The notes under the pieces were generated by a model. It did no database searches. It was not told the origin of the DNA and saw nothing but the letters and a program-made list of their open reading frames with translations. Made by a program: the position numbers and the translations under genes. This document shows positions 1-49,179 of a stretch of DNA of 49,179 nt, piece after piece (within the stretch, counting starts at the first letter, position 1; every line of letters starts with the position of its first letter). Location of the stretch: the IMG/VR virus record IMGVR_UViG_3300042879_002693, positions 1 through 49,179 of that record; one strand, written 5' to 3'. This DNA is from a virus.

Positions 1-3000
1 TTTCTAGTATAAAATCTCAAGCTATACTAAAACCCATTGTCATCAATGGTACTATTGTTGATGTTAAAATTATTAATAAGGGTAGAGGATATAGGAAAGA
101 TTCTGATATTGTAATTTTAGGATCGGGTTCTTTTGCTGAAATAGATCCAATTGTAGATTCTGAGGGAAGATTATCATCTGTCAATATTTTAAATGGTGGT
201 ATTGGATATGGATCTTCTGATACTCAACTCATTCTTGCAAACAGGGGTATTAATGCAAAGTTTTTGGGTAATGTAACTGAGTGGAAAATAAATCAAGTTG
301 TAAAATTAAAAAATGAAATTCTTCCAGAAGATGATGGATTCATTTACCCAAACAAAAATGTAGATCTTGGATTGCAGTATATAAATTTTTATATACCCAA
401 AAAATTAAGATATTCTCTTTCTGATAATTTTACCGAAACTAATAAAGAAATTACCGGTAAATTATCACATTCCCCCATTTTGGGATATGCTTATGATGGT
501 AATCCAATATATGGTCCATATGGATTTGATTCAACTCTTGGTGGACCTGTAAGACAAATAAAATCAAGTTATGTATTAGATTTAGTCACAGATAGCCAAT
601 TAAGGCCACAATCCTTTGAACCAGGTTATTTTATAAATGATTACACTTACAACTCATCAAATGATTTAGATGAAAATAATGGAAGATTTTGCGTAACTCC
701 GCAATATCCTAATGGAACATATGCCTATTTTTATTCAGTAAGTATAGATGCAACTAATATTGCTACTCCCGTTTATCCTTATATAATTGGAACAAGATTT
801 TATGATCTCCCTATTGAAGATAATTTTATTCCAAAATTTAATCAAGATTTCGATCTTTTTGATACTACTTTGAGTAGAAATGTTGCACCTTATTATTTGG
901 AAAATACAAATTCTTTTTATGAACTTATTGATAAAGTTTCTGATGAATATAAACAAGAATTTAGAGTTTCTGAAATTGAATCTTCCAGTATTGAGGGAGT
1001 TTCTATATTTTCTCCAGGAAATGGTTATAAAGTAAATGATTTTATAATTTTAGATAATGATGATACTTCGGGCACTGGTGCCAATATTGTAGTTTCTGAG
1101 GTAAAGGGGAAGGATGTTTCCGAATTTTCTATTACTTCACAAAAAATTGAAAATATATCCTTTATAATAAGAGGAACAAAAGTCACTGGAATTTGCGATT
1201 CCCCACATGAGTTAGTAAATGATGAAATTGTTTTAATTTCTGGCATATCTACTATTACATCTTCATCATTAGAAGGACTTAAAAAAATACAAGTCACAGA
1301 TAAGACTGTAGAACTTTTGGGTAGTATTGATATATTAGCTAATACTGGAATATCTACATTTATATCAGTAAAAGATGTGAGTGGGTTTAGGGATAATGAT
1401 TTTATTGGAATAGGTACTGAAAAATTGTTAATAACAAAAGTATCGTCTCAAAAATCTGGATTTTATGTAAATAGAATCGAAAATACTGGTGTTCATACAG
1501 TAGGAATAGAAAGTGTTAAATTATTGCCAAAAATATTTGAATTTGAAATAGATGCTCCATTAAATGATTTTACTTTAGAAAATGTTGTAACATTTTTTGA
1601 TCCAAAAGAAACTGTTGGAACTGGTACAGCTGGAGTAATTAGAAGTATTGTTGGCTTAGGAACTTCATCTATAGAATCCAGATTTATTCCACCAAAAAGC
1701 ATTTATTTGCCTGGCCACAAATTTTTTACTGGTCAAGAACTGATTTATAATCCCGGTGTTGCCTCTACATCTTTGTATGTAAATAATGTTGGTTCTGGGT
1801 TATCTTTTAAATTAGAGCAAGATCAAAAAGTTTATGCCGTAAATCTTGGTAAAAATTATCTCGGATTATCAACACTAGGATTTACAACTTCTTCTGGAAT
1901 TGGAACGAATTTAAACTCCTTAGAATTTTGGGATTTAACAGAAGCTTTTGGTGTAATAGGGTACGCTCATTCGTTGAAAACTATAAATCCACAGATAACT
2001 GGAACATTAAAGCAATCATTAGGAATTGTTACAACTACACATAACCACGAATTACAATCTGGAGATAATATAGAATTTAATATAACCAGTACTTCCACCA
2101 ATGAGGTTAAAGTAAAATATGATATTATCAACAGAAAAGTACTAACGAATGAGATATTATTTTCTAATTCTAATGTTTTGGATGGAACGGATAGTACGAT
2201 TAATCTCAGTTCTTCAAATATCAAAATAAAAACAGGTGATAAAGTAGTTTATTTTGCTTCTACTCCGATAGGTGGTTTGGTGAATGGTGGAATCTATTAT
2301 GTTTTAAAAGAAAATGATGATAAAATAAAATTATGTGATTCGCAAACTGACGTTAAAAAATCAAATAATATTATATTTTCTTCAACTGGATCATCATCTC
2401 AACAATTATATTTTGTAAATCCTCCATTAGAATTTTTTAAAGGTGGTCAAATAAAATTTGATTTATCTGATTCAAGTCTTCTGGATATGGATTTATATTT
2501 TTATTCAGACTCTCAGTGTTCAAGAAGACTTGATATTATTGGATCCGTGGACGATACTTTTGCTATTTTTAGAAGCGGAACTCCGGGAAACAACCAATCT
2601 TATGTTTCTTTAGATACTTCCAATAAACATTTTCCCTCAGTTTTTTATTATAATTTAATTTCCAAGAGTTCTATTGAAGAGTCTAAGCAACAAATAAGTT
2701 TTGATACTAGTGTTTTAGGTAACAATAAAGTAAAAATTGTTACTCATTCATTGAATTCCAAATTTATCATAAATGTTGTAGATAATAAAAAAATATCATT
2801 TAATATTAATAAAGAGTTAAATTATTTTGAACTTTTAAGTTTAACTTCCAGTAGTTATACATATACTACAAACTCTTTATCAGCTTCTGGACCTATTCAT
2901 GATTTAAGAATAAATTTTGGTGGTAGAGGATATAAAAAACTACCTTACATTAGAAGTATTAATACTTCTAACGGTAGTGATGCTGTTATCCAATTAATAT

Positions 3001-6000
3001 CACCAAAAGTTGGAAGAGTTGCTTCCTATGAGAGAATTAAAGATGGCTTTGATTATCCTACAGATCCAACTTTATCACCAAGACTTAGTATTCCTACTGT
3101 ATGTGGAATAAAAGATATTAGAACTATTGAAAAAATTAATATTACATCTGGTGGAAGAGGATATAATAATCCTCCAGAATTACTAGTAAAAGATGATACT
3201 AATATAAAACTTTTAGGTTACTTAAATAATGGATCGGTTTCTAAAGTTGATATATTACAAAACTCAACATCTCTTTCAGAGCCTTTAGAGATTATTTCTA
3301 TCAGAAACTCAAACGGATATGAGATTGATAATATTACTTATCTTTCTTCTTTAGTAACATTAGAATTAAGTAATACACCGGGTTCAACTCCACTTATTTC
3401 TGTTGGATATGGATCTACAGAAATTTTATTTCCTTTTTCTATAGGAGATGAAATTTTTATTGAAAATTGCAGATTGACATCTGATACCCAACAAAATGCT
3501 AATTTCAATTCTTCCTCATATAATTATTCTTTTTTCCCAGTAGTTGGAGTAAATACATCAAATAATACTATAACATATGATATGACTGGAATATCCACTG
3601 GATCTTTCGGTACATATAGTGATGAACTTAATTTGGGCATGGTAATTAATAAAAAAGATATGCCCGTCTTAGTAATGATATTGAATGATGATACTAGTTA
3701 CAAGTCTACAGAAAGAGTTGTATCTAAGACTTTTAGTGCTAATGTGATGGAAAATGGGTGGGATAATAAATTAAACCAACTTAGATTAAATGATTGTTTC
3801 GGAGCATTAAATATTGGAGATAAACTTTATGGAGAAAATTCAAAACTTGAAGGAATAGTTGAATATTTTAATACATTTGATTTAAATTCTACTTTGGGTC
3901 CTTTCCGTGATAAAGTAGCCGCTATTGATAATGCTGTCGGCATATTAAATGATTATCAACAAAGGATCTCAGATAATTTTTATTATCAAAAATTTGCTTA
4001 TTCAATAAAAAGTGATATACCATATAGTAAATGGAGAGAATCTGTACGATCAACAGTACATCCTTCTGGATTTAAGGAATTTTCTGATCTTATAATTTAC
4101 ACTGAACCTACAGTTGTGGGATCTTCAAATTCCACTAATATGAGACCAAAAATTTTGCAAACAGATTCTTCTCTGAGTGTAAATATAGACAATGAAGTTT
4201 CTGTGTATGATAGATCAAATTTTGTTAGAGTTTATGAAGATACGACTTTAGAAGATGGTTCTGTGGAGTCTGTTTATTTTAATGATGGTATCAATTTAAG
4301 GCCATTTATTCTCAATAAAACAAATAAAGTTCTTAGGATAGATGATATATCCAATCAATTTGATGGATCTTCGTTACAAGAAATTGATGGCAGATATGCA
4401 GATGCTTCCGATTTATTACAATCAAATAGAGATTTTATCATGGAGGAAGTCGTTGGATTTATTACAGCCACTTATCCAGGAATAACAACTAATATTGATT
4501 GGGACAGGGACATTTGTAAGAGAGATGTAGGTTATATTGTTGATGCGGTTTCACATGATGTTAAGTATAAATCAAATAATAAATCAATTGAAGCCGGATT
4601 AGCCTATTGGAGTGGTGTGGGTACAAGTTATGTAAGTGGTGAAACTTTAGAAACAATATCTGGATTTAATTATATTGTTGAATTATCAAAATACATTATT
4701 AATAATGTCGGTGTAAAAACTTCATATCAACTTGGATCCACAATTGGAATATCTTCGGTTGTTTACAACAACGTTACCGGCATAGCTACAGTTGTTACTA
4801 GTACTACTCATGGACTTTCAACCACAACAAAAGATTATGTACTTTTAAAAAATTTAGTATTTTCTTGTGATTCTGGCGGAGGAATAAATACTGCAATTTT
4901 TCCAAATTTAGGTAATGGTCCAGATGGTAATGGGCCACTTTCACCAAAAGGATTTGTCTATGAAGTTGAAATTATTGATGCAACTAGATTTAGGATAAAT
5001 CCAGGGCCTTCAACTATAACACATAATTATGTAAATGGAGGTACTATTCAAAAAGCCTTTATTTCTACTACACAATATACTGATCCTAGAATTTTATTTG
5101 ATGAAACTTGTAGTCCTACTTACAGTGAAAACTGTTGTGCAGATGTTTGGACCTCTATAGGAAATTATGTTGGAATAATAACTTCTATAATAGGAATTGG
5201 GACAACATCGGCACCAAGTTCTATTGTATATCCTTCTTTGACCAGAGGTGGCCAAATAGTTGGATTAACTACATTTAAATTAAAAAATAAGGGAACTTCA
5301 CTTTTCAGTCATAGTATAAATTCTTCAAATTCTGAACAAAATTATATAACTTTATCAGAAGATTTATTTATAATTCCCAATCATAATTTCCAAACTGGAC
5401 ATGAATTAATATATGAAACCACTGGAACTCCCATTGGAATTGCTACAACATCTTACGTTGTTGGTATTACTTCTGTATTAATGAAGATTGATAATACAAG
5501 TTTAAATGGTACTGCTATATTGGAACAGGGGTATCCAGTTGCAATACAAACATCAATAACCGGAGTATCTACAGTCCTTGTTCCCGCTGGACCAAGCTTT
5601 AGAGAATATTTACAAGTTATTGGATTAGCTACTAATGGAATAGGGACAGATGCTAAATTTAATGCCTTTATTTCATATAGTATTTCCACTGGTCAACCAA
5701 TTTCAACTTCATTAGTTTTGGTCTCTGGTGGTAGTGGATATTCTGTTGGTGATACAGTTTCAATAGCTGGTACATATTTGGGTGGAACTTCCCCCACTAA
5801 TGATTTAACTTTTGTAGTATCTAATGTAGGTCCAACTGGTATTCAAACTAGAGCCAATGAGGTATATACGAATGTACCTTCCAACGATTTTACTGGGTCT
5901 TTGTTTAATGTAACTAGAAATTCTTCCGGATATGTTTCAAACGTTGATGTAGTTTATAGTTCTTCGGGATATGCTTACACGTCCACAATATCTATTGCGG

Positions 6001-9000
6001 GTACATATCTTGGTGGATCTACCAATGATTACATTTCTTTTGTTCCGTCAGAACTTGGAACAAATGTACTTCCAAAATCTTTATTTGTTTATAAATTAAA
6101 TGATAATTCATTTAGGGTTTTTGGTTTATCCACTTCTACTAGAAGTTTAAATATAACCGGACTTGGTAGTGGACAACATGTATTAAGTTACAAAGATGCA
6201 AATTCTAGTTCAATAATATCAATAGATGGAGTAGTTCAAAGTCCTTTAACTAGAAAATCTTTAATTGTAAGTTTGGGATCATCTGTTTCAACAGCAACTA
6301 CAAATATTATTCATGTAACAACTGGTATTTCATCATTAAAAAACGGAGATATTTTAAATTTAAGTGAAGAATACCTGTTAGTGAAATCAGTGGGCATAAC
6401 TTCTTCAAATTTTGTAAATGTTGAAAGAGCATTTTTGGGAAGTACTTCTGGAGTTCACACGGTAGGAGTTTCCGCAACTGTCTTAACTGGTAACTTTAAT
6501 ATAATTAAAGATGTAATTTATTTCACCACTGCACCATACGGAAACATAGGTCAAATTGGCCTTCAAACTGGTTCCATTTTTTCTGGTAGAGCTTTTTCAA
6601 GAGCATTCGATGCTTCTCAACAAAAAAATAAAAATATTATACTCGATGACATATCATTATCATTTACGGGTATTGCAGCAACAGAGTTTACATTAAAAAA
6701 TAATAATCAAAATACAGAAGTTTTATTTAATGATGTAAATAATGCAACAAATATTAGTAACAATCCATTTGTTTTTGTAAATAATGTTTTCCAAGTTCCA
6801 CAATCAGACTACACGATTGATGGAACTCCAAATAATGTAATAAGATTTTTATCTGGAACTCCTGCAGCAGGCAAAATATCAAAAGTTGCAATTACTACTG
6901 GATTTGGATATCAACCAAGAATAGGTGCATCAGCTACAGTCAGTGTTTCGCCTTCCGGTACTATTTCCACAATATCACTCCTTGGTAGTGGTAGTGGATA
7001 TAGAAATCCCCCAGTAATTAGTATTGCCTCTACAATTGGAACTGGGGCTAGTTTTACTGCTATAGTTGGAGCCGGTGGTAGTATTACTGGATTTACTATT
7101 GTCAATTCTGGTTTTGGATATACTTCATCATCTTTACCAGTTATAAACATTGGAATACCAACTGGTTATAGTAATTTACCTGTCTCATATATCGGTGGAA
7201 GTTCTGGAGTCGGACAAGGAGCAAAAGTTACCGTAGAAGTTGGAATGGGATCTAGTATAATATCATTTAAATTTGATGAAGTTGGTAAGGGATATAAAGT
7301 TGGGGATATTCTTTCAGTTTCTGGAATAACTACCAATCCTAGTGTTGGAGTTGGATTTAGTGAATTTAGAATTACTGTGGAAGAAGTTGAAACTGACAAA
7401 TTTAGTTCTTTTTATCCTGGACAATTTATATTATTTGAAGATATTTCTTCTAATTTTAATGGATTTAGAAAAAAATTCAGTCTTTTAGTTAATGTTGGTG
7501 GAGTTAAACAAACTCTAAGTTTAAAGACTCTTACTGGATCGGATTTGGATATTACAAATAACATTTTTATTTTTGTAAATGACATATTACAAAGTCCTCT
7601 AGATTCATATACATTCCAAGGTAGTAGGGTATCATTTAAAGAAGCTCCAAAAGCCGGATCAAAATGTACTATTTTGTATTACAGAGGATCATCAATTGAT
7701 GTCGAAGAAATAGATCCACCCAAAACAATTAAAATAGGAGATGAAATTGTTATTGAAGAAAGTACTGAAGATTTATTTGACATAACACAATTCGAAAGAG
7801 TGGTGAAAAAAATAACATCCTCTGATCAATTGGATACGTTTACATACAATAGCATTGGAATCAATACAGATTCTACAAAAAATAGACCGTTACTTTGGAA
7901 AAAACAAAAAAGAGATAGAATAATAAATGGAACTTTATACTCTAAGGCTAGACCCAATTTACAAAGTTTAATAAAGCCAAATGCTTCATTAATAAAAGAT
8001 TTAAGTTCAGATGACACATCAATTTATGTTGACACAGCATTTCCATTTTTTAGTGGTACTGATACTTTGACGGAAGATTTGAGAGATGTTGTTATTTTTG
8101 ATAATAAAGATATTGAATCTGCTAGGGCAACTTCTATAGTATCTACTTCATCCACTGTTTCATCTATTAATATTGAATATCCTGGAATTGGGTATGGCAT
8201 TTCTCTATCTCCTGTCGTTAATATATCACTTTCTGCAATAAAATTAAAAGATCCCATTTATGAATGGCAAGGTTCTAATATAATTGGAGTTACAACTTTC
8301 TCCAAGTTTAACTCTGTAATTTCAGGTAAAAGAATATTGGCTGTAGGCAACAGTTCTCTATATGCAGATAGTGTAGATGGTATAGAATGGCAGGTTGGAA
8401 ATGTGGGACTTGGATCTACAACTAATTTTAAATCTGTTCACTCTATAGGTGTAGGAAATTCCGATATTATTATTTCAGTGGGATCTTTAGGTAAAATTGC
8501 AAAATCAGTTGGATATTCAAATACTATTTCAAATTGGACTGAAATAGACAAATATGTTGATGTTTCAATTCCTGGATTTGGAGTTGCAGGACAACAATTA
8601 AGTGGATATTCCGGAACTCTCAATGATATTACTTATAGTTCAAGATCAAATACTTGGGTTACTGTAGGAGCTGCTGGATCAATTTTTGTTGGTTCTGGAA
8701 TACATACTGATAGATTTATTAATAGATTTTCTAGAACTCTTAGGGATCTTAACAGTGTTGCTTTTGGAACAGATTATTTTGTTGCAATTGGAAATGACGG
8801 TACAATTGTTTCCTCCAACACTGGATTAATTTGGGAATTGAACCAAAGTCCAGTTGTTACTAATTTGAATAAAGTAATATATGCAAATAATAGATTTATT
8901 ATAGTTGGAAATAATGGAGTTGTTTTGAGATCTGTTACTAGAGATTCTTATGAAGTATTATTAACTAATTTAATTGATGATTTAGTTAATGTGAAATATT

Positions 9001-9959
9001 ATTATGGTTTTTATGTTGTTGTTACTTCATCTGGAAACATATTCTATTCTTTTGATCTGTTAAATTGGGTTCCTAGATCTACATTACAAGGTAATCAAAT
9101 TACAGATTTGATTTTTGATAATTCTTTGAGTATCAATGGTAGATATATTGCTGTAGGAGCATCAGGTACAACAATATATGCAGACCCAGTAATACACAGA
9201 GCAACGGCCATATCTGGGGTAAATTCATTAACCGGAATAGTAACTTCAATAACAATTATTGATGGGGGATTTGGATATTCTCAGTCTGAACCTCCTGCTG
9301 TAATGATAGAACCAGACAAATTTTTATCTGAAAGTATAAAATCTATTAAGGTTAAAGGAGATCATGGAGTTATTATTGGAATAAACACATTTATTTCAGG
9401 AACTCCTGGAATAGGAACAACATCACCAAAAATAGAATTTGTTTTGAAATCTGAAAGTTATGATAATAGTACTTTGGGAATAGGATATTCTGCATTAAGT
9501 TCTTTTGGAATTAATAATAGTCAACTAGAAAAAGGAGATTATTTTGTAATTACTGATAGTAATGTTCTAACTGGATCTGATTTAATTGGAATAACTACAT
9601 TTTTGGGAGGTATGAGCAATTTTCCCAATTCAATTGTTGGAATTGCAAAAAGTTTTATTGATGGAGTTTACTGCGTTGAGAATGTGACTACCCCAAATTC
9701 CGGAATAGTGACAGTTACCTGCCATTTTGCTCCAATGGTAGATAATTATATTAAAGTTTACAAGAGGGGAGAAACTAATTCTGGAATCGGTACTAATGAT
9801 TTTTATGGTAGATATAGTTGGGGTAAAATTTATGATTTCCAAAATAGAACTCTGTCTGCTATAGGCCCTCTTAATTTCTATGCACAAACTCAAAATGGAA
9901 CAACAGGATTATCAACTTCACCTAAAGTTATTAGAACAAGAGGACTATTAAGTAACTAA
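1..9959 (+). CDS. Giant virion structural protein with YHYH domain and beta-propeller (5' partial; gp7 position)
   Basis: The frame is open from base 3 without a stop, so the true start lies before the window; the ATG at 264 is internal. At least 3318 residues are visible. A YHYH-type domain lies at about nt 465-812, with LGYAYDGNPIYGPYGF, NGRFCVTPQYPNGTYAYF and a following PVYPYIIG segment. Beta-rich repeats of the form GGxGYxxPPxV follow throughout, including near the window start and at nt 2925, 3155, 6985 and 9265. A C-x-RD/VDA two-cysteine module is at about 4495-5240. Five or six propeller-like blades (LNSVAFGTDYFVAIGNDGTI type) lie at about 8328-9190. The gene is immediately upstream of gp8, where T4 has baseplate wedge gp7 (about 1030 aa). 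A role as a baseplate-peripheral structural protein is inferred from position and composition; I see no direct gp7 similarity. A late promoter overlaps its stop. Confidence 0.85.
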   Translation, partial: SSIKSQAILKPIVINGTIVDVKIINKGRGYRKDSDIVILGSGSFAEIDPIVDSEGRLSSVNILNGGIGYGSSDTQLILANRGINAKFLGNVTEWKINQVVKLKNEILPEDDGFIYPNKNVDLGLQYINFYIPKKLRYSLSDNFTETNKEITGKLSHSPILGYAYDGNPIYGPYGFDSTLGGPVRQIKSSYVLDLVTDSQLRPQSFEPGYFINDYTYNSSNDLDENNGRFCVTPQYPNGTYAYFYSVSIDATNIATPVYPYIIGTRFYDLPIEDNFIPKFNQDFDLFDTTLSRNVAPYYLENTNSFYELIDKVSDEYKQEFRVSEIESSSIEGVSIFSPGNGYKVNDFIILDNDDTSGTGANIVVSEVKGKDVSEFSITSQKIENISFIIRGTKVTGICDSPHELVNDEIVLISGISTITSSSLEGLKKIQVTDKTVELLGSIDILANTGISTFISVKDVSGFRDNDFIGIGTEKLLITKVSSQKSGFYVNRIENTGVHTVGIESVKLLPKIFEFEIDAPLNDFTLENVVTFFDPKETVGTGTAGVIRSIVGLGTSSIESRFIPPKSIYLPGHKFFTGQELIYNPGVASTSLYVNNVGSGLSFKLEQDQKVYAVNLGKNYLGLSTLGFTTSSGIGTNLNSLEFWDLTEAFGVIGYAHSLKTINPQITGTLKQSLGIVTTTHNHELQSGDNIEFNITSTSTNEVKVKYDIINRKVLTNEILFSNSNVLDGTDSTINLSSSNIKIKTGDKVVYFASTPIGGLVNGGIYYVLKENDDKIKLCDSQTDVKKSNNIIFSSTGSSSQQLYFVNPPLEFFKGGQIKFDLSDSSLLDMDLYFYSDSQCSRRLDIIGSVDDTFAIFRSGTPGNNQSYVSLDTSNKHFPSVFYYNLISKSSIEESKQQISFDTSVLGNNKVKIVTHSLNSKFIINVVDNKKISFNINKELNYFELLSLTSSSYTYTTNSLSASGPIHDLRINFGGRGYKKLPYIRSINTSNGSDAVIQLISPKVGRVASYERIKDGFDYPTDPTLSPRLSIPTVCGIKDIRTIEKINITSGGRGYNNPPELLVKDDTNIKLLGYLNNGSVSKVDILQNSTSLSEPLEIISIRNSNGYEIDNITYLSSLVTLELSNTPGSTPLISVGYGSTEILFPFSIGDEIFIENCRLTSDTQQNANFNSSSYNYSFFPVVGVNTSNNTITYDMTGISTGSFGTYSDELNLGMVINKKDMPVLVMILNDDTSYKSTERVVSKTFSANVMENGWDNKLNQLRLNDCFGALNIGDKLYGENSKLEGIVEYFNTFDLNSTLGPFRDKVAAIDNAVGILNDYQQRISDNFYYQKFAYSIKSDIPYSKWRESVRSTVHPSGFKEFSDLIIYTEPTVVGSSNSTNMRPKILQTDSSLSVNIDNEVSVYDRSNFVRVYEDTTLEDGSVESVYFNDGINLRPFILNKTNKVLRIDDISNQFDGSSLQEIDGRYADASDLLQSNRDFIMEEVVGFITATYPGITTNIDWDRDICKRDVGYIVDAVSHDVKYKSNNKSIEAGLAYWSGVGTSYVSGETLETISGFNYIVELSKYIINNVGVKTSYQLGSTIGISSVVYNNVTGIATVVTSTTHGLSTTTKDYVLLKNLVFSCDSGGGINTAIFPNLGNGPDGNGPLSPKGFVYEVEIIDATRFRINPGPSTITHNYVNGGTIQKAFISTTQYTDPRILFDETCSPTYSENCCADVWTSIGNYVGIITSIIGIGTTSAPSSIVYPSLTRGGQIVGLTTFKLKNKGTSLFSHSINSSNSEQNYITLSEDLFIIPNHNFQTGHELIYETTGTPIGIATTSYVVGITSVLMKIDNTSLNGTAILEQGYPVAIQTSITGVSTVLVPAGPSFREYLQVIGLATNGIGTDAKFNAFISYSISTGQPISTSLVLVSGGSGYSVGDTVSIAGTYLGGTSPTNDLTFVVSNVGPTGIQTRANEVYTNVPSNDFTGSLFNVTRNSSGYVSNVDVVYSSSGYAYTSTISIAGTYLGGSTNDYISFVPSELGTNVLPKSLFVYKLNDNSFRVFGLSTSTRSLNITGLGSGQHVLSYKDANSSSIISIDGVVQSPLTRKSLIVSLGSSVSTATTNIIHVTTGISSLKNGDILNLSEEYLLVKSVGITSSNFVNVERAFLGSTSGVHTVGVSATVLTGNFNIIKDVIYFTTAPYGNIGQIGLQTGSIFSGRAFSRAFDASQQKNKNIILDDISLSFTGIAATEFTLKNNNQNTEVLFNDVNNATNISNNPFVFVNNVFQVPQSDYTIDGTPNNVIRFLSGTPAAGKISKVAITTGFGYQPRIGASATVSVSPSGTISTISLLGSGSGYRNPPVISIASTIGTGASFTAIVGAGGSITGFTIVNSGFGYTSSSLPVINIGIPTGYSNLPVSYIGGSSGVGQGAKVTVEVGMGSSIISFKFDEVGKGYKVGDILSVSGITTNPSVGVGFSEFRITVEEVETDKFSSFYPGQFILFEDISSNFNGFRKKFSLLVNVGGVKQTLSLKTLTGSDLDITNNIFIFVNDILQSPLDSYTFQGSRVSFKEAPKAGSKCTILYYRGSSIDVEEIDPPKTIKIGDEIVIEESTEDLFDITQFERVVKKITSSDQLDTFTYNSIGINTDSTKNRPLLWKKQKRDRIINGTLYSKARPNLQSLIKPNASLIKDLSSDDTSIYVDTAFPFFSGTDTLTEDLRDVVIFDNKDIESARATSIVSTSSTVSSINIEYPGIGYGISLSPVVNISLSAIKLKDPIYEWQGSNIIGVTTFSKFNSVISGKRILAVGNSSLYADSVDGIEWQVGNVGLGSTTNFKSVHSIGVGNSDIIISVGSLGKIAKSVGYSNTISNWTEIDKYVDVSIPGFGVAGQQLSGYSGTLNDITYSSRSNTWVTVGAAGSIFVGSGIHTDRFINRFSRTLRDLNSVAFGTDYFVAIGNDGTIVSSNTGLIWELNQSPVVTNLNKVIYANNRFIIVGNNGVVLRSVTRDSYEVLLTNLIDDLVNVKYYYGFYVVVTSSGNIFYSFDLLNWVPRSTLQGNQITDLIFDNSLSINGRYIAVGASGTTIYADPVIHRATAISGVNSLTGIVTSITIIDGGFGYSQSEPPAVMIEPDKFLSESIKSIKVKGDHGVIIGINTFISGTPGIGTTSPKIEFVLKSESYDNSTLGIGYSALSSFGINNSQLEKGDYFVITDSNVLTGSDLIGITTFLGGMSNFPNSIVGIAKSFIDGVYCVENVTTPNSGIVTVTCHFAPMVDNYIKVYKRGETNSGIGTNDFYGRYSWGKIYDFQNRTLSAIGPLNFYAQTQNGTTGLSTSPKVIRTRGLLSN

Positions 9960-9966
9960 ATAAATA
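9959..9966 (+). promoter_or_regulatory. Late promoter-like motif AATAAATA upstream of gp8
   Basis: One mismatch to the T4 late promoter TATAAATA. It starts on the last base of the preceding stop codon and ends 16 bases before the gp8 ATG. The expected start of transcription leaves a very short AT-rich leader with no clear Shine-Dalgarno sequence. Confidence 0.5.
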
Positions 9967-9982
9967 AAAGTCTATTTATAAA

Positions 9983-11578
9983 ATGCCTGCTATTATATCG
10001 GACCAATTTAGAATATTAAATGCGGAAAACTTTGTTAAAAGTGTTTCTGGTGTTGGAGACACGTCCAATAAGTATTATACTTTTATTGGACTACCCAATT
10101 GTTTAAATCCAGCTACAGGTGGATCGCCAAATTGGATTACGAATACTCCATCGCCTCTAGATGGATTTCAGGAGGAAAATCAGATAAAGGAAAATATTAT
10201 TGCAATGAAACAAATTACCAATCAAGATGTTAGAAGATTGGTAAGAAAAGTGACTTGGACTGTGGGAACCACATATGAAATGTATAGACACGATTATAAC
10301 ATTTATAATCCATCTCCAGTTTCAAATTCATCTTCATTATATGAATCTAATTATTATGTAATTAATCAAGATTTAAGAGTTTATATATGTTTACAAAATG
10401 GAAGTGATCCAGAAAATCCAAAAGGAAGACCTTCTTACGATGAACCAACTTTTATAGATCTTGAACCGAGGGAAGCTGGAAGCAGTGGAGATGGTTATCT
10501 TTGGAAATACTTGTATACTATAAAACCTTCTGAAATTGTAAAGTTTGATTCTATTGAATATATTCCAGTTCCTGATGAATGGGGGATTAGTGGAGAGAGT
10601 ATATCAACAAAAAATAATGCTGTTGATGGAAAAATAGAAGTAGTCTTAGTAACAAACCGAGGATCAAATTATCAACCAATTTCAACTTCATTTTCAAATG
10701 TACCTATACTTGGAGATGGGTCTGGAGGAAAAGCGACTATAACTATCGATTCTTTTGGAAAAGTTTCTGAAATTTTTGTTACCGATGGTGGTAAAAATTA
10801 TACGTATGGTACAATTGAATTTAAACCCGGAGCCCCTGGATCTGAAACTAATGGTCCATTAAATCAATTAACCAATGTTGGCATAGGAACTACTTCTTTT
10901 GCTTCTTTTAATGTAATTATTCCACCAAAAGGTGGCCATGGATACGACATTTATAGAGAATTGGGAGCATATAGAGTTCTTCTTTACTCTAGATTTGAAA
11001 CTTTAGAATCAAATCCCGATATTATTTTAGGAAATGATTTTGCTAGAGTTGGGATTATTTTAAATCCAAAAGTTATTGGAAGTTCTACTGAGGTATTAAA
11101 TACATCCTTAGTTAGTGGACTTCAGGCATTAAAACTTTCCGGAATAACTACAAATACTACTTATGGAATTGATTCCATTATTAAACAAACTGTTGGATTG
11201 GGATCAACTGCTATTGGATTTGTTGCTTCTTGGGATTCAATTACTGGAGTTTTAAAATATTACCAATCAACTGGATTAGCCTCAAGTGAAACCGGATATA
11301 AAATAATTCCATTTACATCTAATCCAGATCCTGGTTATGGAACAACTATTAATTGTTCTTCTATAATTGGTCCAGCATTATCGATTAATACAAATTTTAA
11401 CGGCATTACTACAACAATAAATAATAGAATATATCAGTTGGGACTTGATTTTGTATCTGGAATATCATCAGCTGAATATAATAAAAAGTCTGGCGAAATT
11501 ATCTACATAGATAATAGACAACCAATTCCAAGATCGTCTAGTCAAAAAGAAGATATTAAAGTCATACTGGAGTTCTAA
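9983..11578 (+). CDS. 8: Baseplate wedge protein gp8
   Basis: gp8 is a wedge subunit of the T4-type baseplate, joining gp6, gp7 and gp10 in the hexagonal rim. The 531-residue product is longer than T4 gp8 (about 334 aa). The segment GDGYLWKYLYTIKPSE followed by the EYIPVP stretch matches the T4 gp8 segment GDGYVWEYLFEIPPDV and its EYIVVP, and the N-terminal SDQFRILNAENF resembles T4 TSKFRTEKMLNF. The extra length is mostly beta-rich sequence after residue 200, with GSNYQP and GKNYTYG repeat-like segments also seen in neighbouring giant proteins. It is followed after 6 bases by the next structural gene, so the two are probably co-transcribed. The ATG at 9983 fits the family start. Confidence 0.9.
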   Translation: MPAIISDQFRILNAENFVKSVSGVGDTSNKYYTFIGLPNCLNPATGGSPNWITNTPSPLDGFQEENQIKENIIAMKQITNQDVRRLVRKVTWTVGTTYEMYRHDYNIYNPSPVSNSSSLYESNYYVINQDLRVYICLQNGSDPENPKGRPSYDEPTFIDLEPREAGSSGDGYLWKYLYTIKPSEIVKFDSIEYIPVPDEWGISGESISTKNNAVDGKIEVVLVTNRGSNYQPISTSFSNVPILGDGSGGKATITIDSFGKVSEIFVTDGGKNYTYGTIEFKPGAPGSETNGPLNQLTNVGIGTTSFASFNVIIPPKGGHGYDIYRELGAYRVLLYSRFETLESNPDIILGNDFARVGIILNPKVIGSSTEVLNTSLVSGLQALKLSGITTNTTYGIDSIIKQTVGLGSTAIGFVASWDSITGVLKYYQSTGLASSETGYKIIPFTSNPDPGYGTTINCSSIIGPALSINTNFNGITTTINNRIYQLGLDFVSGISSAEYNKKSGEIIYIDNRQPIPRSSSQKEDIKVILEF

Positions 11579-11584
11579 CTTAAC

Positions 11585-14500
11585 ATGGCACAAAATACTA
11601 ATTTAAATGCATCTCCATATTTTGATGATTTTGATGCAAAAAAAGGTTATCAAAGGGTTTTGTTTAAACCTGGAACTCCAATACAAGCAAGAGAACTGAC
11701 TACTCTACAGTCAATTTTACAGAATCAAGTTGAAAAATTCGGAAAACATTTTTTTAAAGAAGGAGCTGTAGTTGTTCCCGGAAGTATTGCATATGATTCC
11801 GAATATACTTGCGTTCAAATTGATCCAACTCATTTAGGTATATCAATATCATTATATATTGATAGATTAGTTGGGAAGAATATTAAAGGTGAAACTAGTG
11901 GAGTTATAGCGAAAGTAGAAAATTATATTACCGATTCACAATCTGATAATGAAAATTATACTCTTTATATAAAATATCAAAGTTCAAGTGATACAAATTT
12001 TACTACCAATAAGTTTGTAGATGGAGAAAATTTATTAGCTTTAGAAAATATTGATTATGGGTTATCAATAATTAGAGAAAATACATCTTTTGCAACTTCT
12101 ATTGTATCTGGATCAACTTTAACTGGATCTGCCGCTAAAATAGAACAAGGTGTTTATTTTGTAAGAGGATTTTTTGTCGATGTTTTTCCACAAACAATAA
12201 TTTTAGATCAATACTCAAATCTTCCTTCATATAGAGTAGGATTACAAATTCTGGAAGAAATAAGCGTTGCTTCTCAATCAAATTCTGATTTATATGACAA
12301 CGCTAGAGGATTTTCAAATTTTGCTGCTCCTGGTGCGGATAGATTAAAAATAACTGCTACATTAGCCAAAAAAACTTTAGATGATTTTAATGATGAGAGT
12401 TTTATTGAGTTAATGCGAATTGAAAATGGAGTTTTGAAAAAATTCATTAAAAAGGAAGAAACTAATAATTTAATAACTCAAGAATTAGCTAGAAGAACTT
12501 ATGATGAATCTGGGGATTATTATATTAAGCCTTTTAATGTAATTCCAAAAGAATCTCTAAATGATAGCATTGGAAATAATGGTGTATTTAATTTAAATCA
12601 ATTAACGAAACAAGGAAATATTCCATCCGATGATATTTTAACATTACAAATTTCTCCGGGTAAGGCTTATGTTCGTGGATATGAAGTAGAGACTCTTAAT
12701 ACAATTAATCTTGATGTAAAAAAGCCGAGAACAACAAATTCTGTACAAAGTACAACTATACCATTTAGTTTAGGTAATCAATTTGAAATAAACAATGTTT
12801 ATGGTGGATTGAAAGTAGGATTTGGTACAACTAGTCAAATAAATCTTTACTCGAAAAGAACCTCCACTAAAGGATCTGCATCTGGTATTCCTATAGGTAT
12901 TGCTAGAGTATATGATTTAAAATTAAAAAATTCAGAATATTCCAATGATTCAACTTTGTTTGAAACTTCTTTATATGACATACAAACTTATACATATTTA
13001 AATTTAAATTCAACAATTACATTAAATACTCCCGCTTTTATTCAAGGTAAAAATAGTTCAGCTTCTGGGTATTTGGTTAATAATGTTAGTAATTCAAATC
13101 AACTTGTTTTATATGAAGTTTCTGGGACATTTTTAAAAGATGAACCTTTAAAAATAAATGAACAAGATATTTCCAGAACTATTACTTCTGTTAGAGATTA
13201 TTCTTTATATGATGCAAGACAACTAGTAAGTTTAGATGGATCATCATTTACTGCAGATTTAATATTATCTCAACCACTACTCTTAGCTCCTCAGGGATCT
13301 ACTTTTACAATTTCAACTTCTGTTGGTGGAATTAGTACTATTACCTCTTCAAGTTTAACTTTTGGAGTTGGTATTAATACTGGAGATATTATTTCATATA
13401 CGAAACCTGGTGAAGTTTTACCAACTTATAATATAGTTTCTTCTGTTAATACGACATTAAAATCTATAGGTATTCAATCAACAACTTCAGTTTCTAATGT
13501 ATCTAGTGGATTCTTACCTGCATCCTCAATAAGCTCTTCTGATGTTGTAAAAGTAGTTCCAGAACTACTTAATTTTAAACAGTCATATTTCTTTACTGAA
13601 TTTGAAAACACAAATATATCATCGGTTGATGTTAGTGATGGTGAAATAATTTTTAAAAAATCTTATGATGTTACGATTAGTTCAAATAGTTTGACAGCAA
13701 CGTTAGAGACAGGATTGGATGTTACTCTCGAACCATTTGATGAAGAAGATTATAGTTTGGTATATTCGAATGGAAATATTGAACCTCTTACTTCTTCCAA
13801 ATTTTTCATTACTTCAGCTAGAACTATAAATTTGATTGGATTGACTGAGAATGGATCAGCAACTCTTACCGCAACTCTCAAAAAGAAAAAATTAAAACCA
13901 AGAAAGAAAGTATATAATAGAGCATCAATTTTAAATATCACAAGATCATCAAATCCTTCCTCTGGAGTTGGAAACACTACACTTTCGGATGGATTGACTT
14001 ATAGTTCAGTTTATGGAACAAGAGTTCAAGATACGAATATCTCTCTTGGTTTCCCAGATGTTACATCTTTACTTGGAATATTTGAATCATCGGACTCAAA
14101 TGAACCGGATTTGCCAAAATTAGAATTGACAAATTTTAATGCAAACATATTAAATTCCATAAAAGGCGAATTGATTCGTGGGGAAAGTAGTAATGCTGTT
14201 GCTACATTGGTTAATAATAATGGAAGCAATCAAATAGAATTTGTATATGTAAATGAAAATACATTTATTAAAGATGAAAATGTACTTTTTACAGAATCCA
14301 ATGTTAGTGGAAAAGTAGTTTCAGTGATTGAAGGTGATAGAAATATCGTTAATGATTTTGTTTTTAATTCTGGACAAGAACTTGAGATTTCCAATTATTC
14401 TTTTATTTCTAGGAAAGAAAATATTATTCCTCCTACCAAAAAATTAAAAATTATTTTTAATAATTATTATATTGATCCTTCTGATACCGGAGATTTTGTT

Positions 14501-17500
14501 GCAGTAAGTTCTTATGATAAAGAAAGATTTTCTAAAGATCTTCCTTTTATTGATATTTTTAGAGCTAATGATATTATAGATTTAAGGCCAAGAGTTTCTC
14601 CGTATGATAATTCTACTAGCAACTATTCCCCATTTGAACATAAATCCAGAACTTTTACTTCATCTACAAATTCAACTCCTTTCAATTTGTCAAAAGATAA
14701 AAATCTCTTATTATCTTATGAGTATTATATTGGTAGAATAGATAAGTTATATGTTAATAAATCTGGCCAATTTTTTCTAAATGAGGGTATTCCTGCTTTA
14801 AATCCACAAATTCCATCTGAAGTAGAAACTTCTTTAGAAATTGCAACAATATTTTTGCCAGCATACGTTTATACTAGTAGAGATGTGAGAGTTCAACTAA
14901 CATCTCATAAACGTTATAGAATGAAAGATATAACAAGGATTGAAGATAGATTAAAAAATGTAGAGTATTACACATCATTATCACTATTAGAATCTGATAC
15001 AAAAAATTTGACTTTAAAGGATTCTCAAACTGGTTTAGATAGGTTTAAAACCGGATTTTTTGTAGATAATTTTAAATCCGATGCTTCAGGATCATTGGGA
15101 GATCCAATGCACAAGTGTAGTATTGATAGTGAGAATGGTAACCTCAGACCACAACATTACACAACTTCAATAGACCTTCTTTTGGGATCTGAAGCCGTTA
15201 TTGGTGTCGCTAATACTTCAAATCCAAATGCAGATTTGAGATTTGTAAAAGATTTGGGAAATCCAAATACTGTAAAGGTTGGTGATATAGTTTGTTTAAA
15301 ATATACAGATGTACAATGGTTGCAGAATAAATTTGCAACTAGAATTGAAAATGTTAATCCATTTAATGTTGTTAATTGGATCGGTACAATAGAATTGAAT
15401 CCAGCCACAGATACTTGGATTGAAACAAAGGGAACTAAAAAAACTGTTGATCAAGAAGGAAGTTACAATTTAACTATTCAACAATTGGGAGTTGATAGTA
15501 ATAGTGGATTATCTCCTATATCCTGGGGTTCTTGGGAAACTACATGGACTGGTAAAAAAGAAGTTGGAAGAAGAAACATGGGTTCCGTGTTTATTAGTTC
15601 AAATGAACTAAGTTCTACAACTACTAGAGGAAATTTCCAGGGCGGTAGAGGAATTCCAATTACAACTAGAACAAACTTTAGAGATCAATATACAGATTTT
15701 ACAAATATAACTACGTTAACTACAACAAAACAAAATAGACAAGGAATTCAATATAAAGTTTCCGAACAAGTTGATACTGTAAATTTGGGATCCAAGGTTG
15801 TATCTAATGAAATAATTCATATAATGAGATCTAGAAATATAGAATTTGTTGCTAGAAGATTAAAACCAAAAACTCAATTATATGCATTTTTTGATAATGT
15901 TGATATGAATAAGTATGTAATACCCAAATTGATTGAAGTTCAGATGGAAAGTGGAACTTTTATTATTGGGGAAACTATTCAAGGATCTTCTGGTACAAGT
16001 TCTATAAGAGTAAGATTGGCAAGTCCCAATCATAAATATGGTCCATATAATCAATCGACTCAAGTATATGCAGAAAATCCATATACTCCAACTGAAACTA
16101 TTCCAAATTCATACTCAAGTACATCAACTATTTTAAACATTGACACTGCAAGTCTTGAATTGCAATCTTCCTCTGGTTTTTATGGAAACATCGTAAAAGG
16201 TATGCAAATAAAAGGTGAGACTAGTGGGGCTGTTGCAAAAATCAAAGAAGTTAGATTGGTTACCGATTCTGCCGGAACACTAATTGGATCACTATATATT
16301 CCAAATTCAAATCTATCATCAACTCCTTCTTTTGAAACAGGAACAAAAACATTTACATTAACTACTAGTTCAACAAATGTAACAATATCAGGTGCTACAG
16401 ATAGCACTGCAGAAACAAGGTTCACTTCTTCTGGAACTCTCAATAATGTTGAAGAAACCACTTTGAGAATTAGAAATGCAAAAGTTGAAAGATTAGTAAA
16501 GACTGACGAACGGACTTTAACTTCAGAAAAAACTGAAACTGTAGCAAGCACTTCTTTTAAAGATAGAACTGTCGTTCAAACTAGATGGGTTGATCCACTT
16601 GCTCAATCATTTGAAGTTCCGGATGAAAAAGGAATTTTTATTACAAAAGTTGATGTATACTTTAAAACTAAAGATACTAAGAATTTGCCAATAACAATGC
16701 AGGTAAGAACCATGCAAACTGGCTTACCAACTCAAGAAATTCTTCCATTTGGTGAAGTAATTCTAGATCCGTCTCAAGTTATTCTTTCAGATGATGCATC
16801 TAAACCAACAACTTTTACATTCCCATCTCCCGTTTATTGTGAAACAAGTAAATCCTATTGTATAGTTTTACTTTCTGCTTCTGATGAATACAGGGTTTTC
16901 ATTTCCAGAATGGGTGAAGAGGATGTAAGTACAACAAATAAAATTGAATCTGAAAAAATTATTGTTTCCCAACAACCACTTTTAGGATCCTTATTTAAAT
17001 CTCAAAATGGTGCTACTTGGGATCCAAGTCAACTTGAAGATTTGAAATTAACTATCTATAGAGCTAATTTTTATAATGGTTCTTCAACTGTAAGGTTTTA
17101 TAATCCGAATTTGGATGTAGGTAACAGACAAATAATAAGTTTGAGACCAAATCCCCTTGACTGCATTTCTAGATCTATTATTGTAGGTTTGGGTAAGAGC
17201 TTAACTTCTTCTGAAGTTTCTGGTCTATCTAACGGAGTAACTATTCTACAAAACAATAATGGAAATTTCCGTGGCAATTTGAAAAGTGTAGTTGGTTCAA
17301 TAGGTATAGGAAGCGTATTGACATTAACTTCTGTTGGTTCGGCATTTACATCATCTTTTAGAACATATTCTGACGTAAACTTGATTTCTTTGACTGGTAA
17401 TGGTGTAGGAGCAAAAATTAATTTAAGTGTACAAAATGGGGTTGCTATTGCAGCAACAGTCTCTATTGGTGGAACTGGGTACGTATATGGGGATGCATTA

Positions 17501-19090
17501 ACTATTGATTATACTCAAACAGATAGTCTTGGTAAAAACCTAATACTTTCTATTCCAAATAATATTGGAGTAATTTCAGCATTTAATTCTTTATTAATAG
17601 ATAGAGTTCAGGGAGCGCCTCAACAAAATTCAACAGACGCTTTATTTTATGTTGGGACATCTGGTACAAGTTCCTTATCAAATGCAAACGTTACGTATGT
17701 CAATACCATTACAGATGGATTGCACTTTAAAGTTTCTCACAATAATCATGGAATGTATTCATCAAACGATAGAGTGACTATATCCGGAATAGAACCAGAC
17801 TTAAAACCATCAACTTTAAGTGCTTCATATTCTTCTTCATCAACTTCTAATATTGTTTTAAATTCTGTTGGAATATTTACTAGTTTTGAAAATATTCCGG
17901 TATCTTCTTTAAATCCTGGATATATTTTAATTGATTCCGAAATCGTTAAGTACACTGGAATTGTTACTTCTACAAGTTCTTTGACCGGTATAACGAGAAA
18001 TATTGATGGATCTATTGCAGGAACATATTCTATAGGTGATTCCGTTTATAAGTATGAACTTAACGGAGTTTCTTTAAGAAGAATTAATAAAACACATACT
18101 TTGTCTGAAACAGACCAATCAAAATATCCAGAAGATTTGGATTATTATTATATTAGAGTGGGAATGAATACTGGTGGAGTTGATAGATCTTCCGGAAACT
18201 CGAATAATTTTCCAGAGTTGTATTTCAAACAAGATAAATCTTGTGGATCTTACGACATTGTTCCTTTAGTTGGATCAGTAAAAGGTCCAAAAGCCACTCA
18301 AAATATTCCATTTGTTTCTATACTACCCAATTTCCAAATAATGTTACCTGAAGGAACTTCAGTATCCGCAAAAGTTAGAACATTTTCTGCATCCACTCCA
18401 GATAGTGATTTGATTCCGTTTGTTGATCAAGGATTTGAAGAAATTACTTTAAATCAAACAAATGATTTTAGTAGTCCTAGACTCATAGCCTCAAAAATTA
18501 ATGAAACAATCCACCTTGCAGATTATCCAGGAAACAAGTCATTTACAATTGAATTGGAAATGAGCACGGAAGATAGTAAGGTTTCTCCAATGATAGATTT
18601 GGATAGAATTAATTTGATTACTATTGCAAATAGAATAAATTCTAAGGTTTCCAATTATTCTACGGACTCTAGGATTAATTCTTTGAATGAAGATCCTACT
18701 GCTGCTGTTTATTTGAGTAAAATTGTAAGGTTGGAAAAATCTGCAGATAACATTAAAGTTTTATTTGATGCATTTAAACATTCTACTAGTGATATAAGAG
18801 TTCTTTATAGGTTATTCAGATCAGATTCAAATTCAGAACCTTTATGGGAATTATTCCCTGGATACAATAATCTAGATACAAATGGTCAGATAATTAATTC
18901 TTCAAATAACACTGGACTTCCGGATAAGAAAGTCTTATCCGCTTCTTCTGAGGATGATTTTAAATCTTATGAATTTACAACTCCATCTTTACCACAATTT
19001 AAAGGATTCCAAATAAAAATCTTAATGACAGGTACAAATTCTGCATTTGTTCCTAAAATTAGAGATCTAAGAGCAATTGCTTCTATCTGA
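11585..19090 (+). CDS. Large baseplate/tail structural protein (DUF4815-like N-terminus)
   Basis: This 2501-residue protein opens with SPYFDDFDAKKGYQRVLFKP and then GTPIQARELTTLQSILQNQV, a pattern of DUF4815-like phage tail proteins. Two similar KGETSGVIAKV / KGETSGAVAKI segments (about nt 11890 and 16210) suggest a repeated domain. A conserved-looking block begins DPLAQSFEVPDEKGIFITKV near nt 16590 and leads into a beta-sandwich-like region. The C-terminus carries IRVLYRLFR and WELFPGY, a pattern I associate with marine T4-like structural proteins. It lies directly after gp8, where T4 encodes gp9 and gp10, so a peripheral baseplate or fibre-attachment role is inferred. I cannot assign it to gp9 or gp10 by sequence. 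Stop TGA 19088-19090 is one base before the next ATG. Confidence 0.75.
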   Translation: MAQNTNLNASPYFDDFDAKKGYQRVLFKPGTPIQARELTTLQSILQNQVEKFGKHFFKEGAVVVPGSIAYDSEYTCVQIDPTHLGISISLYIDRLVGKNIKGETSGVIAKVENYITDSQSDNENYTLYIKYQSSSDTNFTTNKFVDGENLLALENIDYGLSIIRENTSFATSIVSGSTLTGSAAKIEQGVYFVRGFFVDVFPQTIILDQYSNLPSYRVGLQILEEISVASQSNSDLYDNARGFSNFAAPGADRLKITATLAKKTLDDFNDESFIELMRIENGVLKKFIKKEETNNLITQELARRTYDESGDYYIKPFNVIPKESLNDSIGNNGVFNLNQLTKQGNIPSDDILTLQISPGKAYVRGYEVETLNTINLDVKKPRTTNSVQSTTIPFSLGNQFEINNVYGGLKVGFGTTSQINLYSKRTSTKGSASGIPIGIARVYDLKLKNSEYSNDSTLFETSLYDIQTYTYLNLNSTITLNTPAFIQGKNSSASGYLVNNVSNSNQLVLYEVSGTFLKDEPLKINEQDISRTITSVRDYSLYDARQLVSLDGSSFTADLILSQPLLLAPQGSTFTISTSVGGISTITSSSLTFGVGINTGDIISYTKPGEVLPTYNIVSSVNTTLKSIGIQSTTSVSNVSSGFLPASSISSSDVVKVVPELLNFKQSYFFTEFENTNISSVDVSDGEIIFKKSYDVTISSNSLTATLETGLDVTLEPFDEEDYSLVYSNGNIEPLTSSKFFITSARTINLIGLTENGSATLTATLKKKKLKPRKKVYNRASILNITRSSNPSSGVGNTTLSDGLTYSSVYGTRVQDTNISLGFPDVTSLLGIFESSDSNEPDLPKLELTNFNANILNSIKGELIRGESSNAVATLVNNNGSNQIEFVYVNENTFIKDENVLFTESNVSGKVVSVIEGDRNIVNDFVFNSGQELEISNYSFISRKENIIPPTKKLKIIFNNYYIDPSDTGDFVAVSSYDKERFSKDLPFIDIFRANDIIDLRPRVSPYDNSTSNYSPFEHKSRTFTSSTNSTPFNLSKDKNLLLSYEYYIGRIDKLYVNKSGQFFLNEGIPALNPQIPSEVETSLEIATIFLPAYVYTSRDVRVQLTSHKRYRMKDITRIEDRLKNVEYYTSLSLLESDTKNLTLKDSQTGLDRFKTGFFVDNFKSDASGSLGDPMHKCSIDSENGNLRPQHYTTSIDLLLGSEAVIGVANTSNPNADLRFVKDLGNPNTVKVGDIVCLKYTDVQWLQNKFATRIENVNPFNVVNWIGTIELNPATDTWIETKGTKKTVDQEGSYNLTIQQLGVDSNSGLSPISWGSWETTWTGKKEVGRRNMGSVFISSNELSSTTTRGNFQGGRGIPITTRTNFRDQYTDFTNITTLTTTKQNRQGIQYKVSEQVDTVNLGSKVVSNEIIHIMRSRNIEFVARRLKPKTQLYAFFDNVDMNKYVIPKLIEVQMESGTFIIGETIQGSSGTSSIRVRLASPNHKYGPYNQSTQVYAENPYTPTETIPNSYSSTSTILNIDTASLELQSSSGFYGNIVKGMQIKGETSGAVAKIKEVRLVTDSAGTLIGSLYIPNSNLSSTPSFETGTKTFTLTTSSTNVTISGATDSTAETRFTSSGTLNNVEETTLRIRNAKVERLVKTDERTLTSEKTETVASTSFKDRTVVQTRWVDPLAQSFEVPDEKGIFITKVDVYFKTKDTKNLPITMQVRTMQTGLPTQEILPFGEVILDPSQVILSDDASKPTTFTFPSPVYCETSKSYCIVLLSASDEYRVFISRMGEEDVSTTNKIESEKIIVSQQPLLGSLFKSQNGATWDPSQLEDLKLTIYRANFYNGSSTVRFYNPNLDVGNRQIISLRPNPLDCISRSIIVGLGKSLTSSEVSGLSNGVTILQNNNGNFRGNLKSVVGSIGIGSVLTLTSVGSAFTSSFRTYSDVNLISLTGNGVGAKINLSVQNGVAIAATVSIGGTGYVYGDALTIDYTQTDSLGKNLILSIPNNIGVISAFNSLLIDRVQGAPQQNSTDALFYVGTSGTSSLSNANVTYVNTITDGLHFKVSHNNHGMYSSNDRVTISGIEPDLKPSTLSASYSSSSTSNIVLNSVGIFTSFENIPVSSLNPGYILIDSEIVKYTGIVTSTSSLTGITRNIDGSIAGTYSIGDSVYKYELNGVSLRRINKTHTLSETDQSKYPEDLDYYYIRVGMNTGGVDRSSGNSNNFPELYFKQDKSCGSYDIVPLVGSVKGPKATQNIPFVSILPNFQIMLPEGTSVSAKVRTFSASTPDSDLIPFVDQGFEEITLNQTNDFSSPRLIASKINETIHLADYPGNKSFTIELEMSTEDSKVSPMIDLDRINLITIANRINSKVSNYSTDSRINSLNEDPTAAVYLSKIVRLEKSADNIKVLFDAFKHSTSDIRVLYRLFRSDSNSEPLWELFPGYNNLDTNGQIINSSNNTGLPDKKVLSASSEDDFKSYEFTTPSLPQFKGFQIKILMTGTNSAFVPKIRDLRAIASI

Positions 19091-19091
19091 T

Positions 19092-19307
19092 ATGAGTTTA
19101 ATTCCAGTAGAAGGTCATAATGGATTGTATAGAGATCACATTTCTGGGGCTATTGTTAATTGTTCAGATAAAGACTTTGATGCATATTTGACTATGAAAC
19201 AAAATAAAATTAGTGATAAGAAAGAAATTGAGAGTTTAAAAAATGAAGTTAGTGAGATAAAAGACATTATGAAACTTATTCTTTCTAAATTAGACTCTAA
19301 CTCATAA
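19092..19307 (+). CDS. Small coiled-coil protein of T4-like marine phages
   Basis: A 71-residue product beginning MSLIPVEGHNGLYRDHISGA. The N-terminal half has an IPVEGxxGLYRD pattern that I recognise from small conserved proteins of T4-like cyanophages. The C-terminal half is charged with heptad-like spacing (IESLKNEVSEIKDIMKLILS) and should form a short coiled coil. I chose the ATG at 19092 rather than the in-frame ATG at 19077, because 19077 lies inside the preceding gene and 19092 sits one base after its TGA, fitting translational coupling. Its role is unknown; placement among tail genes suggests a virion or assembly accessory protein. Confidence 0.7.
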   Translation: MSLIPVEGHNGLYRDHISGAIVNCSDKDFDAYLTMKQNKISDKKEIESLKNEVSEIKDIMKLILSKLDSNS

Positions 19308-19310
19308 ATA
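19303..19310 (+). promoter_or_regulatory. Late promoter-like motif CATAAATA
   Basis: One mismatch to TATAAATA. It contains the TAA stop (19305-19307) of the upstream gene and ends 20 bases before the ATG at 19331. Confidence 0.5.
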
Positions 19311-19330
19311 CTTAAAAACGGATTCTAATA

Positions 19331-19663
19331 ATGGCGGCAAGGAATGTAAACTTAGTTCTTGAACAAGGGGTTGACTTTCAAGCCACCTTTACAATCAGGA
19401 ATACTAATAATGCACCATTAAATTTGACTGGGTACTCTGGAATTTCTTCCATTAGAAAACATCCAACTTCTTCTACTGCATACCCTTTAACTCTCTCTTT
19501 TGTTGACAGATTAAATGGAAAAATTGCGGTTTCGATGGGATACACTGCAACAGACTCAATTGAAAGTGGTCGTTATGTTTATGATGTTATTCTTATTTCT
19601 CCTAATTCTTACAGAAGCAGAGCTGTTCAAGGAAATGTTTTGGTAACTCCAGGAGTATCATAA
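19331..19663 (+). CDS. Small beta-rich virion protein (Ig-like fold predicted)
   Basis: A 110-residue protein starting MAARNVNLVLEQGVDFQATF. The layout (an N-terminal strand with VLEQGVDF, then NAPLNLTGYSG, then GRYVYDVILIS and a VQGNVLVTPGVS end) resembles the small immunoglobulin-like N-terminal domain of BppU-type and other tail accessory proteins. Hydrophobic and polar residues alternate as in a beta sandwich, and there is no membrane segment or signal peptide. The TAA stop shares its last base with the next ATG (TAATG), so translation of the two is probably coupled. The likely role is a baseplate or fibre decoration protein; this is inference. Confidence 0.65.
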   Translation: MAARNVNLVLEQGVDFQATFTIRNTNNAPLNLTGYSGISSIRKHPTSSTAYPLTLSFVDRLNGKIAVSMGYTATDSIESGRYVYDVILISPNSYRSRAVQGNVLVTPGVS

Positions 19664-20340
19664 TGACAGATTACTTAGTAACGTTAAATGAACCCGGTCC
19701 ATACCGAATTGGTGTTGATTATGAAATTCCTACTAAATCTATTCAGTATGGTAATATTATCCTTGATAATATAAATTCGCAATTTACTGGAGTTGCACAT
19801 ACTTTTGGTCTAAATGCGAGTGGAAGTTCATATGTTCCTATAAATGATCAACAACTTATTGTTGTTAAAAATAATCTTGTAATGGAGCCCATCGAAGATT
19901 ATACAACATCAACAAATAATATTATTTTTACAAATGCTCCAAATCCTGGTGATGATGTTTTTATAATTGCTTTAGCTACTACTGCGGATTTAACAAGAAC
20001 TATTAATTATGTTATAGATAGTGGTTCAATTGCGATGCTTGCTGGAAATAAAGGATCCGTAACTTTAGATGTCAGTGGAGTCCTTGAATCATTAGTCATT
20101 TTATCAGATCAACAGGGGGATTTAACTATTGATATTAAAAAATCAAATTATACAATTTTCCCAACATTTTCTTCAATAGTGGGTGAAACTTATCCCCAAA
20201 TGACAAATTCAAGAAAAGTGAGAGATGATAGTTTATCAAATTGGGATAAAACACTTGTTTCTGGAGATATTCTAACCTTTGATGTTATTGCCGTGAATAA
20301 TATCAATAGATTTTTAATATCTTTAAAATTAAAATTATAA
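19663..20340 (+). CDS. Virion structural protein, unknown specific role
   Basis: A 225-residue protein starting MTDYLVTLNEPGPYRIGVDY. It is coupled to the preceding gene by a TAATG overlap. The middle (VVKNNLVMEPIEDYTTSTNN then IIFTNAPNPGDDVFII) matches a short phage fibre motif, VxVNxxxQxPxxDYxxxxxxIxFxxAPxxG. That motif also occurs in the first giant protein (IFVNDILQSPLDSYTFQGSR, about nt 7570-7630, and FVNNVFQVPQSDYTIDG, about 6775). The rest is beta-rich with no catalytic motif. It is likely a tail or fibre-associated structural protein. A perfect late promoter overlaps its stop codon. Confidence 0.65.
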   Translation: MTDYLVTLNEPGPYRIGVDYEIPTKSIQYGNIILDNINSQFTGVAHTFGLNASGSSYVPINDQQLIVVKNNLVMEPIEDYTTSTNNIIFTNAPNPGDDVFIIALATTADLTRTINYVIDSGSIAMLAGNKGSVTLDVSGVLESLVILSDQQGDLTIDIKKSNYTIFPTFSSIVGETYPQMTNSRKVRDDSLSNWDKTLVSGDILTFDVIAVNNINRFLISLKLKL

Positions 20341-20343
20341 ATA
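20336..20343 (+). promoter_or_regulatory. T4-type late promoter TATAAATA
   Basis: Exact match to the T4 late promoter consensus. It contains the TAA stop of the upstream gene (20338-20340) and lies 44 bases before the ATG at 20388. A strong Shine-Dalgarno AGGGGAG at 20373-20379 follows in the leader, suggesting strong late expression of the next gene. Confidence 0.7.
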
Positions 20344-20387
20344 AAGATAGTTACTAAAAAATTATAACCTGTAGGGGAGTTGTTTAA

Positions 20388-21395
20388 ATGGCACTATTAG
20401 TTCCAAATATTGGAGAACTTGAGTCACTCAGATACTTGGTTGCACAGAACAACCACACTGCAAGTCTTGCTGACCAGTCTCCTAGAAATCTAGTTTTAAA
20501 ACTTTTTACAAGTAACACGACTCCAGCTGAGTCGGATGTTCCTTCTGCTACTGCATATTTTGAACCATATGGAATTGGAAACACCAATGCTTATGGATTT
20601 GCTCCTTATACAGGTTATCCATATTGCGTAAATAATAGATCTGATCAAACTTATACATCACAAACTGGAATTCTTCTTAACGGTTCTCGTTGGAGAATTA
20701 ATCAGGTAGGTTCTGGCACTACTGCTACATATCCAGAACAAACATTTACATTCACTGGTGATGCTGGAGATATCTATGGTTATTATGTAACTCGTGCAAA
20801 CAACATGCCTGTCGCTGTTCAGGGTGTTGTACACGCTGCTTCTGTTGGTGTAGGAACTACGGTAACTAAAGGTGATAATACTGACCCAGTAATTGGAGTT
20901 GTAGGTAATCTTTATGTTACTGTAGATCCAGATCAAAGTGTTGATGATCTTACTTTGGGAATGGTTGTTGGCGGAAATGCTGGCATTCAAACTGGTACTA
21001 AAGTTATTGGTATTGACAGAGCATTAAAAGTAGTATACTTAGACAAGGCTTTAATTGATAATATTCAAGTTGCCACTGATCCCTCGGTAACGTTTAGTTA
21101 TGGTAAGATCGTAGCAAATGGACACCAATTAGTAGCTGGAGATATTCTTTATATTGCTGCTGGTACAGGAAATACTACATTGTCCTCTGGAACTTATACA
21201 GTATTCTCTGTTCCTAATGCTAATGAATTCTACACATCACCTTCCTTGACCCCAACTCCAAATGCAACTGCAGGTCTCAGTACTGCAACTCTTTATAGTT
21301 CTATTATGTATGCTGAGAGATTTACAAATGGTCCATATTCCATTCAAAATAATGGAGACCAAATCAAAATTACTCTAAATGTTGCTCTTGATTGA
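20388..21395 (+). CDS. Virion structural protein (335 aa)
   Basis: The product starts MALLVPNIGELESLRYLVAQ, a beginning I associate with conserved structural proteins of marine tailed phages. The N-terminal third has NLVLKLFTSNTTPAESD and FEPYG; the middle includes a WRINQVG segment and a QTFTFTGDAGDIYGYYVTRA stretch; the C-terminal part is beta-rich (VAGDILYIAAGTG). It has one of the strongest ribosome binding sites in the window and its own perfect late promoter, and a hairpin terminator follows, so it appears to be a single-gene, highly expressed unit. I infer a high-copy tail or fibre-associated protein. The sequence alone gives no biochemical function. Confidence 0.75.
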   Translation: MALLVPNIGELESLRYLVAQNNHTASLADQSPRNLVLKLFTSNTTPAESDVPSATAYFEPYGIGNTNAYGFAPYTGYPYCVNNRSDQTYTSQTGILLNGSRWRINQVGSGTTATYPEQTFTFTGDAGDIYGYYVTRANNMPVAVQGVVHAASVGVGTTVTKGDNTDPVIGVVGNLYVTVDPDQSVDDLTLGMVVGGNAGIQTGTKVIGIDRALKVVYLDKALIDNIQVATDPSVTFSYGKIVANGHQLVAGDILYIAAGTGNTTLSSGTYTVFSVPNANEFYTSPSLTPTPNATAGLSTATLYSSIMYAERFTNGPYSIQNNGDQIKITLNVALD

Positions 21396-21432
21396 TTTTA
21401 TTTAAAAAAAATAATATTTTAACTGTAGATGT

Positions 21433-21467
21433 GGGGGATTGCTTTTTTATGGCGATCCTCCTTTTTA
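21433..21467 (+). terminator. Rho-independent terminator
   Basis: Arms GGGGGATTGC (21433-21442) and GCGATCCTCC (21452-21461) pair over 10 positions with two G-U wobbles. They enclose a 9-base loop and are followed by TTTTT (21462-21466). It lies 37 bases after the preceding stop, within the longest gene-free gap of the window (101 bases). Confidence 0.8.
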
Positions 21468-21496
21468 TTCGTATTCATATTTGTGGGTAAGCTCCA

Positions 21497-24400
21497 ATGC
21501 GGGTATTTACATACAACACTATTAATGGAATAAATCCCTTTTCCGGTGAAGATTATGGGAGCATAACTTCTGCAGCCGTAAATGAGTTAGAAGATTATTC
21601 TTATATTTCCCCGCAAACATCATCTGAAATACCTTATGGGGATATTTTGGGAAGTGAAAATAACTTTTCATCCACAAATATTACATTTGATGGTAATTTA
21701 GTACCAGAAACTTTTGATAATTATTTTATACAGAGGGAAGATTATAGTTATATAATTAATTCGGAAACGTTACTTCCTTTTGGATCAATTTCAATACAAC
21801 AATCTGAGGTTTCTTCTGCAGAAATAAATTCTTATTTGGGAACTGGAACTTTATTTAATACTGGAGCTATAACTGAAAATGTAATATTTGTTTGGGATGG
21901 TAATGGAACAGTATTTGAAATTGGCCATGGATTAGATAGAACATTAAGACCATACGTAGCTTCTGGTACTCTGCGAATGGATCAGACCGTCGCTGAGACG
22001 GCTTTAGAAAAGGTATCATATTCTTATAATATTTTCTCTACAGTTCCCAGTAATCCAGATTATGGATTTATTGTAAACATAACTACTGAAATTGGTACTG
22101 ATTATGGACAATTAAGTGAAGATTTTGGATCATCTATTGATGATTATGCATTTATAATTAATCCTGTTTTACTTAGTACTCTTACACCTTTTGGGAAAAT
22201 TTCTGTCAGTGGTTCTGCAGAATTTTATCCAAATTATAGACTTTATTTTGACGGGCAGGCACAAGTCAAAATAGTATATTCTGAAGTTTTTGTTGGTACA
22301 ATAACTTTCTCTGATTATGGTATAGAATCGAGAACGTATGTTTATGATAATACTAGCACTTTCTCTGCGTTTGAAGATTTAGGTTTAATATCTACTCCAA
22401 CAACACTTGATCCTGAGGATAATGGATTTGTAGCTTCAATCCACGATCCTTTTGTAGACAATGGTTTAATTTCTACACCTATTGAACTAGTTCCACTCAA
22501 TCCATTTGGATCCATATCGATTTCCACTTCGTTTGCGGAATCGAGAGAGATTCAGGTTTATGGATTAAACCCTGGCGAGCATTTATATCCACAACCTGCA
22601 GATACTAGTAGTGGAACTATATTCCTTTCTGGAAATCTTGTTCATCCCGATATTGATTATACTCCATCTTATTCTGGAAACGGAACTATTGAAGTTTCCG
22701 GAACTGCAATTGAATCTTATATTGCTCAAACTCCAGAGGATACTCAACTTTTAATTATTTCTGGAACATCTATAGAGAGTAACACTGAATCTTACGTTGG
22801 AATTGGTGCTGGTTATTTCTCCGGAACTGGATTAGAAGTTTATTCAGCACAAACTCCAGAAAATACACAACTCTTCACAATATCTGGAACACCTATAGTA
22901 CATCCAGAAGTGGATCTGACCCCACATTACGGTATTGAAAAAAATATTGGTATTGGAACAACTGCCTTTATCTTTACCGGATTTTATACTAATCTTCAAG
23001 CTTCATTTGCTTGGCTTGGAACTGGAACTCTGTTTAGTCTGGATTTTGGTAGAGAAAGTAGAACTTATGTATATAATGAATTTGTTGATATTAATGCAGA
23101 AGATTGGCAGTTAATAACCGGTATTTCGACTGACTTTGCTGATCACGGATTTATATCTAATATTGCAAATAATTTTGAAAATTATGGTGAATTAAATGTT
23201 ACTTCGGGACTCAAACCATTTGGTACTATTAATCTTTTAAATGGTTTAAGTCCACAAGAACAATATCCATGGTTACCTGGACCCGGTGTTGGCAGATCTT
23301 GGAACTATACAAGAAAAGGTTATATTGGTGATAATCCTGTTTACACATTATCTGGAATTGCCTCTACAAGAGAAATTGCCGTATATCAAGATTTTGTACC
23401 TTCTGGACTATTTACAATATCTGGAAATCTACTTCATCCAAACATTGATTATACTCCTCACTATGGTATTGAAGAGAATATTGGAGTTGGAACTACTGGA
23501 ATTCAATTAACAGGAATTTCTAGTGCGATAGAGAGATTTATTGCAGAACCTGCAGTAAGTACTCAACTATTTGTTTACTCTTCCGGATTATTCATATCAA
23601 CTTCAAATGTTGATTCTAGTGACCTTAAATTTACTTATTCGGAAGTTGGTATTGGAACTCTCACATTTGTAGGAGAAAAATTAGAATCTGATATTGACTC
23701 TTATATTGGTGATGGTACAATTACTATTTTCGGAACTGGATTAGAATCTTACTCTGCACAGACTCCGGAAGATACTATATTATTTGAATTTGATCAAAAT
23801 AAAACTGCAACATATAATCGTAATTCTGAATATGTAAGTGAAAATCCAGATCCAATTGTCATTACCAATACTTCTTTAGTTCACCCAGAAGTTGATCTTA
23901 TTCCACATTATGGAATTGAAAAGAATATTGGAGTTGGTACAACAGGAATTAGATTCGTACCAGGTGCAGGATTTGAACCTGATGGAGATGGTAATCCTCG
24001 TGATGCTAAAACATATTCCAACAGATATGGATTCCAAGTTGGAGATTTCAACTCTGGTTCTGGTATTGGTACATTTAAGTTTGATCAAACTAATGATATT
24101 GCAAAATACAGTCCATTAACTCCATATACTGGAACTGGATTATTTAATATAATTACCGGATTTAGCCCACAAGTCCAATATCCATATGCTCCTCTTGGAA
24201 TAGGTAAGTCTTGGAGCTTTACTAGAACAACTTATATTTCTTCCGGTATTGCAACGATTTCTGGAATTTCATCAACACGAGAAATTGCAGTATATGGTTA
24301 TTATGGAAATGATAACAATCCAGGAACTTCTGGAACGATATTTATATCTCAGCAAACATCTCCAACTATTGAGAAAGAGGTTAATAATTATGTTGGATCT

Positions 24401-25495
24401 GGCCAATTAAATCTTAGTGGAGATTCTGACATAAGAATTACCAATTCTTTTGTTGGATTATCAACCGTCCAATTCTCTGGATCTGCTTTAGAGTCGTTCT
24501 CTTCACAAACCCCAGAAGATACACAACTCTTTACTATTTCCGGAATAAGTCTCGAAGTATATTCAGCACAAACACCAGAAATTGAAGTACTTTATATTAT
24601 TAATGGATTTATTGAAGAGTCGATTACTAATAGTTACACTGCATTCGGATCTGTAACTCTTAATGGATCTTCAAGTACGTTCTATGTTCCAAATTATCCA
24701 GCTAGAGGATTCTTTAGATTTGTACATCATAATGTCGATAATGATTATGATACATGCGATAACGAATCAATTACATGTGATGACCAAGATTCAGCATATG
24801 TAAGTTTCACTGCAAATCCGGTAAAGAATACAGTTCTATTTGATTTTGATGGAAGTGCATTCACTTCAGAAATTGCCACATACACTGGAATTGGGTCTGG
24901 TCTTTATACATTATCTGGAACATATCAAAATATCAAACTTACTCATTCCGAATATGGAATTGGTACAATATTCATTACACAGACTTCTTCTCAAAGTGAA
25001 GGAGATGTATATGTTGGATCTGGAAATCTTTTTACAATATCTGGTGGTTCGGAATCTTATTCTACACAAACTCCAGAATCTACAATTCTCTTCCAGATTT
25101 CTGGATCTGCAACGACATTCATAGAATCGGATTATCCAGTTGTAGGTATTGGATTATTCACATTGAGTGGAAATGCAATAACTTCGGAAATTGCAACATA
25201 TACTCAAGTTGGTTTTGGAACCATAAGTCTTTCAGGTGAACTTGTTTATCCAGATGTTATCTTTATTCCATCACCAGATGGTTCGGGTACAATTAATATT
25301 CTCGGATCTTCGAATGAATCTCTAACAAGAATATATGATGATACTTCAGGAACTCTATTTGGATTTTCTTCAGCTCTTGAATTATTTGCAAAATCTACTT
25401 ATATTGGAATTGGAACAATTTACATTCAGCCAAATTCAGCTTCTACGGTTAATAATCCATTCCAAATTCCAAGAACTTATGTAGTTATTATTTAA
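21497..25495 (+). CDS. Repeat-rich virion structural / fibre protein (1332 aa)
   Basis: The N-terminus has spaced EDYGSI / EDYSYI / PFGSISI turns. From about nt 22600 the protein is built from recurring segments: a QTPE motif typically seen as SAQTPEDTQLFTISG (six QTPE copies, near 22730, 22850, 23760, 24510, 24570, 25070), three copies of an HPEVDLTPHYGIEKNIGIGT type segment (near 22911, 23434, 23882), and two copies of PQxQYPxxPxxGxGxSWxxTR (near 23250 and 24165). No enzymatic motif, coiled coil or signal peptide is visible. The ATG at 21497 has only a weak GTGGG-type site upstream, and no clear late promoter separates it from the terminator at 21433-21467. The product is probably an extended beta-structured tail or fibre protein, a function inferred from composition and position. 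Confidence 0.7.
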   Translation: MRVFTYNTINGINPFSGEDYGSITSAAVNELEDYSYISPQTSSEIPYGDILGSENNFSSTNITFDGNLVPETFDNYFIQREDYSYIINSETLLPFGSISIQQSEVSSAEINSYLGTGTLFNTGAITENVIFVWDGNGTVFEIGHGLDRTLRPYVASGTLRMDQTVAETALEKVSYSYNIFSTVPSNPDYGFIVNITTEIGTDYGQLSEDFGSSIDDYAFIINPVLLSTLTPFGKISVSGSAEFYPNYRLYFDGQAQVKIVYSEVFVGTITFSDYGIESRTYVYDNTSTFSAFEDLGLISTPTTLDPEDNGFVASIHDPFVDNGLISTPIELVPLNPFGSISISTSFAESREIQVYGLNPGEHLYPQPADTSSGTIFLSGNLVHPDIDYTPSYSGNGTIEVSGTAIESYIAQTPEDTQLLIISGTSIESNTESYVGIGAGYFSGTGLEVYSAQTPENTQLFTISGTPIVHPEVDLTPHYGIEKNIGIGTTAFIFTGFYTNLQASFAWLGTGTLFSLDFGRESRTYVYNEFVDINAEDWQLITGISTDFADHGFISNIANNFENYGELNVTSGLKPFGTINLLNGLSPQEQYPWLPGPGVGRSWNYTRKGYIGDNPVYTLSGIASTREIAVYQDFVPSGLFTISGNLLHPNIDYTPHYGIEENIGVGTTGIQLTGISSAIERFIAEPAVSTQLFVYSSGLFISTSNVDSSDLKFTYSEVGIGTLTFVGEKLESDIDSYIGDGTITIFGTGLESYSAQTPEDTILFEFDQNKTATYNRNSEYVSENPDPIVITNTSLVHPEVDLIPHYGIEKNIGVGTTGIRFVPGAGFEPDGDGNPRDAKTYSNRYGFQVGDFNSGSGIGTFKFDQTNDIAKYSPLTPYTGTGLFNIITGFSPQVQYPYAPLGIGKSWSFTRTTYISSGIATISGISSTREIAVYGYYGNDNNPGTSGTIFISQQTSPTIEKEVNNYVGSGQLNLSGDSDIRITNSFVGLSTVQFSGSALESFSSQTPEDTQLFTISGISLEVYSAQTPEIEVLYIINGFIEESITNSYTAFGSVTLNGSSSTFYVPNYPARGFFRFVHHNVDNDYDTCDNESITCDDQDSAYVSFTANPVKNTVLFDFDGSAFTSEIATYTGIGSGLYTLSGTYQNIKLTHSEYGIGTIFITQTSSQSEGDVYVGSGNLFTISGGSESYSTQTPESTILFQISGSATTFIESDYPVVGIGLFTLSGNAITSEIATYTQVGFGTISLSGELVYPDVIFIPSPDGSGTINILGSSNESLTRIYDDTSGTLFGFSSALELFAKSTYIGIGTIYIQPNSASTVNNPFQIPRTYVVII

Positions 25496-25502
25496 TTTTT
25501 TA

Positions 25503-25520
25503 TCTGATAAATATATCAGA
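25503..25520 (+). promoter_or_regulatory. Late promoter-like GATAAATA inside an inverted repeat
   Basis: GATAAATA (25506-25513) has one mismatch to TATAAATA. It lies within the perfect inverted repeat TCTGATA (25503-25509), AATA, TATCAGA (25514-25520). The motif ends 36 bases before the ATG at 25550. Confidence 0.5.
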
Positions 25521-25549
25521 AGAAATAGTAATTTGAGTCCTATAGTACT

Positions 25550-28500
25550 ATGACCAAGCAGGTACAGCTTAGAAGAGGAACTACAGCAGAACATCAGGTT
25601 TTTACGGGAGCGGTTGGAGAATTAACCATTGACACTACACAAGATGTAGCTGTTGTTCACGATGGTGTTACGGTAGGTGGCCACTATTTGGTTGGAACCG
25701 GTTTTGGTTCTACTGTACAACAAGCAATCGTAAACAAAAGTTTTATTGGAATTGGTACTACCAGTAATACTGTAAATCTAAATTCCACCCAAGTATCTGG
25801 AATTTTTGAGTTTATTGTAGTTGGGGATTCATATTTTGTTGGTGATATTGATGCTCGTAGCTTATTTGTAAGAAGTGATCCGGGAGTTTCTAGAGAAGGT
25901 ACTTTAAGTGATACCAATCCATTTTTTATTACAGGAATTTCCACAGATAATATTAGACGTGGATATAATGTTTCCGAAAATGTCAATAACCTTATTGGTG
26001 TTGGGGCAACTGTAACTGTAATTGGAATAAACAGTATTGGAATATCCAGTGCTCATAGCCAAGTTGGAACTGGTTCTACATTAATAACATTTACTAATCC
26101 ATTTGGTGGTAGAACCCAACTAGTTTATCTTAATGCGTATCAATCAATTTTAGAAGAAGTTGGAATTATTACTTCTTATAGTCAAGATGCATTTATTAAT
26201 TCTGGTATTATAACTGCTGCAGGAATTAATACTGCCTCTATAAACAATGTATATATCAACACCGGTATTCTTACAACGGCTGGAATTGTAAATGCAAATA
26301 TAAATGAATTATTTGTTAATTCTGGAATTATAACATCTGCTGGAATCAATACGGCATCAGTTAATACTATTTACATTAATGCTGGTATTTTAACAACTGT
26401 TGGAATTACTAGTGCAAGAATAGATAATTTATATGTTACTACAGGAATTATAACAGGATTAACTGCTGATACTTTACTTTCGTCAAATGCTTACATAGCT
26501 TCAGGTATTGTTACTAATTTATATACTACTACATTATCTGCATCTAACTTATATTCCGCTGCTGGAATTATTACTAATTTATATACAACAAATATATCTG
26601 CATCTAACTTATATTCCGCTGCTGGAATTATTACAGATTTATATGGAACAAATTTATCAGTTAATACTGCATATGTAAATTCTGGCATTATCACAAATGC
26701 TAACATTACAACCGGTAATATAAACACTGCAAATATTGATGTTGGAATTTCAACTAGTTTTAATATTGGAACTAGTTCTATCAATAGAGCTTATATTAAT
26801 GTTGGTGTAACTACAGAACTTCATATTCAGGATACCGCATGGGTCAACAGCGCTAAAATAAACTCCGGTGTAGTTACTTCAGTTGGAATTACAAGTGCTG
26901 CTTATATAAATGACTTATATTATTCCGTTGGTTTTGGAACAACTGGCCATTTAACTAATGGATGGTTTGATACTGTTAATGTAAATTCTGGAATTACAAC
27001 GTCAGCTAGAGTAGGATTTTCTACACTTGATACTGCTTTTATTAGCACTTCTTATACTAATACTGGATTTGTTACTTATTTTAACGCAACTGGTGTTGGT
27101 ACGGTTCAAAGATTAGAGTCTTTTGTTGGTGTAATAACTTATTTAAATGGATCTGATATTAATTATAGTGGCATTGCAACCATAGGAAGTCTAACAGTTG
27201 GTATTGGAAATACTGATGTAATTATTGATGGTGATGCAAGAATTACTGGCGTACTTACTGTTGGAACTGCATCTATTCGCATTTCCGGTGATGATGCAAC
27301 AATTACTGGCGTATCCACATTTATTTCCACTAGGGGTGAGATTACAAACTTAGTAGGAGCTAATGTTCAATATACTGGTGTAACTACTTTTAATAGAGTA
27401 GGTGTAAGTACCCTTACATTTGTTGGAATTAATACACAATTAGGCAACCAAGACAAATCAGTTAAAATTGAGCTATCAAAATCTGGAATTGCATCCAATT
27501 ATACAATAGTACTTCCACCTAATATTGGAGGAGCTGGACAAGTTCTTGGAATTGATCCCGCTGGCGGCGGTAAACTTGGATTTACAACCGCTGGATTATA
27601 TGAAGCTAGATATTATGTTTCTGCCAGAAATGGAGATGATTCCTATGATGGAAAAGCTTTGCCTGTCAGAACAATTAAAAAGGCAGCTCAATTAGCTTCA
27701 TTTGATAGTTTCCAAATTCCAGGACAAAGATATCTTGATGCTGGAAATCTATTAGAGTCAAATAAAGAATTTATTAAAGAAGAATCAATTGCTTATGTAC
27801 AGTTTAATTATGAAAACATTGGCGTTTCTACAATATTCCCAGATTTTAATTCATCAAACTGGAAATCTGGTATAGGTTCTATAGTAGATGCTATAACATA
27901 TGACGTTAGATTTGGTGGAAATTCTAAATCTATTTCCGTTGGTTCTGATATTAGAGGTGCAGGTACATATGATGGAGAAGAAGAACCATTTATCTTTGCG
28001 GTAGATTATGTAAAATTCCTCGCACAATACGTAATTAATAGTCAAACACCACCTACATTATATCAAACTGCAGTAACCCAAACTTTTGATTTTACACTCG
28101 TACAAGATCCTCTTAATAATAATACAAATTATTTCCATAGATCAAAAGATGCTAGAAATCTTATTATAGGAAATAGACAAGAAATTATTGATAAATCTTT
28201 AGCTTCTGTTGCAGTTGGAGTTGGTTCGACGTTCTTCTTCCCCGGAGAAGTAGAAACTAATCCGAGATCAAGATATTATGATGCATATAAGTTAATTACA
28301 ATCAATAAACAAGAAATTGTTGATAAATCTATGGCATCTCTTGCCATTGGATTCCCAACAGGATTCTATGTACCTGGGCCGGGTATTGGATCAACTACAA
28401 AAGATTCCAGATATTATGATGCCTATAGGTTAATTCAAATTAATAGAGATGAGATTGTTGCCACTGCAATGACAGCAATCAATGTTCAATATCCCACACT

Positions 28501-31500
28501 CTGGTCATCTGGAGTATCTTCAGATAAGTGTCAAAGAGATTTGGGATATTTCGTTGATGCTGTTTCTACAGACGTATTCACTGGTGGTAATAATTATGCA
28601 AGAGAATTTACTGGATTCTATTTTGTTGGAGTAGGGACGACAAGTTTAGCTGGTGAAGAACAGCAAACAATTTATGGATTCCAACAAGCTGGAATTCAAA
28701 TGAGAAATGCGATTACTAACCAGCTAACTAATAAGAATCTTGGAATTTCCAGCGGACCAACGACTTATACTGGAACTAAAGTAGATGCAGTTGGGGTTGC
28801 AAATACAACTGCATGTACTGACGTACAGAATAATATTACTACTCTTGTGGGAATTGTTACTGCAGCAATTGGAGCTGCAACTACTTCTGGTCTACCTGCA
28901 GTCAACCTAGGTAATTTTGACCTCAATGTAATAGGATTTGGTACTACTGCGGGCATTTGGAAGTGCGCTAGAGACACTTCATTCTTTGTTGATGCTGTTT
29001 CTACAGACGTATTCACTGGTGGTAATAATTATTCGAGATCATTTACTGGATTTTATTTCACCAATGTTGGAGCTCCATTAGGAAATGGATTAGTTGGTGA
29101 GACTGCTCAATCAAATTATGTGTTTGAAAGTGCAAGAAACTTAATGCAGTCTGCAGTTACCAATCAACTTAATGGTAGAGATTTAACCATTACTGCAGAT
29201 TCTGTCACTGGATTTAACACAAGTCCCAATTCTTGTGCAAATGTTAGATCCACAATTGCAGCTCTAACTGGTATTGTAACTAGTAGTGTTGCTGCAGGAA
29301 GTACTGCTGGTATTGGAGTCACTACAAATTATGGATATTTCCTTGTTAATTCTACATATAATGTAAGAAATCTCACAGGAATTAGTACTCTTGGTATTGG
29401 AGTCAGTTCTGTTGGTATAGGTACAACTAATGTTGTTGGTGGTCGTAAGTGTGCTAGAGATCTTGGATATATTGTTGATGCTATTGCACAAGACGTTTCT
29501 TATGGAACAAACCAACATACCATATATGCAACTAAGAAATACTTCAATGGTGCTGGAACATTAGTAACAAATGGAGTTCTTGGAGAAGAAACTGCTTCTG
29601 TATATGCTTTCAGAAGTTTGGGGACTTATGCAAAACGCGCTGTCACAAACTGGTTAAATTATCAAGATCTTTCAATTATAAATGATGTTTCTGTTGGATC
29701 TACTAACAAAAATCCAAATGTTTGTGCAAATACAAGGTCTACAATCGACAGTCTTGTAGGAATTCTCACAACTGCCTTATTATCTGGTAGTTTAGTTGGA
29801 ATAGCATCTACCAGTATTGGATTGACTGATTGTGCTGATGTTAGATCTGCAATTGTTAACTACGCTGGAATTGTAACTACCATTGTTGGATTTGGAACTG
29901 CACTTGCTCCAACATTATCACTACCACAAACGCAATCAAAACCTGTTTGTATTATCGTTGAAGCTGGTGATTACATTGAAGATAACCCAATTTTACTTTA
30001 CGATGATATTGCTGTTGTTGGGGATAACCTAAGGAACACTATTATTAGACCTCTGAACGCTGGCAAGGACATGTTCAGAGTTAGAAATGGATGTTATGTG
30101 ACTGGATTTGCGTTAAAGGACAATGTTGATGCTGCTGGCATTCCACTATTAACTTGGGATTATGCAGTTGCATTTGATGATCCTACCGATCCAACAACTT
30201 CTAGGTCTGGATATGCAACCAAAACAGATAAACCAATTATTTCAAGATCCCCATACATTCAAAACTGTTCAATTCTTTCATTCTTAGGTGCAAATGGTAT
30301 TCTTGTAGATGGAAGTAAAGTACAATCACCTAATACACCTATTATTAGAGAAGAGGCAGAAATTCCATTACTTGGGGAACAACCCGAACAAGGTAAATCT
30401 ATGGTTGCGGCCGCATTTACTATGGTTTCTTTTGGTGGTATTGGTTGGAGAACTATTAATGATGGATATGCACAGGTCGTATCTTGTTTCCAAATTTTCT
30501 GCCGTTATGGATCTTTAACTCAGTCTGGTGGATATTTGTCTATTACCAACTCTGCAACCAACTTTGGATTATTTGCTCTGAGATCTACTGGATTTAGTCA
30601 AAATTCATTTGCTTTTGATAGAGGAAGAATTGCTGCAACGGGTACTTCTGGTGGATTAACTACTCTAAAGGTAGTTGGTTTAGGTAGATCTGATCAAGAT
30701 TTATATGTTGCAAGATTCTTTAATAATGCAAATCAAGATGTTACTCAAAACTTTAAGGCATCTCCAATAACTTCTGAAGTTATTGGAACTGCAGTGACTA
30801 CTGGTGGTGTAGTTAACGTTAGTTCGGATACAATTAATATCACTAGTCACCCATTTAATAATAGTGATAGCGTAGTATACTTTGGAGATGAAGGAGTAAT
30901 TCCTAATAGAATTATCGGTGGTTTAGTTAATGGAAACCAATATTATGTAAAATACATTGATTCCAATAGTTTCCAACTTACTGAAGATGATGCTTTAACA
31001 AGAATTGTAAACCTTACATCTGCATCAACCGGTATTCACACATTCCAAAAAAATACCTTTGAATTTTTCTCATATTCTATTATTGATAGACATAATTCAT
31101 ATCAGGAATTAACTCTTGCTACTGGAATTGGAACTACTTGTAACTTTGTATCTGGTAGAGAAATTACTCAAACAGTTGTTGGTGGAACAGCAGTTGGTAT
31201 TGCCGTTACTTATAGTCAAACTACGAGAAAACTACTTGTTTCCGTTGAACTTTCTGCAGGAACTAGAAGAAACTTTGCTGTTTCAAATGGAACAACAGTA
31301 CTTGATTTAACAGATCATAGTGGTACACCAATTGGAGTTGGAGTAACAGTTATATCAGGTATCACTACTTATTGGTCAACTAATAGTAAAATTGATTCCA
31401 CTTTAGTAGGACAATCAATTCAAGGTGTGCAAAACTTACCAGAAACTTATAAATTGCATTGGCATAGACCTTCAATTATCAACTCTTCTGGTCATACATG

Positions 31501-34500
31501 GGAATATTCGGGATCTGGTATTGATTATAACGCTCTACCTCAAAATGGAGGTAAAACAATAACCAAGTCCGAACAAGTTAGTGAAAGAGGAGGTCGTGTT
31601 TATTGTTCTGGTACTAATGAACTTGGTGACTTTAAGATTGGTGATTTTATTACTGCATTTAACAGAACTGGTAATATTATCTTCAACAATACTGTAACTA
31701 TTGGTACTCTCGATTCCATTAGATTATCCTTGTCTGGTGGTGTTGCAATTGAAGAATTCTCAGTTGATGGTGGTTTAGGTGATAATGAACTGGGCGGACC
31801 TCTTAATAAGAGAGTTTCAACTCAGTTAGCTATCAGAACATTCTTAAATAATAGACTTGGTGGATTTATTGATAAATCGGTATCTACAAATGCTATTCCT
31901 AATGCTATTGTTCAGTTAAATGCTATTGGACAAATTAACTCAGACTTAATTCCACCCAAGGTTTCCAATTACTATAGAACTCCATATAATTTTGGTAGAT
32001 TGCAACTACATAACCAAATTCCATCTACTAAAATTGGAAATGGTGATACAGTTGTTGAACCACAATCTCCATATGTACTTATTAGTGATACATATTCCCA
32101 ATATATTATACTAAACAATTCAACAGTTTATAATTTCCTAGATGGTGATATTGTTTATAGTGTATTGAATCAAGGTGGAGTAACTGGTGTTGTTACTTCT
32201 CCACCATACATTGGAGTTAATACCAGTTTAGGTATTACAACTAATACTGGATTATCATTCCCTAATGTTGGTTATGGTACAACTGGTCTTGTAAGAGGTG
32301 TTGCATTAACTCTTAAGAATTTGAGTGGTGGTTCTGGATATTCTCAGGCAGGCATTTATACTGGGGTTAGATTTGATATTGCTACTGGAATTGGTACGGG
32401 AATTACTGGTACAATTACTGTTAGTGCTGCAGGTACAGTTCAAGCTGTTGCAATTAACACTGGTGGACGTTACTTTGCTGTTAATGACACATTAAGTGTC
32501 AATGATCCTACTCCAATTGGTGGTAGATCCGGTGGTTCCAATTTTACAGTACAGATTGCTAGTGTAGAGACAAGATTATATGTAAATCTTACGAGTAATG
32601 TTAAGTTTTCTCCGACTACAGCTCTTCCAGATTATATTGCAGATAGAAATGCTGTTGCAATTTCTACTAACATAGGTGTTTCAACTAGTTTCAGTTTTAC
32701 TGGTACAGGCATTGATGTTGGTGGTAATGTTGATTTTACAAACTCCAGAATTACAAGTACATTCCAACCGTTTGGTGATGGTGACGTAGTTAAATACACA
32801 ACAACTGGAACGGCAGTTGCACCATTAATTGCAGATACTTTTTACTATGTCAAAAAAGTTGGAATTGGTTCGTATTCATTGCATACAAACTATGCAGCAA
32901 CATCTGCTTCCGTTGTTACTCTTACTGCTTCTGGAACAGGAACTCACACATTTACGAGAACTGGTATTGTTACTTCCACCGATCAAATAGTTTTAGTTAA
33001 TCATGGATATACACAAGGTGATCCGGTTCAAATTAATGCAGCTGCTGGTCTAGGAACGTTACCAACAGGATTGACAACTGGATATTATTACTTTGTTGGT
33101 TCTGCAACTACCAATACATTTACACTACATTCAAGTAGAAACAGTGCCCTTGCTTCATCTGGTGGTTTGATTTTGGATCAGGTTCCCCTAGGAACCAATG
33201 GAAGTGGAATTGTATCATTCACAAAACAGAATGTAAGTTTCACTGATACTGTTAATACATCTGGCCAGGTTGCAAGTAACTGGGCAGCCGTTGGAGGTGG
33301 TGATATTGATGCTTCCAACATTATTTCTGGTGTTGTTAATACAACAAGACTTGCTGCATCTGGAACTGCGAATAATCAAACATTCTTAAGAGGTGATTCT
33401 GCATGGGCTAAGGCAGTTTCTTCAGTTGGATTTGGTACTACTCAACCAGTTCAAGTTTTTGCAACTTCTGTTGATAATGCACCTAATGGAGTTGGAATTA
33501 ATACTTATTATGGAAATCTAGAAATTAGACTCAATAGATGTCTTCCAACACTAGATCTTTATTCTACATTAGGTGTTGCTCAATTTAAGACATCAACATT
33601 CAATGTTGGTTCTGATGGTCAGATACAAATCAAAACCTCTTCTGCGGGTGGTGATGTTGACGCTGCAACTCTAGGTGGAAATAACTCTTCATATCACTTG
33701 GATGTTACGAATCACCAAGGAACTATCCCCATAACTAGGGGTGGAACTGGACTATCTGCTGCTCCATCAGATGGCGCTTTACTGATAGGTAATGGAACCG
33801 CATATAACTTAACAACAACTCCAACTTTAAGGGGATTATTAACAACTCAGTCAATTGCAATTGGTGGAAATTACGATATTTCCTTTACTACCGGAACATG
33901 GACTGGAGAAAAGGCTGGTAAGATTCAATTCTCAGGTAATAGTCTTTATTTACAATTCACTACCAGTTTGATTGGTAGAAATTCAAGTGGAACAGATGTA
34001 TTTTCTCTCGGTAGTACAGGTAATGTAACGTTTAATGGTACTGTTTCTGGCACTAGATTAATTTCCACAATTGCAACAGGAACTGCTCCATTATCAGTCA
34101 CTTCAACCACAGAAGTAACTAATTTGAATTCTCAGTTCTTAAACGGATTATCTGCATCTCCCACTTACACGGGTGGAACTGCAAATATTGTTTCCAGAGA
34201 TACTTCTGGTAACTTTACCGCTGGTAAGATCACACTAAACGGCGCTGGCACTACAACTGCTCCACACATTACATTTAGTGGCACAACACAAAACTGGATT
34301 GATTTTGGTACAACTGGTACTGCTGCTCCAACATTCACCAACAGAAGTGCTGGTGCAAAAATTGTTCTTAATAATGCGATTAGTGCTTCTGCTGCAGACT
34401 ATGCTTTCGGTATTGAAAGTGCTACTCTGTGGTCTGGAGTTCCAACTACTTCGCAATCATTCAAGTGGTATGGTGGAACAACTCTTGCTGCAACTCTCAC

Positions 34501-35278
34501 GGGCGCAGGCGCATTAACTCTTGTTGGCGCTCTTTCCGCAACTACATTAACATCTACAGTTACAACAGGAACAGCACCATTTACAGTTGCTTCCACAACC
34601 ACCGTAACTAATTTAAGTGCCGATTTACTTGATGGATTAAATTCTGCCACTGCAGCAACAATAAACACAATTGTCGCCAGAGATGGTTCTGGTAATATTA
34701 CCGGCGCAAGAGTAGATTCTACAACTTCTAGATCAACCACTCATGATATTACTGCAGATACAAACAACAGATTCACACAAGGTGCATTATTCCTTAGAAG
34801 TGCTTCGCCAACGATTTACTTGAGAGATACGGATCACAATGTATCAATGATTCATTGTAATTCTAATATTTTCTATGTTCTTCGTGGGGGAACTGATACT
34901 GAAACCTGGACCCAGGTCAATAGTGTATGGCCATTACAAATCGATCTTACAAATAATAATGCTACATTTGGTGGAACCGTAACTGCATCTTCTGACGTAA
35001 GATTCAAGAAGAATATTAAAACTATTCAAGATGCTCTTGATAAGGTTCTCAATATGCGTGGCGTGACTTTTGAAAGACTTGAAACTCCTGGAACTGAAAT
35101 TGGTGTAATTGCACAAGAAATTGAGGAAGTTGTACCGGAAGTAGTTACAACAGATGCAAATGGCCATAAGTCGGTCGCATACGCAAACTTAACTGCATTA
35201 CTCATTGAAGCGGTCAAGGCACAACAAGTTCAAATTGATGAACTTCGTGGAGAGATCAAAAAACTAAAGGGCGAGTGA
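25550..35278 (+). CDS. Giant tail fibre with Mtd/hyaluronidase-like N-terminus and S74 autoprocessing C-terminus
   Basis: A 3242-residue fibre. Residues 1-50 (VQLRRGTTAEHQ, then AVVHDGVTVGG) match the Mtd/hyaluronidase-type attachment domain. Residues 216-497 are fourteen tandem repeats of about 20 residues. Residues 684-720 (YYVSARNGDDSYDGKALPVR) and nt 29940-30120 (VEAGDYIEDNPI, then VVGDNLRNTIIR) look like right-handed beta-helix parts, with a recurring C-x-RD/VDA two-cysteine module at about nt 27730-29930 between them. Further on come GDxVxY/YYV modules (nt 30830-33150) and a GGTGLSAAP segment. The last 95 residues form a Peptidase_S74 intramolecular chaperone with the SDVRFK motif; Ser3148 and Lys3153 fit the catalytic pair, predicting self-cleavage before Ser3148. 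The gene lies where T4 has gp12/wac. It probably reads host surface glycans. Confidence 0.88.
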   Translation: MTKQVQLRRGTTAEHQVFTGAVGELTIDTTQDVAVVHDGVTVGGHYLVGTGFGSTVQQAIVNKSFIGIGTTSNTVNLNSTQVSGIFEFIVVGDSYFVGDIDARSLFVRSDPGVSREGTLSDTNPFFITGISTDNIRRGYNVSENVNNLIGVGATVTVIGINSIGISSAHSQVGTGSTLITFTNPFGGRTQLVYLNAYQSILEEVGIITSYSQDAFINSGIITAAGINTASINNVYINTGILTTAGIVNANINELFVNSGIITSAGINTASVNTIYINAGILTTVGITSARIDNLYVTTGIITGLTADTLLSSNAYIASGIVTNLYTTTLSASNLYSAAGIITNLYTTNISASNLYSAAGIITDLYGTNLSVNTAYVNSGIITNANITTGNINTANIDVGISTSFNIGTSSINRAYINVGVTTELHIQDTAWVNSAKINSGVVTSVGITSAAYINDLYYSVGFGTTGHLTNGWFDTVNVNSGITTSARVGFSTLDTAFISTSYTNTGFVTYFNATGVGTVQRLESFVGVITYLNGSDINYSGIATIGSLTVGIGNTDVIIDGDARITGVLTVGTASIRISGDDATITGVSTFISTRGEITNLVGANVQYTGVTTFNRVGVSTLTFVGINTQLGNQDKSVKIELSKSGIASNYTIVLPPNIGGAGQVLGIDPAGGGKLGFTTAGLYEARYYVSARNGDDSYDGKALPVRTIKKAAQLASFDSFQIPGQRYLDAGNLLESNKEFIKEESIAYVQFNYENIGVSTIFPDFNSSNWKSGIGSIVDAITYDVRFGGNSKSISVGSDIRGAGTYDGEEEPFIFAVDYVKFLAQYVINSQTPPTLYQTAVTQTFDFTLVQDPLNNNTNYFHRSKDARNLIIGNRQEIIDKSLASVAVGVGSTFFFPGEVETNPRSRYYDAYKLITINKQEIVDKSMASLAIGFPTGFYVPGPGIGSTTKDSRYYDAYRLIQINRDEIVATAMTAINVQYPTLWSSGVSSDKCQRDLGYFVDAVSTDVFTGGNNYAREFTGFYFVGVGTTSLAGEEQQTIYGFQQAGIQMRNAITNQLTNKNLGISSGPTTYTGTKVDAVGVANTTACTDVQNNITTLVGIVTAAIGAATTSGLPAVNLGNFDLNVIGFGTTAGIWKCARDTSFFVDAVSTDVFTGGNNYSRSFTGFYFTNVGAPLGNGLVGETAQSNYVFESARNLMQSAVTNQLNGRDLTITADSVTGFNTSPNSCANVRSTIAALTGIVTSSVAAGSTAGIGVTTNYGYFLVNSTYNVRNLTGISTLGIGVSSVGIGTTNVVGGRKCARDLGYIVDAIAQDVSYGTNQHTIYATKKYFNGAGTLVTNGVLGEETASVYAFRSLGTYAKRAVTNWLNYQDLSIINDVSVGSTNKNPNVCANTRSTIDSLVGILTTALLSGSLVGIASTSIGLTDCADVRSAIVNYAGIVTTIVGFGTALAPTLSLPQTQSKPVCIIVEAGDYIEDNPILLYDDIAVVGDNLRNTIIRPLNAGKDMFRVRNGCYVTGFALKDNVDAAGIPLLTWDYAVAFDDPTDPTTSRSGYATKTDKPIISRSPYIQNCSILSFLGANGILVDGSKVQSPNTPIIREEAEIPLLGEQPEQGKSMVAAAFTMVSFGGIGWRTINDGYAQVVSCFQIFCRYGSLTQSGGYLSITNSATNFGLFALRSTGFSQNSFAFDRGRIAATGTSGGLTTLKVVGLGRSDQDLYVARFFNNANQDVTQNFKASPITSEVIGTAVTTGGVVNVSSDTINITSHPFNNSDSVVYFGDEGVIPNRIIGGLVNGNQYYVKYIDSNSFQLTEDDALTRIVNLTSASTGIHTFQKNTFEFFSYSIIDRHNSYQELTLATGIGTTCNFVSGREITQTVVGGTAVGIAVTYSQTTRKLLVSVELSAGTRRNFAVSNGTTVLDLTDHSGTPIGVGVTVISGITTYWSTNSKIDSTLVGQSIQGVQNLPETYKLHWHRPSIINSSGHTWEYSGSGIDYNALPQNGGKTITKSEQVSERGGRVYCSGTNELGDFKIGDFITAFNRTGNIIFNNTVTIGTLDSIRLSLSGGVAIEEFSVDGGLGDNELGGPLNKRVSTQLAIRTFLNNRLGGFIDKSVSTNAIPNAIVQLNAIGQINSDLIPPKVSNYYRTPYNFGRLQLHNQIPSTKIGNGDTVVEPQSPYVLISDTYSQYIILNNSTVYNFLDGDIVYSVLNQGGVTGVVTSPPYIGVNTSLGITTNTGLSFPNVGYGTTGLVRGVALTLKNLSGGSGYSQAGIYTGVRFDIATGIGTGITGTITVSAAGTVQAVAINTGGRYFAVNDTLSVNDPTPIGGRSGGSNFTVQIASVETRLYVNLTSNVKFSPTTALPDYIADRNAVAISTNIGVSTSFSFTGTGIDVGGNVDFTNSRITSTFQPFGDGDVVKYTTTGTAVAPLIADTFYYVKKVGIGSYSLHTNYAATSASVVTLTASGTGTHTFTRTGIVTSTDQIVLVNHGYTQGDPVQINAAAGLGTLPTGLTTGYYYFVGSATTNTFTLHSSRNSALASSGGLILDQVPLGTNGSGIVSFTKQNVSFTDTVNTSGQVASNWAAVGGGDIDASNIISGVVNTTRLAASGTANNQTFLRGDSAWAKAVSSVGFGTTQPVQVFATSVDNAPNGVGINTYYGNLEIRLNRCLPTLDLYSTLGVAQFKTSTFNVGSDGQIQIKTSSAGGDVDAATLGGNNSSYHLDVTNHQGTIPITRGGTGLSAAPSDGALLIGNGTAYNLTTTPTLRGLLTTQSIAIGGNYDISFTTGTWTGEKAGKIQFSGNSLYLQFTTSLIGRNSSGTDVFSLGSTGNVTFNGTVSGTRLISTIATGTAPLSVTSTTEVTNLNSQFLNGLSASPTYTGGTANIVSRDTSGNFTAGKITLNGAGTTTAPHITFSGTTQNWIDFGTTGTAAPTFTNRSAGAKIVLNNAISASAADYAFGIESATLWSGVPTTSQSFKWYGGTTLAATLTGAGALTLVGALSATTLTSTVTTGTAPFTVASTTTVTNLSADLLDGLNSATAATINTIVARDGSGNITGARVDSTTSRSTTHDITADTNNRFTQGALFLRSASPTIYLRDTDHNVSMIHCNSNIFYVLRGGTDTETWTQVNSVWPLQIDLTNNNATFGGTVTASSDVRFKKNIKTIQDALDKVLNMRGVTFERLETPGTEIGVIAQEIEEVVPEVVTTDANGHKSVAYANLTALLIEAVKAQQVQIDELRGEIKKLKGE
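26535..26574 (+). repeat. 40-bp exact direct repeat, copy 1
   Basis: Identical to 26595-26634, offset by exactly one 60-nt repeat unit within the fibre shaft. The identity at third codon positions points to a recent duplication of one unit. Confidence 0.85.
26595..26634 (+). repeat. 40-bp exact direct repeat, copy 2
   Basis: Second copy of 26535-26574; both encode the segment around SASNLYSAAGIIT. Confidence 0.85.
28553..28597 (+). repeat. 45-bp exact direct repeat, copy 1 (fibre two-cysteine module)
   Basis: Identical over 45 bases to 28988-29032. It encodes VDAVSTDVFTGGNNY of the C-x-RD/VDA module. Flanking bases diverge. Confidence 0.85.
28988..29032 (+). repeat. 45-bp exact direct repeat, copy 2 (fibre two-cysteine module)
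   Basis: Second copy of 28553-28597, 435 bases downstream in the same frame. Confidence 0.85.
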
Positions 35279-35295
35279 AAACTTAACCTATAAAT

Positions 35296-35303
35296 TATAA
35301 ATA
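35296..35303 (+). promoter_or_regulatory. T4-type late promoter TATAAATA upstream of gp13
   Basis: Exact consensus match ending 27 bases before the gp13 ATG. Its last three bases are the first three of the terminator stem at 35301. If the start of transcription lies about 6-7 bases downstream, as in T4, RNAs made here begin at or after the end of the first terminator arm. Confidence 0.7.
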
Positions 35304-35330
35304 CCTCTAGAAGACTAGGGGTATTTTTTT
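35301..35330 (+). terminator. Rho-independent terminator directly before gp13
   Basis: Arms ATACCTCTAG (35301-35310) and CTAGGGGTAT (35315-35324) pair over 10 positions with one wobble around an AAGA tetraloop, followed by TTTTTT to 35330. The gp13 ATG begins at 35331. The second arm also contains the AGGGG Shine-Dalgarno sequence (35317-35321) for gp13. Confidence 0.85.
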
Positions 35331-36161
35331 ATGGCGCAACCATCTAGTAGAGCGGAGTTGAAAGACTATTGCCTCAAACAACTAGGAAAGCCTGTTTTAG
35401 AGATAAATGTAGATGATGATCAGATTGATAATCTAATTGATGATGCAATTCAATATTATCATGAGCGTCATTTTGACGGTATCGATCGTGTATTTTTAAA
35501 ACATAAACTTACTCCTGCAACTAAAACAACTCTGGCTCAACCAGGTCCAGTAGGTTCTGCATCTACTTCTGGTAGTGTTGTTGGAGCTGGGTTGACTTCT
35601 CTTACTTACGTTGAGGGAGTTAATTATCTTCCACTTCCAGACTCTATTATTGGTGTAAATAATATTCTTAAAATTAATTCCAGTACAATTTCTGACGGAC
35701 TTTTCAATATTAAATATCAATTATTTTTAAATGATGTTTATTATTATGGTGCTTTAGATCTTCTCAATTATGCAATGGTTAAAAGATATCTTGAAGATTT
35801 GGATTTTCTTTTAAATCCTCATGCACAAATCAGATTTAATAAAAAGAATCATAAATTATATCTCGATATAGACTGGTCTCAAGTAGGTGAAAATGAGTAC
35901 GTTATTATTGATTGTTATAGAATTGTGGATCCTTCAGACGCACCAAAACTTTATAATGATTGGTGGTTAAAAAAATATCTTACTGCTCTCATTAAAAAAC
36001 AGTGGGGACAGAACATGATTAAATTCAATGGTGTTTTACTTCCAGGTGGAGTTCAGTTGAATGGAAGGCAAATCTATGATGATGGAGTTGCCGAAGTAGA
36101 AAAATTGGAACAACAACTTAAGGATGAATACGAATTACCACCACTTGATCTCATAGGTTGA
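35331..36161 (+). CDS. 13: Neck protein gp13
   Basis: gp13 forms the head-completion/neck ring with gp14 that caps the portal and joins head to tail. The 276-residue product is close in size to T4 gp13 (309 aa). The N-terminus (ELKDYCLKQLGKPVLEINVD, then DQIDNLIDDAIQYYHERHFD) aligns with T4 [20 protein letters not shown] and the [21 protein letters not shown] region. The C-terminal LLPGGVQLNGRQIYDDG matches T4 LLPGGVTIDGQRLIEEA. The start follows directly on the terminator T-run, with AGGGG nine bases upstream of the ATG. gp14 starts one base after its TGA. Confidence 0.95.
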   Translation: MAQPSSRAELKDYCLKQLGKPVLEINVDDDQIDNLIDDAIQYYHERHFDGIDRVFLKHKLTPATKTTLAQPGPVGSASTSGSVVGAGLTSLTYVEGVNYLPLPDSIIGVNNILKINSSTISDGLFNIKYQLFLNDVYYYGALDLLNYAMVKRYLEDLDFLLNPHAQIRFNKKNHKLYLDIDWSQVGENEYVIIDCYRIVDPSDAPKLYNDWWLKKYLTALIKKQWGQNMIKFNGVLLPGGVQLNGRQIYDDGVAEVEKLEQQLKDEYELPPLDLIG

Positions 36162-36162
36162 T

Positions 36163-37593
36163 ATGTCACCACTCAATTCTTATTTTCTTCAAGGATCTCC
36201 GAGTGAGCAAAGACTTATTCAAGATCTAATTAACGAACAACTTAAAATGTATGGACAAGACGTTCTATACATGCCTAGAAGAATTATTGGAGAAAATACG
36301 GTTATTAAAGAAGTCACTGCATCCAAATTTGATGATAGTTTTCGCATAGAAGCATATTTGATGAATTTTGAAGGATTTAGTGGTAATGGAGATCTTCTTA
36401 CAAAATTTGGTGTCAGAAGTAACGATGAAATAAATTTAGTAATATCTAAGGAAAGATATGATGATTTTATTTCCCCTTTATTAAAACTATGGCCAGAAGA
36501 TGAAAGAAAACTAGCATATAGACCTCAAGAAGGAGATTTAATTTGGTTTCCTCTCGACGAATCTTTATTTGAAATTAAATATGTTGAGGGTAAGAAACCT
36601 TTTTATCAACTTAATAATCTTTATGTTTATGAATTAAGGTGTGAAAGATTTGAATATGAGGATGAAATTATTGATGTACCAGAAATTGATTCTAGTGGTA
36701 TAGAAATTAATGAATCAATAAAAGATCTTGGAAACATTTATACTATTCAAATGGTTGGCTCTGGTGCAACAACTGCAGTAGCTACGGTAGGATTTGCAAC
36801 TACCAACCCCAATTCTAAGTCAGTTCAATACATTGATCTCATTCATGATGGATCTGGATATACATCAGCTCCTAGAGTTTCAATTTCTACTGCTCCTGCA
36901 GGTGGATCAACAGCGACAGCTGTTGCAATTATGACAAGTAGAAGCGTAAATCAGAAACTATCTATCGATAGAATTCTAATTACAAATCCAGGTTTTGGTT
37001 ATACTGAACCTCCAATAGTTATTATTTCTGGAGGTGGTGGATCTGGTGGAATTGCAACTGCAGTAATTAACACAAGAGTTCTTGGGGTTATTGGTATTTC
37101 TTCTGGAGGAGTTGGATATACTACTGCTCCACAAATTCTCATTCAAAGAACATTTATTCCATCAAGTACTGGAATTTCATCTAATATTAGAAATGCTCAG
37201 GCAGAACCTGTATTAAATTCAAATGGTGCAGTAGTTGCAGTTCGTTATTCAAATGCTGGCGCTGGGTATACATTTACACCAACAATATCCTTTACAGATC
37301 CTACTGCAATTACATTTGGGGACTATGATTATAATGAAGTTGTTACTGGATCTAGAACAGGAACTACTGGATATGTGAAGAGTTGGGATTATGTCAATAG
37401 AATTTTAAAACTTTCTGTTGTTGATGGAAACTTTACAAGAGGTGAATCTATTGTTGGAGCTGCAGCAAGTTATAAAGTTTCCACAGTTCAAACAAATGAA
37501 TTTTTGGATGCTTATGCAGAAAATATTGAAATTGAAAATTCTGCAGACATTATTGTAGATTTTAATCAAAGAAACCCATTTGGAGAATACTAA
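36163..37593 (+). CDS. 14: Neck protein gp14 with GxGYxxPP-repeat insertion
   Basis: gp14 works with gp13 in the neck after DNA packaging. The N-terminal part has the family features: YMPRRII, the EAYLMNFEGFSGNGDLLTKF segment, and EGDLIWFPLDESLFEIKYVE followed by PFYQL, matching T4 [20 protein letters not shown]. The product is 476 residues against 256 in T4. The extra length at about residues 215-395 is made of four GxGYxxxP repeats (GSGYTSAPRVSI, GFGYTEPPIVII, GVGYTTAPQILI, GAGYTFTPTISF), like those in the first giant protein of this window. This suggests a surface beta-domain added to the neck, inferred from the repeats. Confidence 0.93.
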   Translation: MSPLNSYFLQGSPSEQRLIQDLINEQLKMYGQDVLYMPRRIIGENTVIKEVTASKFDDSFRIEAYLMNFEGFSGNGDLLTKFGVRSNDEINLVISKERYDDFISPLLKLWPEDERKLAYRPQEGDLIWFPLDESLFEIKYVEGKKPFYQLNNLYVYELRCERFEYEDEIIDVPEIDSSGIEINESIKDLGNIYTIQMVGSGATTAVATVGFATTNPNSKSVQYIDLIHDGSGYTSAPRVSISTAPAGGSTATAVAIMTSRSVNQKLSIDRILITNPGFGYTEPPIVIISGGGGSGGIATAVINTRVLGVIGISSGGVGYTTAPQILIQRTFIPSSTGISSNIRNAQAEPVLNSNGAVVAVRYSNAGAGYTFTPTISFTDPTAITFGDYDYNEVVTGSRTGTTGYVKSWDYVNRILKLSVVDGNFTRGESIVGAAASYKVSTVQTNEFLDAYAENIEIENSADIIVDFNQRNPFGEY

Positions 37594-37620
37594 ATAATTA
37601 TTACTCCATAATAACTTGTA

Positions 37621-38673
37621 ATGATCTCAAATTATTTTTATCACGAAATATTGAGAAAGACCATAGTATCTTTCGGTACACTTTTTAATGATATTAAAAT
37701 CAAACATAAAGATAACGCAGGAGATGATTTTAGTATCTTAACTGTACCTATTGCATATGGACCGGTGCAGAAATTTTTAGCTAGAATTGAACAAGTACCA
37801 GATTTAAAAAAAAGAGTTGCTATTACTTTACCAAGAATGTCATTTGAAATGACAGGTATTCAATATGATTCCAGTAGAAAGTCTTCCACAATGCAGACTT
37901 TTAGGACTTTGGATAAAACAAATAATAATGAAATGACTAAAGTTTTTATGCCTGTCCCTTATAATGTAAATATTAGACTTTCAATTATGTCTAAACTAAA
38001 TGAGGATGCATTGCAAATTGTAGAACAAATTTTGCCTTATTTTCAACCTCATTTTAATTTGACAGTCGATCTCGTATCAACTATTGGAGAAAAAAGAGAT
38101 ATTCCAATGATTTTGGAAAGAATTTCCATGGATGATCAATATGAAGGAGATTTTACTAGTAGAAGAGTTTTGATTTATACTTTAGATTTTGTTACTAAAA
38201 CATATCTATTTGGTCCAGCGGGAAATGGTAATGAGGCTATGATTAAACAAGTACAAGTTGATTATTATGCAGATACAAATAGAGTCAATGCTTCTAGACA
38301 ACTCAGATATGTTGCGGAACCAAGAGCACTAAAAGATTATAATAATGATGAAATTACGATAATTGCTGAGGATATTGCAGAAGAAATTTCTCAATTTGAT
38401 GTTTCCGATTCCACTGGATTGACACCAAATTCATATATTCAGGTTAATGATGAATCCATGTATATTCGTCAAATCACAGGAAATACTTTATTAGTTAACA
38501 GGGGTCAAAATAATACGAATATTGCATCACATATGGTTGGAACTGCAGTTAACGTAATTAATTCTGATGATGATGAATTAATTGATCTGGATGATGACTT
38601 TGGATTCAGTGAAAGTCGTTATGATTTTGGTGATGGTAAAATTTATAGTACTACAAAAGGTATTGATGTATGA
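37621..38673 (+). CDS. 15: Proximal tail sheath stabilisation / tail terminator protein gp15
   Basis: gp15 forms the hexameric cap on the finished tail and is the site where the head's neck joins. The product is 350 residues (T4: 272). The segment IVEQILPYFQPHFN is identical to T4 gp15, and the N-terminus NYFYHEILRKTIVSFGTLFN parallels T4 GYFYNSSFRRYATLMGDLFS. After residue 245 there is an extension with SYIQVNDESMYIRQITGNTL, then LVNRGQNNT and HMVGTAV, a small module also seen in other phage structural proteins, followed by an acidic tail. The ribosome binding site is weak. The gp16 start overlaps the stop by 4 bases (ATGA), so the two genes are translationally coupled. Confidence 0.95.
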   Translation: MISNYFYHEILRKTIVSFGTLFNDIKIKHKDNAGDDFSILTVPIAYGPVQKFLARIEQVPDLKKRVAITLPRMSFEMTGIQYDSSRKSSTMQTFRTLDKTNNNEMTKVFMPVPYNVNIRLSIMSKLNEDALQIVEQILPYFQPHFNLTVDLVSTIGEKRDIPMILERISMDDQYEGDFTSRRVLIYTLDFVTKTYLFGPAGNGNEAMIKQVQVDYYADTNRVNASRQLRYVAEPRALKDYNNDEITIIAEDIAEEISQFDVSDSTGLTPNSYIQVNDESMYIRQITGNTLLVNRGQNNTNIASHMVGTAVNVINSDDDELIDLDDDFGFSESRYDFGDGKIYSTTKGIDV

Positions 38674-39098
38674 GTTTTGAAGACATTGATAAAGCTTTAG
38701 ATATTGAGACTACTCCAATTAAATCTGAAATTGTTAAATCAGAACCTACTACAATTAAATCTATAGAATCTCTAGATCAACTTCAGAAAGATTATGAGTA
38801 TTCTAGAGGTCAACTTTATTCAATTATTGAAAAAGGTCAAGAGGCAATTAATGGCATTCTAGAACTTGCACAAGAATCTGATTCACCAAGAGCATATGAG
38901 GTTGCTGGGCAACTGATTAAAAATGTCGGAGATGTTACGGATAAACTTTTGGATCTCCAAAAGAAGATGAAAGATATTAATCAGGAACAAAAAGGATCTG
39001 CACCAACTAATGTTACTAACAATGCTGTATTTTTGGGATCTACTGCAGAACTTCAAAAGTTCTTGAAGAGTTCCATGAATCCAGATCTATCTAAATAA
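38670..39098 (+). CDS. 16: Small terminase subunit gp16
   Basis: gp16 is the small terminase that recognises DNA and regulates the gp17 packaging motor; it assembles into rings. The 142-residue product (T4: 164) has the family pattern: a variable acidic N-terminus, a central helical pair (DQLQKDYEYSRGQLYSIIEK, then GQEAINGILELAQES, and AYEVAGQLIKNVGDVTDKLL) suited to coiled-coil oligomerisation, and a C-terminal NNAVFLGSTAELQKFLK segment. The ATG overlaps the gp15 stop. In T4 gene 17 follows directly; here a mosaic gene and a small ORF are inserted between the two terminase genes. Confidence 0.93.
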   Translation: MSFEDIDKALDIETTPIKSEIVKSEPTTIKSIESLDQLQKDYEYSRGQLYSIIEKGQEAINGILELAQESDSPRAYEVAGQLIKNVGDVTDKLLDLQKKMKDINQEQKGSAPTNVTNNAVFLGSTAELQKFLKSSMNPDLSK

Positions 39099-39121
39099 AA
39101 ATAGGAAACTTATAGACATAA

Positions 39122-40672
39122 ATGGATAAACTCACCTTTAAAGAGTGGTCTATTCTCGCAGACCTAGAAACTATTTCACCTCTTGGAGAAGATTTTGAGT
39201 TCTCAATGGCTCGCGGAGAACTTAAAACTGCACAAGCTGCAATCACCAGATTGATGACTAAACTCAAAGGTGAAGGTGATTTAGAAGCATGGGTACAATC
39301 AAAGATTACAAAAGCTGCAGAGTATCTTGATACAGTAGCTGATCATCTCTCTCATGGAGAAGATGATACCGAAAGAAAGAAAGAAGTTAAAGAAGGTTTC
39401 AAAGGTCATAAATCAGTAGAAGAAATCGCAAAAAAGCATAAAGTATCTCCATCAATCATCCAAAAACAACTTGAGATGGGGATGAAGGTTGAACATGAAC
39501 ATACTACAGATAATGATGAAGCAATGGATATTGCATTGCAACATTTAGATGAAATTCCCAATTATTACTCCAAACTCAAAAAGATGGAGAAAGTAAAGGA
39601 AGAATGGACAGAACTTCATGACGCAAATGGTAATACTTTTGCACATGTTGTTGACATCATTAAAGGTAGTGATTATAAGTTCAAAAGTTTCACTCAACCA
39701 ATCAATGAAGATGCCGTTGAAGAACTTGAAAGTAGATTAAAGAAATTAGACGATACTTCTTATGATTCTATTGACAAACTAATGCGTAGTATCATGAAAG
39801 AACATGATATGACTGCAAAAGAACTTCATAATGCATTTGTTAAAAAACACGATAAAACACCTGATGAATGGATTAAAGATTTGAAAGAGGAAAAAAGAGG
39901 ATTGTGGGCTAATATCCATGCAAAAAGAAAACGTGGAGAAAGGCCGGCAAAACCCGGAGAAAAAGGATATCCAAAAACTTTAGATATTGAAGAAGATTTA
40001 AAACAAGCACGTAAGAATGTTGGTGCATCTAAGTGTTGGGCCGGTAAAAAAGTAGGCAATCCTCCAACTAAGATGAAAGGAGGTAAAGAAGTTCCAAATT
40101 GCGTTCCGGTATCAGAAGAGTCGGAACAAATGAGATATTGCCCAAAGTGCAAAAAGAATGAAACTGCAAAAGAGTGCAGATATGGTGAAGCTTATTGGAA
40201 GATGTTTTCACTTCCACCTTCATTAGCTCCAGATCCTTATGACCCAAATGATATTCATCCCGCAAATGAGGGAGTAAGTTTTGAAATTGGTTCTGATCAT
40301 AAAAAGGCACAAAAACAAGCAAAGATTAGAAATCTTGCAACAGGAACAAGTAATCCGAATGAAAAGGCTGCGGCTTTGAGAAAACTTTCTGGTCCTTCTC
40401 TACCTCTTGCAGATTCAGTAATCCAACCTGGACAAATTACAAATGAGGACTATCAAAGGATACAATCCACTGGTAATGTTTATACTATACTCTTCTCTTG
40501 GAGAGGTAGACCGATGATGAATCTTCAACTTTTCTTCCCAAATATGAAGAGACCCTCAAAAGATGAAGTAAAAGCGCAAATTGAAAAGTTTTATCCAGGT
40601 GCAGTTATACTGCAGTGGTATCCAAGCCCTACCGATCCATCCAAACCAATCGTAGTTATTCAAGGTAAGTAA
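39122..40672 (+). CDS. Mosaic DUF5661-type protein inserted between terminase genes
   Basis: A 516-residue protein assembled from short modules. They are: FKEW at the N-terminus; ARGELKTAQAAITRL and DLEAWVQSKITKAAEYLDTV (nt about 39203-39361); a DUF5661-like block with a helix-turn-helix-like EEIAKKHKVSPSIIQKQ and then ALQHLDEIPNYYSKLKKME (about 39385-39606); a basic RGLWANIHAKRKRGERPAKP segment (about 39895); CWAGKKVG and GGKEVPNCVP (about 40030-40112); a possible zinc knuckle CPKCKKNETAKEC (about 40137); and an unrecognised beta/alpha C-terminus ending VVIQGK. I know several of these short modules from capsid-associated and unknown proteins of marine phages. No enzyme motif is visible. Its place beside gp16 and gp17 suggests a head-related or packaging-related role, which is inferred. 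Confidence 0.75.
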   Translation: MDKLTFKEWSILADLETISPLGEDFEFSMARGELKTAQAAITRLMTKLKGEGDLEAWVQSKITKAAEYLDTVADHLSHGEDDTERKKEVKEGFKGHKSVEEIAKKHKVSPSIIQKQLEMGMKVEHEHTTDNDEAMDIALQHLDEIPNYYSKLKKMEKVKEEWTELHDANGNTFAHVVDIIKGSDYKFKSFTQPINEDAVEELESRLKKLDDTSYDSIDKLMRSIMKEHDMTAKELHNAFVKKHDKTPDEWIKDLKEEKRGLWANIHAKRKRGERPAKPGEKGYPKTLDIEEDLKQARKNVGASKCWAGKKVGNPPTKMKGGKEVPNCVPVSEESEQMRYCPKCKKNETAKECRYGEAYWKMFSLPPSLAPDPYDPNDIHPANEGVSFEIGSDHKKAQKQAKIRNLATGTSNPNEKAAALRKLSGPSLPLADSVIQPGQITNEDYQRIQSTGNVYTILFSWRGRPMMNLQLFFPNMKRPSKDEVKAQIEKFYPGAVILQWYPSPTDPSKPIVVIQGK

Positions 40673-40673
40673 A

Positions 40674-40850
40674 ATGAATGTAGACCCTTCTGAAATTGTA
40701 CTTGATGATATTAATAAGATGTTGATTTATGAACAACAATCGAGGGTTATAGATAAGTTAGATAGAGAAGAAGCAATAGAGTTTGCAAAAGCTTATTTTA
40801 AACTTTATCTCAAACAACAAGAAGTCGTATCAAGTTTAGCGAAGTTTTAA
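40674..40850 (+). CDS. Small helical protein upstream of gp17 (58 aa)
   Basis: An ATG one base after the preceding TAA opens a 58-codon frame ending in TAA at 40848-40850, three bases before the gp17 ATG. The product begins MNVDPSEIVLDDINKMLIYE and ends VSSLAKF. It is highly charged, with predicted amphipathic helices (DKLDREEAIEFAKAYFKLYL) and no cysteine or membrane segment. GGTAAG in the end of the upstream gene may serve as ribosome binding site. Its exact fit between two genes and its clean start and stop support a real gene. I do not recognise the family. A gp17 partner or packaging accessory is one possibility from position only. Confidence 0.65.
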   Translation: MNVDPSEIVLDDINKMLIYEQQSRVIDKLDREEAIEFAKAYFKLYLKQQEVVSSLAKF

Positions 40851-40853
40851 TTT

Positions 40854-42503
40854 ATGAGTGATCAGGTCTATCTCGGCAACCCGAACCTTAAAAAGGCTAA
40901 TGTACCAGTAGAATTTACACAGGAACAAATTCTTGAGTTCATCAAGTGCAAGAATGATCCTGTGTATTTTGCTAAAAATTATATCAAGATTGTTTCTCTT
41001 GATCATGGCGAGATTCCCTTTAAGATGTATCCTTTTCAGGAAAAATTAATCAATAATTTCCACGAAAATAGATTTAATATTTGTAGGATGCCTCGTCAGA
41101 CAGGTAAATCTACAACTTGTGTTTCATATTTGTTACATTATGCGGTCTTTAATGATAATGTAAACATAGCTATTCTAGCCAACAAGGCGTCCACTGCACA
41201 GGATCTACTCAGTAGATTACAATTTGCATATGAGAAACTACCAAAGTGGATGCAACAAGGTATTGTATCATGGAATAAAAGGTCATTAGAACTAGAAAAT
41301 GGTTCCAAAATTATCGCAGCGTCTACTTCTGCATCTGCTGTCCGAGGCGGATCTTATAATGTCATCTTTTTGGACGAATTCGCGTTCATCCCGAATCACA
41401 TTGCTGATGAATTCTTTGCCTCTGTTTATCCTACTATTTCGTCAGGTCAAAGCACAAAAGTCCTGATTGTTTCTACCCCAAAGGGTATGAATCACTTCTA
41501 CCGTATCTGGCACGATGCGGAGAGGGGTAAGAATGAGTATATTCCAACTGATGTTCATTGGTCTGAGGTTCCTGGAAGAGATGAAAAGTGGAAGGCCCAG
41601 ACAATCGCAAACACATCCGAACAACAGTTCAAGGTTGAGTTTGAGTGCGAATTCTTAGGATCTGTTGATACTCTCGTATCTGCAGCAAAACTCAGATCCT
41701 TAGTATATGATGATCCGATTAAATCCAATGCAGGTTTAGACATCTATGAAGAACCTCAAAAAGATCATAATTATGTTTTAACAGTAGATGTAGCTCGTGG
41801 TGTAGAAAAAGATTACTCCGCATTTACTATTTGCGATACAACATCATTTCCATATCGTCTTGTAGCAAAATACAGAGATAATCAAATAAAACCTATGTTG
41901 TTTCCAAGTGTTATTAAAGATCTTGCGGTCGCTTACAATAAGGCATACATTCTAGTAGAAGTTAATGATATTGGAGAACAGGTAGGACAAATACTCCATA
42001 TGGATTTGGAATATGATAATGTCCTTATGTGTACAATGAGAGGTCGTGCAGGTCAACTGGTTGGACAGGGATTTTCTGGAAAAAAATCTCAGATGGGAGT
42101 CAAGATGTCCAAGAATGTAAAAAAGATTGGATGTATGAATCTTAAAACATTAATTGAAAGTGATAAGTTAGTAATTAACGACTACGATACTATAAGTGAA
42201 TTGACCACTTTTATCCAAAAATCAAATTCATTTGAAGCTGAAGATGGTTGCAATGATGACCTTGCAATGTGTCTAGTAATTTTTGCGTGGTTAATTGCAC
42301 AACCATACTTTAAAGAAATGACGGACAATGATGTTCGTAAAAGATTATATGAAGAACAAAGAAATCAGATAGAACAAGACATGGCTCCATTTGGTTTTAT
42401 TTCTGATGGTTTGGGTGGGGGTGAAAGTTTTGTAGATGAAGATGGAGATCGCTGGCATATTGACGAGTATGGAGATAGATCATTTATGTGGGATTATCAA
42501 TAA
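40854..42503 (+). CDS. 17: Large terminase subunit gp17 (ATPase-nuclease)
   Basis: This is the DNA-packaging motor: it hydrolyses ATP to pump DNA through the portal and cuts the concatemer with an RNase H-fold nuclease. The product is 549 residues (T4: 610). Walker A is PRQTGKST (residues 80-87), Walker B is VIFLDEF (170-176), and the coupling motif STPKGMNHFY follows. The nuclease domain shows TVDVARG with Asp312, then VEVNDIGEQVGQ with Glu369, then the GCNDDLAM Asp468/Asp469 pair, matching the family's acidic triad. The ATG lies three bases after the 58-residue gene and has a weak ribosome binding site, consistent with coupled translation. Its stop overlaps the next ATG. Confidence 0.97.
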   Translation: MSDQVYLGNPNLKKANVPVEFTQEQILEFIKCKNDPVYFAKNYIKIVSLDHGEIPFKMYPFQEKLINNFHENRFNICRMPRQTGKSTTCVSYLLHYAVFNDNVNIAILANKASTAQDLLSRLQFAYEKLPKWMQQGIVSWNKRSLELENGSKIIAASTSASAVRGGSYNVIFLDEFAFIPNHIADEFFASVYPTISSGQSTKVLIVSTPKGMNHFYRIWHDAERGKNEYIPTDVHWSEVPGRDEKWKAQTIANTSEQQFKVEFECEFLGSVDTLVSAAKLRSLVYDDPIKSNAGLDIYEEPQKDHNYVLTVDVARGVEKDYSAFTICDTTSFPYRLVAKYRDNQIKPMLFPSVIKDLAVAYNKAYILVEVNDIGEQVGQILHMDLEYDNVLMCTMRGRAGQLVGQGFSGKKSQMGVKMSKNVKKIGCMNLKTLIESDKLVINDYDTISELTTFIQKSNSFEAEDGCNDDLAMCLVIFAWLIAQPYFKEMTDNDVRKRLYEEQRNQIEQDMAPFGFISDGLGGGESFVDEDGDRWHIDEYGDRSFMWDYQ

Positions 42504-42733
42504 TGGACATAGATAATCAATTTGAATTAGAACATTTATTTCTTACTGAAAGAAAGTGTAGAGTTTGTGGGGAAATTAAAGATCTTATAGATGGGTTTTA
42601 TTTGACCCGTAAAGGTAGAGGTGACATAGCTTCAGCGTACTCATATGAATGTAAAATTTGTACTATACAGAGAATAAAAACAACAAGAGGAAAGAAAAAA
42701 TATTCTGAAAAGTGGATATATCCAGACTGGTAG
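42503..42733 (+). CDS. Small CxxC...CxxC zinc-binding-type protein
   Basis: A 76-residue protein starting MDIDNQFELEHLFLTERKCR. CRVC (Cys19, Cys22) and CKIC (Cys50, Cys53) form a four-cysteine arrangement typical of a small zinc ribbon, followed by a basic segment (RIKTTRGKKKYSEKW) that could bind nucleic acid. The pattern resembles zinc-finger portions of phage HNH-type proteins, but I see no HNH catalytic histidines. I chose the ATG at 42503, which overlaps the gp17 stop (TAATG), over the in-frame GTG at 42488. Position after gp17 suggests packaging or late regulation, but this is only inference. Confidence 0.7.
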   Translation: MDIDNQFELEHLFLTERKCRVCGEIKDLIDGFYLTRKGRGDIASAYSYECKICTIQRIKTTRGKKKYSEKWIYPDW

Positions 42734-42769
42734 AGTTGTTCATTAGCAGTTTCCCCAATGTAAAGTTAG

Positions 42770-42786
42770 CAAATAATAAATATTTG
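42770..42786 (+). promoter_or_regulatory. Late promoter-like AATAAATA in a palindromic element upstream of gp18
   Basis: AATAAATA (42775-42782) has one mismatch to TATAAATA. It lies within the inverted repeat CAAATA / TATTTG (42770-42775 and 42781-42786). A strong Shine-Dalgarno AGAGGGA at 42808-42814 precedes the gp18 ATG at 42820. Confidence 0.5.
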
Positions 42787-42819
42787 TAGTTTAACTGAAA
42801 CTTCTTCAGAGGGAAAGAC

Positions 42820-45225
42820 ATGTCGCTAAATTTAGTATCACCAGGCGTAAAAGTCAGAGAAGTTGATCTTACTGTAGGTAGAATTGATGCCGTAAATGAT
42901 CAAGTTGGAGTCATTGCTGGGCCATTTGTAAAGGGACCAGTAGGTGTTCCAGTTTTGGTAGAAACCGAACAAGATCTACTTAATACTTTTGGAAAACCAT
43001 CAGAGAAAGATGGTCAATATGAATATTGGCTAACAGCATCATCATATCTTTCTTATGGTGGAGTTTTAAGAATTGTTAGATCCGATTCTTCAAATTTAAT
43101 CAATGCACACTATCCAGTATCAAGTCCAGTTTCTCTTAAAATAACTTCATCTGAAGATTATACTAATAATCATCAGTTAGATTCAGATTGGATTTATGCT
43201 TCAAGAGATCCAGGATCATGGGCAAATGGATTAAAAGTTTGCTCTATTGACAATTTTGCAGACCAAAGAGTTTCTATAGGTACTTTTGGAATTGCGGTTG
43301 GGTATGCAATTACGGCTGGAGTTTCCACATCTTATGTTACTTCTGCTGGTACAGTTGAGACATTTTCTGGATATATTAAAGGTTTAGTAACTAAAGTCAA
43401 TGTGGGAAGTGTTGATGTAAAAATAGTAAGTAAGTATGATAATAACACTGCTACACACTCTGAAGTTGATTATTCGGAAAATAGTTTGAATAGAATTCCC
43501 GATGGATCTACTGGAGTCTATTTACAAGCATTTGATAGTGTTGGAACTGCAACTTCGTTAGAAAAACTAAGATTATCGAATAATGCATCGGTAGGTATTG
43601 GATCAACTATTATCAATGTTCCAATTGGAGTAAGTATTGGATCCATCTATGTTGGAGATTTAATACAAACTTTAAATGGCACATATTCTTCAAGAGTTGT
43701 TGGACTAGCTACAACTAGTGGAGCTATTGTTGTTGAGAACTCTTCTCCGGTAACTTTTGCTTCAACTACAATGGTAGTTAGATATACTAGAAATTCTATC
43801 GATAATACTTTATCAAAAGGAGAGGGATTATTAACTAATGCATCTAACACTACAGTAGATTGGTATAATCAACAAACACTTGGATTAACAAATTCGACAG
43901 TTTATTGGAAAAATATCGCTCCTAAACCAGGAACCTCTTTATATGCTTCAGAAAGAAGTGGCAAAAATGATGAATTACATATAGTTGTAGTTGACGATTC
44001 TGGATCTGTAACAGGAATTTCTGGTAATATTTTGGAGAAATTTACAAATCTTTCAAAAGCTACAGATGCAAGAATTTCTCCAGCACAAAATATTTACTAT
44101 AAGACATACATTGCAAATAATTCTAATTATATTTTTGCAGGAACATCAGATTCAGTAACTGGCGTTAAATTCACTTCTCTTGCAGGATTTACTCAGGTTT
44201 CTGGTGGATCTATTGCATGGGGTCAAGATGCAACTGGAATAAATTTTGGTTGTGTGGGATCGAAGAGTTACAATTTTGATAGTGGATATGATTATTCATC
44301 ATCATCTGGTGGTATGGACATAAGTCTAGGTGATCTACTTACTTCTTATGAAACATTTAAAAATCCAAGTGAAATTGATATAAACTTTATCATTTCTGGA
44401 CCAAGTGGTGGAGATACTATTTTTGAGTCTCAAGCAAAGGCAAATAAATTAATTTCTATTGCAGAAGAGAGAAAAGATTGCGTAGTAACCATTTCACCAC
44501 ATAAATCTGGTGTAGTTAATGTAACTAACAGTGATACTCAGACATCAAATATTATTAATTTTTATGATTCAGTTTCATCAAGTTCTTATGCTGTTTTTGA
44601 TTCTGGATATAAGTACATGTTTGATAGATTCAATAATCAATTTAGATATATCCCATTAAACGGTGATATTGCAGGATTGATGGCTAGAACATCTATTAAT
44701 AATTATCCATGGTTCTCTCCAGCGGGATCAGCAAGAGGAGTTATTAATAATGCGGTAAAACTTGCTTATAATCCATCACAAAGTCAAAGAGATCTTCTTT
44801 ATCCAAGAAGAATTAATCCAATCATTTTTTCTCCTGGAGCAGGAATTATCCTTTTCGGCGATAAGACGGGTCTATCTTATTCTTCAGCTTTTGACAGAAT
44901 TAATGTTCGTCGTTTATTCCTAGCTCTTGAAGCAACAATTCAAAGAGCTGCAAGATCTCAACTATTTGAATTTAATGATGTAATTACTAGAACTAATTTT
45001 GTCAATATTGTTGAACCATATCTCCGCGATGTTAAAGCAAAGAGAGGAATTACTGATTTTCTTGTAGTGTGTGATGAGTCAAATAACACACCCGATGTTA
45101 TTGACGCCAATCAATTTAGGGCTGATATTTTTGTAAAACCAGCCAGGTCGATTAATTTCATCGGTTTAACCTTCGTTGCTAACAGAACTGGAGTTAGCTT
45201 TGAAGAGGTTGTTGGAACCGTTTAA
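42820..45225 (+). CDS. 18: Tail sheath protein gp18
   Basis: gp18 is the contractile sheath subunit that drives tube penetration of the host envelope. The product is 801 residues (T4: 659), a length I consider usual for marine T4-like phages. The N-terminus LVSPGVKVREVDLTVG and GVIAGPFVKGPVGVPVLVET is typical, followed by a YLSYGGVLRIVR motif. The C-terminal core has RRINPIIFSPGAGIILFGDK, then INVRRLFLALEATIQRAARS, and ends with PARSINFIGLTFVANRTGVS. The middle (residues 100-400) is a variable surface domain. It has its own late promoter-like motif and a strong ribosome binding site, as expected for a high-copy protein. Confidence 0.96.
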   Translation: MSLNLVSPGVKVREVDLTVGRIDAVNDQVGVIAGPFVKGPVGVPVLVETEQDLLNTFGKPSEKDGQYEYWLTASSYLSYGGVLRIVRSDSSNLINAHYPVSSPVSLKITSSEDYTNNHQLDSDWIYASRDPGSWANGLKVCSIDNFADQRVSIGTFGIAVGYAITAGVSTSYVTSAGTVETFSGYIKGLVTKVNVGSVDVKIVSKYDNNTATHSEVDYSENSLNRIPDGSTGVYLQAFDSVGTATSLEKLRLSNNASVGIGSTIINVPIGVSIGSIYVGDLIQTLNGTYSSRVVGLATTSGAIVVENSSPVTFASTTMVVRYTRNSIDNTLSKGEGLLTNASNTTVDWYNQQTLGLTNSTVYWKNIAPKPGTSLYASERSGKNDELHIVVVDDSGSVTGISGNILEKFTNLSKATDARISPAQNIYYKTYIANNSNYIFAGTSDSVTGVKFTSLAGFTQVSGGSIAWGQDATGINFGCVGSKSYNFDSGYDYSSSSGGMDISLGDLLTSYETFKNPSEIDINFIISGPSGGDTIFESQAKANKLISIAEERKDCVVTISPHKSGVVNVTNSDTQTSNIINFYDSVSSSSYAVFDSGYKYMFDRFNNQFRYIPLNGDIAGLMARTSINNYPWFSPAGSARGVINNAVKLAYNPSQSQRDLLYPRRINPIIFSPGAGIILFGDKTGLSYSSAFDRINVRRLFLALEATIQRAARSQLFEFNDVITRTNFVNIVEPYLRDVKAKRGITDFLVVCDESNNTPDVIDANQFRADIFVKPARSINFIGLTFVANRTGVSFEEVVGTV

Positions 45226-45265
45226 TTTCAAATCAAAACATCAATTCCTGTAGAGGTAAAAACAA

Positions 45266-45964
45266 ATGTCATTTTCAAATACCCCAAGCTTTAGTTCTAG
45301 AACACTAGAAGATTTTAAAGCAAGATTAATTGGTGGTGGAGCTAGACCAAATTTATTTGAAGTTGAATTAAATTTTCCATCATTTGCAACCGCAGCTTCA
45401 TCTTCCAACAACCAAAACTCAGATCAAACAAGATCTGCCAGTGAATTATCTAGATTTATGATTAAAACTGCAAATCTACCTGCTTCAACTGTTGGTGTTA
45501 TTGAAGTCCCATTCAGAGGAAGAAATCTAAAAATTGCAGGAGATAGAACTTTTGATGTCTGGACAATTACTGTAATTAATGATGTAGATTTTACTTTAAG
45601 AACTGCTTTTGAAAGGTGGATGAATGCTATCAACAAACATGATGATAATTCTGGATTAATTAACCCAGCTCAATATCAAAGAGATGCTATTGTAAAGCAA
45701 TTTGGTAGATCATCCTTAGCTTCTGCACAATCTGATGTAACTAATCCAACACCTACTACCCCAGGTGATAGTGTTCCGGTTTTGAAGGCTTACAAGTTTT
45801 ATGGAATTTTCCCAACTTCCGTAAGTGCTATTGATCTTTCATATGATTCAACGGATTCAATTGAAGAATTTACAGTAGATCTTCAAGTTCAGTGGTGGGA
45901 TGCTTTAGATTCATCTGGAAGCACTCAATTGGGTACAGATCCTCAAGTATTAAACGCATCATAA
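45266..45964 (+). CDS. 19: Tail tube protein gp19
   Basis: gp19 stacks in hexameric rings to make the inner tail tube through which DNA passes. The product is 232 residues (T4: 163). KIAGDRTFDVWTITVINDVD matches T4 INVAGDRTFDDWTVTVMNDE, ARPNLFEVELNFP matches T4 ARPNLFQVEISY, and YGIFPTSVSAIDLSYDSTDS with the following WWD corresponds to the T4 C-terminal strands. The extra length is in the N-terminal serine-rich leader and a Pro/Thr-rich loop near residue 165. AGAGG at 45252-45256 lies nine bases before the ATG. No separate promoter is evident between gp18 and gp19, so they are likely co-transcribed. Confidence 0.96.
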   Translation: MSFSNTPSFSSRTLEDFKARLIGGGARPNLFEVELNFPSFATAASSSNNQNSDQTRSASELSRFMIKTANLPASTVGVIEVPFRGRNLKIAGDRTFDVWTITVINDVDFTLRTAFERWMNAINKHDDNSGLINPAQYQRDAIVKQFGRSSLASAQSDVTNPTPTTPGDSVPVLKAYKFYGIFPTSVSAIDLSYDSTDSIEEFTVDLQVQWWDALDSSGSTQLGTDPQVLNAS

Positions 45965-45967
45965 ATA
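45960..45967 (+). promoter_or_regulatory. Late promoter-like motif CATAAATA upstream of gp20
   Basis: One mismatch to TATAAATA. It contains the gp19 stop codon (45962-45964) and ends 26 bases before the gp20 ATG. Confidence 0.5.
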
Positions 45968-45993
45968 ATAGAAATACAGTTTAAATTTGAATA

Positions 45994-47709
45994 ATGCCTA
46001 AATTATTTGGTTTTAAAATCCAAGATTCGGAGGACGATAGATCAAAAAAATCTATCGTCTCTCCTGTTCCGGAGAATCAAGAAGATTCTTCGGATTTTTA
46101 TGTTGCGAGTGGATTTTATGGACAATATGTTGATATTGAGGGAGTATATAAGTCCGAATATGATTTAATCAAAAGATATCGTGAAATGGCTATTCATCCA
46201 GAAGTGGATAGCGCTATTGAAGATATCATCAATGAAGCAATAGTTTCGGATCAAAATGATTCCCCAATTCAAATTGATCTTCAAAATGTGCCAGCTTCAG
46301 ACAGACTTAAAGAAATAATCAGACAAGAATTTAAATATATCAAAGAAATTTTAGATTTTGATAAAAGATGTCATGAGATTCTAAGAAATTGGTATGTTGA
46401 TGGTAGAATTTATTATCATAAAGTTATTGACTTAGAAAAACCAGAAGAAGGGATCAAAGAGGTGAGATACATCGATCCCATGAAAATTAAACTAGTCAGA
46501 AAAATTAAAAAAGATGGCAAACATGTTTTAAATCCATCTTTTTCAGTTACTTCTGGGAAGTCTCCAAATGGTAATATGTCAACTCCAGAAGTTGAGGAGT
46601 TTTATGAATATGATCCTAATGTAAGGGGAACTGGAGCAGGTCAATCAACTAGCAACTTCAAAAGCGCAGTTGGTGGTGCTGCAAGAATTTCGAAAGATGC
46701 CATTACTTATGTTCATTCTGGTTTAGTTGATAGAAATAAACAAGTAGTTCTATCATATCTCCATAAAGCAATTAAAGCACTCAATCAACTGAGAATGATT
46801 GAGGATTCTCTTGTCATTTATCGTTTGTCTCGTGCTCCAGAAAGAAGAATCTTCTACATTGATGTTGGCAATCTCCCCAAAATCAAAGCAGAACAATATC
46901 TTCGTGATGTTATGACTCGTTATCGTAACAAATTAGTTTACGATGCAAACACCGGAGAAATCCGTGACGATAAAAGAATGATGTCCATGCTTGAGGATTT
47001 CTGGCTTCCTCGTCGTGAGGGTGGTAGAGGAACTGAGATCACTACACTCCCAGGCGGCCAAAATCTTGGTGAACTTACTGATGTTGAGTATTTTCAAAAG
47101 AAACTTTTTAGAGCACTTGGAGTTCCAGAGTCTCGTTTAGGTGGAGCTGGTGGATTTAATCTTGGAAGATCTTCAGAAATTTTAAGAGACGAAATTAAAT
47201 TTACTAAATTTGTAGGAAGAATGAGAAAGAGGTTTTCACATCTCTTTATGGATATGTTGAAGACTCAACTTATTCTTAAAAATATTGTTACTCCAGAAGA
47301 CTGGAAAATTTTATCAGATCATATTCAATTTGATTTTGTTTATGACAATCATTTTGCAGAACTCAAAGAAGCTGAACTCATTCAAAATAGATTGAATGTA
47401 CTCGTTGCAGCAGAACCTTATGTCGGTAAATATTTTTCAGTTGAATATGTAAGGAGAAATATCCTTAAACAAACTGATGCTGAGATAGTAGAAATTGATG
47501 AACAGATTGGTGCAGAACAATCAGCAGGAATAATTCCCCCTCCAATAGATCCAACAACCGGACTTCCAGTTGGTCAAGAACCACCCTCAGCAGAACAATC
47601 ATCAATGGGTGAAGTTCCAATGAATCCAGAGGCTAATACTGGAATTGTTGAAATGCCTCCAACGGAGGAAGCACCAAAAGTTACGATGCCTAAAGGTGGC
47701 AGAATCTAA
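45994..47709 (+). CDS. 20: Portal vertex protein gp20
   Basis: gp20 forms the dodecameric portal at the unique head vertex; it starts prohead assembly and is the channel for gp17-driven packaging. The product is 571 residues (T4: 524). Recognisable segments are YREMAIHPEVDSAIEDIINE, then RNWYVDGRIYYHKVID, SYLHKAIKALNQLRMIEDSL, VIYRLSRAPERRIFYIDVGN, and FWLPRREGGRGTEITTLPGG. The C-terminus is Pro/Glu-rich. A perfect 10-bp inverted repeat lies in codons 14-22. The gene is preceded by a late promoter-like motif and followed by gp67, as in T4. Confidence 0.97.
   Translation: MPKLFGFKIQDSEDDRSKKSIVSPVPENQEDSSDFYVASGFYGQYVDIEGVYKSEYDLIKRYREMAIHPEVDSAIEDIINEAIVSDQNDSPIQIDLQNVPASDRLKEIIRQEFKYIKEILDFDKRCHEILRNWYVDGRIYYHKVIDLEKPEEGIKEVRYIDPMKIKLVRKIKKDGKHVLNPSFSVTSGKSPNGNMSTPEVEEFYEYDPNVRGTGAGQSTSNFKSAVGGAARISKDAITYVHSGLVDRNKQVVLSYLHKAIKALNQLRMIEDSLVIYRLSRAPERRIFYIDVGNLPKIKAEQYLRDVMTRYRNKLVYDANTGEIRDDKRMMSMLEDFWLPRREGGRGTEITTLPGGQNLGELTDVEYFQKKLFRALGVPESRLGGAGGFNLGRSSEILRDEIKFTKFVGRMRKRFSHLFMDMLKTQLILKNIVTPEDWKILSDHIQFDFVYDNHFAELKEAELIQNRLNVLVAAEPYVGKYFSVEYVRRNILKQTDAEIVEIDEQIGAEQSAGIIPPPIDPTTGLPVGQEPPSAEQSSMGEVPMNPEANTGIVEMPPTEEAPKVTMPKGGRI
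46033..46059 (+). repeat. Perfect 10-bp inverted repeat near the 5' end of gp20
   Basis: GACGATAGAT (46033-46042) and ATCTATCGTC (46050-46059) flank a 7-base loop. There is no T-run after the second arm, so this is not a terminator. It could be an mRNA structure or chance. Confidence 0.6.
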
Positions 47710-47715
47710 TAAATA
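47708..47715 (+). promoter_or_regulatory. Late promoter-like motif AATAAATA upstream of gp67
   Basis: One mismatch to TATAAATA. It overlaps the gp20 stop and ends 30 bases before the ATG at 47746. Confidence 0.45.
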
Positions 47716-47745
47716 ATTTTAAGTAAACTTTGATATTAAAAAACA

Positions 47746-47928
47746 ATGGATGATCTTATTGACATGATGGTTTCTAACGAATCTCCTGCAGATGTTAGTG
47801 ACCGAATTAAAGAAATTCTCATGCAAAAATCTGCAGAAAATATTGATATTATTAGACCGGTTGTAGCAGCTTCAATGTTTGGTGAACAAGAAGTTGAAGA
47901 AGAACCTATTGAAGAAGACGCAGAATAA
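47746..47928 (+). CDS. 67: Prohead core protein gp67
   Basis: gp67 is a small acidic component of the T4 prohead scaffold core, cleaved by gp21 during maturation. The 60-residue product (T4: 80) has the same layout: a helical N-terminus (MDDLIDMMVSNESPADVSDR), a middle ENIDIIRPVVAASMFG, and an acidic Glu/Asp tail. Identity is low, as is usual for this short protein, and the assignment rests mainly on position right after gp20 and on composition. The tail is shorter than in T4. Confidence 0.8.
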   Translation: MDDLIDMMVSNESPADVSDRIKEILMQKSAENIDIIRPVVAASMFGEQEVEEEPIEEDAE

Positions 47929-47934
47929 TAAATA
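47927..47934 (+). promoter_or_regulatory. Late promoter-like motif AATAAATA
   Basis: One mismatch to TATAAATA. It overlaps the gp67 stop codon and ends 25 bases before the ATG at 47960. Confidence 0.45.
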
Positions 47935-47959
47935 ACTATTATAGAACTTTATTATAACA

Positions 47960-48229
47960 ATGCAAAGAACAAAAATAATTGCAACAGAAGTTGCGATGCC
48001 AACAACTGCAGGTACTGCTTCCAGTATTACTGAGGCAACTTGCGTAAGATTATTTAATGGATCTGGAGCTACAGCTACGGTAAGTATTTCAACTGCTGTT
48101 GGTGCTGCAACAACTAATAGTTTTACTATGGCAACGGGTGGAGTTGAATTTCTTCAAAAAGCTTCAACTGATGTGATCTTTGCATCTTCCTCATCTGTGA
48201 GAGCCGCTAAAGTAGGACTTACCAACTAA
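47960..48229 (+). CDS. Small beta-rich protein between gp67 and gp21
   Basis: An 89-residue protein starting MQRTKIIATEVAMPTTAGTA. It is rich in Ala, Thr, Ser and Gly, with alternating hydrophobic residues (ATVSISTAVGAATTNSFTMA, then FASSSSVRAAKVGLTN), suggesting a small beta-sandwich. It lacks charge clusters or helices and does not resemble T4 gp68, the core protein (141 aa, helical) at this place in T4. It ends five bases before the gp21 ATG, so the two are likely co-translated. Expression with head genes and its composition suggest a virion or head decoration protein, but this is inference. Confidence 0.65.
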   Translation: MQRTKIIATEVAMPTTAGTASSITEATCVRLFNGSGATATVSISTAVGAATTNSFTMATGGVEFLQKASTDVIFASSSSVRAAKVGLTN

Positions 48230-48234
48230 GAAAA

Positions 48235-48885
48235 ATGAAACTAATCACCGAAGAAGTAACGAATGTAAAGATTATCACTGAAGGAAAAGGTGCTAATAAA
48301 AAGCTTTACATTGAAGGAGTATTCCTTCAAGGCGAAATCAAGAATCGTAATGGAAGAATGTATCCAATCACAACTCTTGCTCGTGAAGTAGATCGTTATA
48401 ACGAAAACTTTGTTGCAAAAGGTCGTGCTCTTGGAGAACTCGGACATCCTGATGGTCCTACAGTTAATCTTGACCGTGTTTCTCACAAAATTACTTCTCT
48501 TGTTCAAGAGGGAAATAATTTCAGAGGTAAAGCACAAATTCTTAATACCCCCATGGGCAAGATTGCATCTTCTCTTCTCGATGAAGGTGTAATGCTTGGA
48601 GTTTCTTCTCGTGGTGTTGGTTCACTCCAAACAACTAGCGAAGGTCATAAAGTAGTTGGTGAAGATTTTATGCTTGCAACTGCTGCTGATATCGTTGCCG
48701 ATCCTTCTGCTCCAGATGCTTTTGTTTCTGGAATTATGGAAGGTAAAGAGTGGGTTTGGGACGGAGGAATTCTTCGTGAACAACTTGCTTCCAAAACTCA
48801 GAAGAGAATTAACACTCTTGTTGATCAGAGAAGACTTGACGAACAGAAATTAAATCTGTTTCAAGAGTTTCTATCAAATCTTTAA
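48235..48885 (+). CDS. 21: Prohead core protease gp21
   Basis: gp21 is the serine protease (T4 prohead protease family, herpesvirus assemblin-like fold) that cleaves the scaffold and capsid proteins before DNA packaging and then digests itself. The product is 216 residues (T4: 212). The N-terminal KLYIEGVFLQGEIKNRNGRM followed by YP is typical. His71 in LGELGHPDGP and Ser124/Ser125 in GVSSRGVG fit the catalytic positions. DFMLATAADIVADPSAPDAF is a conserved-looking C-terminal segment. The ribosome binding site is weak, suggesting coupling to the gene five bases upstream. A perfect late promoter follows the stop. Confidence 0.95.
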   Translation: MKLITEEVTNVKIITEGKGANKKLYIEGVFLQGEIKNRNGRMYPITTLAREVDRYNENFVAKGRALGELGHPDGPTVNLDRVSHKITSLVQEGNNFRGKAQILNTPMGKIASSLLDEGVMLGVSSRGVGSLQTTSEGHKVVGEDFMLATAADIVADPSAPDAFVSGIMEGKEWVWDGGILREQLASKTQKRINTLVDQRRLDEQKLNLFQEFLSNL

Positions 48886-48887
48886 AT

Positions 48888-48895
48888 TATAAATA
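48888..48895 (+). promoter_or_regulatory. T4-type late promoter TATAAATA upstream of gp22
   Basis: Exact consensus match, starting two bases after the gp21 stop and 35 bases before the gp22 ATG. GGAGAG (48920-48925) provides a good Shine-Dalgarno sequence. Confidence 0.7.
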
Positions 48896-48930
48896 AATAC
48901 AGATTATACTAAGGTAATCGGAGAGTACAA

Positions 48931-49179
48931 ATGTCCCGTGGTAAGAATTTACAAGAAATGGAAACCGGCACTTCACAATCCAAAACCGCTGTAAATGCTA
49001 ATGCATCTGCACCGGCTTCCCCAGAAAAAAGTGCAACTCCTGTTGCAACTCCAGGTCAAACTGGTGCTTGGGAAGATCTCGGAGGCCCTACCCCAGAAAA
49101 TAGTAAGCCAGATGATAACAGCAATATGCTGAAGACTCCTGGTGCAACCCTTAAGCAAGTTAAAGATGTTGTAAATGCT
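48931..49179 (+). CDS. 22: Prohead core scaffold protein gp22 (3' partial)
   Basis: gp22 is the main scaffolding protein inside the T4 prohead and is degraded by gp21. Only the first 83 codons are in the window, with the frame open at the edge. The start MSRGKNLQEMETGTSQSKTA, followed by LGGPTPENSKPDD and LKTPGATLKQVKDVVNA, resembles the start of cyanophage gp22 proteins, including the proline-rich spacer. Position after gp21 agrees with T4 order, in which the major capsid protein gp23 follows. The upstream perfect late promoter and good ribosome binding site fit high expression. Confidence 0.88.
   Translation, partial: MSRGKNLQEMETGTSQSKTAVNANASAPASPEKSATPVATPGQTGAWEDLGGPTPENSKPDDNSNMLKTPGATLKQVKDVVNA

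Follow-up and report, generated by a model that had tools for sequence, protein, structure and literature searches.

The locus and its question

Few viruses of the ocean are as abundant as T4-like cyanophages, and the hotspot between their terminase genes gp16 and gp17 has so far yielded mostly hypothetical proteins. What kind of protein is encoded there, and where in the virus does it act? The window, meaning the whole 49,179-base virus record analysed here, has T4-like Synechococcus phages as its relatives, with S-SCSM2R as the best match (78% identity over 40% of the queried 13.8 kb). Its structural genes run in the order gp13/14, gp15, gp16, a 516-residue ORF, a 58-residue ORF, gp17, gp18, gp19, gp20, gp21 and the start of a gp22-like scaffold gene, those without a Pfam match being named from their position and from neighbouring isolates. 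An earlier note on this DNA had placed two extra proteins between the terminase subunits, and the ORFs at 39122..40672 and 40674..40850 indeed lie between gp16 (38670..39098; PF11053, E=3e-12; phrog_445) and gp17 (40854..42503; PF03237, PF17289); these genes, the modules listed below and gp21 are on the + strand. The gene for the prohead protease gp21, our proposed processing enzyme (48235..48885; PF03420 Peptidase_S77, E=3e-36), follows ~8 kb downstream of the 516-residue mosaic gene.

The 58-residue ORF is NblA-like (phrog_27081): S-SCSM2R_118, annotated as NblA, occupies the same place, and an NblA-annotated protein elsewhere in S-SCSM1 is also similar. NblA functions in phycobilisome degradation. 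In addition, an 81-residue endonuclease VII-like ORF (phrog_4723; 42488-42733) overlaps the end of gp17, with similar genes after gp17 in several isolates, and a 60-residue ORF with an acidic tail (47746-47928) lies between gp20 and gp21, the region of T4 gp67/gp68.

The gp16-gp17 interval has already been reported as a variable hotspot (PMC3037559). Several modules of the window protein also occur in the gp16-gp17 proteins of S-SCSM2R, DSL-LC02, S-SRM01, S-SM2, S-SCSM1, DSL-LC03 and S-CREM2, and the S-SM2 counterpart is labelled T4-GC119.

Nine modules in one reading frame

We read the gene at 39122..40672 as one for a putative polyprotein of internal head mini-proteins, from its ORF, module HMMs, relatives and purifying selection. 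It reads through nine modules, named B to J here, in a single frame. A CTS-like (capsid-targeting) N-terminus (MDKLTFKEWSILADLETISPLGE; 39122..39190, residues 1-23) has an LGE site at its end. Module B (AWVQSKITKA; 39191..39394, residues 24-91, module match 21-82) ends in VKE, as does module C (39395..39601, residues 92-160), which is DUF5661 (PF18905; match 100-157, E=3e-13). Module D (DANGNTFAHVVD; 39602..39709, residues 161-196, match 158-196) ends in INE, and the helical module E (39710..39889, residues 197-256, match 194-256; phrog_10346, E=2e-25) in LKE. Module F (RGLWANIHAKRKRG; RGLWANIH; pI ~10; 39890..39994, residues 257-291, match 254-296) closes with IEE, module G (KCWxG..GGKEVPNCVP; 39995..40117, residues 292-332, match 296-333) with VSE, and module H (CPKC...C, a possible zinc knuckle; 40118..40270, residues 333-383, match 336-370) with ANE. 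Module I (KIRNLATGTSNPNEK; 40271..40429, residues 384-436, match 385-433) and module J, a C-terminal alpha-beta-beta-alpha-beta domain (40430..40669, residues 437-516, match 442-513), complete the chain. The earlier note had described a mosaic of short modules, and each one that it named (AWVQSKITKA, DUF5661, RGLWANIH, CWxG...NCVP, CPKC...C) was located and has HMM matches in other loci; its list missed D, E, I and the C-terminal J.

DUF5661 scores 50.3 bits against a Pfam gathering cut-off of 27, and a weak IF2_N/helix-turn-helix-like match overlaps it. DUF6321 (PF19846) has no Pfam match in the window protein and is above the gathering cut-off in relatives; NCBIfam returned nothing usable. 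To our knowledge, the names T4-GC119, DUF5661 and DUF6321 carry no function. F, G, I and J are the only clearly basic modules; B, C, D and E are acidic. In module H, C340, C343, C352 and H379 are nearly invariant, which makes the CPKC..C motif a possible zinc site with H379 as a candidate fourth ligand.

Compared with its relatives, the 516-residue gene has a dN/dS of ~0.02-0.05. Because each module's HMM matches other loci and purifying selection is this strong, the modules are not a product of chance, and the same selection argues that the mosaics are working proteins. The full-length structure model is poor (pLDDT 52.9, pTM 0.22), with small islands of moderate confidence for C (helical), E, H and J, low-confidence linkers between them, and no metal in the model. 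Modelled alone, J reaches a pLDDT of 79 with the alpha-beta-beta-alpha-beta arrangement; it has no fold match in the PDB at E<=0.001, and its ten named matches at that threshold in a viral structure library are all cyanophage proteins. A sequence search for a solved homologue gave no credible one.

Modules are exchanged between loci, and some stand alone in other phages

The modules move. The AWVQSKITKA module lies close to the N-terminus of the window protein, whereas pairwise comparison places it at 315-377, 340-414 or 160-219 in isolates. Among 71 IMG/VR loci, the differences between close relatives are entire modules, gained or lost; for example, the window string is B-C-D-E-F-G-H-I-J, another locus (L009) has B-C-D-M-K-L-H-I-J, and a third (L018) lacks C and I. 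A scan for module K, whose first loci overlap the 71-locus set, gave 54 module orders among 78 module-bearing ORFs, some of them partial (e.g. KBLMN, HKMBLJN, POBKLMN). The window modules are real, separable and permuted, with more than 50 orders seen. A single continuous domain family of fixed architecture, which the earlier note had named as the finding that would speak against its idea, is ruled out by these permuted orders. RGLWANIH (F) and CWxG (G) are usually adjacent, and we considered them as one domain; P-TIM40_184 has them in the opposite order, which rules this out and makes them separate modules. In one locus (L058:5995-7759) the mosaic gene is split into several frames, by sequencing error or decay.

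Some modules are genes of their own in T7-like marine phages, namely pelagiphage HTVC168P, cyanophages S-SBP1 and S-B28, and an uncultured phage. There, module F is a gene of 49-51 residues and module I one of 71-77 residues, with I free-standing in S-B28 and uvMED S28-C3, and a DUF6321-like module, assigned by eye, is a gene of ~81-86 residues (a longer ORF in S-B28). Various sets of these genes are placed next to each other in the interval from the scaffold gene to the major capsid gene. F, I and the DUF6321-like module are thus able to occur as free mini-proteins in the neighbourhood of capsid genes. In addition, module C sits inside a DUF2213 protein of Vibrio phage VPs20; we take DUF2213 to be prohead-protease-like, and count this in favour of a polyprotein.

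These positions bear on whether the protein assists the packaging motor, with DNA-binding modules working together with gp16 and gp17, as the gene's place between the two in T4-like cyanophages might suggest. However, related module proteins are encoded away from the terminase, following a cytidylyltransferase gene at a second locus; the T7-like module genes lie near the scaffold gene and likewise away from the terminase; and several modules are acidic. We regard a motor role as very improbable.

A protease-type motif at the module junctions

T4 gp21 cuts after L/I-x-E (PMC9026906), and a site of this kind is kept in the major capsid protein (SFLTE/A in T4 and SFLAE/A in S-SCSM1; here and below a slash marks the site). 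We asked how often such a motif falls between modules, using 148 linkers of 43 junction types, taken between HMM-defined module cores, and a null in which letters were shuffled within linkers. [LIVM]xE is present in 71% of the junction types against 34+-7% after shuffling (0/2000), and [LIVMA]xE in 88% against 42+-7%. Because junction types share ends, we regrouped them by left or right module, and the [LIVM]xE fraction was 0.74-0.75 against 0.35 (1/2000). The result was replicated with the same core models on linkers absent from the first set (67% against 32+-7%; 0/2000), and the density of [LIVM]xE per 100 residues is 4.9 in linkers against 0.76 in module cores. At the same junctions the mirror motif shows no enrichment (43% against 34% shuffled), and neither do [LIVM]xD and [LIVM]xK. 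The [LIV]xE at the junctions would be a cut site for a prohead protease of the gp21 type.

Two features of the window protein count against a polyprotein. Of its 16 [LIVMA]xE matches, 8 are at junctions and 8 inside modules, so accessibility would have to select the cut sites, and the I-J junction is without [LIVM]xE. The protein might instead be packaged in the head and stay intact, as a beads-on-a-string internal or ejection protein whose [LIV]xE linkers are only tolerant of recombination. The virion mass spectrometry of relatives described below fits this, as does the model, in which linkers of low confidence connect folded islands. However, the enrichment is specific to hydrophobic-x-Glu, gp21 is encoded in the window, and some modules are separate genes elsewhere, and we hold an uncut chain to be unlikely.

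Capsid-targeting N-termini

T4 IPII and IPIII start with MKTYQEFIAE/A. In the T4 CTS, residues 4 and 7 serve targeting, and residues 8 and 10 serve cutting (PMC9026906). A strict CTS pattern has 64 N-terminal matches in our loci, against 0/9,113 at internal methionines. It is found on J-type genes adjoining the mosaic gene (MKSFNQFLSE/S), on 51-residue O-module genes (MKTFKQFQE/EWSNKYKK), on CKLJ, KLJ and BKJ mosaics (such as MKTFSQFLLE/A), and on small genes directly upstream of mosaics (MKSFKEFCAE/A). In relatives, the J-related domain is a separate, CTS-bearing gene beside the mosaic gene. The extra upstream genes of the MKSFKEFCAE/A type encode ~130-150 residues (L052:5523-5993, L016:4329-4790, L032:5577-5996 and others); unlike these relatives, the window has no extra CTS gene upstream of the mosaic.

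The start of the window lineage, MDKLTFKEW, fails the strict pattern, which counts against a polyprotein, as does the absence of a CTS-like start in 37 of 101 mosaic ORFs. Its F6/W9 spacing, however, equals the Y4/F7 spacing of T4 IPIII, and both aromatic positions are kept in LTFKEW. Starts such as MKSFQDW, MKKFTDW and MARRTFKEW..LKE/S are intermediate between the strict and the W form, and the W-form pattern matches 92 starts, many of them from close relatives, against 0 internal methionines. Because the intermediates bridge the two forms and the W form is only N-terminal, the window start is likely a CTS variant. The LGE site at residue 23 would end a propeptide, and with gp21 in the genome the window protein carries the gp21 site by which T4-type internal head proteins are recognised. 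The earlier note had suggested interchangeable capsid-targeting tags. Part of this stands: short modules do recombine, and the protein has a link to the capsid. Targeting, however, most likely resides in the short N-terminus, and the modules look like cargo, likely with protease-type sites between them.

Internal CTS motifs at junctions are not significantly enriched and occur as single cases only. A CTS-like stretch with its start methionine lies inside the mosaic in three loci (MKTFNTFFEGKKDACY in L161:973-1911 and L165:5968-6906; MSFQDFMNEGKKCWKG in L163:5962-6738), and these stretches look like remnants of fused internal-protein genes.

T4-like CTS starts are also seen on cytidylyltransferase/NMNAT enzymes (MKSFLQFLKE/A, MRFLDFIKE/A and MRFRQFIIE/A; L080:38819-40048, L090:1488-2561, L174:1067-2155), and the enzymes of S-SCSM1 and S-SZBM1 have been seen in virions by mass spectrometry. 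Directly downstream of this cyanophage gene is a second mosaic locus with F/G modules (L085:1694-3010, L087:2551-3456, L090:2596-3963, L174:2183-3556).

Relatives of the protein in virions

The earlier note had proposed virion proteomics as a check, and module-bearing relatives have been found in virions by mass spectrometry in S-SCSM1, S-CREM2 and S-SZBM1. S-SCSM1_29, with the modules P-K-D-L-M-H-J-N, is labelled a virion protein in its record; the S-SCSM1 paper gives 45 virion proteins by mass spectrometry, and we counted 48 such labels in the record. S-CREM2 ORF137 consists of E-J-N modules and was found with only 4 peptides and 4.1% coverage, which counts against a polyprotein, and its neighbour ORF136, with the start MQTFSMFFSE/D, was found with 8 peptides (PMC10665884). 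S-SZBM1_139, which contains a module homologous to G, adjoins the cytidylyltransferase with the start MRFRQFIIE/A and was found with 4 peptides (PMC9146016). The S-SM1 module K/L gene is annotated as hypothetical despite mass spectrometry of S-SM1 virions, which also counts against a polyprotein. Contamination is a possible source of proteins detected in CsCl-purified virions; the authors of the S-CREM2 study say so for enzymes. Scanned with 16 modules, the whole S-SCSM1 genome has clear matches only in ORF29 and ORF30, too few for virion-enrichment statistics. The window phage is uncultured, and from this evidence in relatives we consider it very likely that the module family is associated with virions.

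Low peptide coverage in S-CREM2 would also suit a prohead core (scaffold) component like gp22 or gp67, recruited and cut by gp21 and then mostly expelled, with pieces that have no later role; T4 gp22 and gp67 are themselves cut into several fragments (PMC9026906). A disposable scaffold, however, would need neither conserved mini-domains with Cys motifs under strong purifying selection nor modules that are stand-alone genes, and we consider this scaffold role quite unlikely.

A proposed polyprotein of internal head mini-proteins

We think it rather likely that the window protein is a polyprotein of internal head mini-proteins, targeted by a CTS and processed by gp21, because its modules are permuted, their junctions carry [LIVM]xE, gp21 is in the window, relatives bear a CTS, some modules exist as separate genes, and relatives are seen in virions by mass spectrometry. 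Judged by its signals, the 516-residue protein probably enters the virus head and is cleaved there. Its short N-terminus would act like the CTS of a T4 internal protein and bring the chain into the prohead core, where gp21 would cut after [L/I/V]xE between modules. This would leave about nine small pieces of roughly 4-9 kDa inside the head, which would remain with the DNA and possibly be injected. More speculatively, marine T4-like and T7-like phages may share a pool of exchangeable, head-carried and injected mini-proteins, made as separate genes in T7-like phages and as a self-targeting, protease-cut polyprotein in T4-like cyanophages, yielding an early host-takeover or anti-defence cocktail; we hold this broader idea only tentatively.

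If the polyprotein reading is true, the gp16-gp17 hotspot is an internal-protein island, and a CTS plus [LIV]xE is a sequence rule by which the head cargo of these phages can be found. It would also help account for NMNAT/cytidylyltransferase enzymes with CTS-like starts in virions, and would give an example of a phage polyprotein whose parts are common to unrelated phages. The hotspot was known before; the module anatomy was not found described in the literature, and with incomplete journal coverage its novelty is provisional.

Comparison with known systems

The closest parallels are the T4 internal proteins IPI, IPII and IPIII, together with Alt, which share with this family a near-identical CTS on related genes (MKSYNEFISE/S against MKTYQEFIAE/A in T4), gp21, virion association and fast gene turnover. 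However, each T4 protein has a gene of its own and is cut behind its CTS (Alt also C-terminally), whereas here many modules are fused with the motif at most junctions, and the window CTS is a TFKEW variant. The T4 prohead core proteins gp22 and gp67 likewise have multiple predicted gp21 sites per chain, but family searches give no sequence similarity to them, and the window modules are conserved mini-domains, some of them reused as separate genes. The inner-body and ejection proteins of phiKZ and SPN3US likewise belong to the head, and a gp21-type protease processes them at short x-x-E motifs; there, cutting mostly removes an N-terminal propeptide (13/14 SPN3US sites), and they have not been described as assembled from exchangeable modules. 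Among the T4-GC119, DUF5661 and DUF6321 families, the window protein has DUF5661 and is without DUF6321. No gp21-type protease is known to us from T7-like phages. Their small genes between scaffold and capsid (HTVC168P gp30-31, S-SBP1 gp27-28 and those of S-B28) carry the F, I and DUF6321 modules, as separate genes rather than as parts of one chain.
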